A stretch of DNA of 64,000 nucleotides from Hyphomicrobiales bacterium (GTDB lineage Bacteria; Pseudomonadota; Alphaproteobacteria; Rhizobiales; Xanthobacteraceae): the NCBI GenBank assembly GCA_021730985.1, contig JAKFYI010000013.1, positions 1 to 64,000 of the forward strand, written 5' to 3'. The notes below the pieces were generated by a model. The model made no database searches and was not told the origin of the DNA. It saw only the letters and a list, made by a program, of their open reading frames with translations. This document shows positions 1 through 64,000 of the stretch, piece by piece. Position 1 is the first letter of the stretch. Each line of letters opens with the position of its first letter. The position numbers were made by a program, and so were the translations under genes.

Positions 1-41
1 CTACGCGGACCTCGCGCTGCGCGCGCGCGAGGTCCGCGTAG
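1..41. repeat. Perfect 16-bp inverted repeat at window edge
   Basis: Bases 1-16 are the exact reverse complement of bases 26-41, with a 9-base spacer. The repeat lies inside the coding region of the caspase-like protein. It could form a strong hairpin, or it could be a fold-back artefact if this is a contig end. Confidence 0.8.
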
Positions 42-979
42 AAGCCGGAGCCGTGTCGCGCCAGGAAAGAATCCCAGATGTCCTTGGTGTTGATCTGCAC
101 GGCCAGTTCGTAGTCCCGCCGGATGCTGTCGGCGGGATCGGCGATGGCAGGGGCGGTGACGGCCGGCTTGGTGGCAATCGCTGGAGCAGCTGTCACCGGA
201 GCTGCGGGCGCGGCCGGAACCAGCGCCACGGTGGTGCCGCCGAGCGAGCCGTACACGAACGGCTCCTGCTTGCTTCGGGTGACCGTCAGCACCTCGTCAC
301 GAATGCGGCCGAAAGCGATCCGCAGGTCGAGCCCCGGCACCGCGATGTGCTTGAGAAGCGCCGTGGTGAACGGGCTATGCAGGCTGCTGCCGTCATCCGC
401 GGTCGATCCGGCCTTTGCGGCGTAGGCCACCAGCGTGTTCGAACTCGGCGGCTCGATCCGGGCCAGGCCACGGCCGATGGCGCGCGTCGCCGCGGTCCGG
501 CGCATCGTCGTCAGGAAGGGATTGTCGCGGCAGGCATCGAGGATCACGAGGCGCAGCTTCTGCGCCGGCTCCATCATCTTGAGGATGCGGTCGAGCGAAA
601 CGGCCTCGTCATCGACATCGAGGTCGCGCTCCAGCACGGAGTCCACCGGCAGCAGATAATTGGTGCCGTCGATCTCGATGCCGTGGCCGGCGTAGTACAC
701 GACCGCGATATCGGCGCCACGCGCATGGTCGGAGAACTCACGCAGCGCGCGGCGCATGTCGCTGGCGCCGAGATTGGTGCGCGCATCGACCACCTGAAAT
801 CCGGACTTGCGCATCAGGTCGGCGAAGGCGCTGGCGTCGCCGGCCGGATTCGCCAGCGGCTTGGCGCGCTTGTAGTCCGAATTGCCGATCACCAGCGCGA
901 CGCGCTTCTGCGCCAGCGCGTCGGCTGCTGGCCAGGTCAGCCAGAGCAGTGCTCCCAACAGGGCGGTCAAAGGCTTCAT
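2..979 (-). CDS. Caspase family (p20-like) protein, 3' end outside window
   Basis: The frame is open from an ATG at 979 to the window edge, so the C-terminus is missing. Residues 1-24 look like a Sec signal peptide ending in ALAQ. A caspase/metacaspase p20-like fold follows (residues 25-240), opening with KRVALVIGNSDY. The catalytic pair is visible: His99 in YYAGHG and Cys150 in LDACRDNPF. After an Ala/Pro-rich linker a tail reads DYELAVQINTKD, which resembles the C-terminal region of secreted caspase-domain proteins in Bradyrhizobium-like genomes. The substrate is unknown. An envelope or periplasmic cysteine peptidase is inferred from the signal peptide. The last visible residues coincide with a perfect hairpin, so the extreme end should be treated with care. 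Confidence 0.85.
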   Translation of the reverse strand, partial: MKPLTALLGALLWLTWPAADALAQKRVALVIGNSDYKRAKPLANPAGDASAFADLMRKSGFQVVDARTNLGASDMRRALREFSDHARGADIAVVYYAGHGIEIDGTNYLLPVDSVLERDLDVDDEAVSLDRILKMMEPAQKLRLVILDACRDNPFLTTMRRTAATRAIGRGLARIEPPSSNTLVAYAAKAGSTADDGSSLHSPFTTALLKHIAVPGLDLRIAFGRIRDEVLTVTRSKQEPFVYGSLGGTTVALVPAAPAAPVTAAPAIATKPAVTAPAIADPADSIRRDYELAVQINTKDIWDSFLARHGSGFYADLARAQREVRV

Positions 980-1156
980 GGCAATGTCCCGCGTGGCCTC
1001 AGCAAGGGCAGCATACCGGTCTGATGGCGCGCAAGGCTGCTCATGCCGGCCGCAACCGGTGCAGAACAGGGCATTAAAATGGCAACAGCACGACCGGGCA
1101 TGGTTTCATCGCTCTCTACGCGGAAAGACGGGTTGGCGGAGCGGACCGTTACGCCG

Positions 1157-1396
1157 CTAGCGCCAGCGCGGCGGCATGTCCTTCTCGCACACCACCAGCG
1201 CCACCACGCCCCGGCCGGTGCGGCGGAGCACGCCGTCGCAGCCCGCCGGCACGTCGAAACAGCCGGTCACGCCGCAGACCACCAGAGGCTGGCTTTTGGT
1301 GGCGCGCTGGCGATGCTCGGGCGCGAACGCGTCCGAGGGGGTGCCGCTCGCCAGCACGAGCAGCACGGACATGCACAGGGCGCCTGCGTGTTTCAT
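1157..1396 (-). CDS. Small secreted cysteine-containing protein, unknown
   Basis: This encodes a 79-residue protein from an ATG at 1396. Residues 1 to about 23 form a signal peptide (MKHAGALCMSVLLVLASG). The mature part holds four cysteines, in VVCGVTGCFDVPAGC and VVCEKD, compatible with disulfides in the periplasm. No family is recognised. Its start codon overlaps the stop of the upstream 39-residue ORF (ATGA), which suggests translational coupling. The alternative is a longer frame starting at 1546, but that would put the signal peptide internally, so the shorter start is preferred. Confidence 0.5.
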   Translation of the reverse strand: MKHAGALCMSVLLVLASGTPSDAFAPEHRQRATKSQPLVVCGVTGCFDVPAGCDGVLRRTGRGVVALVVCEKDMPPRWR

Positions 1397-1512
1397 GGGA
1401 CGGGCTCGACCTGCGTGCCGATGGCCTTGGGATTGAGTTCGACCGCGGTTGCGGCGGAAGCCGCAGCGATCAACGAAACGGCGAATGCGGCAGCGATCAC
1501 GCGATGAGACAT
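1393..1512 (-). CDS. 39-residue secreted peptide or truncated gene remnant
   Basis: An ATG at 1512 opens a 39-codon frame whose first 23 residues (MSHRVIAAAFAVSLIAAASA) form a convincing signal peptide. It is followed only by VELNPKAIGTQVEPVP and a stop. The VELNPKAI start of the mature part resembles the N-terminus of secreted cupin-like proteins in related genomes, so this may be a truncated leftover. It overlaps the next gene by ATGA. Confidence 0.4.
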   Translation of the reverse strand: MSHRVIAAAFAVSLIAAASAATAVELNPKAIGTQVEPVP

Positions 1513-1580
1513 GGTGTCCTCCCGTTGGGATTACGTTGCTTCGCAATTGACCGGTTGACCCAGTCTAGCCGATAACGCCG

Positions 1581-2579
1581 ATGAAAAAGCAGGCAAAGAC
1601 CATGAAACAGACACTCGCGCGTGCCGGGCTCGCGGCCGCTCTGGTTTTCGCCGCGGCATGCTCCGCGGCCGCGCAGTCCTATCCGAACAAGCCGATCCGG
1701 CTGATCGTGCCGCTGCCGCCGGGCGGCGCCGCCGACATCGTCGGCCGCCTGCTGCAGGTGCCGCTGGAGAAGGTGCTGGGTCAGCCGATCATCATCGAGA
1801 ACAAGCCGGGCGCGAGCGGCACCATCGGCACGGAGCTGGTCGCCAAGTCCACGCCGGACGGCCACACGCTCGGCATTTCGATGGCGACGCAGACCACGGT
1901 GAACCCCGCTGTCACCACATCGATGCCATATGACACCGAGAAGGATTTGCAGCCGATCGTGCTGGTCGGCAAGAGTCCGATGCTGTTTCTCGCCAACGCG
2001 GCGGTACCGGCAAAGACCGTCGGTGAATTCATCGCGCTCGCGAAGGCCAACCCGGAAAAATTCAACTACGCGACGCCGGGGGCGGCGAGCCAGGCGCATC
2101 TGGTGATCGCGTACTGGAGCAGCCTGGCCGGCATTCAGATCCAGCATGTGCCCTACAAGGGCGGCGGGCCCGCGATCCTTTCGACCGTGGCCGGCGAAAC
2201 GCAGCTCACGGTGATCTCCTCGCTGCTGGCCGCGCCGCACATCGCGTCCGGCAAACTGCGGGCGCTGGCGACCGGCGGGCTGACCCGCGATCCGCAGTTT
2301 CCAGATGTGCCGACAATGGCCGAACTCGGATACCCGGACGTCGAGGCGGTCACCTGGGTCGGCGTCTATGCACCGGCCGGCACGCCGCGCGAGATCGTGA
2401 ACAGGCTCAACAGCGAGATCGTTCGGATCATCCGCCAGCCCGACTTGAAGGCCAAGCTCGACCAGCAAGGGCTGATCCTGGCCGGTGGGCCGCCGGAGGA
2501 ACTGGGCCAGCTTATTTCCGCCGAGATCAAGCGCTGGACCGGCGTGGCGCGCGCCAACAAGATCGCGGTGGAGCGATAG
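1581..2579 (+). CDS. Tripartite tricarboxylate transporter (Bug family) substrate-binding protein
   Basis: A 332-residue periplasmic solute-binding protein. The signal peptide (residues 8-32, ending AAAQ) is followed by SYPNKPIRLIVPLPPGG, the hallmark start of Bug receptors, and by IIENKPGASGTIGTELVA, the conserved ligand-proximal region. Length is normal for the family. Bug receptors bind carboxylates and related organic acids in the periplasm and deliver them to TctA/TctB membrane proteins; none is encoded nearby, so this is an orphan receptor of unknown ligand. A second Bug gene follows 101 bases downstream. The internal ATG at 1602 is an alternative start that gives a more standard signal peptide. 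Confidence 0.93.
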   Translation: MKKQAKTMKQTLARAGLAAALVFAAACSAAAQSYPNKPIRLIVPLPPGGAADIVGRLLQVPLEKVLGQPIIIENKPGASGTIGTELVAKSTPDGHTLGISMATQTTVNPAVTTSMPYDTEKDLQPIVLVGKSPMLFLANAAVPAKTVGEFIALAKANPEKFNYATPGAASQAHLVIAYWSSLAGIQIQHVPYKGGGPAILSTVAGETQLTVISSLLAAPHIASGKLRALATGGLTRDPQFPDVPTMAELGYPDVEAVTWVGVYAPAGTPREIVNRLNSEIVRIIRQPDLKAKLDQQGLILAGGPPEELGQLISAEIKRWTGVARANKIAVER

Positions 2580-2680
2580 ACGCAACGCTGCCGAGGCGCA
2601 TTGGCTCGTTGACAGCCGCCGGCAAAACGGTGCGAAATCCTGGTAGCGCCGTGGGAGTGAGACGGCGCAGGGAGGCTGCC

Positions 2681-3643
2681 ATGGGCAGGTTCATTCTCGC
2701 CGCCGCCGTGGTGCTGGCCGGTTGGACCGGCGTGGCTGACGCGCAGGACTATCCGAACCGCCTGATCAAGATCGTGCATGGCTTCCCGCCGGGCGGGAAC
2801 GTGGACATCATCGCGAGGCTAATCGGCAACGAAATGCAGAAGGGCCTGGGCCAGTCCGTGGTGATCGAAGCCAAGCCCGGGCAGGCCGGAGCGGTGGCCG
2901 CCGCTGAGGTGGCCCGCTCCGATCCCGATGGCTACACGCTGCTGGTGGTGCCCAGCGCCCATCCGGCGCACGGCGCGCTGTCGCAGAACGTCCGCTACAA
3001 GGTGGTCGAGGATTTCACCTGGATTTCGGTTGCGAGCTTCTATCCGTTCATGATCTGCGTGCGCAAAGACTCGCGCTTCCAGACGCTTCAGCAGTTGATC
3101 GACGAGGCCCGCGCCAACCCGGGCATGCTGAAATACGGCTCGGCCGGCATCGGCTCGATCCTGCACACCACCGTCGAACTGATCGGCAACGAGACCAAAA
3201 CCAAATTCCTGCACGTCCCGTACCGCGGCGAGGCGCCGGCCATCGTCGGCGTGATGACCGGCGACGTCGATTTCATCGCAGCCACAACGGGTCCGATTAG
3301 CGAGCGCATCCGCAGCGGCGAATTCCGCGCGCTCGCCGTGACCGGCAAGGAGCGCTGGCGGGACTTCCCGAACGTGCCGACGGTCGATCAGTCGGGCATC
3401 CCCGGTTTCGAGGTGTTCTCCTGGAGCGGGCTGGCCGGTCCAGCCAAGCTGCCGCAGCCGATCGTCGATAAGCTCAATGCGGAAATCCGCCGGGTCGTCG
3501 CCATTCCGGACGTGAAATCCAAGCTCGAGGCGATGGGTGGAGATCCGCGCGCCACCACGCCGGACGAGATGCGAGATCTGGTGGCGCGCCAGTTCGCGAC
3601 CTGGAAGAAGCTCGCCACCGAGGCGAACCTCAAGATCGACTAG
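2681..3643 (+). CDS. Tripartite tricarboxylate transporter (Bug family) substrate-binding protein
   Basis: The 320-residue protein starts at an ATG preceded by GGAGG at 2671-2675; an in-frame start at 2609 would add a non-signal extension and is rejected. Residues 1-22 are a signal peptide (ending VADAQ), then DYPNRLIKIVHGFPPGGN and VVIEAKPGQAGAVAA mark the Bug fold. It is followed after 65 bases by an M24 peptidase on the same strand, so the three genes may be co-transcribed and act on one nutrient source, possibly peptides or proline-like compounds (inference). No TctA/TctB partner is adjacent. Confidence 0.93.
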   Translation: MGRFILAAAVVLAGWTGVADAQDYPNRLIKIVHGFPPGGNVDIIARLIGNEMQKGLGQSVVIEAKPGQAGAVAAAEVARSDPDGYTLLVVPSAHPAHGALSQNVRYKVVEDFTWISVASFYPFMICVRKDSRFQTLQQLIDEARANPGMLKYGSAGIGSILHTTVELIGNETKTKFLHVPYRGEAPAIVGVMTGDVDFIAATTGPISERIRSGEFRALAVTGKERWRDFPNVPTVDQSGIPGFEVFSWSGLAGPAKLPQPIVDKLNAEIRRVVAIPDVKSKLEAMGGDPRATTPDEMRDLVARQFATWKKLATEANLKID

Positions 3644-3708
3644 CGGACAGGCGAGGTCTTCCTGCGCTAGATAGACCGCAGAAACAGCTCATCTCGTTGG
3701 AGGCTCCC

Positions 3709-4902
3709 ATGAATGCTCACACCAAGCCGTCGTCCGCGATCCCGTTCGACGCCGTTCGCCTCGACCGCCTGATGGACGAAGCGGGGATCGACGTGCTGAT
3801 CGCGACCTCCAAGCACAATGTGCAGTACCTGCTCGGCGGGCACCGCGCATTTTTCTTCGATTATATGGACGCGATGGGCGTAAGCCGCTACCTGCCGGCC
3901 GTGATCTACGCCAAGGGCGCGTCCGACAAGGCGGCGTTCTTCGGTCATCGGCTGGAGAATTTCCAGCGCGAACTGGCACCGTTCTGGATGCCGACCCAGT
4001 TGGCCAATTCCTCGGGTTCGCTCGACACCATGCAGAAGGTGGTCGATCACATCAAAAAGTCCGGCGTGAAGGCGAATTCGATCGGTGTGGAAACGGCATT
4101 CCTGCCGCTCGACGCGGGCTCCGCGTTGAAAAGCTCGTTCCCGGACTCCGCCATCAAGGATGCGCTGTTCGTGCTGGAACGCATGCGCGCGCTGAAGACG
4201 CCGGACGAACTGGCCAAGCTTAAGATCGCCTCTGAGGCCGTGCTCGACTCCATGAAGGCGGTGATCGCGGGCCATGGTCCCGGCGCCACCAAGGCGGAGC
4301 TGACCGAGGCGTTGCGCCGCGAGGAGACCAACCGCGGGCTCACCTTCGAGTATTGCCTGATCACGGCTGGCACGAGCCTCAACCGCGCGCCGTCCGATCA
4401 GGTGTGGGGCGAGGGCGACATTCTCTCGTTGGACTCCGGCGGCAACTACCACGGCTACATCGGCGACATCTGCCGCATGGCGATCCAGGGCGAGCCGGAT
4501 GCAGAGCTTGAGGACATGCTGGGCGATATCGAGGCGATCCAGCGTGCTTCGATGAAGCCAATCCGCGCCGGCGCGATGGGAACCGAGGTCTATGCCGCGG
4601 CGGACGCGCTGCTCGCCAAGTCGAAATTCCACAACAACATGCACTTCCTCGGCCACGGCATGGGCCTGGTCAGCCACGAGGCGCCGCGGCTCACGGCGAC
4701 GGGCCCGGTGCCCTACGACGACTACGACGCCAAGCGGCCGCTGGAGACCGGCATGGTGATCTCCGTGGAAACCACGCTGGCTCACCCCAAGCGCGGCTTC
4801 GTCAAGCTGGAGGACACTGTGATCGTGACCGGTACCGGCTTCGACATCTATGGCGAGGGCGCCCGCGGCTGGAATCGGGGTGGGACGGCGGTCCCTAAGT
4901 AG
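3709..4902 (+). CDS. M24 family metallopeptidase (Xaa-Pro peptidase-like)
   Basis: The 397-residue protein begins at an ATG with GGAGG just upstream (3699-3703). The N-terminal creatinase-like domain (about residues 10-160) precedes a pita-bread catalytic domain. The dinuclear-metal ligands of M24 enzymes are all identifiable: Asp242 and Asp253 (DSGGNYHGYIGD), His316 (LGHGMGL), Glu354 (SVETT) and Glu368 (KLEDTV). It should therefore be an active metallohydrolase, probably cleaving Xaa-Pro dipeptides or a related amide. No signal peptide is seen, so it is cytoplasmic. Substrate cannot be assigned from sequence alone, since M24 also includes creatinase-like and DddP-like enzymes. Confidence 0.9.
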   Translation: MNAHTKPSSAIPFDAVRLDRLMDEAGIDVLIATSKHNVQYLLGGHRAFFFDYMDAMGVSRYLPAVIYAKGASDKAAFFGHRLENFQRELAPFWMPTQLANSSGSLDTMQKVVDHIKKSGVKANSIGVETAFLPLDAGSALKSSFPDSAIKDALFVLERMRALKTPDELAKLKIASEAVLDSMKAVIAGHGPGATKAELTEALRREETNRGLTFEYCLITAGTSLNRAPSDQVWGEGDILSLDSGGNYHGYIGDICRMAIQGEPDAELEDMLGDIEAIQRASMKPIRAGAMGTEVYAAADALLAKSKFHNNMHFLGHGMGLVSHEAPRLTATGPVPYDDYDAKRPLETGMVISVETTLAHPKRGFVKLEDTVIVTGTGFDIYGEGARGWNRGGTAVPK

Positions 4903-5122
4903 CTGAACGCCGGAACCCCAGGAAACGTCCGAAAATCAGGCAACCTGCCTTTTATTCCCGGTCGATGGTTACAAATCGGACTTGCCGCCGTTCGGCGGTT
5001 AGACGATTCTTACTCGGGGGCGGGAGTCGACTTGGAAGGGGTGAAGGTCGGGGGATCCTTTTTCGGGTCCGCGGGCACCGACGTAGCAATCCCAACGGAA
5101 GTCGTTCTGGGGATGTGCTGCG

Positions 5123-8100
5123 ATGATCGGTCTCGTCCGCGTTGCGCTGCGGCGGCCATATACTATGGCCATAGCCGGCATGCTCATCATGCTCGGCGGC
5201 TTCCTTGCGGTGAACCGCATGGTGGTCGATATCTTCCCCAACATCGACATCCCGGTCGTCTACGTCGCCTGGAATTACCCCGGCCTCTCCGCCGAGGACA
5301 TGGAACGGCGCGTCGTGCTGGTCAGCGAGCGCGCATACTCCACCACGGTCAACGGCATCGAGCGCATCGAGTCGATCTCGATCCCGGGGCTCGGCATCCT
5401 CAAGGTCTATTTCAACCAGGGCACCGACATCGGCGGCGCCATCGCGCAGATTTCGGCGCAGAACAATTCGATCCTGCGCATCGCGCCGCCCGGCATCACG
5501 CCGCCCAACATGATCCGGTTCAATGCGTCGAACGTGCCGGTGGTGCAGGTCACGCTGAACAGCAAGACCATGCCGGAGCAGCAGATCTTCGACTACGGGC
5601 TCAACTTCCTTCGCCTGCGGCTGTTCACCATTTCCGGCCTCTCGGTGCCGGCGCCCTACGGCGGCAAGCAGCGCCAGATCATCGTCGATGTCGATCCGGC
5701 GCGGCTCAGCGCCAAGGGCTTCTCACAGATGGATGTGGTCAGCGCTTTGCAGACCACCAACGTGATCGTGCCGGCCGGCATCGCCCGCATCGGCGAGCGC
5801 GAGTTCAACGTCAAGCTCAACTCCAGCCCGCAGATGGTGGACCAGTTCCAGGCGCTCCCTGTCGGCGTGCGCGACGGACTGATCGTGTCGCTGGGCGACG
5901 TCGCCAAGGTGAGCGACAGCTTCGCGACCCAGCAGAACGCCGTGCGCATCAACGGCCAGCGCGCGAGCTACATGAACATCCTCAAGAACTCGGATGCTTC
6001 GACGCTGCAGGTGGTGGAAGCGGTGCGCAATCTGCTGCCGGAGATTCAGGCGGTGGCGCCCGAGGGCCTGGAGCTGAAGCTCGACTTCGACCAGTCGGTG
6101 TTCGTGCGCGGCGCCGTCGAGAACATCGTTCACGAGGCGATCCTGTCTTCGATCCTGGTGTCGCTGATGATCCTGGTGTTCCTGGGAAGCTGGCGCAACA
6201 CCGTGATCGTATCGCTGTCGATCCCGCTGTCGATCGCGGCGGGCGTGACGGGCCTCTTTCTCGCCGGCCAGACCATCAACCTGATGACGCTGGGCGGGCT
6301 GGCGCTCGCCATCGGCCTGCTGGTCGATAACGCGACGGTGGTGATCGAGAACATCCACCGCAACCAGTCGCTGGGCAAGCCGCTGACGGTCGCGATTCTG
6401 GACGGATCGAGCGAGGTGATCCAGCCGCTGACGGTGGCGACGCTCGCGATCTGCATCGTGTTTGCCCCCGTGCTGCTGCTGACCGGTCCGTCGCGCTTCC
6501 TGTTCATCCCGCTCGCCATCACCGTCGTTTTGGCGATGCTGGCGTCCTACGTGTTGTCGTTCACCATCGTCCCGGCGCTGGCGCGTTATCTGCTGAAGGA
6601 GCATGACCACAACACGGGACGGCGCAAGAACATCGGCGAGCGCATGTCGGCGGCTTTCGACCGCGGCTTCGAGCGAGTCCGCGCCGGCTACGGCAACTTG
6701 CTCGAACTGACCCTGCTGAAGCGCAAGTTCGTGCTCGGCTGCTTTGCGCTGCTGCTGGCCGTGACCGGAGCTCTTGCGCCGGTGATCGGAACCGACTTCT
6801 TCCCGACTTCCGACGTCGGCATCCTCAAGCTGCATGTCCGCGCACCGAGCGGTTCGCGGCTGGAGGAAACCGAGAGGATCGTCGCCCTGGTCGAGAACAA
6901 CATCCGCGAGATCATTCCCGCGAAAGAGCTGCGCACCATCAACTCGACCATCGGCCTGCCGTTCTCGCTCAATCTGGCATTCGTGCCGAGCGACAACATC
7001 GGCGGCATGAACGCCGAACTGCTGATCTCGCTACACAAAGGCCACAGGCCGACGGTGGAGTACCAGCGCCTGATCCGCGCCAAGCTGAACGCCGAGCATC
7101 CCGGCAGCCGGTTCTATTTCCAAACCGCAGACATCGTCAGCCAAGTGCTGAATTTCGGGCTCTCAGCGCCGATCGACATCCAGATCCAGGATCCGAACTT
7201 CACGCGCAGCTACGCCACCGCGCAGCGCATCCTGAACGCCATCCAGAAGGTGCCGGGCGTCGTCGACAGCCGCATCATCCAAATCATGGATTTCCCGGCC
7301 CTGCAGATCGACGTGGACCGTCAGCGCGCCGCAAGACTAGGCGTTGCACAACGTGACGTGGCGAACAACATGCTGACCTCGCTGGCCGGCAGCGCGCTGG
7401 TCGGCCCGACCTACTTCCTCAACCCGGTCAGCGGCGTGAACTACATCGTCGCGGTGCAGACGCCGGCCGACAAGATCCAGACCATTTCGGACGTGCTCAA
7501 TCTGCCGGCCAATCCGGCGGCGGCGAACATCAATCCCAATATTCCGGTGACAACGCTGACGACGGCGATGAGTTCGCCGGTGACGCGCATCTCGGACATC
7601 GCGTCCGTGCGGCCGTCGTCCAGCATGCAGTCGATCAGCCACTACACCGTGCAGCGCGTGGTGGACGTGGCAGCCAATATCGACGGGCGCGACCTCGGCA
7701 GCACGTCCGCCGAGATCAAGAAGATCATCGCCGAAGTGCAGAAGGACCTGCCGTCCACGGTCAAGATATTCCTGCGCGGCCAGAACGAGGTGATGGAAAC
7801 CTCGTTCCGTAACCTCGGTTTGGGCCTGATCCTCGCGATCATCCTGGTCTACGCGGTGCTGGTGGTGCTGTTCCAGTCCTGGGTCGATCCCTTCATCATC
7901 ATGATGGCGGTGCCCGGCGCACTGATCGGCATCCTGTGGACGCTGGCGTTGACCGGCACCACGATCAACGTGGCTTCGCTGATGGGCGCGATCATGTCGA
8001 TCGGCATCGCGGTTTCGAACTCGATCCTGGTCGTGAGCTTCGCCAATGACCTGCGCAGCCGCAACGAGAGCCTGACGCCGTTCCAAGCGGTGGTCGAGGC

Positions 8101-8377
8101 CGGAAAGACGCGGCTGCGCCCGATCATCATGACGGCGCTGGCGATGATCATCGGCATGGTCCCGATGGCGCTGGCGCTCGGCGAGGCCGGCGAGCAGAAC
8201 GCGCCGCTCGGCCGCGCGGTGATCGGCGGATTGGCATTCGCGACGCTTGCCACGCTGTTCCTGGTCCCGATTTTCTACACTCTGCTGCGCAAAAAACTTC
8301 CCACTCTGCATACGCTCGACAAGCGCTTCGAGGCGGAAGCGGCTGGCGCATCGACCGGAGGTTCCGCTCATGTCTGA
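5123..8377 (+). CDS. RND efflux transporter permease
   Basis: A 1084-residue inner-membrane pump of the AcrB/CusA (RND) superfamily. The N-terminal helix is followed by a periplasmic porter domain starting FPNIDIPVVYVAWNYPG. A central bundle of transmembrane helices contains GLALAIGLLVDNATVVIENI, the region holding the proton-relay aspartate, and the second half repeats the layout. The sequence is divergent from AcrB and MdtB and closer in feel to poorly studied RND exporters. Unusually, the permease precedes its adaptor gene, whose start overlaps this stop by 8 bases. No outer-membrane channel is adjacent; the tolC-like gene at 14037-15470 could serve. Substrate unknown. Confidence 0.93.
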   Translation: MIGLVRVALRRPYTMAIAGMLIMLGGFLAVNRMVVDIFPNIDIPVVYVAWNYPGLSAEDMERRVVLVSERAYSTTVNGIERIESISIPGLGILKVYFNQGTDIGGAIAQISAQNNSILRIAPPGITPPNMIRFNASNVPVVQVTLNSKTMPEQQIFDYGLNFLRLRLFTISGLSVPAPYGGKQRQIIVDVDPARLSAKGFSQMDVVSALQTTNVIVPAGIARIGEREFNVKLNSSPQMVDQFQALPVGVRDGLIVSLGDVAKVSDSFATQQNAVRINGQRASYMNILKNSDASTLQVVEAVRNLLPEIQAVAPEGLELKLDFDQSVFVRGAVENIVHEAILSSILVSLMILVFLGSWRNTVIVSLSIPLSIAAGVTGLFLAGQTINLMTLGGLALAIGLLVDNATVVIENIHRNQSLGKPLTVAILDGSSEVIQPLTVATLAICIVFAPVLLLTGPSRFLFIPLAITVVLAMLASYVLSFTIVPALARYLLKEHDHNTGRRKNIGERMSAAFDRGFERVRAGYGNLLELTLLKRKFVLGCFALLLAVTGALAPVIGTDFFPTSDVGILKLHVRAPSGSRLEETERIVALVENNIREIIPAKELRTINSTIGLPFSLNLAFVPSDNIGGMNAELLISLHKGHRPTVEYQRLIRAKLNAEHPGSRFYFQTADIVSQVLNFGLSAPIDIQIQDPNFTRSYATAQRILNAIQKVPGVVDSRIIQIMDFPALQIDVDRQRAARLGVAQRDVANNMLTSLAGSALVGPTYFLNPVSGVNYIVAVQTPADKIQTISDVLNLPANPAAANINPNIPVTTLTTAMSSPVTRISDIASVRPSSSMQSISHYTVQRVVDVAANIDGRDLGSTSAEIKKIIAEVQKDLPSTVKIFLRGQNEVMETSFRNLGLGLILAIILVYAVLVVLFQSWVDPFIIMMAVPGALIGILWTLALTGTTINVASLMGAIMSIGIAVSNSILVVSFANDLRSRNESLTPFQAVVEAGKTRLRPIIMTALAMIIGMVPMALALGEAGEQNAPLGRAVIGGLAFATLATLFLVPIFYTLLRKKLPTLHTLDKRFEAEAAGASTGGSAHV

Positions 8378-9512
8378 CGTTCAGTCGCCTGATCGCGAGC
8401 CCAAACGGGTGAGCACAGGCCGCGCAATCCGCTTCTACCTGTTCGGCGCCGTAGCCCTCCTGACCGCGGGCGGGGCGGTCGCATACTTCCATTTCAACCG
8501 CGACAACGAAGTCGCAATGGCGCGGAAGGCGCGCGCCAGCGTGGTCGATCGCGGGCCGCGGGTCGAAGTTGTGGCGGCGACGCAGGGGCCGCAGCGGCGC
8601 ACCATCACGCTGCTGGCGGACGTGCGCTCCAATCAGGTCGCGACGCTGTACGGCAAGGTCAGCGGCTATATGAAGGCGCTCAACGTCGATCGTGGCGACA
8701 AGGTCGAGGCCGGGCAGATTGTGGCCATGATCGAATCGCCGGAGCTGGAGCAGCAGTACGCCGCAGCCCAGACCGATCTCGAGCACAAGAAGCGGAACCT
8801 GGAGCGTTCGCGCGAGCTGCTGGCCAAGGGCAACACCACCCAGGTCGCGACGCTTCAGTTCGAAACCGATTTCCGCGTGTCGGAGGCCAACGCCAGCGGT
8901 CTTGCCACCATGCGCGGCTACCAGACTATCCGTGCGCCGTTCGCGGGCCGCGTCACCGCGCGCTTCGTCGATCTCGGCGCCCTGATCACCAACGCGCAGA
9001 CCAACATCGTCAGCGCTCTGCCGGTGATGACGATTTCCGACGACAGCCGGCTAAAGGTGTTCGCGTATGTGCAGCAGCAGGACGTGCCGTTCGTGAACGT
9101 CGGCGACGACGCCGAGGTGATCGATGCCAGCAACCCGGATCGGTCGAGGGCGGCGAAGGTCACCCGGATGACCGGCGAGCTCGATCCGCGCGCCCGCGCC
9201 ATGCAGATCGAGGTCAACATCGACAACACCGAGGGCTTCCTGGCGTCGGGCAGCTTCGCCTACGTCAAAATTCATATCCCGATCAAAAGCTATCCGCAGA
9301 TTCCGGTTAGCGGCCTGATCGTGCGCGGCGCGGAAAGCTTCGTGGCGGTTCTCGACAATGACGTGCTGCGTTTCAAGCCGGTCAAGGTTGCGACCACCGA
9401 CGGCAACACCATCAGCGTCGCCGAGGGCCTCAAGCCGGGCGAGCGGATCGCCGTGAACCTGCCGGACGAGGTGAGCAACGGCAGCAAGGTGCAGCCGATC
9501 GCACGGCGCTGA
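8370..9512 (+). CDS. RND efflux periplasmic adaptor subunit
   Basis: This 380-residue membrane fusion protein starts at an ATG overlapping the permease stop by 8 bases, which implies translational coupling; a longer in-frame start at 8247 lies inside the permease and is rejected. An N-terminal membrane anchor (about residues 20-42, FYLFGAVALLTAGGAVAYF) is followed by a lipoyl-like half (VSGYMKALNVDRGDKVEAGQ), a short coiled-coil hairpin, the second lipoyl half (IRAPFAGRVTARFVDLG) and beta-barrel and membrane-proximal domains. It bridges the permease to an outer-membrane channel across the periplasm. Confidence 0.92.
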   Translation: MSDVQSPDREPKRVSTGRAIRFYLFGAVALLTAGGAVAYFHFNRDNEVAMARKARASVVDRGPRVEVVAATQGPQRRTITLLADVRSNQVATLYGKVSGYMKALNVDRGDKVEAGQIVAMIESPELEQQYAAAQTDLEHKKRNLERSRELLAKGNTTQVATLQFETDFRVSEANASGLATMRGYQTIRAPFAGRVTARFVDLGALITNAQTNIVSALPVMTISDDSRLKVFAYVQQQDVPFVNVGDDAEVIDASNPDRSRAAKVTRMTGELDPRARAMQIEVNIDNTEGFLASGSFAYVKIHIPIKSYPQIPVSGLIVRGAESFVAVLDNDVLRFKPVKVATTDGNTISVAEGLKPGERIAVNLPDEVSNGSKVQPIARR

Positions 9513-9577
9513 CGCAAGGCGCCGCGGGTCGAAATCCTGCATTGGACGGCGGCTGTTGAGCGCGTAGTCTCGCCTTC

Positions 9578-10729
9578 ATGAAGATCGCCCGCGTTACCGG
9601 CACGCCGCTCAACGTTCCGCTTCACATCAAGCTCGTCGGCGCCGACCGCAAGACCTCGCTGGCCTGCTGCTATGTCGAGGTTGAGACCGACACCGGCATC
9701 GTTGGGCACGGCCTCACCAGCATTACCGAAGAGGACGTGATCGCCCAGATCGTAAACGGCGTCGCGGGCCCCGCGATCGTGGGCGACGATCCGCTGGCGC
9801 ATGAGCGCATCTGGGACAAGCTTTACTGGACGCTGATGCCGCGCGGCCAGACCGGCTATGCGGCGCATGCGCTCGCGGCCATCGACATCGCGTTGTGGGA
9901 CATCAAGGGCAAGGCATTTGGTCACCCGGTGTGGCGGCTGCTGGGTGGGGCGCGCGACCGCGCGCCGGTCTATGCCACCTTCGGTTTCGGGTTCTTCGAC
10001 CGCGAGCAACTCGCCGCCGCGGCGAAGCTGTGGGTCAGCCAGGGTTTCCGCCGCCTCAAGATGACGGTCGGCAACGAGGCGCTGCGCCAGCGCGACAAGC
10101 GTCCGCTGATGGAGGTGATTCGCGAGGATGCCGCGCGGGTGAGGGCGGTGCGCGAGGCGGTCGGCCCCGATGTCGAACTGTTCATCGACGGCAACTGCAA
10201 TCTCGATCTCTATCATGCGTCGAAGCTGTGCGAGTTGATCAAGCCCTATGCCATCTCGTTCTTCGAGGAGCCGCTGACGCAGAACGACGCGTTGCAGATG
10301 CGCGATCTGCGCCGCTCAAGCGGCATGGCGCTGGCCTGCGGGCAGAACGAAGGGCTGGCGTTCCGCTTCCGCGATCTGCTGCTGCATGAGGCGGTGGATT
10401 TCGTGCAGCCCAACGTGGCGATCACCGGCGGTTTCACGCAGTGCCTGCGCATCGCGGGGCTCGCTTCGGCGTTCAACGTGTCGCTGGCGAACGGCGGCGC
10501 CTGGGGCTTCCACAACATGCACCTGCAGGCCGGCGTCGCGAACGGCACGCTGGTTGAGCATCATTATCTGGCGGTCGAACTCTACAAGCAGATCTACCGC
10601 GACCTGCCGATGCCGTCGGATGGCTATTTCAACATGCCGGACGCGCCCGGACTGGGCTTCGAGCCCAACCGCGACGCGATCCGCGAGATCGCCAAGCTGC
10701 CGCTGTCGAAGGGCACGGGCAAAGGCTAG
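9578..10729 (+). CDS. Mandelate racemase/muconate lactonizing enzyme family protein
   Basis: A 383-residue enolase-superfamily protein: N-terminal capping domain (about 1-120), then a TIM-barrel. Metal ligands expected in this superfamily are present: Asp204 (FIDGNCNL), Glu230/Glu231 (FFEEPLT) and a third acidic position in ACGQNEGLAF. The barrel lysine motif reads LKMTVG: Lys161 is kept but the second Lys of the usual KxK is Thr163, so the standard lysine base is missing. A histidine-containing C-terminal segment (WGFHNMHLQ) may supply the other acid/base. Probably an acid-sugar dehydratase or epimerase-like enzyme; the reaction is not assignable. It stands alone between the RND operon and a terminator-like hairpin. 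Confidence 0.88.
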   Translation: MKIARVTGTPLNVPLHIKLVGADRKTSLACCYVEVETDTGIVGHGLTSITEEDVIAQIVNGVAGPAIVGDDPLAHERIWDKLYWTLMPRGQTGYAAHALAAIDIALWDIKGKAFGHPVWRLLGGARDRAPVYATFGFGFFDREQLAAAAKLWVSQGFRRLKMTVGNEALRQRDKRPLMEVIREDAARVRAVREAVGPDVELFIDGNCNLDLYHASKLCELIKPYAISFFEEPLTQNDALQMRDLRRSSGMALACGQNEGLAFRFRDLLLHEAVDFVQPNVAITGGFTQCLRIAGLASAFNVSLANGGAWGFHNMHLQAGVANGTLVEHHYLAVELYKQIYRDLPMPSDGYFNMPDAPGLGFEPNRDAIREIAKLPLSKGTGKG

Positions 10730-10741
10730 CCTCATAACGCA

Positions 10742-10768
10742 GATGCCCGGCGCAAAAGGCCGGGCATC
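10742..10768. terminator. Terminator-like hairpin between convergent genes
   Basis: A perfect 10-bp stem (GATGCCCGGC pairing with GCCGGGCATC) with a 7-base loop lies between the convergent ends of the enolase-superfamily gene and infA. Only a short T-run follows on the plus strand, so it may act as a weak or bidirectional terminator. Confidence 0.5.
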
Positions 10769-10792
10769 ACGTTTGCGATTCGATCCGAAGCG

Positions 10793-11068
10793 TTACCGCC
10801 TGCGGAAATGCGCGCGGCGCTGTCCCGTGGCGGATGGCAGCGGCTTGTCGGACTTGTGCCGGAAGCTGATGCGGCCGCGGGTGAGGTCGTAGGGCGACAT
10901 TTCCACAATCACGCGGTCGCCGACGCCGGTGCGGATGCGGAACTTGCGCATCTTGCCGGCGGTGTAGGCGAGGATCTCGTGTTCGTTTTCCAGCTTCACC
11001 CGGAAATGCCCGTCGGGGAGCACCTCCGTCACCATTCCTTCGAACTCGAGAAGCTCTTCTTTTGCCAT
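10793..11068 (-). CDS. infA: Translation initiation factor IF-1
   Basis: The 91-residue protein begins [18 protein letters not shown] and contains the S1/OB-fold signature [19 protein letters not shown] and [13 protein letters not shown], all typical of IF-1, which binds the ribosomal A site during initiation. It is about 20 residues longer than the common 72-residue form because of a basic C-terminal tail (RRAHFRRR). It lies 34 bases downstream of the DEAD-box helicase on the same strand. This pairing of an RNA helicase with an IF-1 suggests a cold-responsive translation unit (inference). Confidence 0.96.
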
Positions 11069-11102
11069 GTGTCGCCCTTGTCGTGCCGTCCGTTGTCGCC
11101 GA

Positions 11103-12524
<1,422 letters not shown>

Positions 12525-12779
12525 AAAAGTCTCTTTTCATGTGTGCGGCCGGGCCGCCACGCATGATGCGGACGGTCGAACGCGGGGTTCTAAAGACATC
12601 CCGCGTTGCCAGGGCTGTCGGTGTTACGGGAACAATCGGATGAGCGGGGCGAAAAACGGCAGCACCGAAGTGCGTTGGATTTCGTGCACGCGGCCCGCGG
12701 ACGGCCTAGCAAGGCCGATGTCCGATGACGTCTAGATGGCAGGAACCGGTGTTCTTTTCAAGGCTTCTTTGCAGAAAAG

Positions 12780-12854
12780 TGGCTCCCTGGGCTGGGGTCG
12801 AACCAGCGACATTTCGATTAACAGTCGAACGCTCTACCGCTGAGCTACCAGGGA
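12780..12854 (-). tRNA. tRNA-Asn (GTT)
   Basis: On the minus strand the sequence folds into a standard cloverleaf: acceptor TCCCTGG/CCAGGGA, D-arm GCTC...GAGC, anticodon loop with GTT (CTGTTAA), T-loop GGTTCGACCCC and encoded CCA. Total 75 bases including CCA. Confidence 0.97.
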
Positions 12855-13005
12855 ACATCGGTGCTTTCGGGCTATATCAAAAGGATTAAAGCCTTGCAAA
12901 GCACCACACGGCTTTAACCATCCCGCCTTCGCCTTGCGGGCTTCGGCGCGCAACCTTCGCGATTTTGGATCGGCTTGCCAGCCGAAGCGAAGGAGGCGCG
13001 AAGTT

Positions 13006-13079
13006 TGGAGGCCACGCCCGGAATTGAACCGGGGTACGCGGATTTGCAGTCCGCTGCGTCACCACTCCGCCACGTGGCC
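13006..13079 (-). tRNA. tRNA-Cys (GCA)
   Basis: Minus-strand cloverleaf with acceptor GGCCACG/CGTGGCC, anticodon loop ACTGCAAAT (GCA), T-loop GGTTCAATTCC, discriminator U and encoded CCA. It lies 151 bases upstream of tRNA-Asn on the same strand. Confidence 0.97.
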
Positions 13080-13199
13080 ATCCGCTCCGCCTAATATAGG
13101 ACCGCCCGGCGCTCGACAACTCGCAGGCTCGCAACACCTTGCCTTTTGCGGAACCTTGCCGCAAAAGTCGCGAGCTTCCGGGCTTTTCAGGGATCAACC

Positions 13200-13862
13200 A
13201 TGCTCGACTTTGCCGCCGCGCGCCGGATGATGGTCGATGGCCAGGTCCGCACCGCCGACGTCACCGACCTGGGCCTGCTGGACGCGATGGGGCGGTTGCC
13301 GCGCGAGCACTTCGTGGCGCCGGGTCGGGCGCCGCTGGCCTATCTCGACCGCGATCTCCCTGTATCGGACAGCGACGGCGGCTCCCGGCGCTGCCTGCTC
13401 AAGCCGATGGTTCTGGCCAAGCTGATCCAGGCCGCGGAGATCACCGCCACCGACCGCGTGCTCGATGTCGGTTGCACCACCGGCTATTCGTCGGCGCTGC
13501 TGGCGCAACTGGTGGCGTCCGTGGTTGCGCTGGAAGAGGATCGCACGCTCGCGGCCATCGCGGAGCGGAACTTGAGCGGATCGTCTAACGTCAAGGTTGT
13601 GTCCGGCCCCCTTGTGATGGGCTGGCCGGCCTTGGAGCCCTACGACGTGATTTTGATGCAGGGCGCGGCCGAGGTTGTGCCGGAGGTACTGCTGAGCCAG
13701 CTCAAGGATGGCGGGCGGCTGGCCTGCGTTTTCGGACCGGAACCGCAACGCAAGGCGATGCTTTATCGCCGCGCCGAGGGCCAAACCAGCGGCCGGCCGA
13801 TATTCGACGCCTCGGCGCCGCTGCTGCCCGGCTTTTCGCGCAAGCCAGCCTTCGTTTTCTAG
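13200..13862 (+). CDS. PCMT-like methyltransferase, probably not a true isoaspartate repair enzyme
   Basis: The 220-residue protein aligns by eye with protein-L-isoaspartate O-methyltransferases: PREHFVAPG early on, then the SAM-binding motif I variant DRVLDVGCTTGYSSALL (about residues 80-95) and QLKDGGRLACVFGP. The substrate-binding segment that in Pcm reads ISQPYIVA is replaced here (DGGSRRCLLKPMVLA), so isoaspartyl recognition is doubtful. It precedes tolC, a position that PCMT-like genes commonly occupy in Hyphomicrobiales. The ATG at 13200 fits the family N-terminus better than an upstream start at 13146. A genuine Pcm is encoded at 53746-54423. Confidence 0.85.
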   Translation: MLDFAAARRMMVDGQVRTADVTDLGLLDAMGRLPREHFVAPGRAPLAYLDRDLPVSDSDGGSRRCLLKPMVLAKLIQAAEITATDRVLDVGCTTGYSSALLAQLVASVVALEEDRTLAAIAERNLSGSSNVKVVSGPLVMGWPALEPYDVILMQGAAEVVPEVLLSQLKDGGRLACVFGPEPQRKAMLYRRAEGQTSGRPIFDASAPLLPGFSRKPAFVF

Positions 13863-14036
13863 CATCGCTGCGGCGGTGTGGGCGCGGCGCAACTACCCGC
13901 ATCTTTACTGTGCAGGGACGACGCCACGGGGTTTCCAATTCGCGTCGCGGACACGTAAGGTTATCCATCTCCCGCAAGTCCAGGTTTGGTGCGGGTTTTG
14001 TGTGGTTTGTCGCGTTGCGGGGGCAGTGCGGAGCGC

Positions 14037-15470
14037 GTGCAGGTGCGAGTTTTTGGCGTGACGTTGCGGCTACCCGGTCGGTGGCGAGGATCGCGCGTGA
14101 TCGCGGTTGTCGCCGCTGCGGTTGCGTTTGCGCCGCTCGATGTCCGGGCGGAGACGCTGCCTTCGGCCCTGGTGCAGGCCTATCAAAACAATCCGCTGCT
14201 GACCGCTCAACGCGCCGCGGTGCGCGCCACCGACGAGTCGGTGCCGACGGCGCTGTCCGGCTACCGTCCGCGCGTCAGCGCGACCGCGGCGGTGACCGAG
14301 CAATATCTCGACGTCACCTCGCGCGCGACCACCGGCGGAACAACCAACACGTCCGGCTCGAACCTTGTGCAAGCCTACGGCGGCACCATCACGCAGAATC
14401 TCTTCAACGGCTTCCAGACCGCCAACCGCACCCGGCAGGCCGAGAGTCAGGTTTCGGCGGCACGCGAGAACCTGCGGCTGGCCGAGCAGCAGGTGCTGCT
14501 GGCGGCCGTGATCGCCTACATGAACTTGCTGCGCGATAACGCGATCCTGGATCTGCAGCGCCGCAACGTCGAAGTGCTGCAGGAGCAATTGCGTCAGGTG
14601 CGCGACCGCTTCAACGTCGGCGAGGTGACGCGCACCGACGTCGCGCAGTCGGAGTCGCGGCTCGCCGCCGGCCGCTCCTCGATGCTGACCGCGGAATCCA
14701 ACGCCACCACCTCGCGCGCGTCGTACCGCCAGGTGATAGGCCTCGACCCCTCACGGCTGGCGCCGGGAACGCCGGTCGACCGGCTCTCGCCGCAGACATT
14801 GGCGAGCGCCGTGGCCGAGGCGCGTGCCCGCCATCCGACCGTCGGCATCGCGATGTTCAACATCGACGCGGCGCTGCTTCAGGTGAAGATCAACGAGGGC
14901 TCGCTGTATCCGAGCCTCAACGTGGTCGGCAGCGCGCAGAAGTCGTTCGGGTCGCAGACGTCTCTGACCACGCTGGAGACGTTCTCAGCCTCGGTCGGCG
15001 GCCAGCTTGCGGTCCCGATCTACCAGGGCGGCTCGGAATATTCCGCGATCCGCCAGGCCAAGGAGACGCTCGGCCAGCGCCGCATCGACCTCGACACCGC
15101 CCGCGATCAGGTCCAGCAGAACCTGGTGCAGTCCTGGGGCCAGTTGCAGGCCGCCAAGGCGCAGATCCAGGCGACCCAGGCTCAGGTCGATGCCGCCGAG
15201 ATCGCGCTCAACGGCGTGCGCGAGGAGGCGAGGGTCGGCCAGCGCACCACCCTCGACGTGCTCAACGCGCAGCAGGAACTGGTGAACGCCCGCGTCGCCA
15301 CGGTGACGGCGCAGCGCGACCGCGTGGTTGCGTCGTTCACGCTGCTGGCCGCGGCAGGCCGGCTGTCCGCGCAGGTGCTCGGACTTGGTGTGCCGATCTA
15401 CGATCCGAGGGTGCACTACCATCAGGTGCGGGACGCTTGGTCCGGGGTTCGCACGCCCGACGGCAAGTGA
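14037..15470 (+). CDS. TolC family outer membrane channel protein
   Basis: The protein is about 477 residues from a GTG at 14037; an upstream TTG at 13986 would give 494. A signal peptide (IAVVAAAVAFAPLDVRAE) is followed by ETLPSALVQAYQNNPLLTAQRAAV, the typical opening of TolC, two tandem repeats of the long-helix plus beta-strand unit, and a central GGQLAVPIYQGG. TolC forms the outer-membrane/periplasmic tunnel shared by RND exporters and type I secretion systems. With no other TolC-like gene visible it probably serves both RND pumps in this window. It lies between the PCMT-like gene and popZ. Confidence 0.93.
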   Translation: MQVRVFGVTLRLPGRWRGSRVIAVVAAAVAFAPLDVRAETLPSALVQAYQNNPLLTAQRAAVRATDESVPTALSGYRPRVSATAAVTEQYLDVTSRATTGGTTNTSGSNLVQAYGGTITQNLFNGFQTANRTRQAESQVSAARENLRLAEQQVLLAAVIAYMNLLRDNAILDLQRRNVEVLQEQLRQVRDRFNVGEVTRTDVAQSESRLAAGRSSMLTAESNATTSRASYRQVIGLDPSRLAPGTPVDRLSPQTLASAVAEARARHPTVGIAMFNIDAALLQVKINEGSLYPSLNVVGSAQKSFGSQTSLTTLETFSASVGGQLAVPIYQGGSEYSAIRQAKETLGQRRIDLDTARDQVQQNLVQSWGQLQAAKAQIQATQAQVDAAEIALNGVREEARVGQRTTLDVLNAQQELVNARVATVTAQRDRVVASFTLLAAAGRLSAQVLGLGVPIYDPRVHYHQVRDAWSGVRTPDGK

Positions 15471-15627
15471 GCGCCGCGCCGCAGCCGATCTATCCACATG
15501 GACCGATTGTGCTCGCGCGGATGCGTGGTCATACTTGCGCCGATCCTGTTAAATATCGAAGCTTCGGAGCGATTCGTCGCGGGCGCAGGGATTCCCGCAA
15601 ACGGCGTGCGGATACGGGGACCGGCAC

Positions 15628-16302
15628 ATGAGTCAGTCGGCGAAGGCGCAAGAACCTTCGATGGAGGAAATTCTCGCCTCTATTCGTCGCATCATCGCGG
15701 ATGATGACGGCGCGAAGCCTGCTGCCAAGCCGGCCGCTGCGGCCGCTCCAGCTCCCGCGCCGCGTCCCGCAGCACCGCCGCCCGCGCCCCCGCGCGCTGC
15801 CGCGCCGCCGCCTCCTGCGCCGCCCTCTGCATCGATGAACCAGGCCGACATCGATGCGATGCTCGCCGGCCCCACACCGCGAAGCGCGGCGCCTCAGGAC
15901 GAGGACATTCTCGAACTGACGGAATCGATGGCGGAGCCTGCCGATCCCGGACCGGCCAGCTTCCAGACCATCGACGGCCAGCCCGACGTTGTGTTCGCCG
16001 ACGCGCCGCCCAATCCGGAGCCGCCGCGTTACGAGGAGATGCGCCGGCCGGCGCCGCCGCCGCCTCAAGCGGCCGCACCGTTCGACCGGACGCTGATTTC
16101 GAACAGCACCACCGCCGCGGTGGATTCCGCATTCAATTCGCTCGCCCACACTGTGCTGGTGCAGAATGCCCGCACGCTGGAAGACCTGGTGCGCGAGATG
16201 CTGCGCCCGCTGCTGAAGTCCTGGCTCGACGACAACCTGCCGAGCATCGTGGAGCGGATCGTTCGCGCCGAGATCGAACGGGTCTCGCGCGGCCGCGGCT
16301 GA
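15628..16302 (+). CDS. popZ: PopZ/DUF2497 polar organizing protein
   Basis: A 224-residue protein with the PopZ architecture: a conserved N-terminal helix (EPSMEEILASIRRIIADD, residues 10-27), a long Pro/Ala-rich disordered middle (about 30-150) and a conserved helical C-terminus (RTLEDLVREMLRPLLKSW and SIVERIVRAEIERV). In Caulobacter and Agrobacterium PopZ forms a polar hub that tethers chromosome centromeres and cell-cycle regulators; the same role is inferred here. Position directly upstream of the valS region, after tolC, is conserved in the order. Confidence 0.9.
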   Translation: MSQSAKAQEPSMEEILASIRRIIADDDGAKPAAKPAAAAAPAPAPRPAAPPPAPPRAAAPPPPAPPSASMNQADIDAMLAGPTPRSAAPQDEDILELTESMAEPADPGPASFQTIDGQPDVVFADAPPNPEPPRYEEMRRPAPPPPQAAAPFDRTLISNSTTAAVDSAFNSLAHTVLVQNARTLEDLVREMLRPLLKSWLDDNLPSIVERIVRAEIERVSRGRG

Positions 16303-16311
16303 GCGCGCGCT

Positions 16312-17505
16312 CTAGGAACGCTTCGCCAGCCGCCTCGTGAACCAGAACGCCAGCAGCGGCAGCAGCACCGCGCTCGCGACGAACAGCGGCGGTCCGCCGA
16401 AGCGGTCCATCACCGGCGCCGCCAATGTCACGCCCGCCGTCTGGCCGAGGAAATACACCGAGGCGAACAGCGCGACCGACGTGCCGCGCGCCTCCGGCGA
16501 CATCTGGGTGCCGATCGTCTGCAGGGTGTTGTGCATCATGTAGAAGCCGAGCCCGATCAGCAGCACCGCGATCGGCGCGGGCCACCAGGTCGGCTGGACG
16601 GCAAGCGTGAGGAACGCAAGCCCCATCACAAGCCCGCCGGTGCGCGCGATGCCGCCCTGGCCGAGCCGCTTCATGAGCGGGGTGACTGTCGCTGCGTAGA
16701 ACAGTCCGCCAATGCCGAAGATGCCGACGATCAGTCCGATCACGGTGAAGCTGAGCCCGAAGCGCAGGTGCAGATCGGCGCCGATGAACGGGAACACGCC
16801 CTGCAGCACGGCGCCCTCGATGAACACGACCAGCAGCACGAAGCGAACCCACGGGTTGCTCAGCACGCTGGCATAGTCCGCGCGCAGGCCGCGGGACGGC
16901 TGGGTGCCGCGCCCGCCGCTGGCGGCGGGATTGGTCGCAAGCTCGTAGGCGAGGGCTGCGGCGGCCACGGCGAACAGCCCCGCCAGCACGAAGAACATGG
17001 CGCGCCAGCCGAAGTGGTCGCCGATCACTCCGCCGGCGGCCTGGCCGAACAACTGGCCCAGCACCTGGCCTGTCAGGAAGCGGCCCAGCACCTGCTGGCG
17101 CTGGTCGTAGGGCACCACGTCGCCGATGTAGGCGAGGCTGAGAGGCAGGATCCAGGCCGCGGTCAGGCCGGAGGCGAACCGCGCCACGGTCAGGGTGTCG
17201 AGCGAGCCTGCGAAGCCGCACAGCGCGACCGTGACCGCCGACAGGGCGCAGGCGATGGCGATGCTGCGGTATTTGCCCAGCCGGTCGCCGATCGGCCCCA
17301 CCACCAGTTGGAAGGTGCCGTGGGTGAGGGCGTAGACGGTGACCACGATGGACGCGGCGCCGACGGTGATTTGCAGGTCGGCGGCGATCTGCGGCAACAG
17401 CGTATCCGCGGCGCGAACCATCGCCTGGCTCGCAAAGCTCGCGATTGCAAGGAACGCGATTGCACGGGTCGGCGTGGTGGCTGGGGGCAATGGCGTTGAC
17501 AGCAT
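16312..17505 (-). CDS. MFS transporter
   Basis: A 397-residue major facilitator protein with 12 predicted membrane helices. The loop 2-3 motif appears as VGPIGDRLGKYRSIA, a good match to the MFS A-motif GxxxDRxGR. The second half starts near YASVLSNPWVRFVLLVVFIEG. The ATG at 17505 is chosen; longer frames from 17805 run into the divergent valS gene and encode no membrane segment. It is divergent from valS with 48 bases between starts. The family points to drug/H+ antiport or small-molecule export, but no substrate can be named. Confidence 0.9.
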   Translation of the reverse strand: MLSTPLPPATTPTRAIAFLAIASFASQAMVRAADTLLPQIAADLQITVGAASIVVTVYALTHGTFQLVVGPIGDRLGKYRSIAIACALSAVTVALCGFAGSLDTLTVARFASGLTAAWILPLSLAYIGDVVPYDQRQQVLGRFLTGQVLGQLFGQAAGGVIGDHFGWRAMFFVLAGLFAVAAAALAYELATNPAASGGRGTQPSRGLRADYASVLSNPWVRFVLLVVFIEGAVLQGVFPFIGADLHLRFGLSFTVIGLIVGIFGIGGLFYAATVTPLMKRLGQGGIARTGGLVMGLAFLTLAVQPTWWPAPIAVLLIGLGFYMMHNTLQTIGTQMSPEARGTSVALFASVYFLGQTAGVTLAAPVMDRFGGPPLFVASAVLLPLLAFWFTRRLAKRS

Positions 17506-17553
17506 CGGCGTGGCGGGCTTTTTAGCGCGCAACGCCAGCCAAGCATAACGGTA

Positions 17554-20463
17554 ATGATCGACAAGACATACCAGCCATCCGATGTCGAAGGCCGCATCTA
17601 CGCGGACTGGGAGAAGGCGGGCGCCTTCCGCGCCGGCCGGCCCGAGCGCGCTGGCGCCGAGCCGTATTGCATCGTGATTCCGCCGCCCAACGTGACCGGC
17701 TCGCTGCACATGGGTCACGCGCTCAACAACACGCTGCAGGACATCCTGTGCCGGTTCGAGCGGATGCGCGGCAAGGACGTGCTGTGGCAGCCCGGCACCG
17801 ACCACGCCGGCATCGCGACGCAGATGGTGGTCGAGCGGCAGATGCAGGAGCGGCAGGAGCCCGGCCGCCGCGACATCGGGCGCGAGAAGTTTCTGGAGAA
17901 GGTGTGGGCGTGGAAGGCGGAGTCCGGCGGCACCATCATCCTCCAGCTCAAGCGGCTCGGCGCGTCATGCGACTGGTCGCGCGAGCGCTTCACGATGGAC
18001 GAAGGCCTGTCGCAGGCCGTGATCAAGGTGTTCGTTCAGCTCTACAAGGACGGGCTGATCTACAAGGACAAGCGGCTGGTCAACTGGGACCCGAAGCTGC
18101 TGACCGCGATTTCCGATTTGGAAGTGGTGCAGGTTGAGAGCACCGGCAGCTTCAAATGGACGGCCGGCGGCGAGGAGCCGTTCGATGCGGTGAAGCTCGG
18201 CAAGGTTCTGGACCGCAATCCGAACGGACATCTCTATTACATCAAGTATCCCATCGAGGGTTCGGACGCGTTCATCACGGTTGCGACGACACGGCCCGAG
18301 ACGATGCTGGGCGACACGGCCGTCGCGGTGCATCCGGAGAATGAGAAGCTGCGCGACCTGATTGGCAAGAACGCGATCCTGCCGCTGGTCGGACGCAAGA
18401 TTCCGATCATCGGCGACGACTACGCCGATCCCGAGAAGGGCACCGGCGCCGTGAAGATCACCCCTGCGCACGACTTCAACGATTTCGAGGTCGGCAAGCG
18501 GCACAAGCTGCCGCAGATCAATGTGCTGGATATAGAGGGCAAGCTTGCACTCAAGGACAACGAGGCGTTCGCGGCCGGGCTTGCCGCATCGCCTGGTCTC
18601 GCAGACATGGTGACGCTGCATGGCGCCGATCGCTTCAAGGCGCGCCAGACGATCGTCGAGCGCCTAGAGGCGGCGGGCGTCCTCGCCAAGATCGAGCCGC
18701 ACACAAACATGGTGCCGCACGGCGACCGCTCCAACGTGGTGATCGAGCCGTATCTCACCGACCAATGGTACGTCGACGCTAAGACCATGGCGCAGCCAGC
18801 GCTTGAAGCGGTGCGCAGCGGCAAGACGAACTTCATCCCGAAGAATTGGGAGACCACCTATTTCAATTGGATGGAGAACATCCAGCCGTGGTGCATCTCG
18901 CGCCAGCTCTGGTGGGGACACCAGATTCCGGCGTGGTATGGGCCGAAATTCGGAAAAGATGGCTATCCGATAGATGGAGCAGAAGAAGTTTTTGTTGCGA
19001 CGTCTGAAGACGAGGCCTTGCGGAAAGCTAGAGAGATTTATGGCCCAAAGATCAGAATTGAAATTCTTTCTGATGGTCTTAGAGACATACCTCTCGGCCC
19101 GGCGATTTCATACAAAGCTGATGGGCAGCGTACGACGTTCACCGCTATTTACCTGCGGCGTGATCCAGACGTCCTCGACACCTGGTTCTCATCGGCGCTG
19201 TGGCCGTTCTCCACGCTCGGCTGGCCCGATGCCAAGTCCGAGGTAAAACGTTTCTATCCGACTTCCACGCTCGTCACTGGCTTCGACATTATCTTCTTCT
19301 GGGTCGCCCGCATGATGATGATGGGCATCCATTTTATGAAAGAGGTGCCCTTCAAGGACGTCTACATCCACCGTCTCGTCCGCGACGAGAAGGGCGCCAA
19401 GATGTCGAAGTCGAAGGGCAACGTGGTCGATCCGCTCGGCATCATCGACGACTTCGGCGCCGACGCGCTGCGCTTCACGCTGGCGCGCGGCGCGGCGCAG
19501 GGGCACGACATCCGCCTCTCGCCGCAGACCGTGGAGAACAACCGCAACTTCGCGACCAAGCTGTGGAATGCCGCGCGCTTCGCGGAAATGAACGGCTGCA
19601 AACCTGACGAGAGTTTCAATCCGTATCATGCAAAAGATACCATCAATCGATGGATCATTGACCGAACTTGGGGCGCGATCTCGGATGTAAAACTTGAACT
19701 GGAGGGGCACCGTTTCAACGACGCGGCCAATGACATATATCGTTTTGTTTGGAGTGTATTTTGCGATTGGTACATCGAACTCGCGAAGCCAATACTCCAA
19801 GGCGGTGACGGGTTGGCCAAGGACGAAACTCGGGCAACTTTGGCTTGGGCGCTGGATCAAATCCTAAAACTGCTTCATCCCTTCATGCCGTTCATAACGG
19901 AGGAGTTATGGACGCAAACTGCTTCAGAAAACGGCCGATCCAACTTGCTCGTGCTCACTGAATGGCCGACTTCAGGACCGAGCTTTCCAGAGGCCGAAGC
20001 CGAAATCGGCTGGGTGATCGATCTCGTCACCGCGGTGCGCTCGGTTCGCGCCGAAATGAACATCACCGCGGCAATCCCGCTGGTGCTGTCCGGTGTTTCG
20101 CCTGAGACGCAGGGCCGGGCTGAGCGCTGGAAGGAATTCGTGCAGCGGCTGGCGCGCGTTGCGGACATTTCGACCGCCGACGCGCCGCCGTCCGGCTCGC
20201 TGCAACTGCTGGTGCGCGGTGAGGTGGTCGCCATGCCGCTCAAGGGCGTGATCGACTTCGCCGCCGAACGCACACGGCTGGACCGTGAAATGGCCAAGGT
20301 CGAGGCCGACATCAAGCGGCTCGACGCCAAACTCGGCAACGCGGACTTCCTGGCGCGCGCCCCCGAGGAGCTGGTCGAGGGCGAGCGCGAAAAGCGCGAC
20401 GAGGCCGATAGCCGCCGCCAGAAGATCGTCGAGGCGCTCGAGCGGCTCAAGGGCGCGGCTTAA
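17554..20463 (+). CDS. valS: Valine--tRNA ligase
   Basis: A 969-residue class Ia synthetase that charges tRNA-Val. The HIGH motif appears as HMGH (residues 52-55, in PPNVTGSLHMGHAL), the ValRS editing (CP1) domain spans about 220-390, the KMSKS loop is at 616-620 (GAKMSKSKGNVVDP), and the C-terminus is a coiled-coil tRNA-binding arm (AERTRLDREMAKVEADIKRL). Length is normal. Two internal stretches, about 18960-19150 and 19600-19985, are clearly richer in A/T and in codons unlike the rest of the gene, yet keep frame and motifs, suggesting mosaic origin by recombination. Confidence 0.98.
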   Translation: MIDKTYQPSDVEGRIYADWEKAGAFRAGRPERAGAEPYCIVIPPPNVTGSLHMGHALNNTLQDILCRFERMRGKDVLWQPGTDHAGIATQMVVERQMQERQEPGRRDIGREKFLEKVWAWKAESGGTIILQLKRLGASCDWSRERFTMDEGLSQAVIKVFVQLYKDGLIYKDKRLVNWDPKLLTAISDLEVVQVESTGSFKWTAGGEEPFDAVKLGKVLDRNPNGHLYYIKYPIEGSDAFITVATTRPETMLGDTAVAVHPENEKLRDLIGKNAILPLVGRKIPIIGDDYADPEKGTGAVKITPAHDFNDFEVGKRHKLPQINVLDIEGKLALKDNEAFAAGLAASPGLADMVTLHGADRFKARQTIVERLEAAGVLAKIEPHTNMVPHGDRSNVVIEPYLTDQWYVDAKTMAQPALEAVRSGKTNFIPKNWETTYFNWMENIQPWCISRQLWWGHQIPAWYGPKFGKDGYPIDGAEEVFVATSEDEALRKAREIYGPKIRIEILSDGLRDIPLGPAISYKADGQRTTFTAIYLRRDPDVLDTWFSSALWPFSTLGWPDAKSEVKRFYPTSTLVTGFDIIFFWVARMMMMGIHFMKEVPFKDVYIHRLVRDEKGAKMSKSKGNVVDPLGIIDDFGADALRFTLARGAAQGHDIRLSPQTVENNRNFATKLWNAARFAEMNGCKPDESFNPYHAKDTINRWIIDRTWGAISDVKLELEGHRFNDAANDIYRFVWSVFCDWYIELAKPILQGGDGLAKDETRATLAWALDQILKLLHPFMPFITEELWTQTASENGRSNLLVLTEWPTSGPSFPEAEAEIGWVIDLVTAVRSVRAEMNITAAIPLVLSGVSPETQGRAERWKEFVQRLARVADISTADAPPSGSLQLLVRGEVVAMPLKGVIDFAAERTRLDREMAKVEADIKRLDAKLGNADFLARAPEELVEGEREKRDEADSRRQKIVEALERLKGAA

Positions 20464-20555
20464 CGCTTTGGGATGGCCGCTGCCCACGGATTGAAACCGG
20501 ACGCAGCATCGGATTTGATGAGCGGCCGGGGAATTCGGTTCGGGGGAGGCAGCGC

Positions 20556-20972
20556 ATGTCGGACGAGTTGCGCAACGTCGAACTGCTGCGCAAGGCCTAT
20601 GGCATCTGGGCCAAGACGCGCGGCGCCAGCTCCGATCACTGGCTTGAGCTTTGCGCGGAGCGGATCGCATTCGGCTCGCTCGCCAACGGGCCGGCCGGTT
20701 CCGCCTATCTTACCGCCTATCAGGCTCGCGACGACCTGAAAGGATATTTCGCCGGGCTCGCGAACGACTGGGAGATGATGGAGTTCGAGGTCGATCATTT
20801 CGTGGCCCAGGGCGACCGCGTCGTCATGCTCGGACGCTGCGCCTGGAAGTACCGCAAGACCGGCAAAGTGGTGTGGACGCAGAAGGCGGACTCCTGGCGC
20901 TTTGAAAACGGCAAGGCAGCCGAGTTTTTTGAGTTCTACGACACCGCTCAGGTTCTTGCGGCGGTCGCCTAA
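20556..20972 (+). CDS. NTF2-like/SnoaL-like fold protein
   Basis: A 138-residue protein with the cone-shaped alpha+beta barrel signature of the NTF2-like superfamily: N-terminal helices (NVELLRKAYGIWAKTRG), a central AYQARDDLKGYFAGL segment, then strands DHFVAQGDRVVMLGRCAWKY and WTQKADSWRFENGKAAEFFE, ending in FYDTAQVL. The family includes ketosteroid isomerase-like enzymes and ligand-binding proteins; no catalytic set is assignable here. It lies 92 bases after valS and 52 before the epimerase-like gene on the same strand. Confidence 0.85.
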   Translation: MSDELRNVELLRKAYGIWAKTRGASSDHWLELCAERIAFGSLANGPAGSAYLTAYQARDDLKGYFAGLANDWEMMEFEVDHFVAQGDRVVMLGRCAWKYRKTGKVVWTQKADSWRFENGKAAEFFEFYDTAQVLAAVA

Positions 20973-21024
20973 CACAAAACCAGGAAGCGCTTGCCCCGGG
21001 CTTCGTGTCCGGCGATCCTGAAGC

Positions 21025-21750
21025 ATGAACATTTTCCTTGCCGGTGCGACGGGCGTGATCGGGCGGCGGCTGGTGCCGCTGCTTCGCGACGCCGGCCACG
21101 CTGTCACCGGGACTTCGCGGTCGCAGGAGAAGGCCAGCGCGATCGAAGTGCTGGGCGCGCGCGGCGTGGTGGTCGATGTCTACGACGCCCGCGCGCTGCT
21201 CAAGGCGATGTCGGCGGCGCACCCGGACGTGGTGATCCACCAGCTCACCGATCTGCCGCGCTCGCTCGATGGCGGCCGCCCGGCCGAGTTCGAGGCCAAC
21301 GCGCGGCTGCGCATCGAGGGCACCAAGAACCTGATGGCGGCGGCTGCGGTGCTTGGCGTGCGCCGCGTCGTGGCGCAGAGCATCGCATTTGCCTATGCGC
21401 CGGGTCCGGGGCCGCGGGTCGAGACCAACCCGCTCGATCCCGGCGGCGGGCGTGCCGCAACGGTGGGAGCGGTGGTTTCGCTGGAGGACCAGGTGCTCAA
21501 CACGCCGGGAATAGATGCCGTGGTGCTGCGCTACGGCCGGCTGTACGGCCCCGGCACTTGGTATGCGGCGCCGGGCGGCCCGGGCGCGTTGCATGTGGAT
21601 GCCGCGGCGCATGCCGCCCTGCTGGCGGTCGCCAAGGGGCGCGGCATCTACAACATCGCCGAAGACGATGCGGGCGGCGCCTCGGGCGCGGTGTCGAGCG
21701 AGAAGGCGAAGCGGGAACTGGGGTTCGATGCCGGGTTCAGGATGAGGTGA
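21025..21750 (+). CDS. NAD(P)-dependent epimerase/dehydratase-like protein
   Basis: A 241-residue Rossmann protein. The dinucleotide-binding motif is GATGVIG (residues 7-13, in MNIFLAGATGVIGRRL), followed by a DARALLKAM acidic region and DVVIHQLTDLP. The active-site YxxxK of extended SDRs is not evident (the region reads SIAFAYAPGPGPR), so it may be an atypical SDR, possibly a redox sensor or a divergent enzyme. Shorter than standard epimerases (about 300 residues). A dispersed palindromic repeat begins 10 bases after its stop. Confidence 0.85.
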   Translation: MNIFLAGATGVIGRRLVPLLRDAGHAVTGTSRSQEKASAIEVLGARGVVVDVYDARALLKAMSAAHPDVVIHQLTDLPRSLDGGRPAEFEANARLRIEGTKNLMAAAAVLGVRRVVAQSIAFAYAPGPGPRVETNPLDPGGGRAATVGAVVSLEDQVLNTPGIDAVVLRYGRLYGPGTWYAAPGGPGALHVDAAAHAALLAVAKGRGIYNIAEDDAGGASGAVSSEKAKRELGFDAGFRMR

Positions 21751-21759
21751 TTGCCGCAT

Positions 21760-21878
21760 GTGTCCCGGGCGCTGCGCAGCACGAAGTGATGCGCTGCAGA
21801 CCCGGGACCCCGCTTTTTCCCTTACGGCGAAACCGGGGTCCCGGCTCGCGCTCGCTAACGCTCGCTTGGCCGGGACAC
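21760..21878. repeat. Dispersed intergenic palindromic repeat, copy A
   Basis: The element begins GTGTCCCGG and ends CCGGGACAC, so its ends are complementary. It contains an internal pair CGGGACCCCG / CGGGGTCCCGG and the tail GCTCGCGCTCGCT before CTTGGCC. Related copies lie at 47902-48055 and 52809-52964, all in intergenic gaps. It falls between the epimerase-like gene and prfC and may form a large hairpin in read-through RNA. Confidence 0.85.
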
Positions 21879-21926
21879 GAGAGTAGTGGTCCTTGAATCA
21901 ATCCCCCCAACCTGTAAATAGCGCGC

Positions 21927-23549
21927 ATGAACGCCCCAATCCCCGGCGCCGGCCACAACCGGTCGCCGCTCGCGGCCGAGATCGAGCGCCGCAGAACCTT
22001 CGCCATCATCTCGCATCCGGACGCGGGCAAGACCACGCTGACCGAAAAGCTGCTGCTGTTCGGCGGCGCCATCCAGCTTGCCGGCCATGTGCGCGCCAAA
22101 CGCAACCGCCGCTCCACGCAATCCGACTGGATGGCGATCGAGCGCGAGCGTGGCATTTCGGTCGTCACCTCGGTGATGACGTTCGAATATGACGGCCGCG
22201 TCTTCAACCTGCTCGACACGCCGGGCCACGAGGACTTCTCCGAGGACACCTACCGCACGCTCACCGCGGTCGACAGCGCGGTGATGGTGATCGACGCCGC
22301 CAAGGGCATCGAGGCGCGCACCCGCAAGCTGTTCGAGGTGTGCCGGCTGCGCGACATCCCGATCCTCACCTTCGTCAACAAGATGGACCGCGAGAGCCGC
22401 GATCCGTTCGAACTGCTCGACGAGATCGAGAAGACGCTGGCGCTCGACACCACGCCGGTGAACTGGCCGGTGGGCCGGGGCCGCGATTTCATCGGCACCA
22501 TCGAGGTCGAAAGCGGCGGCGTGCGGCTGCTGGAGGGCGATTCCGGCAAGGCCGGTACGCTGCGGCAGATGAACATCGCCGACGTCGCCGCGCTCAATCC
22601 CAATCTCGACGCCGCCGCGATTGCCGGCGAGTTCGATCTGGTTCGCGATGCCTGCAAGAAGTTCGACCTTGCTGCGTTCCGCGAGGGCCATCTGAGCCCG
22701 GTGTTCTTCGGCTCCGCGATCAAGAACTTCGGCGTCGGCGATCTGCTCGATGCGATCGGTAAGATAGCGCCGCTGCCGCGCTCGCAGAAGGCCGACAAGC
22801 GCGTGGTCGATGCCGAAGAGTCGAAAATGACGGCGTTCGTGTTCAAGATCCAGGCCAACATGGACCCGAACCATCGCGACCGTATCGCGTTCGCCCGATT
22901 GTGCTCGGGCAAGCTGACGCGCGGCATGAAGGTCAAGCAGGTGCGCACCGGCAAGTCGATCGCGCTCACCGCGCCGCAGTTCTTCTTCGCCAAGGATCGC
23001 GCGCTCGCGGAAGAGGCCTACGCCGGCGACGTGGTGGGCATTCCCAACCACGGCGCGGTGCGGATCGGCGACACGCTGACCGAGGGCGAGGAGCTGAACT
23101 TCATCGGCGTGCCGAGCTTTGCGCCGGAAATCCTGCGCCGCGTGCGGCTGCCCGACGCCATGAAGGCGAAGAAGCTGAAGGAGGCGCTGCAGCAGATGGC
23201 GGAGGAGGGCGTGGTGCAGGTGTTCCGCCCGCACGACGGCTCGCCCGCTTTGGTCGGCGTGGTCGGTCCTCTGCAGCTCGACGTGCTGCGCGTGCGGCTG
23301 AAGGACGAATATGGCCTCGAGGTGATGTGGGATTCCGCCGAGTTCGAGCTGGCGCGCTGGATTTCGTCGGCCGATCCGAAGGCGCTGGAGACGTTCGTCA
23401 AGGCGCATCCGCTCAGCGTCGCCGACGACCTCGACGGCGATATCGTGTTCCTCTCCGCCAACCAGTTCCGGCTCGATTACACCCGGGAGCGTGCGCCCGG
23501 CATCGTGTTTACCGACATCAAGGATACGAACGCGGCGAAGAACGCGTAG
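21927..23549 (+). CDS. prfC: Peptide chain release factor 3
   Basis: A 540-residue translational GTPase. G1 is SHPDAGKTTL, the switch II/G3 region LDTPGHEDFSEDTYRTL, and G4 VNKMDRE, matching RF3, which recycles RF1/RF2 from ribosomes after peptide release. Domain II and III features follow (PVFFGSAIKNFGV, RVRLPDAMKAKKLKEAL). Length is normal. It starts 48 bases downstream of a dispersed palindromic repeat and is followed 40 bases later by a methyltransferase gene. Confidence 0.97.
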   Translation: MNAPIPGAGHNRSPLAAEIERRRTFAIISHPDAGKTTLTEKLLLFGGAIQLAGHVRAKRNRRSTQSDWMAIERERGISVVTSVMTFEYDGRVFNLLDTPGHEDFSEDTYRTLTAVDSAVMVIDAAKGIEARTRKLFEVCRLRDIPILTFVNKMDRESRDPFELLDEIEKTLALDTTPVNWPVGRGRDFIGTIEVESGGVRLLEGDSGKAGTLRQMNIADVAALNPNLDAAAIAGEFDLVRDACKKFDLAAFREGHLSPVFFGSAIKNFGVGDLLDAIGKIAPLPRSQKADKRVVDAEESKMTAFVFKIQANMDPNHRDRIAFARLCSGKLTRGMKVKQVRTGKSIALTAPQFFFAKDRALAEEAYAGDVVGIPNHGAVRIGDTLTEGEELNFIGVPSFAPEILRRVRLPDAMKAKKLKEALQQMAEEGVVQVFRPHDGSPALVGVVGPLQLDVLRVRLKDEYGLEVMWDSAEFELARWISSADPKALETFVKAHPLSVADDLDGDIVFLSANQFRLDYTRERAPGIVFTDIKDTNAAKNA

Positions 23550-23589
23550 CGGTGCGCGCGGCAGCAAATTCCGACTTCGACCGAAGGGG

Positions 23590-24293
23590 ATGCGGGTGTC
23601 CAACAAGGCCGTAGAAATGTTCAACCAGCAGACCGCGGACGCCTACGACGAGCGATTCAGGAAAATCAGTCCGATCAGGGATAACCTCGACTTCCTGGTT
23701 CGCCTTGCGCTCGACGATCTGCCAACCGAAGCGCGCATCCAGTGCGTGGGCGTCGGGACGGGGACCGAAATTGTCGAACTCGCCAATGCGCATCCGCAAT
23801 GGCGATTCACCGGCGTGGAGCCGTCCGCGCCCATGCTAGATGTTTGCCGAAACAAGGTCAGCAAAAACGGCCTGACCGGCCGTTGCGATCTGGTGCACGG
23901 ATACGTGTCGGATCTTCCGGCGGCTGGCGCGTTCGACGCGGTGCTGTGCCTTCTGGTGACGCAGTTCGTGACTGACGCCGCCGAGCGGCAGAAAATGTTC
24001 GACGATATGGCGCGGCAGCTCAAGACGGGCGGCTATCTCATCAACGCCGAGATCAGCGGCGACATGTCGTCACCGGAGTTTCGCGACATCGCCGAGAAAT
24101 GGAAAACGATGCATCGCTACGCGGGGGCGACAGCGGAGGCTGCCGAAAATGCCGTCAACATTCTGAGCCAGCACGTCGCGGTCGTGCCGCCGTCGGCCAT
24201 CGAAGGCTATCTGCGCAATAGCGGGGGTTCTCGCGTCCGGTGCAGTTTTTCCAGTCGCTGCTCATCCACGCCTGGTATGCCCGGAAGAGTTAG
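23590..24293 (+). pseudogene. Class I SAM-dependent methyltransferase, C-terminal frameshift
   Basis: From the ATG at 23590 the protein reads as a class I methyltransferase: motif I VGVGTGTEIVELA (about residues 55-67), FTGVEPSAPML, and AFDAVLCLLVTQFV. In the original frame the final 25 residues are a poor basic/Ser-rich tail ending at 24306. Shifting frame by one base at the G-run 24223-24227 instead gives GFSRPVQFFQSLLIHAWYARK and a stop at 24291-24293, a typical methyltransferase ending. So one G appears to be missing, either a sequencing error or a real mutation. The catalytic core is intact. Substrate unknown. Confidence 0.75.
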
Positions 24294-24311
24294 CCCGATC
24301 GGCTGAAGCGT

Positions 24312-25340
24312 TTACTTCTCGCCCGCCAGCAGCTTCAGTGCGCGCCCCTTCTGCTCGGGCGGGACACCGCTCACCACCGCCATGACGTTCTTAAGGGTGC
24401 TGGCCGGCTCGAGATATTCGATGATCCGCTCCATCTTCTCGCCTTCGGCGATGAGCTGCGGACTGTGCAGCGTCTCCTTCACGGCGGCTTGCAGGTACGC
24501 GAGCCGGGCCGCAGGTATTCCGGGCGGCGCCATCAGCAGGCGGCCGGTGCCTTCCAGGTTGGCGAGAAAATCCATCGCCCAGACCCGGCTGGGGTCGATC
24601 TTCGCCGCCTCGAACACGGTCGGGCGGTCCTTGAAGAACTGTGACTTGGTGCGCGAGATCGTCGCCAGCGCCCAGTTCTGCTTGCTCTTCACGAAATGAT
24701 TGGCGGATGATTCCGGCACATAGAGCGCGTCCATCTCGCCGCGCGTCACCGAGAGGCCGGCGTCGGAGCTGCTCTTGTAGCCCTGCACGATATGGCAATC
24801 GAGATTGAGCGCTTCGCAGGTGAAGGCAGCACCGATGCCGAGCCCCGACGTTCCGCCCGCGGAGGCCCAGCGCCATTTCTTCTTGGCATCGATCGCCTGC
24901 TGAACCTCGCGGATGGGGGAGTCCGGCCCCACCAGCCAGAGGCCGGGCGGCGCGCCGACGGTCGCGAGATACGTGAACTTGGCGAGATCGTAGCGCGCGG
25001 CCTGATCGCCCGTCAGTTGCGCGAGAGTGGCCATGGTGCCTTGCACGAGGGAGATCGTCAGGCCGTCGGGCGGCGCGACGTACAGGCGATTGACCGCAAC
25101 GAGCCCGCCGGCGCCCGGCACGTTCTCGACGATGACAGTCGCACCGAGGGTCTTGGCGAGGTGGGGCGCGATGATCCGCGTGAAGACGTCGTAGCCGCCG
25201 CCCACGCCGGAGCCCACGATCATCCGCACGGTCTTGCCGGCGTAGAAGGCCTTCTCGGACTCCTGCGCGAGCGCAGCCGGGGCCGACAGAGCCCAACAGG
25301 CCGCAAGCGAAAGAAGGACAACCCGACTTGTCTTGATCAT
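24312..25340 (-). CDS. Tripartite tricarboxylate transporter (Bug-like) substrate-binding protein
   Basis: The 342-residue protein starts at the ATG at 25340 (MIKTSRVVLL...); residues 1-25 form a signal peptide ending in ALAQ. The mature part carries FYAGKTVRMIVGSGVGGGYD and VIVENVPGAGGLVAVNRLY, characteristic of the more divergent Bug subgroup. Two cysteines, in FTCEALNLDC, could form a disulfide. Orphan, with no TctA/TctB genes near; ligand unknown. It is the third of four such receptors in the window and lies convergent with the frameshifted methyltransferase. Confidence 0.9.
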   Translation of the reverse strand: MIKTSRVVLLSLAACWALSAPAALAQESEKAFYAGKTVRMIVGSGVGGGYDVFTRIIAPHLAKTLGATVIVENVPGAGGLVAVNRLYVAPPDGLTISLVQGTMATLAQLTGDQAARYDLAKFTYLATVGAPPGLWLVGPDSPIREVQQAIDAKKKWRWASAGGTSGLGIGAAFTCEALNLDCHIVQGYKSSSDAGLSVTRGEMDALYVPESSANHFVKSKQNWALATISRTKSQFFKDRPTVFEAAKIDPSRVWAMDFLANLEGTGRLLMAPPGIPAARLAYLQAAVKETLHSPQLIAEGEKMERIIEYLEPASTLKNVMAVVSGVPPEQKGRALKLLAGEK

Positions 25341-25419
25341 GGCTCGCGCTGCTCCCGAGGAAGGAGCGGGCATCGTAGCGGCCCAATCTGTCCCTATGGA
25401 AGGTGGGTAGAGCCGAATC

Positions 25420-25983
25420 TCAGCGGAACGGCTTGCTCATATAGCGCGAGCCCTTGAGCCCATAGCGCCAGGGCAATTCGACAGCCTTGGTCAGGCCGAT
25501 GCGCGGGCCTGCGACGATCTCCGGTTTCTCGGTGCGTGCGATCAGTCGGAACGGCGGCCGGTTCAGCGCCAGCCCGTTGTGCGCGATCGAGATGCCCAGC
25601 GCCTCGCACAGCCGGCCCGGTCCCGCGCACAGCAGCCGCTCGTCGGTGAGCCCTCGGCGGCGGCGCATCTTCGCCAAGCCCTCCATGGGCTCCAGCGCGC
25701 GGATCAGCACGGCGCTTGCGGAGCCCTTGGCTTCGCAGACGAAGTTGACGCACCAGTGGATGCCGTAGGAGCGGTACACGTAGGCGATCCCCGGCGGCCC
25801 GAACATCACGGCGTTGCGCGGCGTCAGACCGCCGTAGCTGTGCGCCGCGGGGTCGGTGTGGTGATAGGCCTCGACCTCGACAATCCGGCCGCCCACGCCA
25901 TTGAACAGCAGCACCGCACCGATCAGGTCGGGCGCCACCTCGTGAACCGAGCGGGCGAAGAAGCGGCGGGGAAGCGTTGCCAT
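25420..25983 (-). CDS. DNA-3-methyladenine glycosylase (Mpg/AAG family)
   Basis: A 187-residue protein of the alkyladenine-DNA glycosylase family, which removes alkylated purines in base-excision repair. Visible family signatures are [16 protein letters not shown] with the probable catalytic Glu38, [19 protein letters not shown], and the C-terminal [13 protein letters not shown] and [16 protein letters not shown]. Length is typical of bacterial members. It is upstream of and codirectional with the Bug-like gene, but no functional link is evident. Confidence 0.95.
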
Positions 25984-26132
25984 GAACGGATGTTTATCGC
26001 CAAGGCACTTCTCGTGAACAGGGACGCTTCACGCGAATCTTTTTTGCGAGGGGTCTTGTGCGGGGAACGGGCATCACCAATTCGCGGCGCACTCCCGGCA
26101 CTCATGCCGGCTGAATCTGGCACGGAGCCTCC

Positions 26133-27167
26133 ATGGAAGTCGTGCGCTCGCCTCTCGAAGTCTCGATCACGCTCAGCCAAGCCAAGAAGCTCATCCAGTG
26201 CATGTCGCATGAACAGAGCTTCATGCTGCTGTCGCCGCCCGGCGTCGGCAAGTCCGAAATGGTCTACCAGGCCGCCGCCGAAGCGGGCTTGCCTTGCCGC
26301 TCGCTGCTCGGCACCCAGATCGCGCCGGAGGACGTCAGCGGCATTCCGCGCATCGTCGGGGAGCGCTCAGTGTTCTGCCCGCCGCGGATGTTGTTGCCCG
26401 AGAAGCCCGAGCCGTTCTGCCTGTTCCTCGACGAACTGCCGGCCTGTGCGCCGGACGTGCAGAAGGCGTTCTACTCGCTGCTGCTGGAGCGCAGGCTCGG
26501 CGAGCACGCGCTGCCGCGCGGCACCTGGGTGGTGGCAGCGGGAAACCGGGCGCAGGACCGCGCGCTGGTGCGCTCGATGAGCTCGGCGCTGGTCAACCGC
26601 GTCACCATCCTACACCTGCGGGTCGATGCCGGTGAATGGCAGGACTGGGCCGCGCGCCACGGCGTCCGCGCCGACGTTCGCAATTTCATCGCCCACATGC
26701 CCGATGCGCTGATGCGTCCGGTGCCGGCTGAGCCCGTGCCGTTCTCGACACCGCGGGCCTGGACGCTGCTGTCGCGCGCGCTCGATCTGGCCGAGGGCGC
26801 AGGCGTTCTGACGCCTGATACCAGGCGGGCGCTGGCGTTCGGCCGCCTATCAGCGGAGGACGCCGCCGTGTTCTGCGCGCTGGCCGAGGAGCAGATCGGC
26901 GCGATGCGCCCGATCGAGGACTACATCGTGCGGCCGGAATTGCTGCCGCGCACCGACGCCGCGCGCTGGTTCATCCTCAATTGCGTCCGCCAGAACGTGC
27001 GGGACGGCACTCTGTCGCACCTGAAGCCGCGCGCGGTGAACCGCTTCCTGCGCGCGTTGCAGCCCGAGCAGCAGCTTACCGTGCTGACCGACCTGGTGGA
27101 GCGCTGGGGCGAGATGGGCGCCGACCGCGCCATGCTCGATCTTCTGAAGAAGGTCACCGCAACGTGA
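26133..27167 (+). CDS. MoxR-type AAA+ ATPase
   Basis: A 344-residue AAA+ protein: Walker A SPPGVGKS (residues 34-41), Walker B LFLDEL (97-102), sensor-1 asparagine in VVAAGNRAQD (N138), and an arginine-containing SSALVNRVTIL. A helical lid follows. MoxR ATPases remodel or chaperone partner proteins and usually sit beside VWA-domain genes, as here: the next gene overlaps it by GTGA and encodes an HExxH/VWA protein, followed by an LCCL-domain protein. The three form a tight operon. No signal or membrane segment, so cytoplasmic. Confidence 0.92.
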   Translation: MEVVRSPLEVSITLSQAKKLIQCMSHEQSFMLLSPPGVGKSEMVYQAAAEAGLPCRSLLGTQIAPEDVSGIPRIVGERSVFCPPRMLLPEKPEPFCLFLDELPACAPDVQKAFYSLLLERRLGEHALPRGTWVVAAGNRAQDRALVRSMSSALVNRVTILHLRVDAGEWQDWAARHGVRADVRNFIAHMPDALMRPVPAEPVPFSTPRAWTLLSRALDLAEGAGVLTPDTRRALAFGRLSAEDAAVFCALAEEQIGAMRPIEDYIVRPELLPRTDAARWFILNCVRQNVRDGTLSHLKPRAVNRFLRALQPEQQLTVLTDLVERWGEMGADRAMLDLLKKVTAT

Positions 27168-28429
27168 GCATGGGGGCAGGCCCGGTTTCCGAGCGCGAAA
27201 CGCTCGACCGCATCGCGCGCGGTCTGCGCCTCGTCACGGCGCCGCTGCCGCATCTGGCGGGGCTTGCGGCCGCGGTGCGCGTCAACATCGACGAGCGGGT
27301 GCCGACCATGGGGGTGTTTGCCTCGGGACGGCTGGTGGTCAATCCGGCGTTCGTTGCGCGGCTCAAGCAGAACGAGCTGGTGTTCGTGCTGGCGCACGAG
27401 CTTCTGCATCTGGCGCTGCGAACCCATGACCGCGCCAAGGGCAGCGGCCAGCTCGAGTTCAACTACGCCCACGACTACATCATCAACGACATCCTGCGCG
27501 TCGAACTGGGTTTCCCGGTGATCCCGGCGGGCGGTCTCGACATGCCCGGCGCGCGGGAGAAGTCGGCCGAGCAGATCGTGCTGGAGATGCGCCGCAACGC
27601 CGACCTGATGCCGTCGAAGTCGAGCGTGTTCGAGGGCCAGCCGGTGACGCTGCGCGGCGTGGTCGGCCCGGCCGGAGGAAGCGGACCGCCGCCGGATCGC
27701 CAGCAGGCGGGCGACGTGCTCGACGACAAGACCGAGCGCGATCTGTTTCCGGAAGAAGTAGCTGAGCAGGACCGGCGGCTCAAGGAAATGGCTGCGGCCG
27801 CCGAGAAGGCGCTGGCGCTGGCCCGCGCGATGGGCGCCATGAACGGGCGCGGAACCGCGGGCGCGATGCAGCATCAGGCGGTGAGCGCGTTGCGCGGGCT
27901 TTACCGCACGCCGTGGGAGGCGATCCTGCAGAAGTGGCTGGAGTCGGTCGCGCCCGGAGAGCGAACCTTCACCCGGCCGTCGCGGCGCGGCGCCGACCGC
28001 AGCGACATCGTGCTGCCGGGGCGCAAGCGGGAGTCGTGGCGGCTCAACGTGGTGCTCGATACGTCCGGCTCGATGGGCGACGTCATTCCCCGCGTGCTCG
28101 GCGCGGTGGCGGATTTCTGCGACGCGGTCGCGGTGGAGGAAGTCCGCCTCGTGCAGTGCGACACCGAGGTCACCTCGGACGAATTGATCGAGCCCGCGCA
28201 ACTCGCCGACTTCCAGGTCAGCGGCTACGGCGGCAGCGATCTCACGCCGGCCATGCTGGCGCTCGCCGACGATCCGCTGGTCACCGCCTGCTTGGTGGTG
28301 ACGGACGGCGACATCCAGTACCCGCCGCAGGAGATGCCCTACAGCGTGCTTTGGGTGTTGCCGCCTTCGGGCGCCTCAGGTTTCCGGCCGCCTTACGGCC
28401 ATGTCGTCACGATGCAAGGGACGGATTGA
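27164..28429 (+). CDS. DUF2201-like putative metallopeptidase with VWA domain
   Basis: The protein is 421 residues from a GTG at 27164 with AAGAAGG about 10 bases upstream; an ATG at 27170 is the alternative. The N-terminal half contains a zinc-binding HELLH (residues 78-82, in VFVLAHELLHLAL). A charged linker (QAGDVLDDKTERDLFPEEV) leads to a C-terminal VWA-like domain whose MIDAS metal site reads DTSGSMG (from Asp299), with a further GGSDLTP and VVTDGD. In MoxR-VWA pairs the VWA protein recognises targets that the ATPase acts on; here a metallopeptidase-like domain is fused in. Translation is coupled to the MoxR gene. Confidence 0.9.
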   Translation: MSMGAGPVSERETLDRIARGLRLVTAPLPHLAGLAAAVRVNIDERVPTMGVFASGRLVVNPAFVARLKQNELVFVLAHELLHLALRTHDRAKGSGQLEFNYAHDYIINDILRVELGFPVIPAGGLDMPGAREKSAEQIVLEMRRNADLMPSKSSVFEGQPVTLRGVVGPAGGSGPPPDRQQAGDVLDDKTERDLFPEEVAEQDRRLKEMAAAAEKALALARAMGAMNGRGTAGAMQHQAVSALRGLYRTPWEAILQKWLESVAPGERTFTRPSRRGADRSDIVLPGRKRESWRLNVVLDTSGSMGDVIPRVLGAVADFCDAVAVEEVRLVQCDTEVTSDELIEPAQLADFQVSGYGGSDLTPAMLALADDPLVTACLVVTDGDIQYPPQEMPYSVLWVLPPSGASGFRPPYGHVVTMQGTD

Positions 28430-28431
28430 TC

Positions 28432-28818
28432 ATGAAAGTCGTGCAGGAGCTTGTCGCCTATTTCGACCGCCGCGGCGCGCTGTCTCAGCGCCAGCTTCGC
28501 AAGCTGCTCGACCAGGGCTTTCTGGCGGCGGACGCGCCGCCGACCATGACCGGCCTCTGCGATCCGGTCGGGTCGGCGTTCTATTTCCGGGTGCGTGGCA
28601 GCGCCCAGGGCTCGCTCTGGGGCACCGATGTCTACACCGGGGATTCCAGCCTGGCCGCCGCCGCCGTTCACGCCGGTCTTGTGGCGGTCGATGAGACCAA
28701 GATCGTCAAGGTGACGGCGGTGCAGCCTTTGACCCAGTATCAGGGCTCGCAGCGCCACGGCGTGACCAGCCACAACTTCGGCCGTTTCGGTACGGCGTAC
28801 CGGCTTTCCGCCATCTGA
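28432..28818 (+). CDS. Cytoplasmic LCCL-domain protein of the MoxR/VWA operon
   Basis: A 128-residue protein starting 2 bases after the VWA gene stop. Residues 1-40 are helical (VQELVAYFDRRGALSQRQL), possibly a small adaptor or winged-helix-like segment. Residues about 48-125 match the LCCL fold: GSLWGTDVYTGDSS (60-73), AAVHAGLV (78-84) and YQGSQRHGVTSHNFG (103-117). LCCL domains are best known from extracellular eukaryotic proteins with disulfides; this one has a single cysteine and no signal peptide, so it should be cytoplasmic. Its position suggests it is a partner or specificity factor of the ATPase/VWA complex (inference). Confidence 0.82.
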   Translation: MKVVQELVAYFDRRGALSQRQLRKLLDQGFLAADAPPTMTGLCDPVGSAFYFRVRGSAQGSLWGTDVYTGDSSLAAAAVHAGLVAVDETKIVKVTAVQPLTQYQGSQRHGVTSHNFGRFGTAYRLSAI

Positions 28819-29088
28819 CGCCGCTCGTTTGAGTGTTGCGGCGCACCCACAATCTGTGGCGCGCCGGCAACATCCTTAGAACATTTGGACGTTAGGCAGC
28901 GGCGGTGACGGTTGTGCCGCGATTTGGCCATACGCTTCCACGAACACGACAGTGTCTTCAAGCCGTTGCGACATTTCCGGTTTTTCCGACCGGATCGGGC
29001 TGTGGCCGGGACGACACGAACGAGCCACGAGCCATCCCACGGGGGGAACGGCGACGGGGCGGAAAGGGCCGGGGGGCCCTGGAAGTCG

Positions 29089-30813
29089 ATGGACGCCAAG
29101 ACCGATCTCAAGAACAGGTTGCCGAGCAGGCACGTCACCGAAGGCCCCGCCCGGGCGCCGCACCGGTCGTATTACTACGCGATGGGCCTGACCAAAGATC
29201 AGATCCACCAGCCGTTCGTCGGCGTCGCCTCCTGCTGGAACGAAGCCGCCCCCTGCAACATCGCCCTGATGCGCCAGGCGCAGGCGGTGAAAAAGGGCGT
29301 CGCCGCCAACCACGGCACCCCGCGCGAGTTCTGCACCATCACCGTGACCGACGGCATCGCCATGGGCCATGCCGGCATGTACTCGTCGCTGCCCTCGCGC
29401 GAGGTGATTGCCGATAGCGTCGAACTGACCATGCGCGGCCACGGCTACGACGGCCTCGTCGGCCTTGCCGGCTGCGACAAGTCTCTGCCCGGCATGATGA
29501 TGGCGATGGTCCGCCTCAATGTGCCGTCGGTGTTCATCTATGGCGGCTCGATCCTGCCCGGCAATTTCCGCGGCCAGGTCGTCACCGTGCAGGACATGTT
29601 CGAGGCGGTCGGCCGGCATTCGGTCGGCGCGCTGTCGAGCGAGGACCTCGACGAGATGGAGCAGGTGGCGTGCCCGTCGGCCGGCGCCTGCGGCGCCCAG
29701 TTCACCGCCAACACCATGGCGACGGTGTCGGAGGCGATCGGCCTGGCCTTGCCTTATTCGGCCGGCGCGCCCGCGCCTTACGAAATCCGCGACCGGTTCT
29801 GCATGACCGCCGGCGAGCAGGTGGTGGAACTGATCAAGCTCAACATCCGCCCGCGCGACATCGTCACCCGCAAGGCGCTGGAGAATGCCGCCGCAGTTGT
29901 GGCGGCCTCCGGCGGTTCCACCAACGCCGCGCTGCATCTTCCGGCGATAGCGCACGAATGTGGCATCGATTTCGACCTGTTCGACGTGGCCGAGGTCTTC
30001 AAAAGAACACCTTATGTCGCGGATTTGAAACCGGGTGGCCGTTATGTTGCCAAGGACATGTTCGAGGTTGGCGGCATTCCGCTGCTGATGAAGACGCTGC
30101 TCGACCATGGCTATCTGCATGGCGAGTGCATGACCGTCACCGGCCGGACCATCGCGGAGAACATGGCCAAGGTGAAGTGGAACCCCGACCAGGACGTCGT
30201 GCTGCCGGCCGACAAGCCGCTGTCTCCGACCGGAGGCGTGGTGGGCTTGAAGGGCAACCTCGCGCCCGAAGGCGCGATCGTCAAAGTCGCCGGCATGAGC
30301 GAATTGAAGTTCACCGGCCCGGCGCGTTGCTTCGACGGCGAAGAGGCGTGCTTCGAGGCGGTGCGCAGTAAGAAATACAAGGAAGGCGAGGTCCTGGTGA
30401 TCCGTTACGAGGGCCCCAAGGGCGGCCCCGGCATGCGCGAGATGTTGTCCACCACCGCGGCGCTGTACGGCCAGGGCATGGGCGGCAAGGTCGCGCTGAT
30501 CACCGATGGCCGCTTCTCCGGTGCGACGCGCGGCTTCTGCATCGGCCACGTCGGTCCCGAGGCCGCGGTCGGCGGCCCGATCGCGCTGGTGCGCGACGGC
30601 GACATCATCACCATCGACGCCGACAAGGGCACGCTCGAGGTCAATCTCAGCGCCGGCGAGTTGGCCAAGCGCAAGTCCGGCTGGACGTCGCGGGAGAACG
30701 ATGCTTCGTCCGGTTATCTCTGGAAATACGCCCAACAGGTGGGTTCGGCGCTGAACGGCGCGGTTACGCATCCTGGCGGCAAGGCCGAGAAGACGACCTA
30801 TGCGGATATCTAA
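29089..30813 (+). CDS. ilvD: Dihydroxy-acid dehydratase
   Basis: The 574-residue protein starts at the ATG at 29089, which fits the IlvD N-terminus ([16 protein letters not shown]). Fe-S cluster cysteines lie in [22 protein letters not shown] and [14 protein letters not shown]; the C-terminal [22 protein letters not shown] motif region is intact. It makes 2-oxo acids for isoleucine, valine and (via ketoisovalerate) leucine and pantothenate synthesis in the cytoplasm. About 270 bases upstream hold no gene. exoR overlaps its end by 14 bases. The Edd/IlvD family also contains sugar-acid dehydratases, but these motifs and length favour IlvD. Confidence 0.95.
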
Positions 30814-31729
30814 TCTCATAGGCTTGGCCGCGGTCGCGGGTCTCGCCATCTGGCTGGACCCGTCGCCCTCGCTGTCGCTCGACGGCACGCCGTCGCCAAA
30901 CGCGGCTGCGGCTCTGCCGCAGTCGGCGGTCGCGGCGGTGCCGGGCGCGCCGATTGCGACGCCCAAGGCCGCGCTTGCTCCGCCCAACGTCGATCTGTCG
31001 CCGGTCGATGCGTTCCGCCGCGCCACCGAGGCGCTCAAGCATGGCGAGCGCAAGAACGCGGTCAGTTCCCTGCAGTATGCCGCCGAGCGCGGCCACGGCG
31101 TGGCGCTCTGGCAGCTTGGCCGCATGTATGCCGAAGGCGACGGCGTGCCGCGCAACGACAAGACGGCTTTCGAGTATTTCCGCAAGTTCGCCGACAGCCA
31201 CGCCGACGATCATCCGACCACGCCGCGTTCGCGCTTTGTCGCCAACGCCTTTGTGGCGCTCGGCCAGTACTATCTCGACGGCATTCCCAATTCGCCTGTG
31301 GAGGCGAGCCCGGAGCGCGCGCGCCGCATGTTCTATCACGCGGCGTCGTACTTCGGAGATCCGGAGGCGCAGTACCATCTCGCCATGCTGTACGTGGACG
31401 GGCAGGGCGTCGATCGCGATGCCAAGCGCGCCGTGCCCTGGCTGGTGCTCGCGGCCAACAAGGGTCACTACAAGTCGCAAGCGGTGCTCGGCCGCATCCT
31501 GTTCCACGGCGAACACGGCACGCGGCAGCCGGCGTCGGGCCTGATGTGGCTGACGGTGGCGAGCGACGGGCCGGGCGGCGCGGTGCCGTGGATCGTCGAA
31601 CTGCGCGAGCGCGCCTTCAAGCAGGCGAACGACCGCCAGCGCGCCACCGCCCTCATCTTGCTGGAGCGCTGGGTCGAAGGCCGCGCCGTCGATGGCCGCA
31701 ACATCGAAGGCCGCACCGCCGCGCAATAG
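30800..31729 (+). CDS. exoR: ExoR-like Sel1/TPR repeat periplasmic regulator
   Basis: A 309-residue protein with an N-terminal signal or anchor ([17 protein letters not shown]) and several Sel1-like repeats: [52 protein letters not shown] and [16 protein letters not shown]. Size, signal and repeat pattern match ExoR of rhizobia, a periplasmic negative regulator of the ExoS-ChvI two-component system controlling exopolysaccharide and motility. Overlaps the ilvD stop by 14 bases. ExoS/ChvI genes are not in the window, so the function is inferred from the family. Confidence 0.82.
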
Positions 31730-31792
31730 CGGCGCGTCCCTCACTTCGGACAAGTCCTGTACGAAATCGGCGCTGACGCTTGAGGCGTGTCG

Positions 31793-32584
31793 CTACGGCA
31801 CGCCGATCGCCAGATCGATGTAGACCGGCACATGGTCCGACGGCTTCTCCCAGGAGCGCACATGCTTGTCGATGCCGGCCCCGGTGAGCCGGTCGGCGGC
31901 CTGCGGCGACAGCAGCATGTGGTCGATGCGGATGCCCCAGTTCTTCTGCCAGGCGCCCGCCTGGTAGTCCCAGAACGTGTAGAGGCCGCGATCGTCGGTC
32001 GTGGCGCGGATCGCGTCGGTGAACCCCATGTGGGTGAGCGAGCGGAACCTCTCCCGCGTCTGCGGCAGGAACAGTGCGTCGTTCACCCAGGCCGCCGGAT
32101 TGTGGACGTCGTCGGGGGTCGGGATGACGTTGTAGTCGCCGGCCAGGATCAGCGGCTCTTCCAGTTTAAGTCGCTCCTTCGCATAGTGAGAAAGCCGGTC
32201 CATCCATTTGAGTTTGTATGAATATTTGTCCGTATTGGTTGGGTTTCCGTTGGGCAGATAGATCGACGCGACGCGCACCACGCCGGACGGCGTGGACACC
32301 GTTGCTTCGATGAAGCGGGCGTGATCGTCGGTGTCGTCACCGGGCAGACCGATCACCACCTCGTCGAACTTGAGCTTGGACAGGATGGCGACGCCGTTGA
32401 ACGTCTTCTGGCCGTGCACGGCAAGGTTGTAACCGAGGGACTCGAAGGCCTCGCGGGGGAAGGCGTCATCGACGCACTTGATCTCCTGCAGGCATGCAAT
32501 GTCCGGCTGCCGCTCCGCGAGCCAGGCCCTCAGATGGTCGGTTCGCTGCCGAATTGAGTTCACGTTCCAGGTGGCGACGCGCAT
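31793..32584 (-). CDS. xthA: Exodeoxyribonuclease III
   Basis: A 263-residue endonuclease/exonuclease/phosphatase-fold protein. It opens MRVATWNVNSIRQR, with CLQEIK (metal-binding Glu), the GNP and AGDYNVIPTPDDVHNP region, and the C-terminal RIDHMLLSPQ and SDHVPVYIDL (catalytic His). It acts as an AP endonuclease and 3'-5' exonuclease in DNA repair. The region 32150-32260 coding for NTDKYSYKLKWMDRL is noticeably A/T-rich compared with flanks. It is convergent with exoR. Confidence 0.95.
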   Translation of the reverse strand: MRVATWNVNSIRQRTDHLRAWLAERQPDIACLQEIKCVDDAFPREAFESLGYNLAVHGQKTFNGVAILSKLKFDEVVIGLPGDDTDDHARFIEATVSTPSGVVRVASIYLPNGNPTNTDKYSYKLKWMDRLSHYAKERLKLEEPLILAGDYNVIPTPDDVHNPAAWVNDALFLPQTRERFRSLTHMGFTDAIRATTDDRGLYTFWDYQAGAWQKNWGIRIDHMLLSPQAADRLTGAGIDKHVRSWEKPSDHVPVYIDLAIGVP

Positions 32585-32810
32585 TGCGGGCTTTCGAAGG
32601 GCTCGGGGTGGCGATTAACCAACATCCTCGGCCGCGCGGCCAGCCTAAACCGCGTGAAGAAGACGGGGGGTATCGGGGTTTCCCCAAGTGAGCGGAAAGG
32701 TGCGCCCCCGCCGGCTCTGTGGTAGGAGTCCGCAACCGCGAGGGGTGCCGCGGCACTTAGCCTTATGACCGGCCCGGGGGGTGGATGGGCCGAGAGCGGG
32801 TTTTCAGGGG

Positions 32811-33950
32811 ATGAAGAAGCGGACTGTGCTGGTCGGGCTGGCGGTGGTGCTTGCTCTTGCGGGCGGTGCCTTCGCAACGCGCGATATTTGGAATCCGCCC
32901 GCTGCGGTCGCCCAAGGACCGCGGCCGCAGGCGCGTGGCGTGCCCGTCGTCACCGCCGTGGCCGAGAAGAAGAAGGTTCCGGTGCAGGTCGAGTTGCTCG
33001 GCACCGTGACACCGATCGCCAGCGTCGCCGTGAAGTCGCGGCTCGAAACCGAGATTATCGGCGTTCATTTCGAAGACGGCGCCATGGTGAAGCAGGGCGA
33101 CCTGCTGTTCACCCTCGACGGCCGCGCCATCGAGGCCCAGGTCCGCGACCTGGAGGCGGTGCTGATCAGCGCCAAGGCGCAACTCGAGCAGAACCAGCGC
33201 GATCTGGAGCGCTACGTCGAGTTGGTCGCGAAGAATGCGGCCACCCAGGTTCAGCTCAACAACACCCGCACCCAGGTCAACATCTGGCGCGCCACGTCGA
33301 GTTCGACATCCGCCAAGATCGAAAATCTGAAAGTCCTGCTGTCGTACTGCACGATCCGCGCGCCGATTGCGGGACGCGCCAGCATGGCCGCGGTGAAGGC
33401 GGGCAATTTCGTGCGGCCGGCCGATGTCGCTCCGCTCGCCACCATCATTCAGGCCGCGCCGGTGTACGTCGCGTTCGCGCTGCCGCAGAACAACCTGCCG
33501 GCGTTGCGCCAGGCACTCTCGGCGGAAACCGCCACCATCCAGGCCGTCATTCCGGGCGAGACGCGGCGCGCCAGCGGCCATGTCTCGATGATCGAGAACT
33601 CCATCGATGCCGGGACGGGCACGGTCACCGTTCGCGCGACCATGCCGAACGCGGACGGCCTGCTTTGGCCGGGCACGCTGGTGCGGGTGATGCTGACGTT
33701 CCGCGAGGAGACCGCAGTGGTCGTGCCTCCGACGGCGGTGCAAATGAGCCAGACCGGATCGTTTATCTTCGTCGTGAAGAACGGTGTCGCCAGCGTGCAG
33801 CCGGTCAAGGTGGCGCGCGTGATGCAGACCGAAACCGTACTTGAGGGCGGATTGGAGGGCGGCGAGACGGTCGTCACCGACGGCCAGCTTCGCCTGACCA
33901 ATGGCGCGCGGGTTGCGCCGCGCGGTTCCAACACGGCGTCCGGATCTTAG
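32811..33950 (+). CDS. RND efflux periplasmic adaptor subunit
   Basis: The 379-residue protein starts at the ATG at 32811 with a signal/anchor (MKKRTVLVGLAVVLALAGG). Family landmarks are VQVELLGTVTPIASVAVKSR, the first lipoyl half VHFEDGAMVKQGDLLFTLD, a coiled-coil hairpin (AQLEQNQRDLERYVELVAK), and CTIRAPIAGRASMAAVKAG. It resembles MdtA. Only 3 bases separate it from the permease gene, so the two are surely co-expressed. It couples the pump to a TolC-type channel. Confidence 0.93.
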   Translation: MKKRTVLVGLAVVLALAGGAFATRDIWNPPAAVAQGPRPQARGVPVVTAVAEKKKVPVQVELLGTVTPIASVAVKSRLETEIIGVHFEDGAMVKQGDLLFTLDGRAIEAQVRDLEAVLISAKAQLEQNQRDLERYVELVAKNAATQVQLNNTRTQVNIWRATSSSTSAKIENLKVLLSYCTIRAPIAGRASMAAVKAGNFVRPADVAPLATIIQAAPVYVAFALPQNNLPALRQALSAETATIQAVIPGETRRASGHVSMIENSIDAGTGTVTVRATMPNADGLLWPGTLVRVMLTFREETAVVVPPTAVQMSQTGSFIFVVKNGVASVQPVKVARVMQTETVLEGGLEGGETVVTDGQLRLTNGARVAPRGSNTASGS

Positions 33951-33953
33951 TCC

Positions 33954-36900
33954 ATGAATATATCCGAGCTCTGCATCCGCCGGCCGGTTTTGACCACGCT
34001 GATCACGGCGTCGTTCATCGTGTTCGGCTTGTTCGCGTACCGGCTGCTGGCCGTTGCCGCGCTGCCGCGCGTCGACTTCCCGACCATTCAGATCCAGGCG
34101 CAACTGCCGGGCGCCAGCCCCGATACGATGGCGGCCTCGATCGCGTCCCCCATCGAGCGGCAGCTATCGACCATCTCGGGGATTAGCTCGATCACCTCGT
34201 CGTCAACGCAGGGTTCGACCTCGATCACCATCCAGTTCGAGCTGAGCCGCGACATCGACAGCGCGGCGCTCGACGTGCAAACGGCGCTCTCCACCGCTGC
34301 GCGGCGCCTGCCGCCGGAAATGACCACGCCGCCGCAGTTCCGGAAGGTCAATCCGGGCGATTTCCCGATCCTCTTCATCAGCACTCGTTCCTCGACGCTG
34401 CCGCTTTCGGTCGTCAACGAATACGCCGAGACGGTGCTCGCCCAGCAGATTTCGCAGATCCAGGGCGTCGCTCAGGTGCTGGTCTACGGCGCGCAGCGCT
34501 TCGCGATACGCGTTCAAGTCGATCCGACCGCCGCTGCCGCGCGCAACATCTCGCTCGACGAAATCCGCAACGCGGTCAGCCGCGCCAACTCCAACGTGCC
34601 GGTCGGCACGCTGGCGGGCGCGACCCAGAACATCACGCTCAACGCGTCCGGCGCCATGACCAAGGCCGCCGACTACAAGCAGATCACGGTCGCCTACCGC
34701 AACGGCGTGTCGGTGAAGCTTGAGGAGGTGGCGCGCGTTCTCGACAGCGTCGAGAACGACAAGGTGGCGAGCTGGTTCAACGACGAGCGTGCCATCGTGC
34801 TGGCGATCCAGCGCCAGCCTGACGCCAACACCGTGGCGGTGGTCGATGCCGTGCGCGAGAGGTTGCCGGCGTTCCGCGCGCAGGTGCCGGCGGCGATCGA
34901 GATGCAGTTCCTGCTCGACCGCTCGCTGTCGATCCGCGACTCGGTCGCCGAGGTGCAGTTCCACTTGACCATTTCGATCCTGCTGGTCGTGCTCGTGATC
35001 TTCCTGTTCCTGCGCAAGGCGTCGGCGACCATCATTCCTTCGCTCGCGGTGCCGGTGTCGCTGGTCGGCACCTTTGCCGCGATGTACGCATTCGGCTTCT
35101 CGATCAACAATATGACCCTGCTGGCGCTGGCGCTGTCGGTCGGCTTCGTGGTCGATGACGCGATCGTCATGCTGGAGAACATCGCGCGCCATATCGAGGG
35201 CGGCATGCGGCCCTACGAGGCTGCGCTCAAGGGCTCGCGCGAGGTCGGCTTCACCATCATCTCGATCACGTTCTCGCTGATCGCGGTTTTCATCCCGGTG
35301 CTGCTGATGGGCGGGATGGTCGGCCGCGTGTTCCGCGAATTCGCGGTGACGATTTCGGTTGCCATCATTGTGTCCGGATTCGTCTCGCTGACGCTGACGC
35401 CGATGCTGTGCGCCCGTGTGCTGAAGGTCCACCGCAAGGACGAGAAGCAGATGTTCATTCTGCGCTGGTTCGACGCGATGTTCCAAAGCTGGCTGCGCGC
35501 CTACGAATGGTCGCTCGACTGGGTGATCAAATACAAGGCGATCATGCTCGGGGTGACCTTCCTGACGCTCGGCGGCGCGGTCTGGCTCTACATGGTGGTG
35601 CCAAAGGGGTTCTTCCCGACCGAGGACACCGGCTACGTCTCGGTCACCACCGAAGGTCCAAGCGACATCGCGTTCCCTGCAATGGTGGAGTTGCAGCGCG
35701 CCGTCGCCGAAATCATCCGGAAGGATCCCGCGGTCGATTATCTCAACTCCACGGTCGGCACCGGCGGTCCCAACCCGACGTCGAACTACGGCCGCATGCT
35801 GATCGGCCTCAAGCCGATGAACGTGCGCAACGAAAACTCGACTTCGGTGATCCAGCGGCTGCGCCGCACCGCCAATACGGTGCCGGGCGTCGCGGTCTAT
35901 TTCCAGAACATTCAGAACATCCGCGTGGTCGCTCGCATCTCCAAGAGCGAGTTCCAGTACACGCTGCAGTCCAGCGACACCGAGGCGCTCTACCGGGTCA
36001 CGCCGGAACTGCAGGCGAAGATCGAGAAGATCGAAGGGCTGCGCGACGTCACCACCGACCTCTACATCAAGAATCCGGAGATGGTGGTTGAGGTCGATCG
36101 CGAGAAGGCGGCGGTCTACGGCATCACCGTCGATCAGATCCGCCAGGAACTCTACAACGCATTCGGCTCGCGCCAGGTCGGCACCATCTACACGCCGTCA
36201 AACGACTACCAGATCATCCTGCAGAGTATGCCGGAGTTCCAGTTGGACCCGAGCGCGCTCTCCAAGATATTCCTCAAGACCCGTGCGGATAACCCGGCGG
36301 CTGGCGCGGTCGGCGGCGGAGCCAGCGGCACCGGCGTGCTGACCGGGGCTTCGATTCCGCTCTCCGCGGTGACACGGCTGGTTCCGACGGTCGGGCCGCT
36401 GCAGGTCAACCACCAGGGCCAGCAGCCGGCGGTCACCATCTCGTTCAATCTCGCGCCCGGTGTGTCGCTCGGATACGCGGTCGATCAGATTCAGCAACTG
36501 GAGCGTGAAGCTGGCCTGCCGGCCTCGGTCACCACCGGCTTCCAGGGCTCGGCGCAGGTGTTCCAGGAATCGCTGAAGGGGCAGGGCATCTTGGTGCTGG
36601 CCGCGATCTTCGCCGCCTACGTGGTGCTCGGCATCCTGTACGAGAGCTTCATCCATCCGATCACCATCATCTCCGGCCTGCCGTCGGCCGGCATCGGCGC
36701 GCTGCTCACGCTGATCCTGTTCAAGATGGACCTCACGGTGATCGCGATGATCGGCATCGTCATGCTGGTCGGCATCGTGAAGAAGAACGCGATCATGATG
36801 ATCGACTTTGCGATCGAGCGAAGGCGCGTCGGCCTGGGCGCCGAGGCCGCGATCCGCGAGGCCGCGCTGCTGCGATTCCGCCCCATCATGATGACGACGT

Positions 36901-37139
36901 TCGCCGCGATCTTCGGCGCGCTGCCGATCGCAATCGGCTCGGGCGCCGGCGCCGAACTGCGCCAGCCGCTCGGCGTCGCGGTGGTGGGCGGACTGGTGCT
37001 GTCGCAGCTTCTCACGCTCTACATCACGCCCGTCGTCTATCTCTACCTCGACCGCGTGGACCGGCTGGTCAGGCGGAGGCTCGAGCCGCAGCTCGAAGAG
37101 GTGCCGGAGCCGCTCAAGCCGGCCGTCGCCGCCGAATAA
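33954..37139 (+). CDS. RND efflux permease, MdtB/MdtC-like
   Basis: A 1061-residue HAE-1 type RND pump: N-terminal helix with RRPVLTTLITASFIVFGLFAY, porter domain (VDFPTIQIQAQLPGASPDTM), GFVVDDAIVMLENIARH with the paired aspartates of the proton relay, and the duplicated second half with MLVGIVKKNAIMMIDFA. This matches MdtB/MdtC/OqxB-like exporters of drugs or bile-salt-like compounds. The adaptor is upstream; no repressor gene is adjacent, so regulation is unknown. Confidence 0.94.
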   Translation: MNISELCIRRPVLTTLITASFIVFGLFAYRLLAVAALPRVDFPTIQIQAQLPGASPDTMAASIASPIERQLSTISGISSITSSSTQGSTSITIQFELSRDIDSAALDVQTALSTAARRLPPEMTTPPQFRKVNPGDFPILFISTRSSTLPLSVVNEYAETVLAQQISQIQGVAQVLVYGAQRFAIRVQVDPTAAAARNISLDEIRNAVSRANSNVPVGTLAGATQNITLNASGAMTKAADYKQITVAYRNGVSVKLEEVARVLDSVENDKVASWFNDERAIVLAIQRQPDANTVAVVDAVRERLPAFRAQVPAAIEMQFLLDRSLSIRDSVAEVQFHLTISILLVVLVIFLFLRKASATIIPSLAVPVSLVGTFAAMYAFGFSINNMTLLALALSVGFVVDDAIVMLENIARHIEGGMRPYEAALKGSREVGFTIISITFSLIAVFIPVLLMGGMVGRVFREFAVTISVAIIVSGFVSLTLTPMLCARVLKVHRKDEKQMFILRWFDAMFQSWLRAYEWSLDWVIKYKAIMLGVTFLTLGGAVWLYMVVPKGFFPTEDTGYVSVTTEGPSDIAFPAMVELQRAVAEIIRKDPAVDYLNSTVGTGGPNPTSNYGRMLIGLKPMNVRNENSTSVIQRLRRTANTVPGVAVYFQNIQNIRVVARISKSEFQYTLQSSDTEALYRVTPELQAKIEKIEGLRDVTTDLYIKNPEMVVEVDREKAAVYGITVDQIRQELYNAFGSRQVGTIYTPSNDYQIILQSMPEFQLDPSALSKIFLKTRADNPAAGAVGGGASGTGVLTGASIPLSAVTRLVPTVGPLQVNHQGQQPAVTISFNLAPGVSLGYAVDQIQQLEREAGLPASVTTGFQGSAQVFQESLKGQGILVLAAIFAAYVVLGILYESFIHPITIISGLPSAGIGALLTLILFKMDLTVIAMIGIVMLVGIVKKNAIMMIDFAIERRRVGLGAEAAIREAALLRFRPIMMTTFAAIFGALPIAIGSGAGAELRQPLGVAVVGGLVLSQLLTLYITPVVYLYLDRVDRLVRRRLEPQLEEVPEPLKPAVAAE

Positions 37140-37196
37140 TCGCGATAGCGGCACAGGTCTTGCTTTTTGGTCCTCCTGACAACGGAGGATCATCCC

Positions 37197-38156
37197 GTGC
37201 ATCGTTTTATTCTCGCCGTGTTGGCCTTGCTCGCAGGCGCCAGTGCCGCTTTCGCCGACAATTGGCCCGCGAAGCCGATCCGCGCCATCATTCCGTTCGG
37301 CGCGGGCAGCGCGGTGGACGTCGTCCCGCGCCTCGTCTTCGAGCAGCTTTCGCAGCAATTGGGGCAGACCATCGTGGTCGAGAACCGCGGCGGCGCGGGC
37401 GGCACCATCGGCACCTCGGCGGTCGCGAAAGCCGAGCCCGACGGCTACACCATGCTGGTGCATTCCTCGGCGCACACCATCACGCCGGCGCTGTATCCGG
37501 CGCTGTCCTACGACGTGATCAAGGATTTCGTCACCGTCGGCGCGATCGGCAGCGTGCCGAACGTGATGATCATCGCGCCGTCGCGCGGCTTCAAGACCGT
37601 GAAGGAATACGTGTCGCACGCCAAGGCCAATCCGACCGCGTCGAACTTCGCCTCGCTCGGTGTCGGCTCGGCGGTGCATCTGAGCGCCGAGCGCTTCCGC
37701 GTCAGCGCGGGCTTCGACTCCACCCACATTCCCTTCAAGGGCGGCGCCGAGGCGTTGACCGAGATCATCGCGGGCCGCGTCGATTACTACTTCTGTCCGA
37801 TCGCGACCGCGCTGCCGCACATCAAGGGCGGCCGGCTGATGGGGCTGGCGGTCAGCAGCCCGCAGCGCGCGTCCGCGCTGCCCAACCTTCCGACCACACT
37901 GGAGTCCGGATTCCCGGATTCCGACTACACGTTCTGGATGGGTATCTTCATGCCGGCCAAGACGCCGCCGGAGATCGTCGCCAAATTGGGCGCCGAGTTG
38001 CGCAAGGCGCTCGACGCTCCCGCCGTGAAGGAGAAACTCGTGACGCTCGGCGTCGAAGCCATGCCGCTCACCGCCGCGCAATTCGACGCGCAGGTGAAGC
38101 AGGAGGTCATGACCTACGGGGCGTTCGCGAAGTCGGCGGGATTGAAGCCGAACTAG
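37197..38156 (+). CDS. Tripartite tricarboxylate transporter (Bug family) substrate-binding protein
   Basis: A 319-residue protein from a GTG start preceded by GGAGG (37184-37188); upstream in-frame starts lack a ribosome site. Residues 1-20 form a signal peptide (VHRFILAVLALLAGASAAFA). DNWPAKPIRAIIPFGAGSAV and IVVENRGGAGGTIGTSAVA are Bug signatures. The fourth such orphan receptor in the window; ligand unknown. Lies 57 bases after the RND permease, possibly read through from it. Confidence 0.93.
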   Translation: MHRFILAVLALLAGASAAFADNWPAKPIRAIIPFGAGSAVDVVPRLVFEQLSQQLGQTIVVENRGGAGGTIGTSAVAKAEPDGYTMLVHSSAHTITPALYPALSYDVIKDFVTVGAIGSVPNVMIIAPSRGFKTVKEYVSHAKANPTASNFASLGVGSAVHLSAERFRVSAGFDSTHIPFKGGAEALTEIIAGRVDYYFCPIATALPHIKGGRLMGLAVSSPQRASALPNLPTTLESGFPDSDYTFWMGIFMPAKTPPEIVAKLGAELRKALDAPAVKEKLVTLGVEAMPLTAAQFDAQVKQEVMTYGAFAKSAGLKPN

Positions 38157-38218
38157 CGGCATAGAAGAGGGCGCTGCCGCCATTCCAGGGCGCGCCGAAG
38201 GCGCGAGAACCGGGTTTG

Positions 38219-38563
38219 CTACAGCGTGAAGCTGGTGCCGCAGCCGCAGGACGCCTTGGCCTGCGGGTTGTTGACCTTGAACGCAGCTCCAATCAGGTCG
38301 TCGACGAAATCGATTTCCGAACCCGCCAGGAACTGCAGGGACACCGAATCGATCAGCACGGTGGCGCCGTCGCGCGCCACCACGATGTCGTCCGCGGCCT
38401 GGTCGCGATCGACGTCGAACTTGTACTGGAAGCCCGAGCAGCCGCCGCCTTCCACGCTGACGCGCAGCTTGGCGCCCTCAGGCTCCGCCTTGAGAATCTC
38501 GCCGATCTTGCGCGCGGCCCGTTCGGTCACGGTGACGTCGGTGGTCATGGCTTGGGTGGTCAT
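38219..38563 (-). CDS. erpA: Iron-sulfur cluster insertion protein ErpA
   Basis: A 114-residue A-type Fe-S carrier with the three invariant cysteines: Cys42 (GGGCSGFQY) and Cys106/Cys108 (SCGCGTSF). Such proteins carry Fe-S clusters from the assembly scaffold to target enzymes; the FIDDLIGAAFKVNNPQA-like ending supports ErpA over IscA. Divergent from dgt, with 114 bases between starts, the usual arrangement in Hyphomicrobiales. The ATG at 38548 is an alternative start. Confidence 0.93.
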   Translation of the reverse strand: MTTQAMTTDVTVTERAARKIGEILKAEPEGAKLRVSVEGGGCSGFQYKFDVDRDQAADDIVVARDGATVLIDSVSLQFLAGSEIDFVDDLIGAAFKVNNPQAKASCGCGTSFTL

Positions 38564-38677
38564 GGCTCGCCCTTTCGGTGCCGGCCGCAGCCAAGCGGGC
38601 TAACGTGGGCCGGCCCCTTGTGATAGTTAAGTGCACCGGCGCGGAACGTCAATCGACCCACTCCATCGAGCAAAATC

Positions 38678-39877
38678 ATGGCAGCGCAAGCGCTTGCCCG
38701 TGTCTCGTTTGCCTCTGACGCTGCGCTGACCCGCGGGCGGCTCCATCCGGAGCCCGCCAGCGCCACCCGAAGCGCCTTCCGCCGCGATTGCGACCGGCTG
38801 ATCCACGCCGCGGCGTTCCGCAGGCTCGCCTACAAGACCCAGGTGTTCGTGTTCCACGAGGGCGACCATTTCCGCACCCGGCTGACCCACACTTTGGAAG
38901 TGACCCAGATTGCGCGCTCGCTCGCCCGCGCGTTGCGGCTCGACGAGGATCTCGCGGAGGCCTGCGCGCTCGGCCACGACTTCGGCCATCCGCCGTTCGG
39001 CCACGCCGGCGAGCGCGCGCTCGACCATTGCCTGACCGCGTTCGGCGGCTTCGACCACAACGCGCAGACGCTGCGGGTGGTCACCGCGCTGGAGCGGCCG
39101 TACCCCGATTTCGACGGACTCAATCTCACCTTTGAAACGCTCGAAGGTCTGGTCAAGCACAACGGCCCGCTCACCGACCGTGCGGGCGCAGCCAGCGGCC
39201 GCCATGCCAAGCGCGGTTTGCCGCGCGCCATCGCCGAGTACGGCCGCTCCCACGATCTCGAACTGTGGAGCCATCCGAGCGCCGAGGCGCAGGCCGGCGC
39301 GATCTCCGACGACATCGCCTACGACGCCCACGACATCGACGACGGTCTGCGGGCCGATGCCTTCATACTCGACGATATCGCCACGGTGCCGCTGATCGGC
39401 GATCTGCTGAATGGGATCGGCGCCGATCATCCGCAAATCGAGCCCGGCCGCCGCATCCACGAGCTGCGCCGCCGCCTGATCACGCGGATGATCGAGGATG
39501 TGATCGCGCAGGCGCGGCGCCGCGCGGCCGAGCTGGGCGTGGACAGCGCCGAGGGCGTGCGGCTCGCAGGCGCTGCGGTCGTGACGTTCTCGCCCGAAAT
39601 GGCCGCGGCCGACCGCGCCATCAAGGATTTTCTCTATCCGCGGCTGTACCGCCATTCGCGCATCATGCGGATCATGGGCGACGCCGAGCGCATCGTGCGC
39701 GAGCTGTTCGCGCACTATCTCGACAAGCCCTCCGACATGCCGGCGGAGTGGCGGCACGGGCTCGACGATCCGGCCGGCCGGGCGCTGCGGATCGCCGACT
39801 TCATCGCCGGCATGACCGACCGCTACGCCATGATCGAGCACGCACGGCTGATCGGGGACACGCCGGAACTGCGCTGA
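38678..39877 (+). CDS. dgt: Deoxyguanosinetriphosphate triphosphohydrolase-like protein
   Basis: A 399-residue HD-domain phosphohydrolase. The metal site is complete: RLTHTLEV (first His), [15 protein letters not shown] (HD pair and extra His) and the distal Asp in [11 protein letters not shown]. Substrate-binding [21 protein letters not shown] opens the fold. dGTPase-like proteins hydrolyse dNTPs to nucleosides and triphosphate, affecting dNTP pools and replication fidelity; substrate range in this subgroup is not known. First gene of the dgt-argS-SPOR-nagZ-scpAB-tatABC cluster. Confidence 0.93.
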
Positions 39878-39954
39878 AGCCGGGGCCGATTTTGTGGGGT
39901 GAGGCGGCGAAGGCGGGTTCCCCCGGCTGCCGATTTTGCTACAAGCCGCGCAGC

Positions 39955-41718
39955 ATGAACGTCTTCGACATTTTCACCGCCCACGTCCGCGATGCCGTCA
40001 AGGCACTGGCCCAGTCCGGCGATCTTGCGTCCGTGCCAGAGCTTTCCCGCGTCGTCGTCGAGCCGCCGCGCGAGGCGGGCCACGGCGATCTCGCCACCAA
40101 CGCCGCGATGGTGCTGGCCAAGGAGGCCGGCCTCAAGCCGCGCGACCTTGCGGTCAAGATCGCGGCCGAACTTGAGAAGCGCCCCGAAATCGTGAAGGCC
40201 GAGATCGCGGGGCCGGGGTTCATCAACCTCACGCTCGATCCGGCGGTGTGGCGCGACGCGCTCGCCGAGGCGATCCGCTCAGGCGCCGCTTACGGGCGCG
40301 GCGAGGGCGGTCACGCCGTCAATGTGGAATACGTCAGCGCCAATCCGACCGGCCCGATGCATGTGGGGCATTGCCGCGGCGCGGTGTTCGGCGATGCGCT
40401 CGCCAACCTGCTGGCGTTCTCAGGCTTCGCGGTCACGCGTGAGTACTACATCAACGACGCAGGCGCACAGGTCGATATTCTCGCGCGCTCGGCGTTCCTG
40501 CGCTACCGCGAGGCGCTTGGTGAAAACATTGGGGCGATCCCCGAGGGGCTGTATCCGGGCGACTATCTGGTGCCGGTCGGGAAGGCGCTCGCGGCCGAGT
40601 ACGGCAACGCGCTGCTGGGCAAGCCGGAGGCCGAATGGCTGGTGCCGGTTCGTACCAAGGCCATCGCGATGATGATGGACATGATCCGCGAGGATCTCGC
40701 GGCGCTCAACGTGCGCCACGACGTGTTCTTCTCCGAGCGGTCGTTGATCGAGGGCGGGGATAAGGTCGGCGCCACGATCCAGGCGCTGCGCGCGGACGGC
40801 AAGGTCTATGAAGGTCGGCTGGAAAAACCCAAAGGTGCGCCGGCAGAAGACTGGGAAGACCGCGAACAAACACTATTCCGCGCCACCGATTTCGGCGACG
40901 ACGTCGATCGGCCGCTGAAGAAATCCGATGGCAGCTACACCTACTTCGCCTCCGACATTGCCTATCACAAGTCGAAATTCGATCGCGGCTTCCGCGACAT
41001 GATCGACGTCTGGGGCGCCGACCATGGCGGCTACATCAAGCGCATGAAGGCCGCGGTGACGGCGGTGAGCGCGGGTCAGGCCGAGCTCGACGTCAAGATC
41101 GTGCAGCTCGTGAAGCTGTCCCGCGCCGGCGTCGAAGTGAAAATGTCGAAGCGCTCGGGCGAGTTCGTGACGCTTCGCGAGGTGGTGGACGAGGTCGGCC
41201 GCGACGCCGTGCGGTTCATGATGCTGTACCGCAAGAACGACGCCCCGCTCGATTTCGACCTCGCCAAGGTGATCGAAAAGTCGCGCGAGAACCCGGTGTT
41301 CTACGTGCAGTATGGCCACGCCCGCGGCCATTCGATCTTCCGCAACGCAGCCCCGGTGGTGGGGGAACTGCCTGCGGATGCATCAGCCCGGGCGGCACAT
41401 CTGGCCACGGCCAGCCTGGCGCGGCTCGACGATCCGGCGGAATTGTCGCTGATGCGCAAGCTGGCGCTTTACCCCAGACTGGTCGAAGCCTCGGCCCAGG
41501 CCCACGAGCCGCACCGGGTCGCCTTCTATCTATATGAATTGGCGAGCGAATTTCACGCGCTTTGGACGCTCGGAAATGACAAGCCTCATTTACGCTTCAT
41601 TATCCAAGATGATCGAGAACTGACGGTGGCGCGTCTGGCCCTGGTTCAGGGAGTTGTGACGGTAATTGCCTCTGGATTGGCGCTGTTGGGCGTCGAGGCG
41701 CCTGAGGAAATGCGGTAA
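39955..41718 (+). CDS. argS: Arginine--tRNA ligase
   Basis: A 587-residue class I synthetase starting [18 protein letters not shown]. The HIGH motif is HVGH (in [15 protein letters not shown]), the KMSKS-equivalent is KMSKRSG, and the C-terminal anticodon-binding alpha bundle ends [10 protein letters not shown]. The Add1 N-terminal domain ([16 protein letters not shown]) identifies it as ArgRS. Short stretches near 40795-40880 and 41515-41700 are A/T-richer with codons unlike the rest of the gene. It sits 77 bases after dgt and 72 before the SPOR gene. Confidence 0.98.
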
Positions 41719-41790
41719 TCTTGCCGCCGTTGGACGTGAAATCGCCGCAAGCGCATTTCATCCATCGTCGTACCGGACACGGAACCCGTC

Positions 41791-43428
41791 ATGACGGACG
41801 ACAGCAACGCACGTTATCGGTCGAGCGACCCCTATGGCCAGGCCCCGGCTCCGAGCGAGCAGGGCGCCGACCCGCTGGCGGAACTCGCGCGCCTGATCGG
41901 GCAGACCAGCCGCGAGCCGCGGCCGGAGCCGCGTGACGATCACCGCTACGACGAGCCTGCGGCCTACGCCGACCAGCACGAGCGGCCGGCTTACGACCCG
42001 CGTTACGACACGCCGCTGTCGCACGATGCCGCGTTCGCCCACGATGCAGCGCATCCCGCGCCGGAGTGGCAAAGCCAGCCCGCGCACGCCGAGCCGCAAT
42101 GGCAGAGCGAGCCCGCGCCTTCGTTCGATCCATTCACATCGGCGCAGCACCAGCGACCGCTCGATCCGCCGAACGATCACCGCTACCAGGAGCCGGTCAG
42201 CCAGCCGCGTTACCAGGAGCCGGAGCGCGCGGAGCGATACCAGGAGCCGCAGAGTCAATTGCGGGCGCATGCGCCCGATCTGAGCTTCCTGTCCGCGCAC
42301 TCCGATCAGTCGCGCCACGCCGCTGCGCCGCAGGAGCAGGCTCACCACGACACGTTTGTAGCGCCTTCGTTCGATCCGCCGCCGCGGCCGCCGCAGTCCT
42401 TCTCGCCCAATTCGATGTCCGATCCCGGACCGATGCCGCCGCCGAACGCCGACGAGTACTACGACGATCCACCGAGCCGCGGACGTCGCAGAGGCCTCGT
42501 CACCGTGATGGCCGTGCTTTGCCTGGCCGTGGTCGGCACCGGCGCGGCCTTCGGCTATCGCACCTATTTCGGCGGCCCGGCCGTGAAAGGGCCTGCGCCG
42601 GTGATCCGCGCCAGCGCGGAGCCCAGCAAGGTTGCGCCGCCGCCTCAGGCCGATCCCAAGGACACCAACAAAATCAGCTACGACCGTTTCGCCGATCGCG
42701 GCCAGAACGAGCAGGTGGTGCCGCGCGAAGAGAGGCCGGTCGATGTCCGCGAAGCCGCGCGCAGCGGCCCGCCGCGCGCCGTTGCGATGGGCGCGGCCAA
42801 TGCCAGCGGCACACCGGCTGCCGTAGCACAAGCCGCCAATCCTCCGAGTGTGCTGACCGAGCCCAAGCGCGTCCGCACCGTTCCGATCCGTCCCGACGCG
42901 CCCGATACCTCGGCCGCGCGTCCGCAGATGGTGGCGGCGGTCCCGCCGCCGCCGCGCCAGAGCGCGCCGGCCGCCAATGCGCCGCTCGATCTCGCCAACC
43001 CCGTTGCGCCGCCCGCGGCGCGAGCCTCGGCGCCACCGATGCGCGCTGCGGCCGCGCGACCCGCGCCCGAGCCACCGCCGGGCACCGCGCCGATGTCGCT
43101 TGCCCCGGATGCGCCGGCGGCAGCCCGTGCACCTGCGCCGACACGCGTCGCGTCGGCGCCCGCCACAGGCGGCGGCAGCGGCAACTATCTCGTGCAGGTG
43201 TCGTCACAGCGCAGCGAGGCCGATGCCCAGGCCGCGTACCGCAGCGTCAAGTCCAAATACTCTGGCGTGCTCGGCGACCGCCAGCCGGTGATCCGCCGCG
43301 CCGATCTGGCCGGCAAGGGCACCTACTACCGCGCCATGGTCGGCCCGTTCACGACCCGCGACGAGGCGATCCAGCTCTGCAGCAGCCTGAAGGCCGCCGG
43401 CGGCGATTGCGTTGTCCAAGCCAATTGA
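41791..43428 (+). CDS. SPOR domain-containing cell-envelope protein
   Basis: A 545-residue bitopic membrane protein. Residues 1-230 are a disordered, Gln/Pro/Arg/Tyr-rich cytoplasmic region with repeated RYQEPE-like units. One transmembrane helix follows (about 233-250, GLVTVMAVLCLAVVGTGAAFGY), then a long Pro/Ala periplasmic linker and a C-terminal SPOR domain (about 465-545, NYLVQVSSQRSEADAQAAYR ... GPFTTRDEAIQLCSSLKAAG). SPOR domains bind denuded septal peptidoglycan, so a role in cell division is likely. It is placed directly before nagZ, another cell-wall gene. Confidence 0.9.
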   Translation: MTDDSNARYRSSDPYGQAPAPSEQGADPLAELARLIGQTSREPRPEPRDDHRYDEPAAYADQHERPAYDPRYDTPLSHDAAFAHDAAHPAPEWQSQPAHAEPQWQSEPAPSFDPFTSAQHQRPLDPPNDHRYQEPVSQPRYQEPERAERYQEPQSQLRAHAPDLSFLSAHSDQSRHAAAPQEQAHHDTFVAPSFDPPPRPPQSFSPNSMSDPGPMPPPNADEYYDDPPSRGRRRGLVTVMAVLCLAVVGTGAAFGYRTYFGGPAVKGPAPVIRASAEPSKVAPPPQADPKDTNKISYDRFADRGQNEQVVPREERPVDVREAARSGPPRAVAMGAANASGTPAAVAQAANPPSVLTEPKRVRTVPIRPDAPDTSAARPQMVAAVPPPPRQSAPAANAPLDLANPVAPPAARASAPPMRAAAARPAPEPPPGTAPMSLAPDAPAAARAPAPTRVASAPATGGGSGNYLVQVSSQRSEADAQAAYRSVKSKYSGVLGDRQPVIRRADLAGKGTYYRAMVGPFTTRDEAIQLCSSLKAAGGDCVVQAN

Positions 43429-43474
43429 TCGCTTCGGCTTGACCCTTCGACGCGACGCAAGCTAATCCGCGCCG

Positions 43475-44494
43475 ATGGCGCAGCGCGCATTCATCACCGG
43501 GCTTTCGGGCCCAGTGCTCACGGCGGAGGAGCGCGCATTCCTGCGCGAGGCCCGTCCGTGGGGCCTGATCCTGTTCAAGCGCAACATTGAAGACAAGGCG
43601 CAAGTCACACGGCTTGTTGCCAATTTCCTGTCGGCCGCCGGCGACGCGGGCGCGCCCGTCCTGATCGACCAGGAGGGCGGCCGGGTGCAGCGGTTGCAGC
43701 CGCCGCACTGGCCTGCCTATCCGCCGGGTGCGGCCTATGGCGCGATCTACCAGCGCGACAATCGCCGGGGCCTGCGGGCGGCCCGGCTCGGCGCCCGCCT
43801 GATCGCCGCGGACTTGGCGCCGCTCGGCATCAACGTGGATTGCCTGCCGCTGGCCGATGTTCCCGTCCGCGGCGCCGACCGGGTGATCGGGGACCGCGCC
43901 TATGGCGACACGCCCGCGCAGGTAGCCGCCGTCGCCGCCGCCGTTGCCGAGGGTCTCGCGGACGGTGGCGTGCTGCCGGTGCTGAAGCACATCCCCGGAC
44001 ATGGCCGCGCCACGGCGGACAGCCATGAGCAACTCCCGGTGGTACACACCGGCCGCGCGGAGCTGGAAGCGAGTGATTTTGCGGCTTTTCGGCCGTTGAA
44101 CCGCTTGCCCCTGGGGATGACGGCCCACGTCGTCTTCACCGCCTTCGACCCTGTGCTACCTGTGACAACATCGGTCACAATGATCCGCGAGGTGATTCGC
44201 GGCTTCATCGGTTTCGACGGACTCCTGATGGGTGATGACGTGTCCATGGGCGCATTGAGCGGTTCGATCGGCGAGCGCAGCCGCGCCTCGATCGCCGCCG
44301 GATGCGACGTGGTCCTGCACTGCAACGGCAAGCTCGACGAGATGCGGGCGGTGGCGTCCGAAGCGCCGGAACTCAAGGGCGAGGCGGCCCGCCGTGCCGC
44401 GGTCGCGCTGGCGGGGCGTAAGGCGCCGAAGGCCATCGACCTGAACGACGCGCGGCGCGAATTCGCGGACCTGATGGGAACGCCCACCGTATGA
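43475..44494 (+). CDS. nagZ: Beta-N-acetylhexosaminidase NagZ
   Basis: A 339-residue glycoside hydrolase family 3 protein that releases N-acetylglucosamine from muropeptides during cell-wall recycling in the cytoplasm. Landmarks: GLILFKRNI, VLIDQEGGRVQRLQPPHW, the flexible-loop motif KHIPGHGRATADSHEQLP with the catalytic Asp/His pair, and the nucleophile Asp near residue 254 in LLMGDDVSMGALSGS. No signal peptide. Its stop overlaps the scpA start (ATGA). Confidence 0.96.
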   Translation: MAQRAFITGLSGPVLTAEERAFLREARPWGLILFKRNIEDKAQVTRLVANFLSAAGDAGAPVLIDQEGGRVQRLQPPHWPAYPPGAAYGAIYQRDNRRGLRAARLGARLIAADLAPLGINVDCLPLADVPVRGADRVIGDRAYGDTPAQVAAVAAAVAEGLADGGVLPVLKHIPGHGRATADSHEQLPVVHTGRAELEASDFAAFRPLNRLPLGMTAHVVFTAFDPVLPVTTSVTMIREVIRGFIGFDGLLMGDDVSMGALSGSIGERSRASIAAGCDVVLHCNGKLDEMRAVASEAPELKGEAARRAAVALAGRKAPKAIDLNDARREFADLMGTPTV

Positions 44495-45324
44495 GCGACA
44501 CGTTGAGCTTCGAGAACGATTTCGCCGACGAACGCGCCAGCGACGACCCGGCGCTGGTGGTCGATGTCGAGGGCTTCGAAGGTCCGCTCGATCTGCTGCT
44601 GTCGCTGGCGCGCAACCAGAAGGTCGATCTCACCAAGATTTCGATCCTGGCGCTGGCCGACCAGTACCTCGCGTTCATCGAAGCCGCGCGAAAGCTCAGG
44701 CTTGAGCTTGCCGCCGACTATCTCGTGATGGCGGCGTGGCTCGCCTATCTCAAATCGCGCCTGCTGCTGCCGGAGGCAGCCGGTCCCGACGGTCCGAGCG
44801 CCGAGGAAATGGCGAATGCGCTGGCCTGGCGGCTGAAGCGCCTGGAGGCGTTCCGCGAGGTGTCGTCCAAGCTGATGGAACGCCCGCAGTTGCAGCGCGA
44901 CGTGTTCCGCCGCGGCGATCCTGAGCCGATCACCGACATCAAGACGCCGGAATGGACCGCCACGCTCTACGATCTGCTGTCGGCCTACGCGCATCAGCGC
45001 CAGCAGACCGCGCTGGCGCATGTGAGCTTCAAGCAGCGCACCGTGTGGTCGCTGCAGGAGGCGCGCGAGCAGTTGCAGCGGCTGATCGGGCAGGCGGGCG
45101 ACTGGAGCAGGCTGGATCAGTTCCTGCTGTCGTATCTGGTCGAGCCGTCGATGCGGGCGACCGCGTTCGCGTCCAGTCTCGCGGCGACGCTCGAACTGGT
45201 GCGCGAGGGCGTGGTCGAGGTGCATCAGCAGGCCGCGTTCGGGCCGATCTATCTGCGCAGGCGTGAAATCACCGGACACGTCGCGGCGGCATCGACCGAT
45301 TCCGCGCCGCGTTCGATCGAATGA
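44491..45324 (+). CDS. scpA: Segregation and condensation protein A
   Basis: A 277-residue kleisin that closes the SMC ring with ScpB. The conserved N-terminal part reads VVDVEGFEGPLDLLLSLARN and VDLTKISILALADQYLAFI, then YLVMAAWLAYLKSRLLLPE; a C-terminal winged helix follows. ATGA overlap with nagZ implies translational coupling; scpB starts 22 bases later. Confidence 0.96.
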   Translation: MSDTLSFENDFADERASDDPALVVDVEGFEGPLDLLLSLARNQKVDLTKISILALADQYLAFIEAARKLRLELAADYLVMAAWLAYLKSRLLLPEAAGPDGPSAEEMANALAWRLKRLEAFREVSSKLMERPQLQRDVFRRGDPEPITDIKTPEWTATLYDLLSAYAHQRQQTALAHVSFKQRTVWSLQEAREQLQRLIGQAGDWSRLDQFLLSYLVEPSMRATAFASSLAATLELVREGVVEVHQQAAFGPIYLRRREITGHVAAASTDSAPRSIE

Positions 45325-45346
45325 ACTCGTAAGGAGAGCGGAGGCA

Positions 45347-46105
45347 ATGGCAGCCTTGGCGGAACGACGCATCATACCCCACGACGAACTCAAGGCCCGG
45401 TCGGAGCGCAAAGCGGAGGCGTCCGAAGCGGCCGAAGCGATCACGCCGGCGGTGGAGGCGCGGCCCGAGCATCTGCGCCTGCTCGAGGCGTTGCTGTTCG
45501 CAGCCTCCGCACCTCTGGACGAGAAGACGCTCGGCGCGCGGCTGCCGCAGGATGTCGATCTGCGCCAGACCCTGCGCGCGCTGCAGGCCGAGTACGGCCC
45601 GCGCGGCGTCAACCTGGTGAAGCTCGGCAACAAGTGGGCGTTCCGCACCGCCAACGACCTGTCGTGGCTGCTGACCAAGGAAGCGGTGGTCCCCAAGAAG
45701 CTGTCGCGCGCCGCGATCGAGACGCTGGCCGTGATCGCCTACCACCAGCCCGTGACGCGCGTCGAGGTCGAGGAAATCCGCGGCGTCGTCATGTCCAAGG
45801 GCACGTTCGACGTGCTGATGGAAACCGGCTGGATCAGGCCGCGCGGCCGCCGCAAGACGCCGGGCCGGCCGATTACCTACGGCACCTCCGAGGACTTCCT
45901 CTCGCACTTCGGCCTGGAGGCGCTGGGCGATCTGCCTGGGCTCGAGGAACTGAAGGGTTCCGGCCTGCTGGATGGCCGCCTGCCGCCGGGCTTCTCGGTG
46001 CCGGCGCCGTCCGACGATCCGGCGCTGCGCGACGACGAGGATCCGCTGGAGCCCGGCGACCTCGATCTCGGCCTTGCGCCGCCGCCGGAGCGGGTGGAGG
46101 AGTAG
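45347..46105 (+). CDS. scpB: Segregation and condensation protein B
   Basis: A 252-residue protein with the paired winged helices of ScpB: HLRLLEALLFAASAPLDEKT, then LVKLGNKWAFRTANDLSWLL and the highly conserved RAAIETLAVIAYHQPVTRVE, EEIRGVVMSKGT and GRPITYGTSEDFLSHFGL. It binds ScpA to regulate the SMC condensin. The ATG at 45347 has GGAG upstream and is preferred over a start inside scpA. The acidic C-tail (DDEDPLEPGDLDL) is likely disordered. Confidence 0.95.
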   Translation: MAALAERRIIPHDELKARSERKAEASEAAEAITPAVEARPEHLRLLEALLFAASAPLDEKTLGARLPQDVDLRQTLRALQAEYGPRGVNLVKLGNKWAFRTANDLSWLLTKEAVVPKKLSRAAIETLAVIAYHQPVTRVEVEEIRGVVMSKGTFDVLMETGWIRPRGRRKTPGRPITYGTSEDFLSHFGLEALGDLPGLEELKGSGLLDGRLPPGFSVPAPSDDPALRDDEDPLEPGDLDLGLAPPPERVEE

Positions 46106-46268
46106 CCCGCGCGGGCCCACTTGCCCGCGAATCCAGGCGATTAGCCATGATCGGCGAGGCGCGGCATCGCGGCCGGGCGGCAACCTTGTTTTTGCGCCCT
46201 GTCGGGCCTAGGTTCTCAAAAAACCGAGTGGGGACGGCGCCAAAGCCGGTCGGTTTGGAGGATTCTCG

Positions 46269-46529
46269 ATGGGTTCGATGAGCATCTGGCACTGGATCGT
46301 GGTCATCGCCGTGGTCCTGCTGCTGTTCGGCCGCGGCAAGATTTCCGACCTGATGGGCGACGTCGCGCAGGGCATCAAGTCGTTCAAGAAGGGCATGGCG
46401 GAAGACGACACCGCCAAGGCCGACACGCCGCCGGCGGCGGACGGCAAGACCATCGATCACCAGAACGCGGCCACAGCGCCTGCGCAGCAGGCCAAGACCG
46501 AGCGCAAGTTCGAAGGCACCGCGGGCTGA
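46269..46529 (+). CDS. tatA: Sec-independent translocase subunit TatA
   Basis: An 86-residue protein with one N-terminal membrane helix ([18 protein letters not shown]), the [20 protein letters not shown] amphipathic helix conserved in TatA, and a charged C-tail. TatA oligomerises to form the pathway for folded Tat substrates. First gene of tatABC in standard order. Confidence 0.97.
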
Positions 46530-46607
46530 GCGGATCTTCCGTTCCCGGGCGTCAGGTTGCATGAGGGGCGCCGGCCGATGCTAGCGCCCCTTGGAGTTTG
46601 AATACCC

Positions 46608-47078
46608 ATGTTCGACATCGGCTGGAGTGAGCTGCTGGTGATCGGTGTCGTCGCGTTGATCGCGATCGGGCCGAAGGAGCTGCCGGGCGTGCTGCGCACC
46701 GTCGGCCAGTGGATGGGCAAGGTCCGCCGCATGGCCGCCGAATTCCAGGGCCAGTTCCAGGATGCGATGCGCGAAGCCGAGATGGCCGACATCAAGAAGC
46801 AGGTCGATGAGATGGCCAGCGCGGCATCGACCGTGACGAACTACGATCCGCTCGGCGAAATCAGCAAGCAGTTCGAGACCGCGATCGACGACAAGCCCGC
46901 GCAGACGCCGGTCGCCACCGCGCCGCCCGCCCCCGAGGGCGCGGCGCCGGCCGAGCCCGCCGCCGTCACGCCGGACAGCGCCACAGACAATGTACACGCC
47001 GCCGCGCAGGCTGTCCCCGCCACGCCTGCGCTTGAAACCGCAGCCGCGCCGCAACCCAAGGCCGGGAGCGGCGCATGA
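46608..47078 (+). CDS. tatB: Sec-independent translocase subunit TatB
   Basis: A 156-residue protein with the TatB start [20 protein letters not shown], followed by [19 protein letters not shown] and a long amphipathic helix ([17 protein letters not shown]), then an Ala/Pro-rich tail. TatB together with TatC forms the twin-arginine signal receptor. Its stop overlaps the tatC start by 4 bases. Confidence 0.97.
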
Positions 47079-47893
47079 GCCGCAGCGAGGACGACGAAAA
47101 GGAAATCGAGGCCAGCAAGGCTCCGCTGATGGAGCACCTGATCGAGCTGCGCTCGCGGCTGATCAAGGCGGTGCTGGCGTTCCTGATCGCGGCCATTGCC
47201 TGCTTCTTCTTCGCCAAGCAGATCTACAACGTGCTGGTGTGGCCGTATGTCTGGATCGCCGGCATCGAGAACACCAAGTTCATCTACACCGCGCTGCTGG
47301 AGTATTTCATCACCCAGCTCAAGCTCGCGCTGTTCGGTGCGGCGTTCTTCGCGTTTCCGGTGATCGCCACGCAGATCTACATGTTCGTCGCGCCGGGCCT
47401 GTACCGCAACGAGCGGCACGCCTTCGTGCCGTACCTGATCGCCACGCCGGTCTTCTTCATGCTCGGCGCCGCGGTGGTGTATTTCATCGTGATGCCGATG
47501 CTGGTGCGGTTCTCGCTCGGCATGCAGCAGTCGCCCGGCGACGGCCAGGCCGAGATCGCGTTGCTGCCCAAGGTCGGCGAATATCTGTCGCTGATGATGA
47601 GCCTGGTGCTGGCGTTCGGCGTCGCGTTCCAGCTTCCGGTGATCCTGACGCTGCTCGGCAAGATCGGCGTGCTGACGTCGCAGACGCTCAAGGAGAAGCG
47701 GCGCTATTTCATCGTCGGCGCGTTCGTCATCGCAGCGGTGCTGACGCCGCCCGACATCATCAGCCAGTTCTCGCTCGCGATCCCGCTGATGCTGCTGTAC
47801 GAGCTGTCGATCTGGTCGGTGAAGCTGGTCGAGAAGCAGGCCGTCGTGGCGGCTGCGGCTGACGCCAAGCCCGAAGGCAGCCCGGCGGAGTAG
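47075..47893 (+). CDS. tatC: Sec-independent translocase subunit TatC
   Basis: A 272-residue polytopic membrane protein with six expected helices. Signature segments are [21 protein letters not shown] (signal-binding N-terminus with conserved Glu), [18 protein letters not shown], and [18 protein letters not shown]. It is the core receptor of twin-arginine export. Last gene of the tat operon; a dispersed palindrome follows 8 bases after its stop and may act as an mRNA end structure. Confidence 0.97.
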
Positions 47894-47901
47894 GGGCGCC
47901 T

Positions 47902-48055
47902 CTTGTCCCGGGCGACCCCGGCGCTTGCCGGGGAGACCCGGGACCCCGGTTTCTTCTTTCTCGTTGCGCTAGCGAACCGGGGTCCCGGCTCGTGTTCGCC
48001 ATAGCGCGTTGAAGACGCGTGTGGACGCGCTTATGGCTCACTTGGCCGGGACAAG
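47902..48055. repeat. Dispersed intergenic palindromic repeat, copy B
   Basis: The element runs from CTTGTCCCGG to its reverse complement CCGGGACAAG, with internal GACCCGGGACCCCGG / CCGGGGTCCCGG. Relative to copy A it carries an extra hairpin module in its right arm (about 48001-48040, CATAGCGCG... CGCGCTTATG). It lies just downstream of tatC. Confidence 0.85.
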
Positions 48056-48155
48056 AGGGCGGTTGTGTCTCGGTTCGATTGGGGCAGAGGTGACGCGTTT
48101 GTGAGGGGCGGGTGCACTTGAGGGGTATAAGCTCCCTGAAACAGGAGGATTCCCC

Positions 48156-48443
48156 ATGCAGAAGACCCTGCTTTCAGTCGGCGTTCTGGCCCTTTTTGGA
48201 GCCGTGATGACCGGCCCTGCGGCGGCTCAGATGATGTGCGGCGCGGGCCAGCAAGCCCAGTCCTCGGCGGCAGGCGGCATGATGTGCGGCGCGCCCTCCG
48301 GTGCCGCTTCGACGATGGAAATGCCTTCCGCGGACAAGCCCGCTCAACAGTCGAGCGGCATGTGCCCCTGTTGCCGCAACATGGCGATGATGCGCAAGCC
48401 CGGCGGAATGCAGCCCAACATGCCGATGGAAATGCCCAAGTAG
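48156..48443 (+). CDS. Small secreted Met/Cys-rich protein, possible metal binder
   Basis: A 95-residue protein from an ATG with AGGAGG 8 bases upstream (48143-48148). Signal peptide residues 1-25 (ending AAAQ). The mature part is unusually rich in Met and Cys: two MMCG units, then MCPCCRNMAMMRKPGGM and a Met-rich tail (NMPMEMPK). Clustered Met and Cys ligands in the periplasm suggest Cu(I) or similar soft-metal binding (inference); no known domain is recognised. It stands alone between repeats. Confidence 0.75.
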   Translation: MQKTLLSVGVLALFGAVMTGPAAAQMMCGAGQQAQSSAAGGMMCGAPSGAASTMEMPSADKPAQQSSGMCPCCRNMAMMRKPGGMQPNMPMEMPK

Positions 48444-48502
48444 CAGGCGTCCGCCGGGCTTTCTTGTCGCTGCGATTCTCAGGATTCCATCAATTGGAAT
48501 TC

Positions 48503-48629
48503 GGTCATGCCCGGCCATAGCCGTCCGCAGGACGGCGTCGCTTCGCTCGCCTATGTGCCGGGCATCCACGCCTTCCTGCTCGTTCGGCAAAGTAAGGCGT
48601 GGATGGCCGGGACAAGCCCGGCCATGACC
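48503..48629. repeat. Dispersed repeat of the Bradyrhizobium-type 'GGTCATGCCCGGCC' class
   Basis: It starts GGTCATGCCCGGCC and ends GGCCATGACC, its near reverse complement, with an internal inverted pair CATCCACGCCTT / AAGGCGTGGATG. Repeats of this wording are common between genes in Bradyrhizobium-like genomes (recalled, not searched). Non-coding; it lies just before the IS insertion point. Confidence 0.75.
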
Positions 48630-48665
48630 GCACAGCCAACCAAGCACCTTGACAACAATCCTAGG

Positions 48666-48673
48666 ACTAAATA
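48666..48673. repeat. Left 8-bp target site duplication (ACTAAATA)
   Basis: ACTAAATA directly precedes the left inverted repeat and recurs directly after the right one at 50800-50807. An 8-bp duplication is what IS1595-family transposition produces. Confidence 0.93.
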
Positions 48674-48698
48674 CGCATTTATATACTTGACGTACCGG
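48674..48698 (+). repeat. Left terminal inverted repeat of IS element
   Basis: 25 bases that match the reverse complement of 50775-50799 with one mismatch (position 5, T versus C). The shared inner part reads ATACTTGACGTACCGG. This marks the left boundary of the element. Confidence 0.93.
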
Positions 48699-48735
48699 CG
48701 AGTATTTGTCATATTGGCGCTCAAGGGAGCGACCA

Positions 48736-49650
48736 ATGGCTATTCCTAAGATTTACACGGACGAAACGGCGGCCCGGAAACACCTCGAAGCCCTACTTTG
48801 GGCCGAGGGTCCGATCTGCCCCCATTGCGGCGTCGTGAACGAAGCAACCGAACTCAAGGGCAAATCTACACGCCCCGGCGTGTGGAAATGCCGCCCTTGT
48901 CAAAAGCCCTTTAGCGTCACGGTCGGCACCGTATTCGAGCGGTCCAAAATCCCGCTTCACCAGTGGGTCTGGGCCGTCGATATGTACACCGCGAGCAAGA
49001 AGGGCTTTTCGGCCCACCAGCTCCACCGCACGATCAAGGTCACTTACAAAACCGCCTGGTTTATGGCGCACCGCATCCGCACCGCTATGGGCGACGTAGC
49101 CGACGCCCCGATGGGCGGCGAAGGCGGACAAGTGCAGGCCGATGAAACCTACTACGGCAACACGTCGAAGCGGTCCAAGTCCTATCGCAAGGGCTTGAAG
49201 CGCAAGTCTGTCGTGGTCGCCCTCGTTGACCCTGCAAACGGTGAAGCCCGCGCCTTCCATATGGTGGACGGCGCTGGTGCCAACGTGGTCCGCGAAATTC
49301 TCGTTACCAACGCGGATCGCAAGGCCACGCTCGTTTCAGATGAAAGTTCGCTCTACACGAAAGTCGGTCGCGAATTTGCCGCCCACCAGACTGTGCTTCA
49401 CGCGGGCCGCGAGTACGTCAACAAGGACGGCTTCACCACAAACAACGTCGAAAACTTTTTCGGCACGTTCAAGCGCGGTATGCGCGGCGTCTATCATTTC
49501 TGCGGAGAGCAACACTTGCAGCGCTACTTGAACGAATTTTCGTTCCGGTATTCCAACCGTTCTGGCCTTGGCGTTTCCGATGCACTCCGCGCCGAACGCG
49601 CGCTCAAGAGCATCGCTGGCAAGCGGTTGACGTACCGCAGGCCTCACTAA
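48736..49650 (+). CDS. IS1595 family (ISXO2-like) transposase
   Basis: A 304-residue transposase from the ATG at 48736 (GGGAG upstream). An N-terminal zinc ribbon (CPHC ... CRPC, about residues 27-58) binds DNA ends. The DDE-type catalytic core of the ISXO2 domain follows: QADETYYG, VSDESSLY and TTNNVENFFGTFKRG near the C-terminus. No frameshift or truncation, so likely functional. Confidence 0.95.
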   Translation: MAIPKIYTDETAARKHLEALLWAEGPICPHCGVVNEATELKGKSTRPGVWKCRPCQKPFSVTVGTVFERSKIPLHQWVWAVDMYTASKKGFSAHQLHRTIKVTYKTAWFMAHRIRTAMGDVADAPMGGEGGQVQADETYYGNTSKRSKSYRKGLKRKSVVVALVDPANGEARAFHMVDGAGANVVREILVTNADRKATLVSDESSLYTKVGREFAAHQTVLHAGREYVNKDGFTTNNVENFFGTFKRGMRGVYHFCGEQHLQRYLNEFSFRYSNRSGLGVSDALRAERALKSIAGKRLTYRRPH

Positions 49651-49703
49651 GATCAAGAACAAGAAACAGTTTGCGAAACGGTTTTTGGCATGGAGGAAGC
49701 GAA

Positions 49704-50285
49704 ATGTCTGATGGACAAAAGACCGGGGGTTCCGATCCTGCCGAAATGTATTGCCTGTTCGCAGGCATGGTCGATCAAGTGGCCGTTCAAAGATTTCACA
49801 ACGGACTTGCTCTGTGCAGTGCGGCTGGAGTGAAGCACATGCACATTCTGTTTCAGTGTGCCGGCGGAATAGTTGGGGATGGCATCAGCCTCTATAACCT
49901 GTTCCGCGCATCGCCTGTCGAGCTCACGCTGTACAACGTGGGGGCTGTTTGTTCGGCGGGCGTCATTGCCTACTTGGGCGCAAAGAACCGTAAGACCAGC
50001 ACGTATGCCGCCTTTATGATTCACCGCGCCTATATAAGCCCCACCGCAGCCACATCGGATCGACTGTCCGCCGCCGCCGACCAAATAGTTATCGATGACG
50101 ACCGTATCGAAAGGATTTTGAAATTGCATACCAAAATCCCCCCGGATAAATGGGAAATACATAGATTTGCCGATGTCTGGATTTCAGCAAAAGATGCCGT
50201 CGATTATAAGATCGCGGACGGCATCGGAGAGTTTGCCCCTCCGGTAGGACAGCAAATATTCAACGTTTGGCCGCCGCAGCAGTAG
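49704..50285 (+). CDS. ClpP-like serine peptidase, IS passenger
   Basis: A 193-residue protein from the ATG at 49704 (GGAGG at 49692-49696). It has the ClpP/crotonase fold with a complete catalytic triad by motif: Ser84 (GAVCSAGVIAYLG), His107 (FMIHRAY) and Asp157 (FADVWISAKDAVDY). The oxyanion loop reads CAGG (residues 52-55) in place of the usual SPGG. No signal peptide and none of the N-terminal loops that dock Clp ATPases are obvious, so it may act alone. It lies inside the IS, 53 bases after the transposase. Its cargo role is unknown; it could affect transposase stability or host fitness (inference). Confidence 0.9.
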   Translation: MSDGQKTGGSDPAEMYCLFAGMVDQVAVQRFHNGLALCSAAGVKHMHILFQCAGGIVGDGISLYNLFRASPVELTLYNVGAVCSAGVIAYLGAKNRKTSTYAAFMIHRAYISPTAATSDRLSAAADQIVIDDDRIERILKLHTKIPPDKWEIHRFADVWISAKDAVDYKIADGIGEFAPPVGQQIFNVWPPQQ

Positions 50286-50403
50286 CGTTAGATTTGCTTT
50301 TGTCAGGGGCCTTGACCGCCGGTCGCGCCTTGCGAACGTGCGGCGTAGGCGGCGTCTTGAGCATCCGCAGCAGCACCGTGTCTCTTGTGGGCTTGTCGGC
50401 CAT
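50260..50403 (-). CDS. 47-residue basic protein encoded antisense within the IS
   Basis: An ATG at 50403, preceded on the minus strand by GGAG, opens a 47-codon frame beginning MADKPTRDTVLLRMLKTPP and continuing with a Lys/Arg/Ala-rich tail (KAPDKSKSNATAAAAKR). Its end overlaps the last 26 bases of the ClpP-like gene tail-to-tail. The 'LLRMLKTPP' pattern resembles small uncharacterised alphaproteobacterial proteins. It might be a regulator or antitoxin-like partner of the passenger, but there is no direct evidence. Confidence 0.5.
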   Translation of the reverse strand: MADKPTRDTVLLRMLKTPPTPHVRKARPAVKAPDKSKSNATAAAAKR

Positions 50404-50597
50404 TTCCGCTCACTCCACCAGAATAAGGGGGAAAGCCCCGCCGAATCGGTTGCGAAAATGGCGTAACCGTCATTTCCTCGCAACGTCAGGCGACGGGATT
50501 CGGGCTGCAACCCGAACCCGCCTTGTCGTCCTGACTGGCGACCCTGCTCTACCCGAGCAAGGGGTCATGTAGCGAAGGCTCCTTAACGGGGCCGTCT

Positions 50598-50638
50598 GGG
50601 CCGGGCTTTCCTTCGCGGGGGTCCGGCCCCTTCTTTTT
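50598..50638 (+). terminator. Intrinsic terminator inside IS
   Basis: Stem GGGCCGG / CCGGCCC followed by CTTCTTTTT on the plus strand. It would end transcripts of the transposase and passenger genes before the right inverted repeat. Confidence 0.55.
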
Positions 50639-50774
50639 CCGGGTCTCCTACCGGATTGGTACACCGTATGTACAAAACCGATTCACGAAAATCGGAATTT
50701 CGGTCCTACACAAAAAATGTTGCCAGATTGGCAACCCGCGCTGCCCTGTCGCCGCCGACCTACTGCATCTGATT

Positions 50775-50799
50775 CCGGTACGTCAAGTATATAAGTGCG
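50775..50799 (-). repeat. Right terminal inverted repeat of IS element
   Basis: 25 bases, CCGGTACGTCAAGTATA and the following eight, complementary to the left terminal repeat with one mismatch. Confidence 0.93.
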
Positions 50800-50807
50800 A
50801 CTAAATA
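50800..50807. repeat. Right 8-bp target site duplication (ACTAAATA)
   Basis: Exact copy of the octamer at 48666-48673, directly abutting the right inverted repeat. Confidence 0.93.
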
Positions 50808-50816
50808 CCCATCATT

Positions 50817-51085
50817 GGCGGCGCTGCGGTCTTATGACCGTGGCGCCGCCCGAGGGCCTACGAGGGCGCAACCGGTGCGCCATTCGAGGTTCGCGGTGGA
50901 GCGCCGGGAGGCGCAGCGGCCTACGTCATTGGCCGCGCGCACCCCGCAAGCGGCGGTCCCCGGTAACGGGGATACTGCCGTGGGTGTGATGGTGGGCCGC
51001 GAGGTCCGCCCGGCAGACTCGTCACCTGCCGTATAGGGGCGGCGATCCGCCCTGGCGCCTCCCGGCGCTCCATCCCCTCGGGGGA
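50817..51085 (+). ncRNA. Candidate structured non-coding RNA (or structured dispersed element)
   Basis: The sequence folds by eye into a compact multi-helix structure. A 15-bp hairpin with a TTAT loop (50817-50850, two G-U pairs) is followed by an arm with GGCGCA/TGCGCC (50857-50889). Then a perfect 18-bp helix pairs 50897-50914 with 51055-51072 and encloses five back-to-back stems: 50916-50936; 50938-50988, which contains TCCCCG-GTAA-CGGGGA; 50991-51010, an 8-bp stem with a GCGA loop; 51011-51031, CGGCAG/CTGCCG; and 51037-51052, GGGCGG/CCGCCC. A last hairpin TCCCC/GGGGA ends at 51085. GTAA and GCGA are GNRA tetraloops. Almost no bases between stems are unpaired. Strand is uncertain; plus is favoured by the GNRA loops. 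No family recognised. Confidence 0.6.
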
Positions 51086-51200
51086 GAAGGAAAACAGGGA
51101 TGCGGGCTCGACCCAGGGCGCCCGAAAACAAAGCCCCGGGCGGCGAAGCGTTGGCTAAGGCTGGTGAGTGGATGGTTGCGATGACGAGCTGTTTCCTCCG

Positions 51201-51284
51201 TTCGTCCCCGCGAAAGCGGGGACCCAGGGTCACAAATTCAAGCCGTGCGGTGGCCCTGGATTCCCGCTTGCGCGGGAATGAGCG
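51201..51284. repeat. Dispersed repeat with GTCCCCGCGAAAGCGGGGAC hairpin
   Basis: The left part is a hairpin (GTCCCCGC GAAA GCGGGGAC), the right part another (TTCCCGC TTGC GCGGGAA), with CCAGGG / CCCTGG pairing between them. Repeats of this type are widespread in proteobacterial intergenic regions (recalled). It lies next to the decayed tRNA-Lys and may have taken part in the rearrangement that removed its 3' end. Confidence 0.75.
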
Positions 51285-51322
51285 GGGTGAGAGCACGGCA
51301 AATCCGATATAAGGCGGCACGA

Positions 51323-51375
51323 TTCCAAGACCCGCTGATTAAGAGTCAGCTGCTTCACCAACTGAGCTACGCGCC
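51323..51375 (-). pseudogene. Decayed tRNA-Lys (CTT) fragment
   Basis: On the minus strand the sequence reads GGCGCGTAGCTCAGTTGG and then an intact anticodon arm GCTGA-CTCTTAA-TCAGC, matching alphaproteobacterial tRNA-Lys(CTT) through the variable loop (GGGTC). The T-arm, 3' acceptor strand and CCA are absent, and the D-stem is broken (GAAGC where GAGC is expected). It therefore cannot be a working tRNA. It lies 4 bases before the serS start, antisense to it. Confidence 0.8.
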
Positions 51376-51379
51376 TTCC

Positions 51380-52786
51380 ATGCACGACATTCGTTGGATC
51401 AGAGAGAACGCTGCCGCATTCGACAAGGCGCTCGGGCGCCGGTCGCTCGACGATCAATCGCGCAAGGCGTTTTCGTCCGCGAACCTGCTGGCGATCGACG
51501 AGCGCCGCCGCGCCGCGATCCTGCAGTTCGAGCAGGCGCAGGCGCGACGGAACGCGGCCTCCAAGGAGATCGGCGCGGCGAAGAAAAACAAGGACGAGGC
51601 CGCGGCGGCCGCATTGATGGCCGAGGTCAACGCGTTGAAGGACAGGCTGCCGGCGCTCGAAGCGGAGTCGAAGTCGGCCGAGGAAGAACTCAACAAGCTC
51701 CTCGCCACCATTCCGAACCTGCCGCTCGCCGAAGTGCCAGACGGCCAGGACGAGCACGGCAATGTCGAGCATCACAAGCACGGCGCTGTACGGAATTATT
51801 CGTTTACGCCCAAGCAGCATTTCGAGCTGGGCGAAGCGCTCGGCATGATGGATTTCGAAACCGCCGCGAAATTGTCAGGCGCGCGGTTCGTGGTGCTGAA
51901 GGGTCAGCTTGCGCGCATGGAGCGCGCGCTCGGCCAGATGATGCTCGATGTGCATACGCAAGAGCATGGGTATGAGGAGATCAATCCGCCGTTGTTGGTT
52001 AGCGACGATGCAATGTTTGGTACGGCGCAGTTGCCGAAGTTCGAGGATGACCAGTTTTTCGCAGCAGACAGCTCCAGCCTAACTCAAATGGCCGGACAAA
52101 TTGCGGACATGCTCGACAAGCTCGATGCCAGCGGAGAGGAATTGCTGGCTATCGAAAAGGCTGCACTCCAGGGATCGCGCCGCTGGCTCATCCCCACCGC
52201 CGAAGTCCCGCTCACCAATCTCGTCCGCGAATCCATCATCGACGAATCCAAACTCCCCATGCGGCTCACCGCCTGCACGCCGTGCTTCCGCGCCGAAGCC
52301 GGCGCGGCCGGCCGCGACACCCGCGGCATGATCCGCCAGCACCAGTTCACCAAGGTCGAACTGGTCTCCATCACCACGCCCGAGCAGTCGAACGCCGAGC
52401 ACGAGCGCATGCTCGCCAGCGCCGAAGCCGTGCTGAAGAAGCTCGATCTGCACTATCGCGTCGTCACGCTGTGCGCCGGCGATATGGGCTTCGCCTCGCA
52501 GAAGACCTACGACATCGAGGTTTGGCTGCCGGGCCAGAACATGTTCCGCGAGATTTCGTCCTGCTCGGTGTGCGGCGACTTCCAGGCGCGGCGCATGAAC
52601 GCGCGCTATCGCGGCAAGGACAACAAGCCGGCGTTCGTGCACACGCTGAACGGTTCGGGCGTCGCGGTGGGCCGCGCGCTGGTCGCGGTGATGGAAACCT
52701 ATCAAGAGGCCGACGGATCGATCGTGGTGCCGGACGCGCTCGCGCCCTATATGGGCGGAATGAAAAAGATCGAGCGGAAGGCATAG
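51380..52786 (+). CDS. serS: Serine--tRNA ligase
   Basis: A 468-residue class II synthetase. The N-terminal [21 protein letters not shown] start and long antiparallel coiled coil (about 30-105) bind the tRNA-Ser long arm. Motif 2 ([20 protein letters not shown]) and motif 3 ([18 protein letters not shown]) are intact. Between FEDDQFF and [14 protein letters not shown] there is an extra segment of about 40 residues (about 228-267; [18 protein letters not shown]) missing from typical SerRS, and this part of the gene (about 51955-52165) is A/T-richer. The leader is the decayed tRNA-Lys; no clear ribosome site is visible. Confidence 0.96.
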
Positions 52787-52808
52787 TCGTGACGCCAACA
52801 CCACTTTC

Positions 52809-52964
52809 GTGTCCCGGGCGCAGCGCAGCACCAATAGCGCGTTCACGCGCGTCTTGCGCGCGCTATGGTGATGCGCTGCAGACCCGGGACCCCGGTTCCT
52901 GCCTTCGCTGCAATCAAACCGGGGTCCCGGCTCGCGCTCGCTGCGCTCGCTTGGCCGGGACAAG
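52809..52964. repeat. Dispersed intergenic palindromic repeat, copy C
   Basis: It begins GTGTCCCGGGCG and ends CCGGGACAAG, with internal GACCCGGGACCCCGG / CCGGGGTCCCGG and the same GCTCGCGCTCGCT tail as copy A. An extra hairpin module (AATAGCGCGTTCACGCGC ... GCGCGCTATGGT) sits in its left arm; the homologous module in copy B is in the right arm. Located between serS and surE. Confidence 0.85.
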
Positions 52965-52973
52965 AGAACTGTA

Positions 52974-53741
52974 ATGCGCATCCTTGTCACCAATGACGAC
53001 GGCATCCACGCGCCGGGCCTGAAGATTTGCGAGGAGATCGCGCGCAAGCTGTCCGATGATGTCTGGGTGGTGGCGCCGGAATACGATCAGTCCGGCGTGT
53101 CACACTCGCTCTCGCTCAACGATCCGCTGCGGCTGCGCCAGGTCGGCGAACGCCACTTCGCGGTGAAAGGCACGCCGGTCGACTGCGTTATCATGGGCGC
53201 GCGCCACATCATCCCGCACATGCCGGACCTCGTGCTGTCCGGCGTCAACCGCGGCCGCAACGCCGCCGAAGACGTGCTGTATTCCGGCACGGTCGCGGCC
53301 GCGAAGGAAGCGGCCGTGCTCGGCATTCCATCGTTCGCGCTGTCGCAGGCGTTCTCGTCGGCGAGCCGTCAGGAGCCATATTGGGCAACGCCGGTCGCGC
53401 ACGCGCCGGACATCATCGGCCGCGTGTTGAAGCAGGGCATCCCGCGCGACGTGCTGGTCAACATCAATTTCCCCGACTGCGCGCCCGGCGCGGTTAAGGG
53501 CGTCGCCATTTCGGCGCAGGGCAAGCGCGACCAGCAGTTGCTCAAGATCGAGCCGCGCACGGACGGGCGAGGGCATCCGTATTTCTGGATCGCGTTCGCG
53601 CGCGGCGTGGTGCCGACGGGGCGCAACGGCACCGATCTCTACGCGCTCGCCGACAACCGGATTTCGGTGACGCCGCTGCGGCTCGATCTGACCGACGAGC
53701 CGTTCATGACCAAGCTCGCGGAAATATTTCCGGCGAAGTGA
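52974..53741 (+). CDS. surE: 5'/3'-nucleotidase SurE
   Basis: A 255-residue SurE phosphatase: [16 protein letters not shown] carries the metal-binding Asp pair, followed by [22 protein letters not shown] and [20 protein letters not shown]. It dephosphorylates nucleoside monophosphates and related compounds. Starts 9 bases after a palindromic repeat; pcm follows 4 bases after its stop, the classic surE-pcm-nlpD stress operon. Confidence 0.97.
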
Positions 53742-53745
53742 TCGA

Positions 53746-54423
53746 GTGGAGGCTGCGGCAAAGGAGAGGGCTGTGGCGGAGGCGGACGAGAGCGTCGGGC
53801 GCATGGAGTTCCTGCTGGCGCTGCGCCAGCGCGGGATCTTCGATCAGGCGGTGCTGCGCGCCATGGACCAGGTGCCGCGCGAGCATTTCGTCGATCCGCA
53901 CCTGACCGAGCAGGCCTACGCCGACCACGCGCTGCCGATCGCCTGCGGCCAGACCATCAGCCAGCCCTACGTGGTGGCCTACATGACCGAGCGGCTGGCG
54001 GTGCGCCCCAGCCACCGGGTGCTCGAAGTGGGCACCGGCTCGGGCTACCAGGCGGCGGTGCTTTCACGGCTGGCGCGCGAGGTGGTCAGCATCGAGCGCT
54101 ACCGGACATTGGCGGATCTGGCGCGGGGACGGCTCAAGACGCTCGGCTACGACAACGCCGAGGTGCTGGTGGGCGATGGACTGGTCGGCGCGCCGGCGCG
54201 GGCGCCGTTCGACCGCATCGTCGTCACGGCGGCCGCCGAGACCATTCCCGACGCGCTGACCGGGCAGCTTGCTGTGGGCGGCATCATGGTGCTGCCGCTC
54301 GGGCCTCACGCCGGATCGCAGATGCTGGTCAAGCTGACGCGCACCGCCGAAGGCTTGGACCGGGAGGATCTGATCCCGGTCCGCTTCGTGCCGCTGCTGG
54401 CGGGCCGCGCGCGCGAGCTGTGA
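53746..54423 (+). CDS. pcm: Protein-L-isoaspartate O-methyltransferase
   Basis: A 225-residue repair methyltransferase: [12 protein letters not shown], the isoaspartyl-binding [19 protein letters not shown] and SAM motif [20 protein letters not shown] are all present, unlike in the PCMT-like protein at 13200. It methylates damaged aspartyl residues to allow repair. Start is a GTG at 53746; other GTG codons just downstream are possible. Follows surE by 4 bases. Confidence 0.95.
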
Positions 54424-54558
54424 AGTGGTCGCGCGCTGCAATTTGTCAGCAAAAAGGCCGGTTTTGGTTAGGGTTGAGAGAGTCTTTCAAACTTAAAAAG
54501 TTGTTTACCGGCGAGTGCTTAACTCGCTCGTCTTGTGTGCAGACGAGTGAGTGGTCCC

Positions 54559-55932
54559 ATGTCTTGCGTTGCCGAACCCGTGCGTTCGCTCCCCTGGTCC
54601 CGGCTGGCATTGTCCGCCGGCATCGCGCTGGCCCTGGTGAGCTGCAGCTCGGAATCCTCGCGCTTCGCCAACGACAGCCTGTTCTCCTCGCGCAGCGCGC
54701 CTTCGAGCGACGTGACCGGCTCGACGCCCAAGCGTTCTTCAACCGCGATCCAGAGCAGCCCGCTGCCCGCGCCGGTCGCGAGCGCGCCGCAGACGCGTCC
54801 GGCCAACGCGCCGACTGTGATTGGAACCGCGGGCGGTTCGCCCGGCATGGGCTCGTACAATCCGCCGCCGCAGGGAGCGCCCCGCGAAATCACCGGCTCC
54901 GTCCCCGCGCCGCAGAAAATTGCCCAGCCAACTCCACAGCCGGGCTGGACCTGGGAAGGCGGCACGCCGATCACGGTCGGGCAGGGCGACACCGCGGACT
55001 CGCTGTCGCGCCGCTATGGCGTTCCGGTTGCCGCAATCCTGAGCTCCAACAATCTGGCGAACGCGGCTGCCATCAAGCCCGGCCAGCGGCTCGTCATCCC
55101 GCGCTATGAGACGCAGCTCACCACCGGCAGCGTGACCGCGCCGCGCACGGCATCGACGCCCGCGCAGCCGGCTCCCGCGATATCGGCCCCTGCCACCAGC
55201 GGCCAGTCGCACGTTCACACCGTCGCCCCCGGCGAGACACTGATGAAGGTGTCGCGCACCTACAAGGTGCCGCTGACGACGCTCGCCAAGGCCAACAACA
55301 TCGCGCCGCACACCCAGGTGAAGATCGGCGACCAACTGACCATTCCGGGCGTGCGCGCCCAGGCGGCGCCGGTTGCGGCTCCCGCGCCGGTGGCGCAAGT
55401 TCAGACCAAGCCCGCAGCCGTGCCCACGTCGGCGCAGCAGAAGGTTGCCGGCGCCCAGACGCAGCCCACGCCGACCGCGCGCGCGATCACGCCGGCTGCC
55501 GACAATCCCGCGCCCGACACCAAGACCGTCACCAGCGCCACCATGCCGACCTTCCGCTGGCCGGTGCGCGGCCGCGTCATCAACGGCTTCGGTCCGAAAA
55601 CGGCGGGTGCGCAGAACGACGGCATCAATGTCGCGGTTCCGGAAGGCACGCCGATCAAGGCCGCCGAGGATGGCGTCGTGGCCTATGCCGGCAACGAGCT
55701 CAAGTCGTATGGCAACCTGGTGCTGATCCGGCACTCGAACGGCTACGTGACCGCCTATGCCCATGCCAGCGAAATCCTGGTGAAGCGCGACGAGCCGATC
55801 AAGCGCGGTCAGGTGATCGGAAAGTCCGGCCAGACGGGCGGGGTGAGCGCGCCGCAGCTCCACTTCGAAATCCGCAAGGGTTCGTCGCCGGTCGATCCGA
55901 TGCCGTATCTCGAAAAGGCCGGCAACACCTAG
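54559..55932 (+). CDS. NlpD-like lipoprotein with two LysM and a degenerate M23 domain
   Basis: The 457-residue protein starts at the ATG at 54559. The lipobox LVSC places the lipidated Cys at 29. Two LysM domains (ITVGQGDTADSLSRRYGV and HTVAPGETLMKVSRTYKV) bind peptidoglycan, then a Pro/Ala linker and a C-terminal LytM/M23 domain. The zinc ligands are lost: the HxxxD motif reads N353...N357 (NDGIN) and the final HxH reads Q433-L-H435, so it should be catalytically inactive, like E. coli NlpD/EnvC, which activate amidases at division. Operon with surE and pcm. Confidence 0.92.
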   Translation: MSCVAEPVRSLPWSRLALSAGIALALVSCSSESSRFANDSLFSSRSAPSSDVTGSTPKRSSTAIQSSPLPAPVASAPQTRPANAPTVIGTAGGSPGMGSYNPPPQGAPREITGSVPAPQKIAQPTPQPGWTWEGGTPITVGQGDTADSLSRRYGVPVAAILSSNNLANAAAIKPGQRLVIPRYETQLTTGSVTAPRTASTPAQPAPAISAPATSGQSHVHTVAPGETLMKVSRTYKVPLTTLAKANNIAPHTQVKIGDQLTIPGVRAQAAPVAAPAPVAQVQTKPAAVPTSAQQKVAGAQTQPTPTARAITPAADNPAPDTKTVTSATMPTFRWPVRGRVINGFGPKTAGAQNDGINVAVPEGTPIKAAEDGVVAYAGNELKSYGNLVLIRHSNGYVTAYAHASEILVKRDEPIKRGQVIGKSGQTGGVSAPQLHFEIRKGSSPVDPMPYLEKAGNT

Positions 55933-56864
55933 ATCTTCACGCCGAGCCTGCCAGCCACATCCTGCACGTACTGCCAGGCGACGCGGCCGGAGCGCGAGCC
56001 GCGGGTCGTTGCCCACTCCAAGGCCTCGCGCCGCATGTCGTCCGGCTTCACCGGAATGCGGAAGTGGCTCACGTAGCCCTGCACCATGTCGAGGAATTCG
56101 TCCTGCGAGCAGCGGTGGAAGCCGAGCCACAGGCCGAACCGGTCCGACAGCGAAACCTTCTCCTCGACCGTCTCACCAGGATTGATCGCGGTCGAGCGCT
56201 CGTTCTCCATCATGTCGCGGGACATCAGGTGCCGTCGGTTCGACGTCGCATAGAAGATGACGTTCTCCGGGCGGCCCTCAACGCCGCCTTCCAGCACCGC
56301 CTTGAGCGATTTGTAGGACGTATCGTCACCGTCGAACGACAGGTCGTCGCAGAACACGATGAATCGGTAGGGCGCGATCCGCGCGATCGCCATCAGCTCG
56401 GGCAGGCTCTCGATGTCCTCGCGGTGGATCTCGACGAGCTTGAGCGGGGACTGGCCGCTGCCGCGCGCGATCTCTGCGTTCACCCCGGCGTGCGAGGCCT
56501 TCACCAGCGACGACTTGCCCATGCCGCGCGCCCCCCACAGTAGCGCGTTGTTGGCGGGCAGGCCGCGCGCGAAGCGCTCGGTGTTTTCCACCAGCATGTC
56601 GCGTACCCGGTCGATGCCCTTGAGCAGGGTCATCTCCACGCGGTTGACATGCTTCACCGGTGCAAGCTGCAAACTCTTCGGCTGCCAGACGAACGCGTCG
56701 GCGGCGGCCAGATCGGGCGCGGCGGGAGCGGGCGGCGCCAGCCGTTCGAGGCTTGCCGCGATGCGCTCCAGCAGATCGGTGCGATCCGGGACGGAACCGG
56801 CCGCGGAGCGTGCCGCGGGCTTGCCGCCGGGCGGCCGTTTGGTGCGTGATTTCGACTTTGCCAT
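55929..56864 (-). CDS. DUF815 family ATP-binding protein
   Basis: A 311-residue AAA+-like protein from an ATG at 56864. The N-terminal 25 residues are basic (MAKSKSRTKRPPGGK). Walker A is WGARGMGKSSLVK, the Walker B-like strand FIVFCDDLSFD, followed by YATSNRRHLM (sensor 1) and ERSTAINPGETVEEKVSLSD. Found widely in alphaproteobacteria beside yajC/secDF, but its molecular role is not established. Convergent with the NlpD-like gene (4-base overlap) and divergent from yajC. Confidence 0.93.
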   Translation of the reverse strand: MAKSKSRTKRPPGGKPAARSAAGSVPDRTDLLERIAASLERLAPPAPAAPDLAAADAFVWQPKSLQLAPVKHVNRVEMTLLKGIDRVRDMLVENTERFARGLPANNALLWGARGMGKSSLVKASHAGVNAEIARGSGQSPLKLVEIHREDIESLPELMAIARIAPYRFIVFCDDLSFDGDDTSYKSLKAVLEGGVEGRPENVIFYATSNRRHLMSRDMMENERSTAINPGETVEEKVSLSDRFGLWLGFHRCSQDEFLDMVQGYVSHFRIPVKPDDMRREALEWATTRGSRSGRVAWQYVQDVAGRLGVKI

Positions 56865-57077
56865 GACCACCTTCAATCGCGGCTCCCATAGCGGGCCGGC
56901 CTGCGGCCCGCAAGCGCCGCCCGAGAAAAGCCCGGAATTCGAGGCATTTGGCCGCTTTGGAGGGATTTGGGGCGGCGTTGCAATTGGGCGGCTGACCGCT
57001 ATATTCCGCGCAACTTTCGGGCGCACGACGCGGCGGCAGGCGCCGCCCGTTCGACCGCCGCAGCCAGGGGCCAGGGG

Positions 57078-57419
57078 ATGCTGATTACACCCGCTTTCGC
57101 GCAGGGCGGAATGCTGGGCGGCGACAACATGCTGGTGTCGCTGCTGCCGTTCGTTCTGATCTTCGTGATCATGTACTTCTTGATTCTGCGGCCGCAGCAG
57201 AAGCGGGTGAAGCAGCATGCCGAGATGGTCAAGAACGTGCGCCGCGGCGACACGGTCGTGACGTCCGGCGGCCTGGTCGGCAAGGTCACAAAGGTGATCG
57301 ACGACGATCAGATCGAGGTGGAGGTTGCCACCGATGTGCGCGTCCGCCAGATGCGTTCGATGATCGCCGACGTCCGCGCCAAGGGCGAGCCGGTCAAGGA
57401 AGAAAGCACCGGTACCTGA
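57078..57419 (+). CDS. yajC: Preprotein translocase subunit YajC
   Basis: A 113-residue single-span membrane protein: the N-terminal MLITPAFAQGG, a membrane helix (SLLPFVLIFVIMYFLILRP), then QQKRVKQHAEMVKNVRRGD and a soluble VVTSGGLVGKVTKV domain. It forms an accessory Sec subcomplex with SecD and SecF, whose genes follow. The ATG at 57078 is preferred to a longer start that lacks conservation. Confidence 0.96.
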   Translation: MLITPAFAQGGMLGGDNMLVSLLPFVLIFVIMYFLILRPQQKRVKQHAEMVKNVRRGDTVVTSGGLVGKVTKVIDDDQIEVEVATDVRVRQMRSMIADVRAKGEPVKEESTGT

Positions 57420-57450
57420 TCGCTGCGGCGATCGAGGTCGGTGGAGGTCC

Positions 57451-59055
57451 ATGTATATCACGCGCTGGAAGTCATTGGGGATTCTGCTCACGACAATCGT
57501 CGTGTGCTTCTTCACGATTCCGAATTTCCTGCCCGAGCGGATGGTGCAGTCCTGGCCGAAGTGGGCGCAGCGCCAGATCGTGCTCGGGCTCGACCTGCAG
57601 GGCGGCTCTCACATCCTGCTCGAGGTGGATGCCAAAGCGGTCCGCAAGGAGAAGATCGAGTCGCTGCGCGACGACGTGCGCCGCATTGTTCGCGAGAACC
57701 GTCTTGGCAGCCCGGCGGCGGCGACCATTCGCGGCGAGACCGTCGAATATCGGGTCCGCGATGGCGGCGACCGCCAGCTTGCGCTGACCAAGCTGCGCGA
57801 GCTGTCGCAGCCGCTCGGCGGACTGCTCAGCGCCACCGGCCAGCGCACGCTGGAGGTGGTCGATGCCGGTGGCGGCCTGATCCGGCTCACGCCGACCGAG
57901 CCCGCGATCATTGAGCGCATCCGTCAAGCCGTGGACCAGTCGATTCAGATCGTGGAACGGCGCGTCAACGAACTCGGCACCGTGGAGCCGTCGATCCAGC
58001 GCCAGGGCGTCGATCGAATTCTCGTGCAGGTTCCGGGCCTTCAGGATCCGTCCCGGCTCAAGGAACTGCTCGGCAAGACCGCGAAGCTGACATTCAGGCT
58101 GGTCGATCAGACCACCCCGGTGGATCAGGCGCAGCAGGGCAAGGCCCCGGCGGAATCTGAAATCCTGATGGGCTCGAAATCCGAGGGCAAGACGCCGTAT
58201 TTGATCGAGCGGCGCATCCTGGTCTCGGGTGAGGATCTGACCGACGCGCAGCCCGGCTTCGACCAGCGCAACGGCGAGCCGATCGTCACCTTTCGTTTCA
58301 ACAACAACGGCGCCCGCCGCTTTGCGACGGTGACGCAGGAAAACGTCGGCCGGCCGTTTGCCATCGTGCTCGACAACGAGGTGATTTCCGCGCCCGTGAT
58401 CCGCGAACCGATCCTCGGCGGTTCCGGCCAGATTTCCGGTAGCTTCACGGTTCAGGGCGCGAACGACCTGGCGATCCTGCTGCGCGCCGGCGCGCTGCCC
58501 GCGCCGCTGGAAATCATCGAGGAGCGCACGGTGGGCCCTGGCCTCGGTCAGGATTCGATCGAGAAGGGCATCCGCGCCTCTTGGATCGGCTCGGTTCTGG
58601 TGGCGTTGTTCATGATCGCGACCTACGGCTTGTTTGGGGTGATTGCCAGTATCGCCGTGACGATCAACGTCGTCATGATCATGGGCATCCTGTCGCTGTT
58701 CGGCGCGACGCTGACGCTGCCCGGTATCGCCGGCATCGTGCTGACGGTCGGAATGGCGGTCGATTCCAACGTGCTGATCTACGAGCGCGTGCGCGAGGAG
58801 GTGCGGAGCGGCCGCTCCGTGATCCAATCGCTCGATGCGGGCTTCACGCGGGCGCTCGCCACCATCGTCGACTCCAACGTCACGAACTTCATCGCTGCGG
58901 CCGTGCTGTTCTTTGTCGGGTCCGGCGCGGTGCGCGGTTTCGCGCTGACGTTCGGTGTCGGCATCATCACCACGGTGTTCACCGCCTTCACGCTGACGCG
59001 GCTGATGATCGCCGCATGGTTCGCCTGGTTCCGGCCGCGAACCATTCCCATTTAA
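57451..59055 (+). CDS. secD: Protein translocase subunit SecD
   Basis: A 534-residue RND-superfamily membrane protein. The N-terminal helix precedes the P1 domain with LGLDLQGGSHILLEVD; later come VPGLQDPSRLKELLGKTAKL, GSFTVQGANDLAILLRAGAL and a C-terminal six-helix region with GIVLTVGMAVDSNVLIYERVRE. With SecF it uses the proton gradient to pull exported chains through SecYEG on the periplasmic side. 31 bases after yajC, 12 before secF. Confidence 0.97.
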   Translation: MYITRWKSLGILLTTIVVCFFTIPNFLPERMVQSWPKWAQRQIVLGLDLQGGSHILLEVDAKAVRKEKIESLRDDVRRIVRENRLGSPAAATIRGETVEYRVRDGGDRQLALTKLRELSQPLGGLLSATGQRTLEVVDAGGGLIRLTPTEPAIIERIRQAVDQSIQIVERRVNELGTVEPSIQRQGVDRILVQVPGLQDPSRLKELLGKTAKLTFRLVDQTTPVDQAQQGKAPAESEILMGSKSEGKTPYLIERRILVSGEDLTDAQPGFDQRNGEPIVTFRFNNNGARRFATVTQENVGRPFAIVLDNEVISAPVIREPILGGSGQISGSFTVQGANDLAILLRAGALPAPLEIIEERTVGPGLGQDSIEKGIRASWIGSVLVALFMIATYGLFGVIASIAVTINVVMIMGILSLFGATLTLPGIAGIVLTVGMAVDSNVLIYERVREEVRSGRSVIQSLDAGFTRALATIVDSNVTNFIAAAVLFFVGSGAVRGFALTFGVGIITTVFTAFTLTRLMIAAWFAWFRPRTIPI

Positions 59056-59067
59056 AGCGAGGACTCC

Positions 59068-60027
59068 GTGCGTCTGCTCCGCCTGGTCCCCGACGACACC
59101 AACTTCGATTTCATGCGCTTCCGGCACATCAGCTTCCCGCTGTCGGCGGTGATGTCGGTGGTCGCCATCGTTCTGTACTTCAGCCTAGGCCTGAATTTCG
59201 GCATCGACTTCATCGGCGGCACGCTGCTTGAGGTGCAATCGAAAAGCGGGCCGGCCGACCTTTCCGACATGCGCACCAAGCTCAACGCCCTGAATTTCGG
59301 CGATGTGCAATTGCAGCAGTTCGGCGGCCCAAACGACGTCCTGATCCGTATCCCTCAGCAGCCGGGCGGCGAAGCGGCGCAGCAGCAGGCGGTCGCCAAG
59401 GTGCGGGCGACGCTGGGCGACGCGGTCGATTACCGGCGCGTCGAAGTCGTCGGCCCGCGCGTATCGACCGAACTTCTGAGCTACGGCACGCTGGGCGTGA
59501 TGCTCGCGATCATCGGCATCCTGCTTTACCTCTGGTTCCGCTTCGAGTGGCAGTTCGCGCTCGGCGCCATGATCGCCAACATCCACGATATCGTTCTCAC
59601 CATCGGATTCATGGCGCTGCTTCAGCTCGACTTCGATTTGAGCAGCATTGCCGCGCTGCTGACCATCCTGGGCTATTCGCTGAACGACACGGTCGTCATC
59701 TATGACCGCATTCGCGAAATGCTGCGGCGCTACAAGAAGATGCCGACGCCGGAGCTGATCAACATCGCGATCAACGCCACGCTGTCGCGCTCGATCATCA
59801 CCCACGTCACCGTGACGCTGGCGTTGCTTTCGCTGCTGATCTTCGGCGGACCGACCATTCACAGCTTTACGGCGGCGATGACGTTCGGTGCCGTGCTGGT
59901 CGGCACCTACACGTCGATCTTCATCGCGTCGCCGATTCTGATCTATCTCGGCGTCGGTCTTGCCCGCGAGGCGCGGGCGGACGAGCCGGCCGATGTGCCC
60001 GCAAAGCCGGCGCCGGCGCGCCGCTGA
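59068..60027 (+). CDS. secF: Protein translocase subunit SecF
   Basis: A 319-residue partner of SecD starting at a GTG (59068). It contains FGIDFIGGTLLEV, a short P1-like domain, GTLGVMLAIIGILLYLWFRF and SLNDTVVIYDRIREMLRRYK, the conserved motif of SecF helix 4-5. Co-transcribed with yajC and secD. Confidence 0.97.
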   Translation: MRLLRLVPDDTNFDFMRFRHISFPLSAVMSVVAIVLYFSLGLNFGIDFIGGTLLEVQSKSGPADLSDMRTKLNALNFGDVQLQQFGGPNDVLIRIPQQPGGEAAQQQAVAKVRATLGDAVDYRRVEVVGPRVSTELLSYGTLGVMLAIIGILLYLWFRFEWQFALGAMIANIHDIVLTIGFMALLQLDFDLSSIAALLTILGYSLNDTVVIYDRIREMLRRYKKMPTPELINIAINATLSRSIITHVTVTLALLSLLIFGGPTIHSFTAAMTFGAVLVGTYTSIFIASPILIYLGVGLAREARADEPADVPAKPAPARR

Positions 60028-60029
60028 CC

Positions 60030-60413
60030 TTGACCGGCGATCCCGCCACGCCGCACCTGCCGCAGCGTGCTGCGATCGATGGCTACGGCAAGGGCGGCTT
60101 CTCGTTTGGCGGCATGTCGCATCGCGGATCGCTGTTGTGCCTGCCGAGCGGGATTTGGGGCTGGGACGCGGCTGCGCCCGCAGACCTCACCGCAGCGGCG
60201 TTTGAAAAGGTGTTCTCGGAAGCGGACGACATCGGTCTGTTTCTGATCGGGGCGGGCCGCGATCCGTGGGCGATGCCCGACGATTTGCGGCTGCGCTTTC
60301 ACCGGGCGAAGATTTCCGTCGAGGTGGCGCGCACCGGGACGGCGGTGAGTACCTATAATATTCTGCTCGGCGAAGGCCGCCGCGTCGCCGCGGGCCTGAT
60401 CGCGGTGGATTGA
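60030..60413 (+). CDS. Mth938-domain protein (DUF498, NDUFAF3-like)
   Basis: A 127-residue protein from a TTG at 60030, two bases after the secF stop. Conserved Mth938 features are IDGYGKGGFSFGG, HRGSLLCLPSGIWGW, DDIGLFLIGAGRDP and ARTGTAVSTYNILLGEGRRV. The human homologue NDUFAF3 is a mitochondrial complex I assembly factor. The next gene is a squalene-synthase-like protein of the NDUFAF6 type, so a shared role in respiratory complex I biogenesis is plausible (inference); nuo genes are not in the window. Confidence 0.88.
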   Translation: MTGDPATPHLPQRAAIDGYGKGGFSFGGMSHRGSLLCLPSGIWGWDAAAPADLTAAAFEKVFSEADDIGLFLIGAGRDPWAMPDDLRLRFHRAKISVEVARTGTAVSTYNILLGEGRRVAAGLIAVD

Positions 60414-60421
60414 GGGCCGCC

Positions 60422-61273
60422 ATGGCCGATCCGTTCGAGCATTGCGAGCAACTGGTCCGGGAGGGCGACAAGGATCGCTTCCTCGCGACGCTGTTTGCGC
60501 CTGAGAAATACCGCCGTTCGCTTCACGCGCTCTATGCCTTCAACCTCGAGATCGCGCGGGTTCGCGAACTGGCGCGCGAGCCGATGCCCGGCGAGATCAG
60601 GCTGCAATGGTGGCGCGACACGCTACTGGGGGCTGCTCCCGGCGATGCTGCGGCCCATCCCGTGGCGGCGGCGCTGCGCGAGGTCGTGGTGCGCTATCGT
60701 CTGCCGCCCGCAGTGCTGGGCGACCTGATCGACGCTCGTGCGTTCGATCTGTACGACGACCCGATGCCGAGCCTTGCCGAATTGGAGAGCCATGCGATGC
60801 GCACGTCAGCGGCGCTGTTCGATCTCGCCGCGCGTATTCTATGCGACGGCAAGGACAGCGGCGCCGCAGATTTCATCGCGCACGCGGGCTTTGCGTACAC
60901 GATCGCGGGGGTGCTGCAGGCGCTGCCGGTGCATGCCTCGCGGCGCCAGCTCTATATCCCGGACGATCTGATGCAGCGCTACGGCGCGCAGGCCGAGGAT
61001 GTGTTCGCCGGGAAAGCCACCGCTGAATTGCGTGCGGCGCTAGCCGAACTGCGGCTCACCGCCCGACGGCATCTCGCCGCCGCGCGTGAGTTGGCCGCCA
61101 AAGCGCCTGCGACGATCATGCCCGCATTGCTGCCGGTTGCGCTGGTCAGGCCAGGGCTCGACCGCATGGAGCGGCGCGCCTATCGGCCATTCGCTCCGCC
61201 GGATTGGCCGCAATGGCGGCGGCAGTGGATTCTGTGGCGGGCGGCGCGCAGCAATCTGCGTAACACATTCTGA
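60422..61273 (+). CDS. Squalene/phytoene synthase-like protein (NDUFAF6-like)
   Basis: A 283-residue all-helical isoprenoid-synthase-fold protein: RDRFLATLFAPEKYRRSLHA style N-terminus, IARVRELAREPMPGEIRLQWW, LIDARAFDLYDDP and HAGFAYTIAGVLQALPVH. The first DxxxD of squalene synthase is missing (YAFNLEIARV), so trans-prenyl transfer activity is doubtful. This fits NDUFAF6-type proteins, complex I assembly factors. It starts 8 bases after the Mth938 gene. Convergent with trmFO. Confidence 0.87.
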   Translation: MADPFEHCEQLVREGDKDRFLATLFAPEKYRRSLHALYAFNLEIARVRELAREPMPGEIRLQWWRDTLLGAAPGDAAAHPVAAALREVVVRYRLPPAVLGDLIDARAFDLYDDPMPSLAELESHAMRTSAALFDLAARILCDGKDSGAADFIAHAGFAYTIAGVLQALPVHASRRQLYIPDDLMQRYGAQAEDVFAGKATAELRAALAELRLTARRHLAAARELAAKAPATIMPALLPVALVRPGLDRMERRAYRPFAPPDWPQWRRQWILWRAARSNLRNTF

Positions 61274-61285
61274 AAGTCGCGGTGG

Positions 61286-62710
61286 TTATTCCGCGGCGAC
61301 GCGGGTACCGCCCATCCATTGCTCGAGGTCGGCCAGCGCGCGGGCGGACATCGCGTGCTTCTTCGCCTTGGTCTTTTCCGGGCCGCGCAGGCGGCTGCCG
61401 TCGGCGTTTTTGACGGGAATTTGCGCGAGCGGCGGAAACAGACCGAAATTGACGTTCATCGGCTGGAACGAGCGAGGGCCTGCATCGACGGTCTCGATAT
61501 GGCCGCCGGTGATGTGCGCCAGCAGCGCGCCGTGGGCGGTGGTGGGCGGCGGCGGTTCGATGGTCTGTCCGAGCCGCTCGGCTGCGGCGAAGCGGCCGGC
61601 CATCAGCCCGACGGCGGCGGATTCCACATAACCCTCACAGCCGGTGATCTGGCCTGCAAAGCGCAGCCGTGGCGAAGCATGCAGCCGCAGTGAGGCGTCC
61701 AGCAGCTTCGGCGAGTTGAGGAAGGTGTTGCGATGCAGCCCGCCGAGGCGTGCGAACTCGGCCCGTTCCAAGCCGGGGATGGTGCGGAAAATACGGGTCT
61801 GCTCGCCATGACGAAGCTTGGTCTGGAAGCCAACCATGTTGAACAGCGTGCCGAGTTTGTTGTCCTGGCGTAGCTGCACCACCGCGTAGGCCTTCTCCTG
61901 CGGATTGTGCTCGTTCGTCAGTCCGACCGGCTTCATCGGCCCGTGCCGCAGCGTTTCGGGCCCGCGTTCGGCCATCAGTTCGATCGGCAGACAACCATCG
62001 AAGTAGGGCGTACTCTGCTCGAACTCATGAAACGCCATCTTGTCGCCGGCGTTCAGCGCGGCGACGAAGGCTTCGTACTGCTCGCGGTTCATCGGGCAGT
62101 TGATGTAGTCGGCGCCGGAGCCGCCGGGGCCGGCCTTGTCGTAACGCGACTGAAACCACGCCACCGACATATCGATGCTGTCGCGATGGACGATCGGTGC
62201 GATGGCGTCGAAGAATGCGAGCGCGTCCTCGCCGGTCATTGAACGGATCGCGTCGGCGAGCGCGGGCGAGGTGAGGGGCCCGGTTGCGACGATGACGCTG
62301 TCCCATTCCTGCGGCGGCAGCGCCACCTCTTCGCGGCAGATTTCGATCAGCGGATGGGACGCAAGCGCCCGCGTGACCTCTGCTGAGAAGCCGTCGCGAT
62401 CGACCGCCAGCGCGCCGCCCGCAGGCACCTGGTGGGCGTCGGCGGATCGCATCACCAGCGAGCCGAGCCGGCGCATTTCCTCGTGGAGCAGGCCGACCGC
62501 ATTGGTGGCGGCGTCGTCGGATCGGAACGAGTTGGAGCACACCAGTTCCGCCAGGTTCTCCGTTTTGTGGACGGCGGTGGCGCGCTGCGGCCGCATTTCG
62601 TGCAGCACCACCGGCACGCCACGGCTGGCGAGCTGCCACGCGGCTTCGGAACCCGCGAGACCGCCGCCGACCACATGAACGGCTTGCTTCCGTGCTGACG
62701 TCATGAACAA
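61286..62710 (-). CDS. trmFO: Methylenetetrahydrofolate--tRNA-(uracil-5-)-methyltransferase
   Basis: A 474-residue flavoprotein: FAD-binding [18 protein letters not shown], then [48 protein letters not shown] and [20 protein letters not shown]. TrmFO makes 5-methyluridine at tRNA position 54 using folate and FADH2. The start at 62710 or the ATG at 62704 are both possible. Divergent from the Cys-His-Asp secreted protein. Confidence 0.97.
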
Positions 62711-62776
62711 TACCTAGCGATGATCGGGCGAAGTGGAAACCGGTTTCGCCGGGGATATGGGTTGGCGGGAGGCGGA

Positions 62777-63400
62777 ATGAGATTGCGGTCCGTGTTTGCG
62801 GTCGTACTGGTTGCCGGCTGCGTCATGGGAGCGGGCCGGGCGCAGGCCATCGAAATGTCCTACGCCATCGCTCAGATGTACGCCGCCGTGGAGGTGCCGC
62901 CGCCCACCGCGAGCCGGATCACCGTGTGCTACGGCTTCGTCTGCCGCCTGCGCGTGCATCACGACTTGACGCCCGGTGACCGCAAGGCGCTGACCGAACT
63001 GCTTTCCAAGGGAAAAGCGTCGCCGGAGGCCGAGCGCAAGGCGCTGCAGCTTGCGGTGAACTGGCTGGATCGGCGCATGGGCCCCATTCTGGGCACGTCG
63101 CAGCGGGTGGCCCGCGCCGACATCCGCCATCGCGACGCCGACCGCAATTATGATTGCTACGACACCACGCGAAACGCGGTGAGCCTGCTGCTGGTGCTGC
63201 GGGAATGGGGCCTGCTGCGCCACCACACCATCAGCGACCCGCGCTATCGCGGCACGCTGATCTTTGGTCAGACGCCGCACAACACGGCGGTGCTGAAGGA
63301 CCGAACCTCGGGGGAGGAATGGGTCCTGGACTTGTGGACCCGCGGCTACAACGAACTCCCGGACGTGATGCGGGTTTCGCAATGGGTCAATGAAAACTAG
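62777..63400 (+). CDS. Secreted protein with Cys-His-Asp triad, transglutaminase-like
   Basis: A 207-residue protein from an ATG at 62777 with a GGAGG-like site upstream. The signal peptide covers residues 1-24 (MRLRSVFAVVLVAGCVMGAG). The mature part has a Cys127 in DRNYDCYDTTRNAVSLLL, His168 in TPHNTAVL and Asp185 in EWVLDLWTRG. This order and spacing resembles transglutaminase-like/NlpC-type cysteine enzymes, so a periplasmic thiol peptidase or acyltransferase is suggested (inference). Two more Cys (CYGFVC) could form a disulfide. No named family recognised. Confidence 0.8.
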   Translation: MRLRSVFAVVLVAGCVMGAGRAQAIEMSYAIAQMYAAVEVPPPTASRITVCYGFVCRLRVHHDLTPGDRKALTELLSKGKASPEAERKALQLAVNWLDRRMGPILGTSQRVARADIRHRDADRNYDCYDTTRNAVSLLLVLREWGLLRHHTISDPRYRGTLIFGQTPHNTAVLKDRTSGEEWVLDLWTRGYNELPDVMRVSQWVNEN

Positions 63401-63405
63401 CCCCC

Positions 63406-63439
63406 AAAAAGATCAGCGCCCGCCAGAGAGGCGGGCGCT
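63406..63439 (-). terminator. Intrinsic terminator of the DUF1127 gene
   Basis: A perfect 10-bp stem (AGCGCCCGCC / GGCGGGCGCT, 63415-63439, 5-base loop) is followed on the minus strand by GATC and five T. It lies 23 bases past the DUF1127 stop and would also sit just after the plus-strand secreted protein gene. Confidence 0.8.
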
Positions 63440-63462
63440 GGGATCGTCAAGGCTAGCTGGCC

Positions 63463-63618
63463 TTAGGCCTCGGAATTTTCCCAGGCCACGCGGGGGATAT
63501 CGCCCCGGGTGATGCCGATGTCGGCCAATTCGCGGTCGCCCAGGCGGTTGAGCTCGGACAGGCTGCGGTTGTAGCGCCGCCACTGCTGGTAGGCGTGAAG
63601 AATGTGCGTGAGGAACAT
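63463..63618 (-). CDS. DUF1127 (YjiS-like) small protein
   Basis: A 51-residue Arg-rich protein, MFLTHILHAYQQWRRYNRSL then ELNRLGDRELADIGITRGDI, the DUF1127 signature. Members in Agrobacterium and Rhodobacter are small proteins linked to phosphate and carbon metabolism and RNA turnover. The ATG at 63618 matches the family; a longer frame from 63696 does not. It has its own terminator and an intergenic region with palindromic operator-like repeats upstream. Confidence 0.9.
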   Translation of the reverse strand: MFLTHILHAYQQWRRYNRSLSELNRLGDRELADIGITRGDIPRVAWENSEA

Positions 63619-63683
63619 TGTCGTTAACCCTTTGTTGGCAGGAGCGAATCCCCTGCGCTTTCGAGGAAGAACATAGTTCCATT

Positions 63684-63719
63684 TGCTGCGACGCAAAAGT
63701 GTTTATGCTGCGACGCAGC
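63684..63719. promoter_or_regulatory. Tandem 12-bp operator-like repeats upstream of DUF1127 gene
   Basis: TGCTGCGACGCA occurs at 63684-63695 and 63706-63717, exactly 22 bases apart (about two helical turns). The second copy extends to the perfect palindrome GCTGCG-A-CGCAGC (63707-63719). This spacing and symmetry suggest a cooperative repressor or activator site for the minus-strand DUF1127 gene. The rest of the 341-base gap 63619-63959 is A/T-rich and shows no gene. Confidence 0.55.
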
Positions 63720-63741
63720 TTTGTGATTATTGCATATCTCA

Positions 63742-63756
63742 TTAAGGTCGCGTTAA
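63742..63756. promoter_or_regulatory. Candidate CtrA binding site (TTAA-N7-TTAA)
   Basis: TTAAGGTCGCGTTAAT matches the CtrA box spacing TTAA-N7-TTAA, with T in place of the preferred final C. It lies between the DUF1127 gene and the partial gene at the window end. Chance occurrence is possible in this A/T-rich stretch. Confidence 0.4.
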
Positions 63757-63959
63757 TGCATATGGCCCGCGAGAACGATAGTTTCGCCACTTTTGTGTCT
63801 GATATAATTAATTTCTACTCAAATGGCCTATTTAGGTTCGTTATTTTTCATGTGGATAGGCAGTCCGTTGGCTTTGACCCCTGCAATTTAGGATTGGCTC
63901 GCCGATCGTTCGGAAGGGCTCCTCTGGATCGCCTGCCGGCCCGACGCCAAGCTAGGGCA

Positions 63960-64000
63960 TGAGCGCGTCCCGTCCCGTCACCGTCACAGCGCTCGGCATT
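63960..64000 (+). CDS. Start of a gene truncated by window end
   Basis: An ATG at 63960 opens a frame reading MSASRPVTVTALGI to the window edge. GC content rises to coding level here after the A/T-rich gap. Too short to identify. Confidence 0.35.

Follow-up and report, generated by a model that had tools for sequence, protein, structure and literature searches.

The locus and its fold

The window, by which we mean the whole stretch of 64,000 nucleotides that was analysed, contains a candidate structured RNA on the + strand between tatC and serS. The interval between tatC and the RNA also holds, at 48706-50285, an IS1595-type transposase gene (PF12762, PF12760) and a Clp-protease-like gene (PF00574).

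A preliminary description of this DNA had drawn a compact multi-helix fold at 50817-51085, and its main structural elements were recovered. The perfect 18-bp closing helix, here called P3, is formed by a 5′ strand at 50897-50914 and a 3′ strand at 51055-51072, and it encloses five predicted arms with little linker between them. These are arm a (50916-50936, loop UACGUCAUU), arm b (50938-50988, two stacked stems with a GNRA loop GUAA at 50963-50966), arm c (50991-51010, GNRA loop GCGA at 50999-51002), arm d (51011-51031, loop ACUCGUCAC) and arm e (51036-51053, loop GAUC). Upstream of the closing helix lie a 15-bp hairpin with the loop UUAU (50817-50850) and then a second arm (50850-50896), whose seven-nucleotide tip loop A-ACCGGU (50870-50876) contains a self-complementary hexamer that we propose to be a kissing loop. 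A sequence search did not recover these two elements in the other copies of the same genome, where matches begin at query base 113 (50892) or later.

The feature is larger than first drawn; its probable extent is from the promoter motif (50782-50799) up to the conserved 3′ end near 51158. The promoter-like motif GTCAAGTATATAAGTGCG, assigned to class III below, has a −10 element TATAAG at 50790-50795 and a poor −35 hexamer. The whole RNA would thus run from 50802, about 7 nt past the −10 element, to 51158, at a conserved GGCTAA. P3 is followed by the hairpin P4 (UCCCC/GGGGA, 51073-51085), which occupies the same position in the tails of other copies, and by a purine-rich single strand GAAGGAAAACAGGGAU (51086-51101). 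Beyond 51085 there is one more hairpin, P5 (CGGGC/GCCCG, 51103-51107/51120-51124), which together with a predicted H-type pseudoknot and its A-rich linker spans 51103-51140. The pairs between the P5 loop and the downstream strand (51112-51114/51138-51140 and 51116-51119/51133-51136) are present in the minimum free energy (MFE) structure of the window copy. The conserved 3′ end, CGGCGAAGCGUUGGCUAA, lies at 51141-51158; no terminator was identified for the RNA. All these elements are on the + strand.

The predicted fold of 50802-51160 has an energy of −226.3 kcal/mol. When the region was folded on both strands, none of 100 shuffled sequences reached the native stability on either strand, and the z-score against the shuffles is stronger on the + strand (−8.48) than on the − strand (−4.49).

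Copies in related genomes

The possibility had been raised that this is a dispersed element, and the copies are indeed many and scattered, with no fixed downstream gene. In the own genome there are 25 matches to the region, some of them fragments of one copy, and the best match besides the region itself shows 95 % identity over 224 bases. For wider searches we used a profile of the 3′ part of the RNA, called R1, which starts at the 3′ strand of P3 and, with 0.59 bits per position, is a weak one. P4 and P5 are misaligned in the MAFFT alignment A1, whose sole use was for building a search model. With R1, 14 places are found in the own genome when E is required to be below 1e-17, and 27 when the limit is E ≤ 1e-3; the genome carries at least 14 strong copies. 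Within the genus, 10 of 11 genomes match, with 0 to 41 matches per genome at E ≤ 1e-3. The one without a match, G005, carries instead a form that we call type B, a divergent and longer relative with extra 5′ sequence (L018:1090-1620, L017, L038, L231, L245), which was found in 34 of 149 genomes of the bacterial family.

A BLAST search with the window copy gave matches in 14 of 41 relatives, namely all 11 genomes of the genus (own included), two others of the same bacterial family and one of another family, the last being short and weak (43 bases, E 1.4e-4). Across the same bacterial family, R1 matches 86 of 296 genomes (own included) in 21 of 47 genera. The order-wide and class-wide samples were searched with stricter filters, and there R1 matched two of 249 genomes, both from this family, and one of 385, the own genome, with no match outside the source's bacterial family. 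In an 18-mer scan of named genomes, both strands of P3 were present in Pseudolabrys, Pseudorhodoplanes, Rhodoplanes and Afipia assemblies, among the matches listed. Single-arm matches in unrelated taxa, e.g. Actinomadura, were treated as chance, judged on the best 80 of 113 matches. Seven matches of the 18-mer on viral contigs were likewise ascribed to chance similarity to the P3 strand and set aside, since these contigs gave only short R1 matches (best per contig 16.7-26.1 bits). A plasmid search with the window copy gave no match.

The copies share a common anatomy. From 5′ to 3′ they consist of a promoter (in many), the hairpin P1, often a hairpin P2 with the loop CGACAAY, P3 with its arms, P4, a purine-rich strand around GGAAAAAGGGA, P5 with its downstream-pairing loop, and often an end at GCGUUGGCUAA. 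A purine block of the GGAA(A) type stands 3′ of the core in 82 of 90 copies. The number of arms within P3 is quite constant: of 94 cores, 85 have four, five have five, three have three and one has one, while four arms occur in 39 of 282 controls with shuffled interiors. The window copy, with its five arms, belongs to a minority. Several assemblies (L014, L015, L105, L112, L159 and others) have arm b in another form, with a conserved loop beginning CCACCCCCTCAA and an internal strand GGAATCTTGG/GGAAGCTCGG.

The preliminary description had seen no convincing gene in the region, and the larger set of copies agrees with this. The three overlapping ORFs at the window copy have no Pfam match, and a filtered ORF overlaps the core in 5 of 94 copies. 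Taken modulo 3, the core lengths divide into groups of 39, 28 and 27, and even in the best of the six frames 46 of 90 copies are without a stop. A conserved open frame, as expected of a protein-coding gene, was not found among the copies.

Promoter motifs on the RNA strand

Promoter motifs were scanned for within 330 bases upstream of the copies. Of 91 upstream regions, 31 have a sigma-70-like motif, TTGAC-N15..19-TAnnnT, on the RNA strand, where 1.1 are expected; it occurs in one of 91 on the other strand and in none of 87 downstream regions. A second class, TTATCCCC-N-TTAT, is present in 16 of 91 regions against none in the controls, and a third, the GTCAAGTATA block, in four of 91, these being the window copy and L124, L212 and L222. 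Altogether, 51 of 91 upstream regions have one of the three classes and 40 have none.

Near the promoter, 14 of 91 copies also carry boxes of the form GTTC-N7-GTTC, which we take to be the alphaproteobacterial LexA box. Eight are in forward orientation (upstream of L031, L044, L055, L106, L125, L032, L184 and L192) and six in reverse (L065, L074, L090, L148, L149 and L191), while about 0.5-0.7 are expected for each; the controls have 0 of 87 (downstream) and 2 of 94 (cores). The boxes are not confined to one species, as copies that bear them occur in G007 together with the JAIESI01 assembly, in G004 and in three further assemblies. Their presence suggests SOS control of some copies.

Covariation and strand

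To avoid circularity, the covariation test was done without folding, by comparing directly the flanks of conserved loops in 94 distinct cores, and the reference shuffles ignore relatedness. With that proviso, covariation among the homologues is present, and the anchored stems stay complementary while their letters change. The [C/T]TCGCAA loop, with 123 distinct flank pairs, shows three to four Watson-Crick types at all eight positions; at positions 2, 3 and 4, the Watson-Crick pairs number 119, 118 and 112, compared with shuffled means of 82, 62 and 58. Positions 3 to 8 of the GATCGCAA loop (28 flank pairs) and positions 2 to 5 of the CGACAAY loop (18 flank pairs) lie above all 200 shuffles. 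The GTAA stem of arm b (17 flank pairs) is mostly invariant; its pairs 2 and 6 are above every shuffle, with clear covariation at pair 2. The TACGTCA loop, which is of the same type as that of arm a, has six flank pairs, too few for covariation.

The G-U pairs had been read as favouring RNA over a DNA palindrome. In the anchored stems G-U indeed outnumbers A-C, as expected for an RNA of the + strand, with 79 to 22 at TCGCAA pairs 2-8, 17 to 3 for GATCGCAA, 10 to 0 for CGACAAY and 5 to 0 at GTAA pairs 1-5. The exceptions are the first TCGCAA pair, where A-C exceeds G-U by 25 to 9, and GTAA pairs 6-8, by 12 to 9. The MFE is lower on the + strand in 43 of 56 cores. A crude strand test on the MFE folds gave no bias (inner G-U 166 and 164 on the two strands), which in our reading comes from the UUGCGAG form of the loop, since this form allows an additional pair on the minus strand; in a stricter test the counts were 53 against 26.

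The pseudoknot was tested on 28 chosen copies, with twelve loop bounds set by hand. The summed pairs between the P5 loop and the downstream strand amount to 124, compared with 104 ± 3.5 after shuffling, and none of 2000 shuffles was as high (maximum 117). In these copies, the predicted 3′ pseudoknot covaries.

These results bear on a scenario in which the structure acts as DNA, i.e. as a cruciform or as a folded single strand of the integron-like or Y1-transposase-like kind, with transcription being incidental. The inverted repeats and the dispersion of the copies would be natural in this case, and the neutral outcome of the crude strand test is compatible with it. The excess of G-U over A-C in the anchored stems, the GNRA loops and the covarying pseudoknot are in conflict with it, however, as are promoters confined to one strand and one side of the copies, and we consider it quite improbable. 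The original designation as a candidate undescribed structured RNA, on the other hand, is borne out at the sequence level by the covariation, the G-U excess, the covarying pseudoknot and the promoter motifs on the RNA strand, along with the lack of a matching Rfam family discussed below.

The palindrome at the hairpin tip

We now turn our attention to the tip of the 5′ hairpin. In its strict form, a hairpin loop of 7 nt in which the last six letters are self-complementary, it is found in 44 of 94 upstream regions. Markov controls contain 3.85 such regions on average and 9 at most, and the form occurs in 3 of 87 downstream regions and 3 of 94 cores. In a looser form, with any palindromic hexamer at a hairpin tip, 80 of 94 copies have it, compared with 15-23 in Markov controls and 14 of 87 and 12 of 89 in the flanks; the controls suggest that chance could account for some 15-20 of the 80. 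One of six common hexamers is at the tip in 65 of 94 copies against 0-5 in controls, the set of hexamers having been picked after viewing the data.

The recurrent tips are TCATGA (31 copies), CGATCG (18), CTCGAG (7), TCTAGA (5) and CTTAAG (3, all in the own genome), and there are rarer ones such as ACCGGT and CTATAG. The change thus preserves the palindrome, with five hexamers each in at least three copies. In PMC12286853, a switching of letters under retention of self-complementarity is used as an argument for intermolecular kissing loops in the OLE and GOLLD RNAs. A putative kissing loop supported by palindrome-preserving change, as would mark an RNA of the OLE/ROOL/GOLLD kind, is accordingly present in the family described here.

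Exchange of parts and the serS site

In the own genome, the 5′ 100 bases, the core and the tail of the copies have separate histories. The copy on contig 2 and that on contig 5 at 26.7 kb have identical cores (1.00) and unrelated 5′ parts (0.53), while the same contig 2 copy resembles the one on contig 5 at 45.5 kb in the 5′ part (0.88) and differs from it in the core (0.62). Between the copy on contig 44 and the first one on contig 5, it is the tail that differs (0.61), with the 5′ part (0.96) and core (0.98) alike. As judged from these identities, the three parts are swapped separately between copies.

The copy in the window belongs to a site that is occupied in several genomes. In G000 (the window), G003, G006, G007 and G008, the distance from the end of the R1 match to the serS gene downstream on the same strand is 61-222 nt, and in G001 serS is preceded by a type B relative. 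An RNA member thus occupies this site in six of the nine same-genus genomes with an identified serS, and G005 and G010 have none there; the inspection covered all nine except G004, and one serS gene of G003. This arrangement could suggest that the RNA is a leader or attenuator acting in cis on serS, or on whichever gene follows each copy. Many copies are located elsewhere, though, and in G005 and G010 serS does without the RNA. With genes called by a simple third-position filter, 36 of 83 copies have the next downstream gene on the strand of the RNA and 47 have it on the opposite one, while a leader should be followed by a same-strand gene in nearly all members. We therefore regard a leader function as very improbable.

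A hairpin with the ACCGGT tip is present at serS in G000, G006 and G008, and in G003 with a short stem. We considered the possibility that the serS copies share a common 5′ part with a replaced core. The 5′ 100 bases of the window copy, however, are no closer to the serS copies of G006 and G003 (0.50 and 0.51) than to other copies (median 0.54), so this reading was dropped and the odds of a selfish element, discussed next, were raised slightly. The core plus tail of the window copy is closest to a paralogue in the own genome (0.88), with 0.68-0.69 to the G006 and G003 serS copies, which are 0.74 alike. It is possible that the locus is one inherited gene with exchanged parts, or that members arrived repeatedly at one site.

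The strongest rival to a cellular RNA is a selfish dispersed element, in which promoter, folded RNA and tail spread together without use to the cell and the fold serves its own spread. The wide variation in copy number within one genus given above speaks for this, as does the location of several copies at contig ends, which is typical of repeats. So do the sharp 3′ end, past which at GCGUUGGCUAA the flanks differ between copies and are unrelated, the mosaic make-up of the copies, and the perfect 18-bp inverted repeat formed by the P3 strands; the low similarity of the serS 5′ parts fits separate insertions. It is harder to reconcile with the member at the same serS site in six of the nine same-genus genomes that have an identified serS, with the several promoter classes that have been retained, and with compensation that preserves the stems over many genera. 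No target-site duplication was seen by eye in the few copies inspected, and the IS1595 transposase that lies about 1.1 kb upstream in the window is absent between tatC and the RNA in G006, where the RNA and serS come immediately after tatC. We judge the selfish element to be unlikely, while giving it real weight.

Relation to known RNAs and repeats

The fold had not been recognised as a known RNA family, and an Rfam search agrees with this. At gathering thresholds, the whole window yields only two tRNAs, and at lax thresholds the matches in nine loci and in 50780-51180 are all below the cut-offs. The known-repeat check, for which Rfam and the literature compared here served as catalogues, gave no match, and no description of such an RNA family was found among the top-ranked, open-licence papers.

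The number of large ornate bacterial RNAs is small, and for most of them the function is open. The Rfam search showed no homology of the present family to OLE, ROOL or GOLLD, which are presumably included in that database. There are nevertheless similarities. According to PMC12286853, those RNAs are likewise large and ornate with kissing-loop elements, and the tip palindrome that switches letters yet remains self-complementary has its counterparts in OLE L9.3 and GOLLD L21a. The present family is smaller, about 300-400 nt compared with a ROOL example of 659 nt (PMC12286853). It also differs in having tens of copies in some genomes, several promoter classes and modules exchanged between copies, and in the R1 samples it was found in one bacterial family only.

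Related bacteria also have repeats of their own, those of Bradyrhizobium. PMC5082802 describes Br-REP1, Br-REP2 and the multicopy BjsR sRNAs, which resemble the present family in being repeated, folding and intergenic in related bacteria, and which are transcribed there. Br-REP1 is a single short palindrome by this account (PMC5082802), and had no match in the window at up to 3 mismatches. BjsR5, 6, 7 and 10 have 2 to 4 copies in the same account (PMC5082802), and the BjsR sRNAs may yet be related to the present family.

One more option considered was that of a stand-alone guide RNA (omega-RNA) for nucleases of the TnpB/IscB type. The HEARO/omega-RNA is a dispersed folded RNA with a pseudoknot, features it has in common with the present family; size, ornate fold, the 3′ position of the pseudoknot and the dispersed copies make up a general likeness. 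The TnpB zinc-ribbon family is found in none of the 11 same-genus genomes, while six of 14 control genomes are positive, and Rfam gives no match to the HEARO model at lax thresholds. A search for the IscB N-terminal family gave 0 of 11 with no positive among its controls, and so carries no weight. We consider this option very unlikely.

Proposed mechanism

In our preferred reading, to which we assign a probability of about 0.63, the copies constitute a family of independently transcribed structured RNAs of about 300-400 nt that would act in trans as RNA complexes. What the sequences support directly is the fold, the covariation, the strand bias, the switching of the palindrome, the promoter motifs, the distribution and the module exchange; transcription, dimerisation and a scaffold role we infer from these. 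The family would be an undescribed one whose members probably dimerise.

Each copy would be transcribed from its own promoter. The transcript would begin with a 5′ hairpin that exposes the self-complementary hexamer at its tip, often followed by a second hairpin and then by P3 with, mostly, four arms, and its 3′ part would consist of a hairpin, the purine-rich strand and the pseudoknot. Copies with an identical tip palindrome could then pair through a kissing loop into dimers, while the arms would offer recurrent loops (UCGCAA, GAUCGCAA, GUAA) to the partner or to other RNA chains. Recombination would swap 5′ part, core and tail, such that a genome holds a shifting set of variants.

A more far-reaching version, which is tentative and which we think the less probable outcome, is that the dozens of paralogous RNAs in a bacterium sort themselves into dimer classes by means of the switchable palindrome. 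Together with several promoter types, some with LexA-type boxes, and interchangeable cores and tails, this might amount to a modular, self-recognising assembly system. The classes would then, on the same tentative footing, be those of UCAUGA, CGAUCG, CUCGAG, UCUAGA and CUUAAG, and rarer ones such as ACCGGU.

If the preferred reading is true, naturally varied paralogues, with tens in some genomes, would make RNA-RNA assembly testable by comparison within one cell. It is the self-complementary tip, in at least five recurrent versions, and the interchangeable parts that make such a comparison possible. The family is also a clear case of module exchange among non-coding RNA genes.

Finally, two minor features lie between the RNA and serS in the window. 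One is a separate short palindromic repeat, tccccgcgaaagcgggga ... ttcccgcttgcgcgggaa, at 51200-51281; comparable sequence can be recognised by eye close to several of the other RNA copies. The other is a tRNA-like stretch on the − strand at 51314-51376, just upstream of serS (L001 2035-2097), with an Rfam tRNA score of 26.8 bits (E 0.1), below the cut-off. By eye it resembles one half of a tRNA-Lys, and it may be the relic of an integration site.
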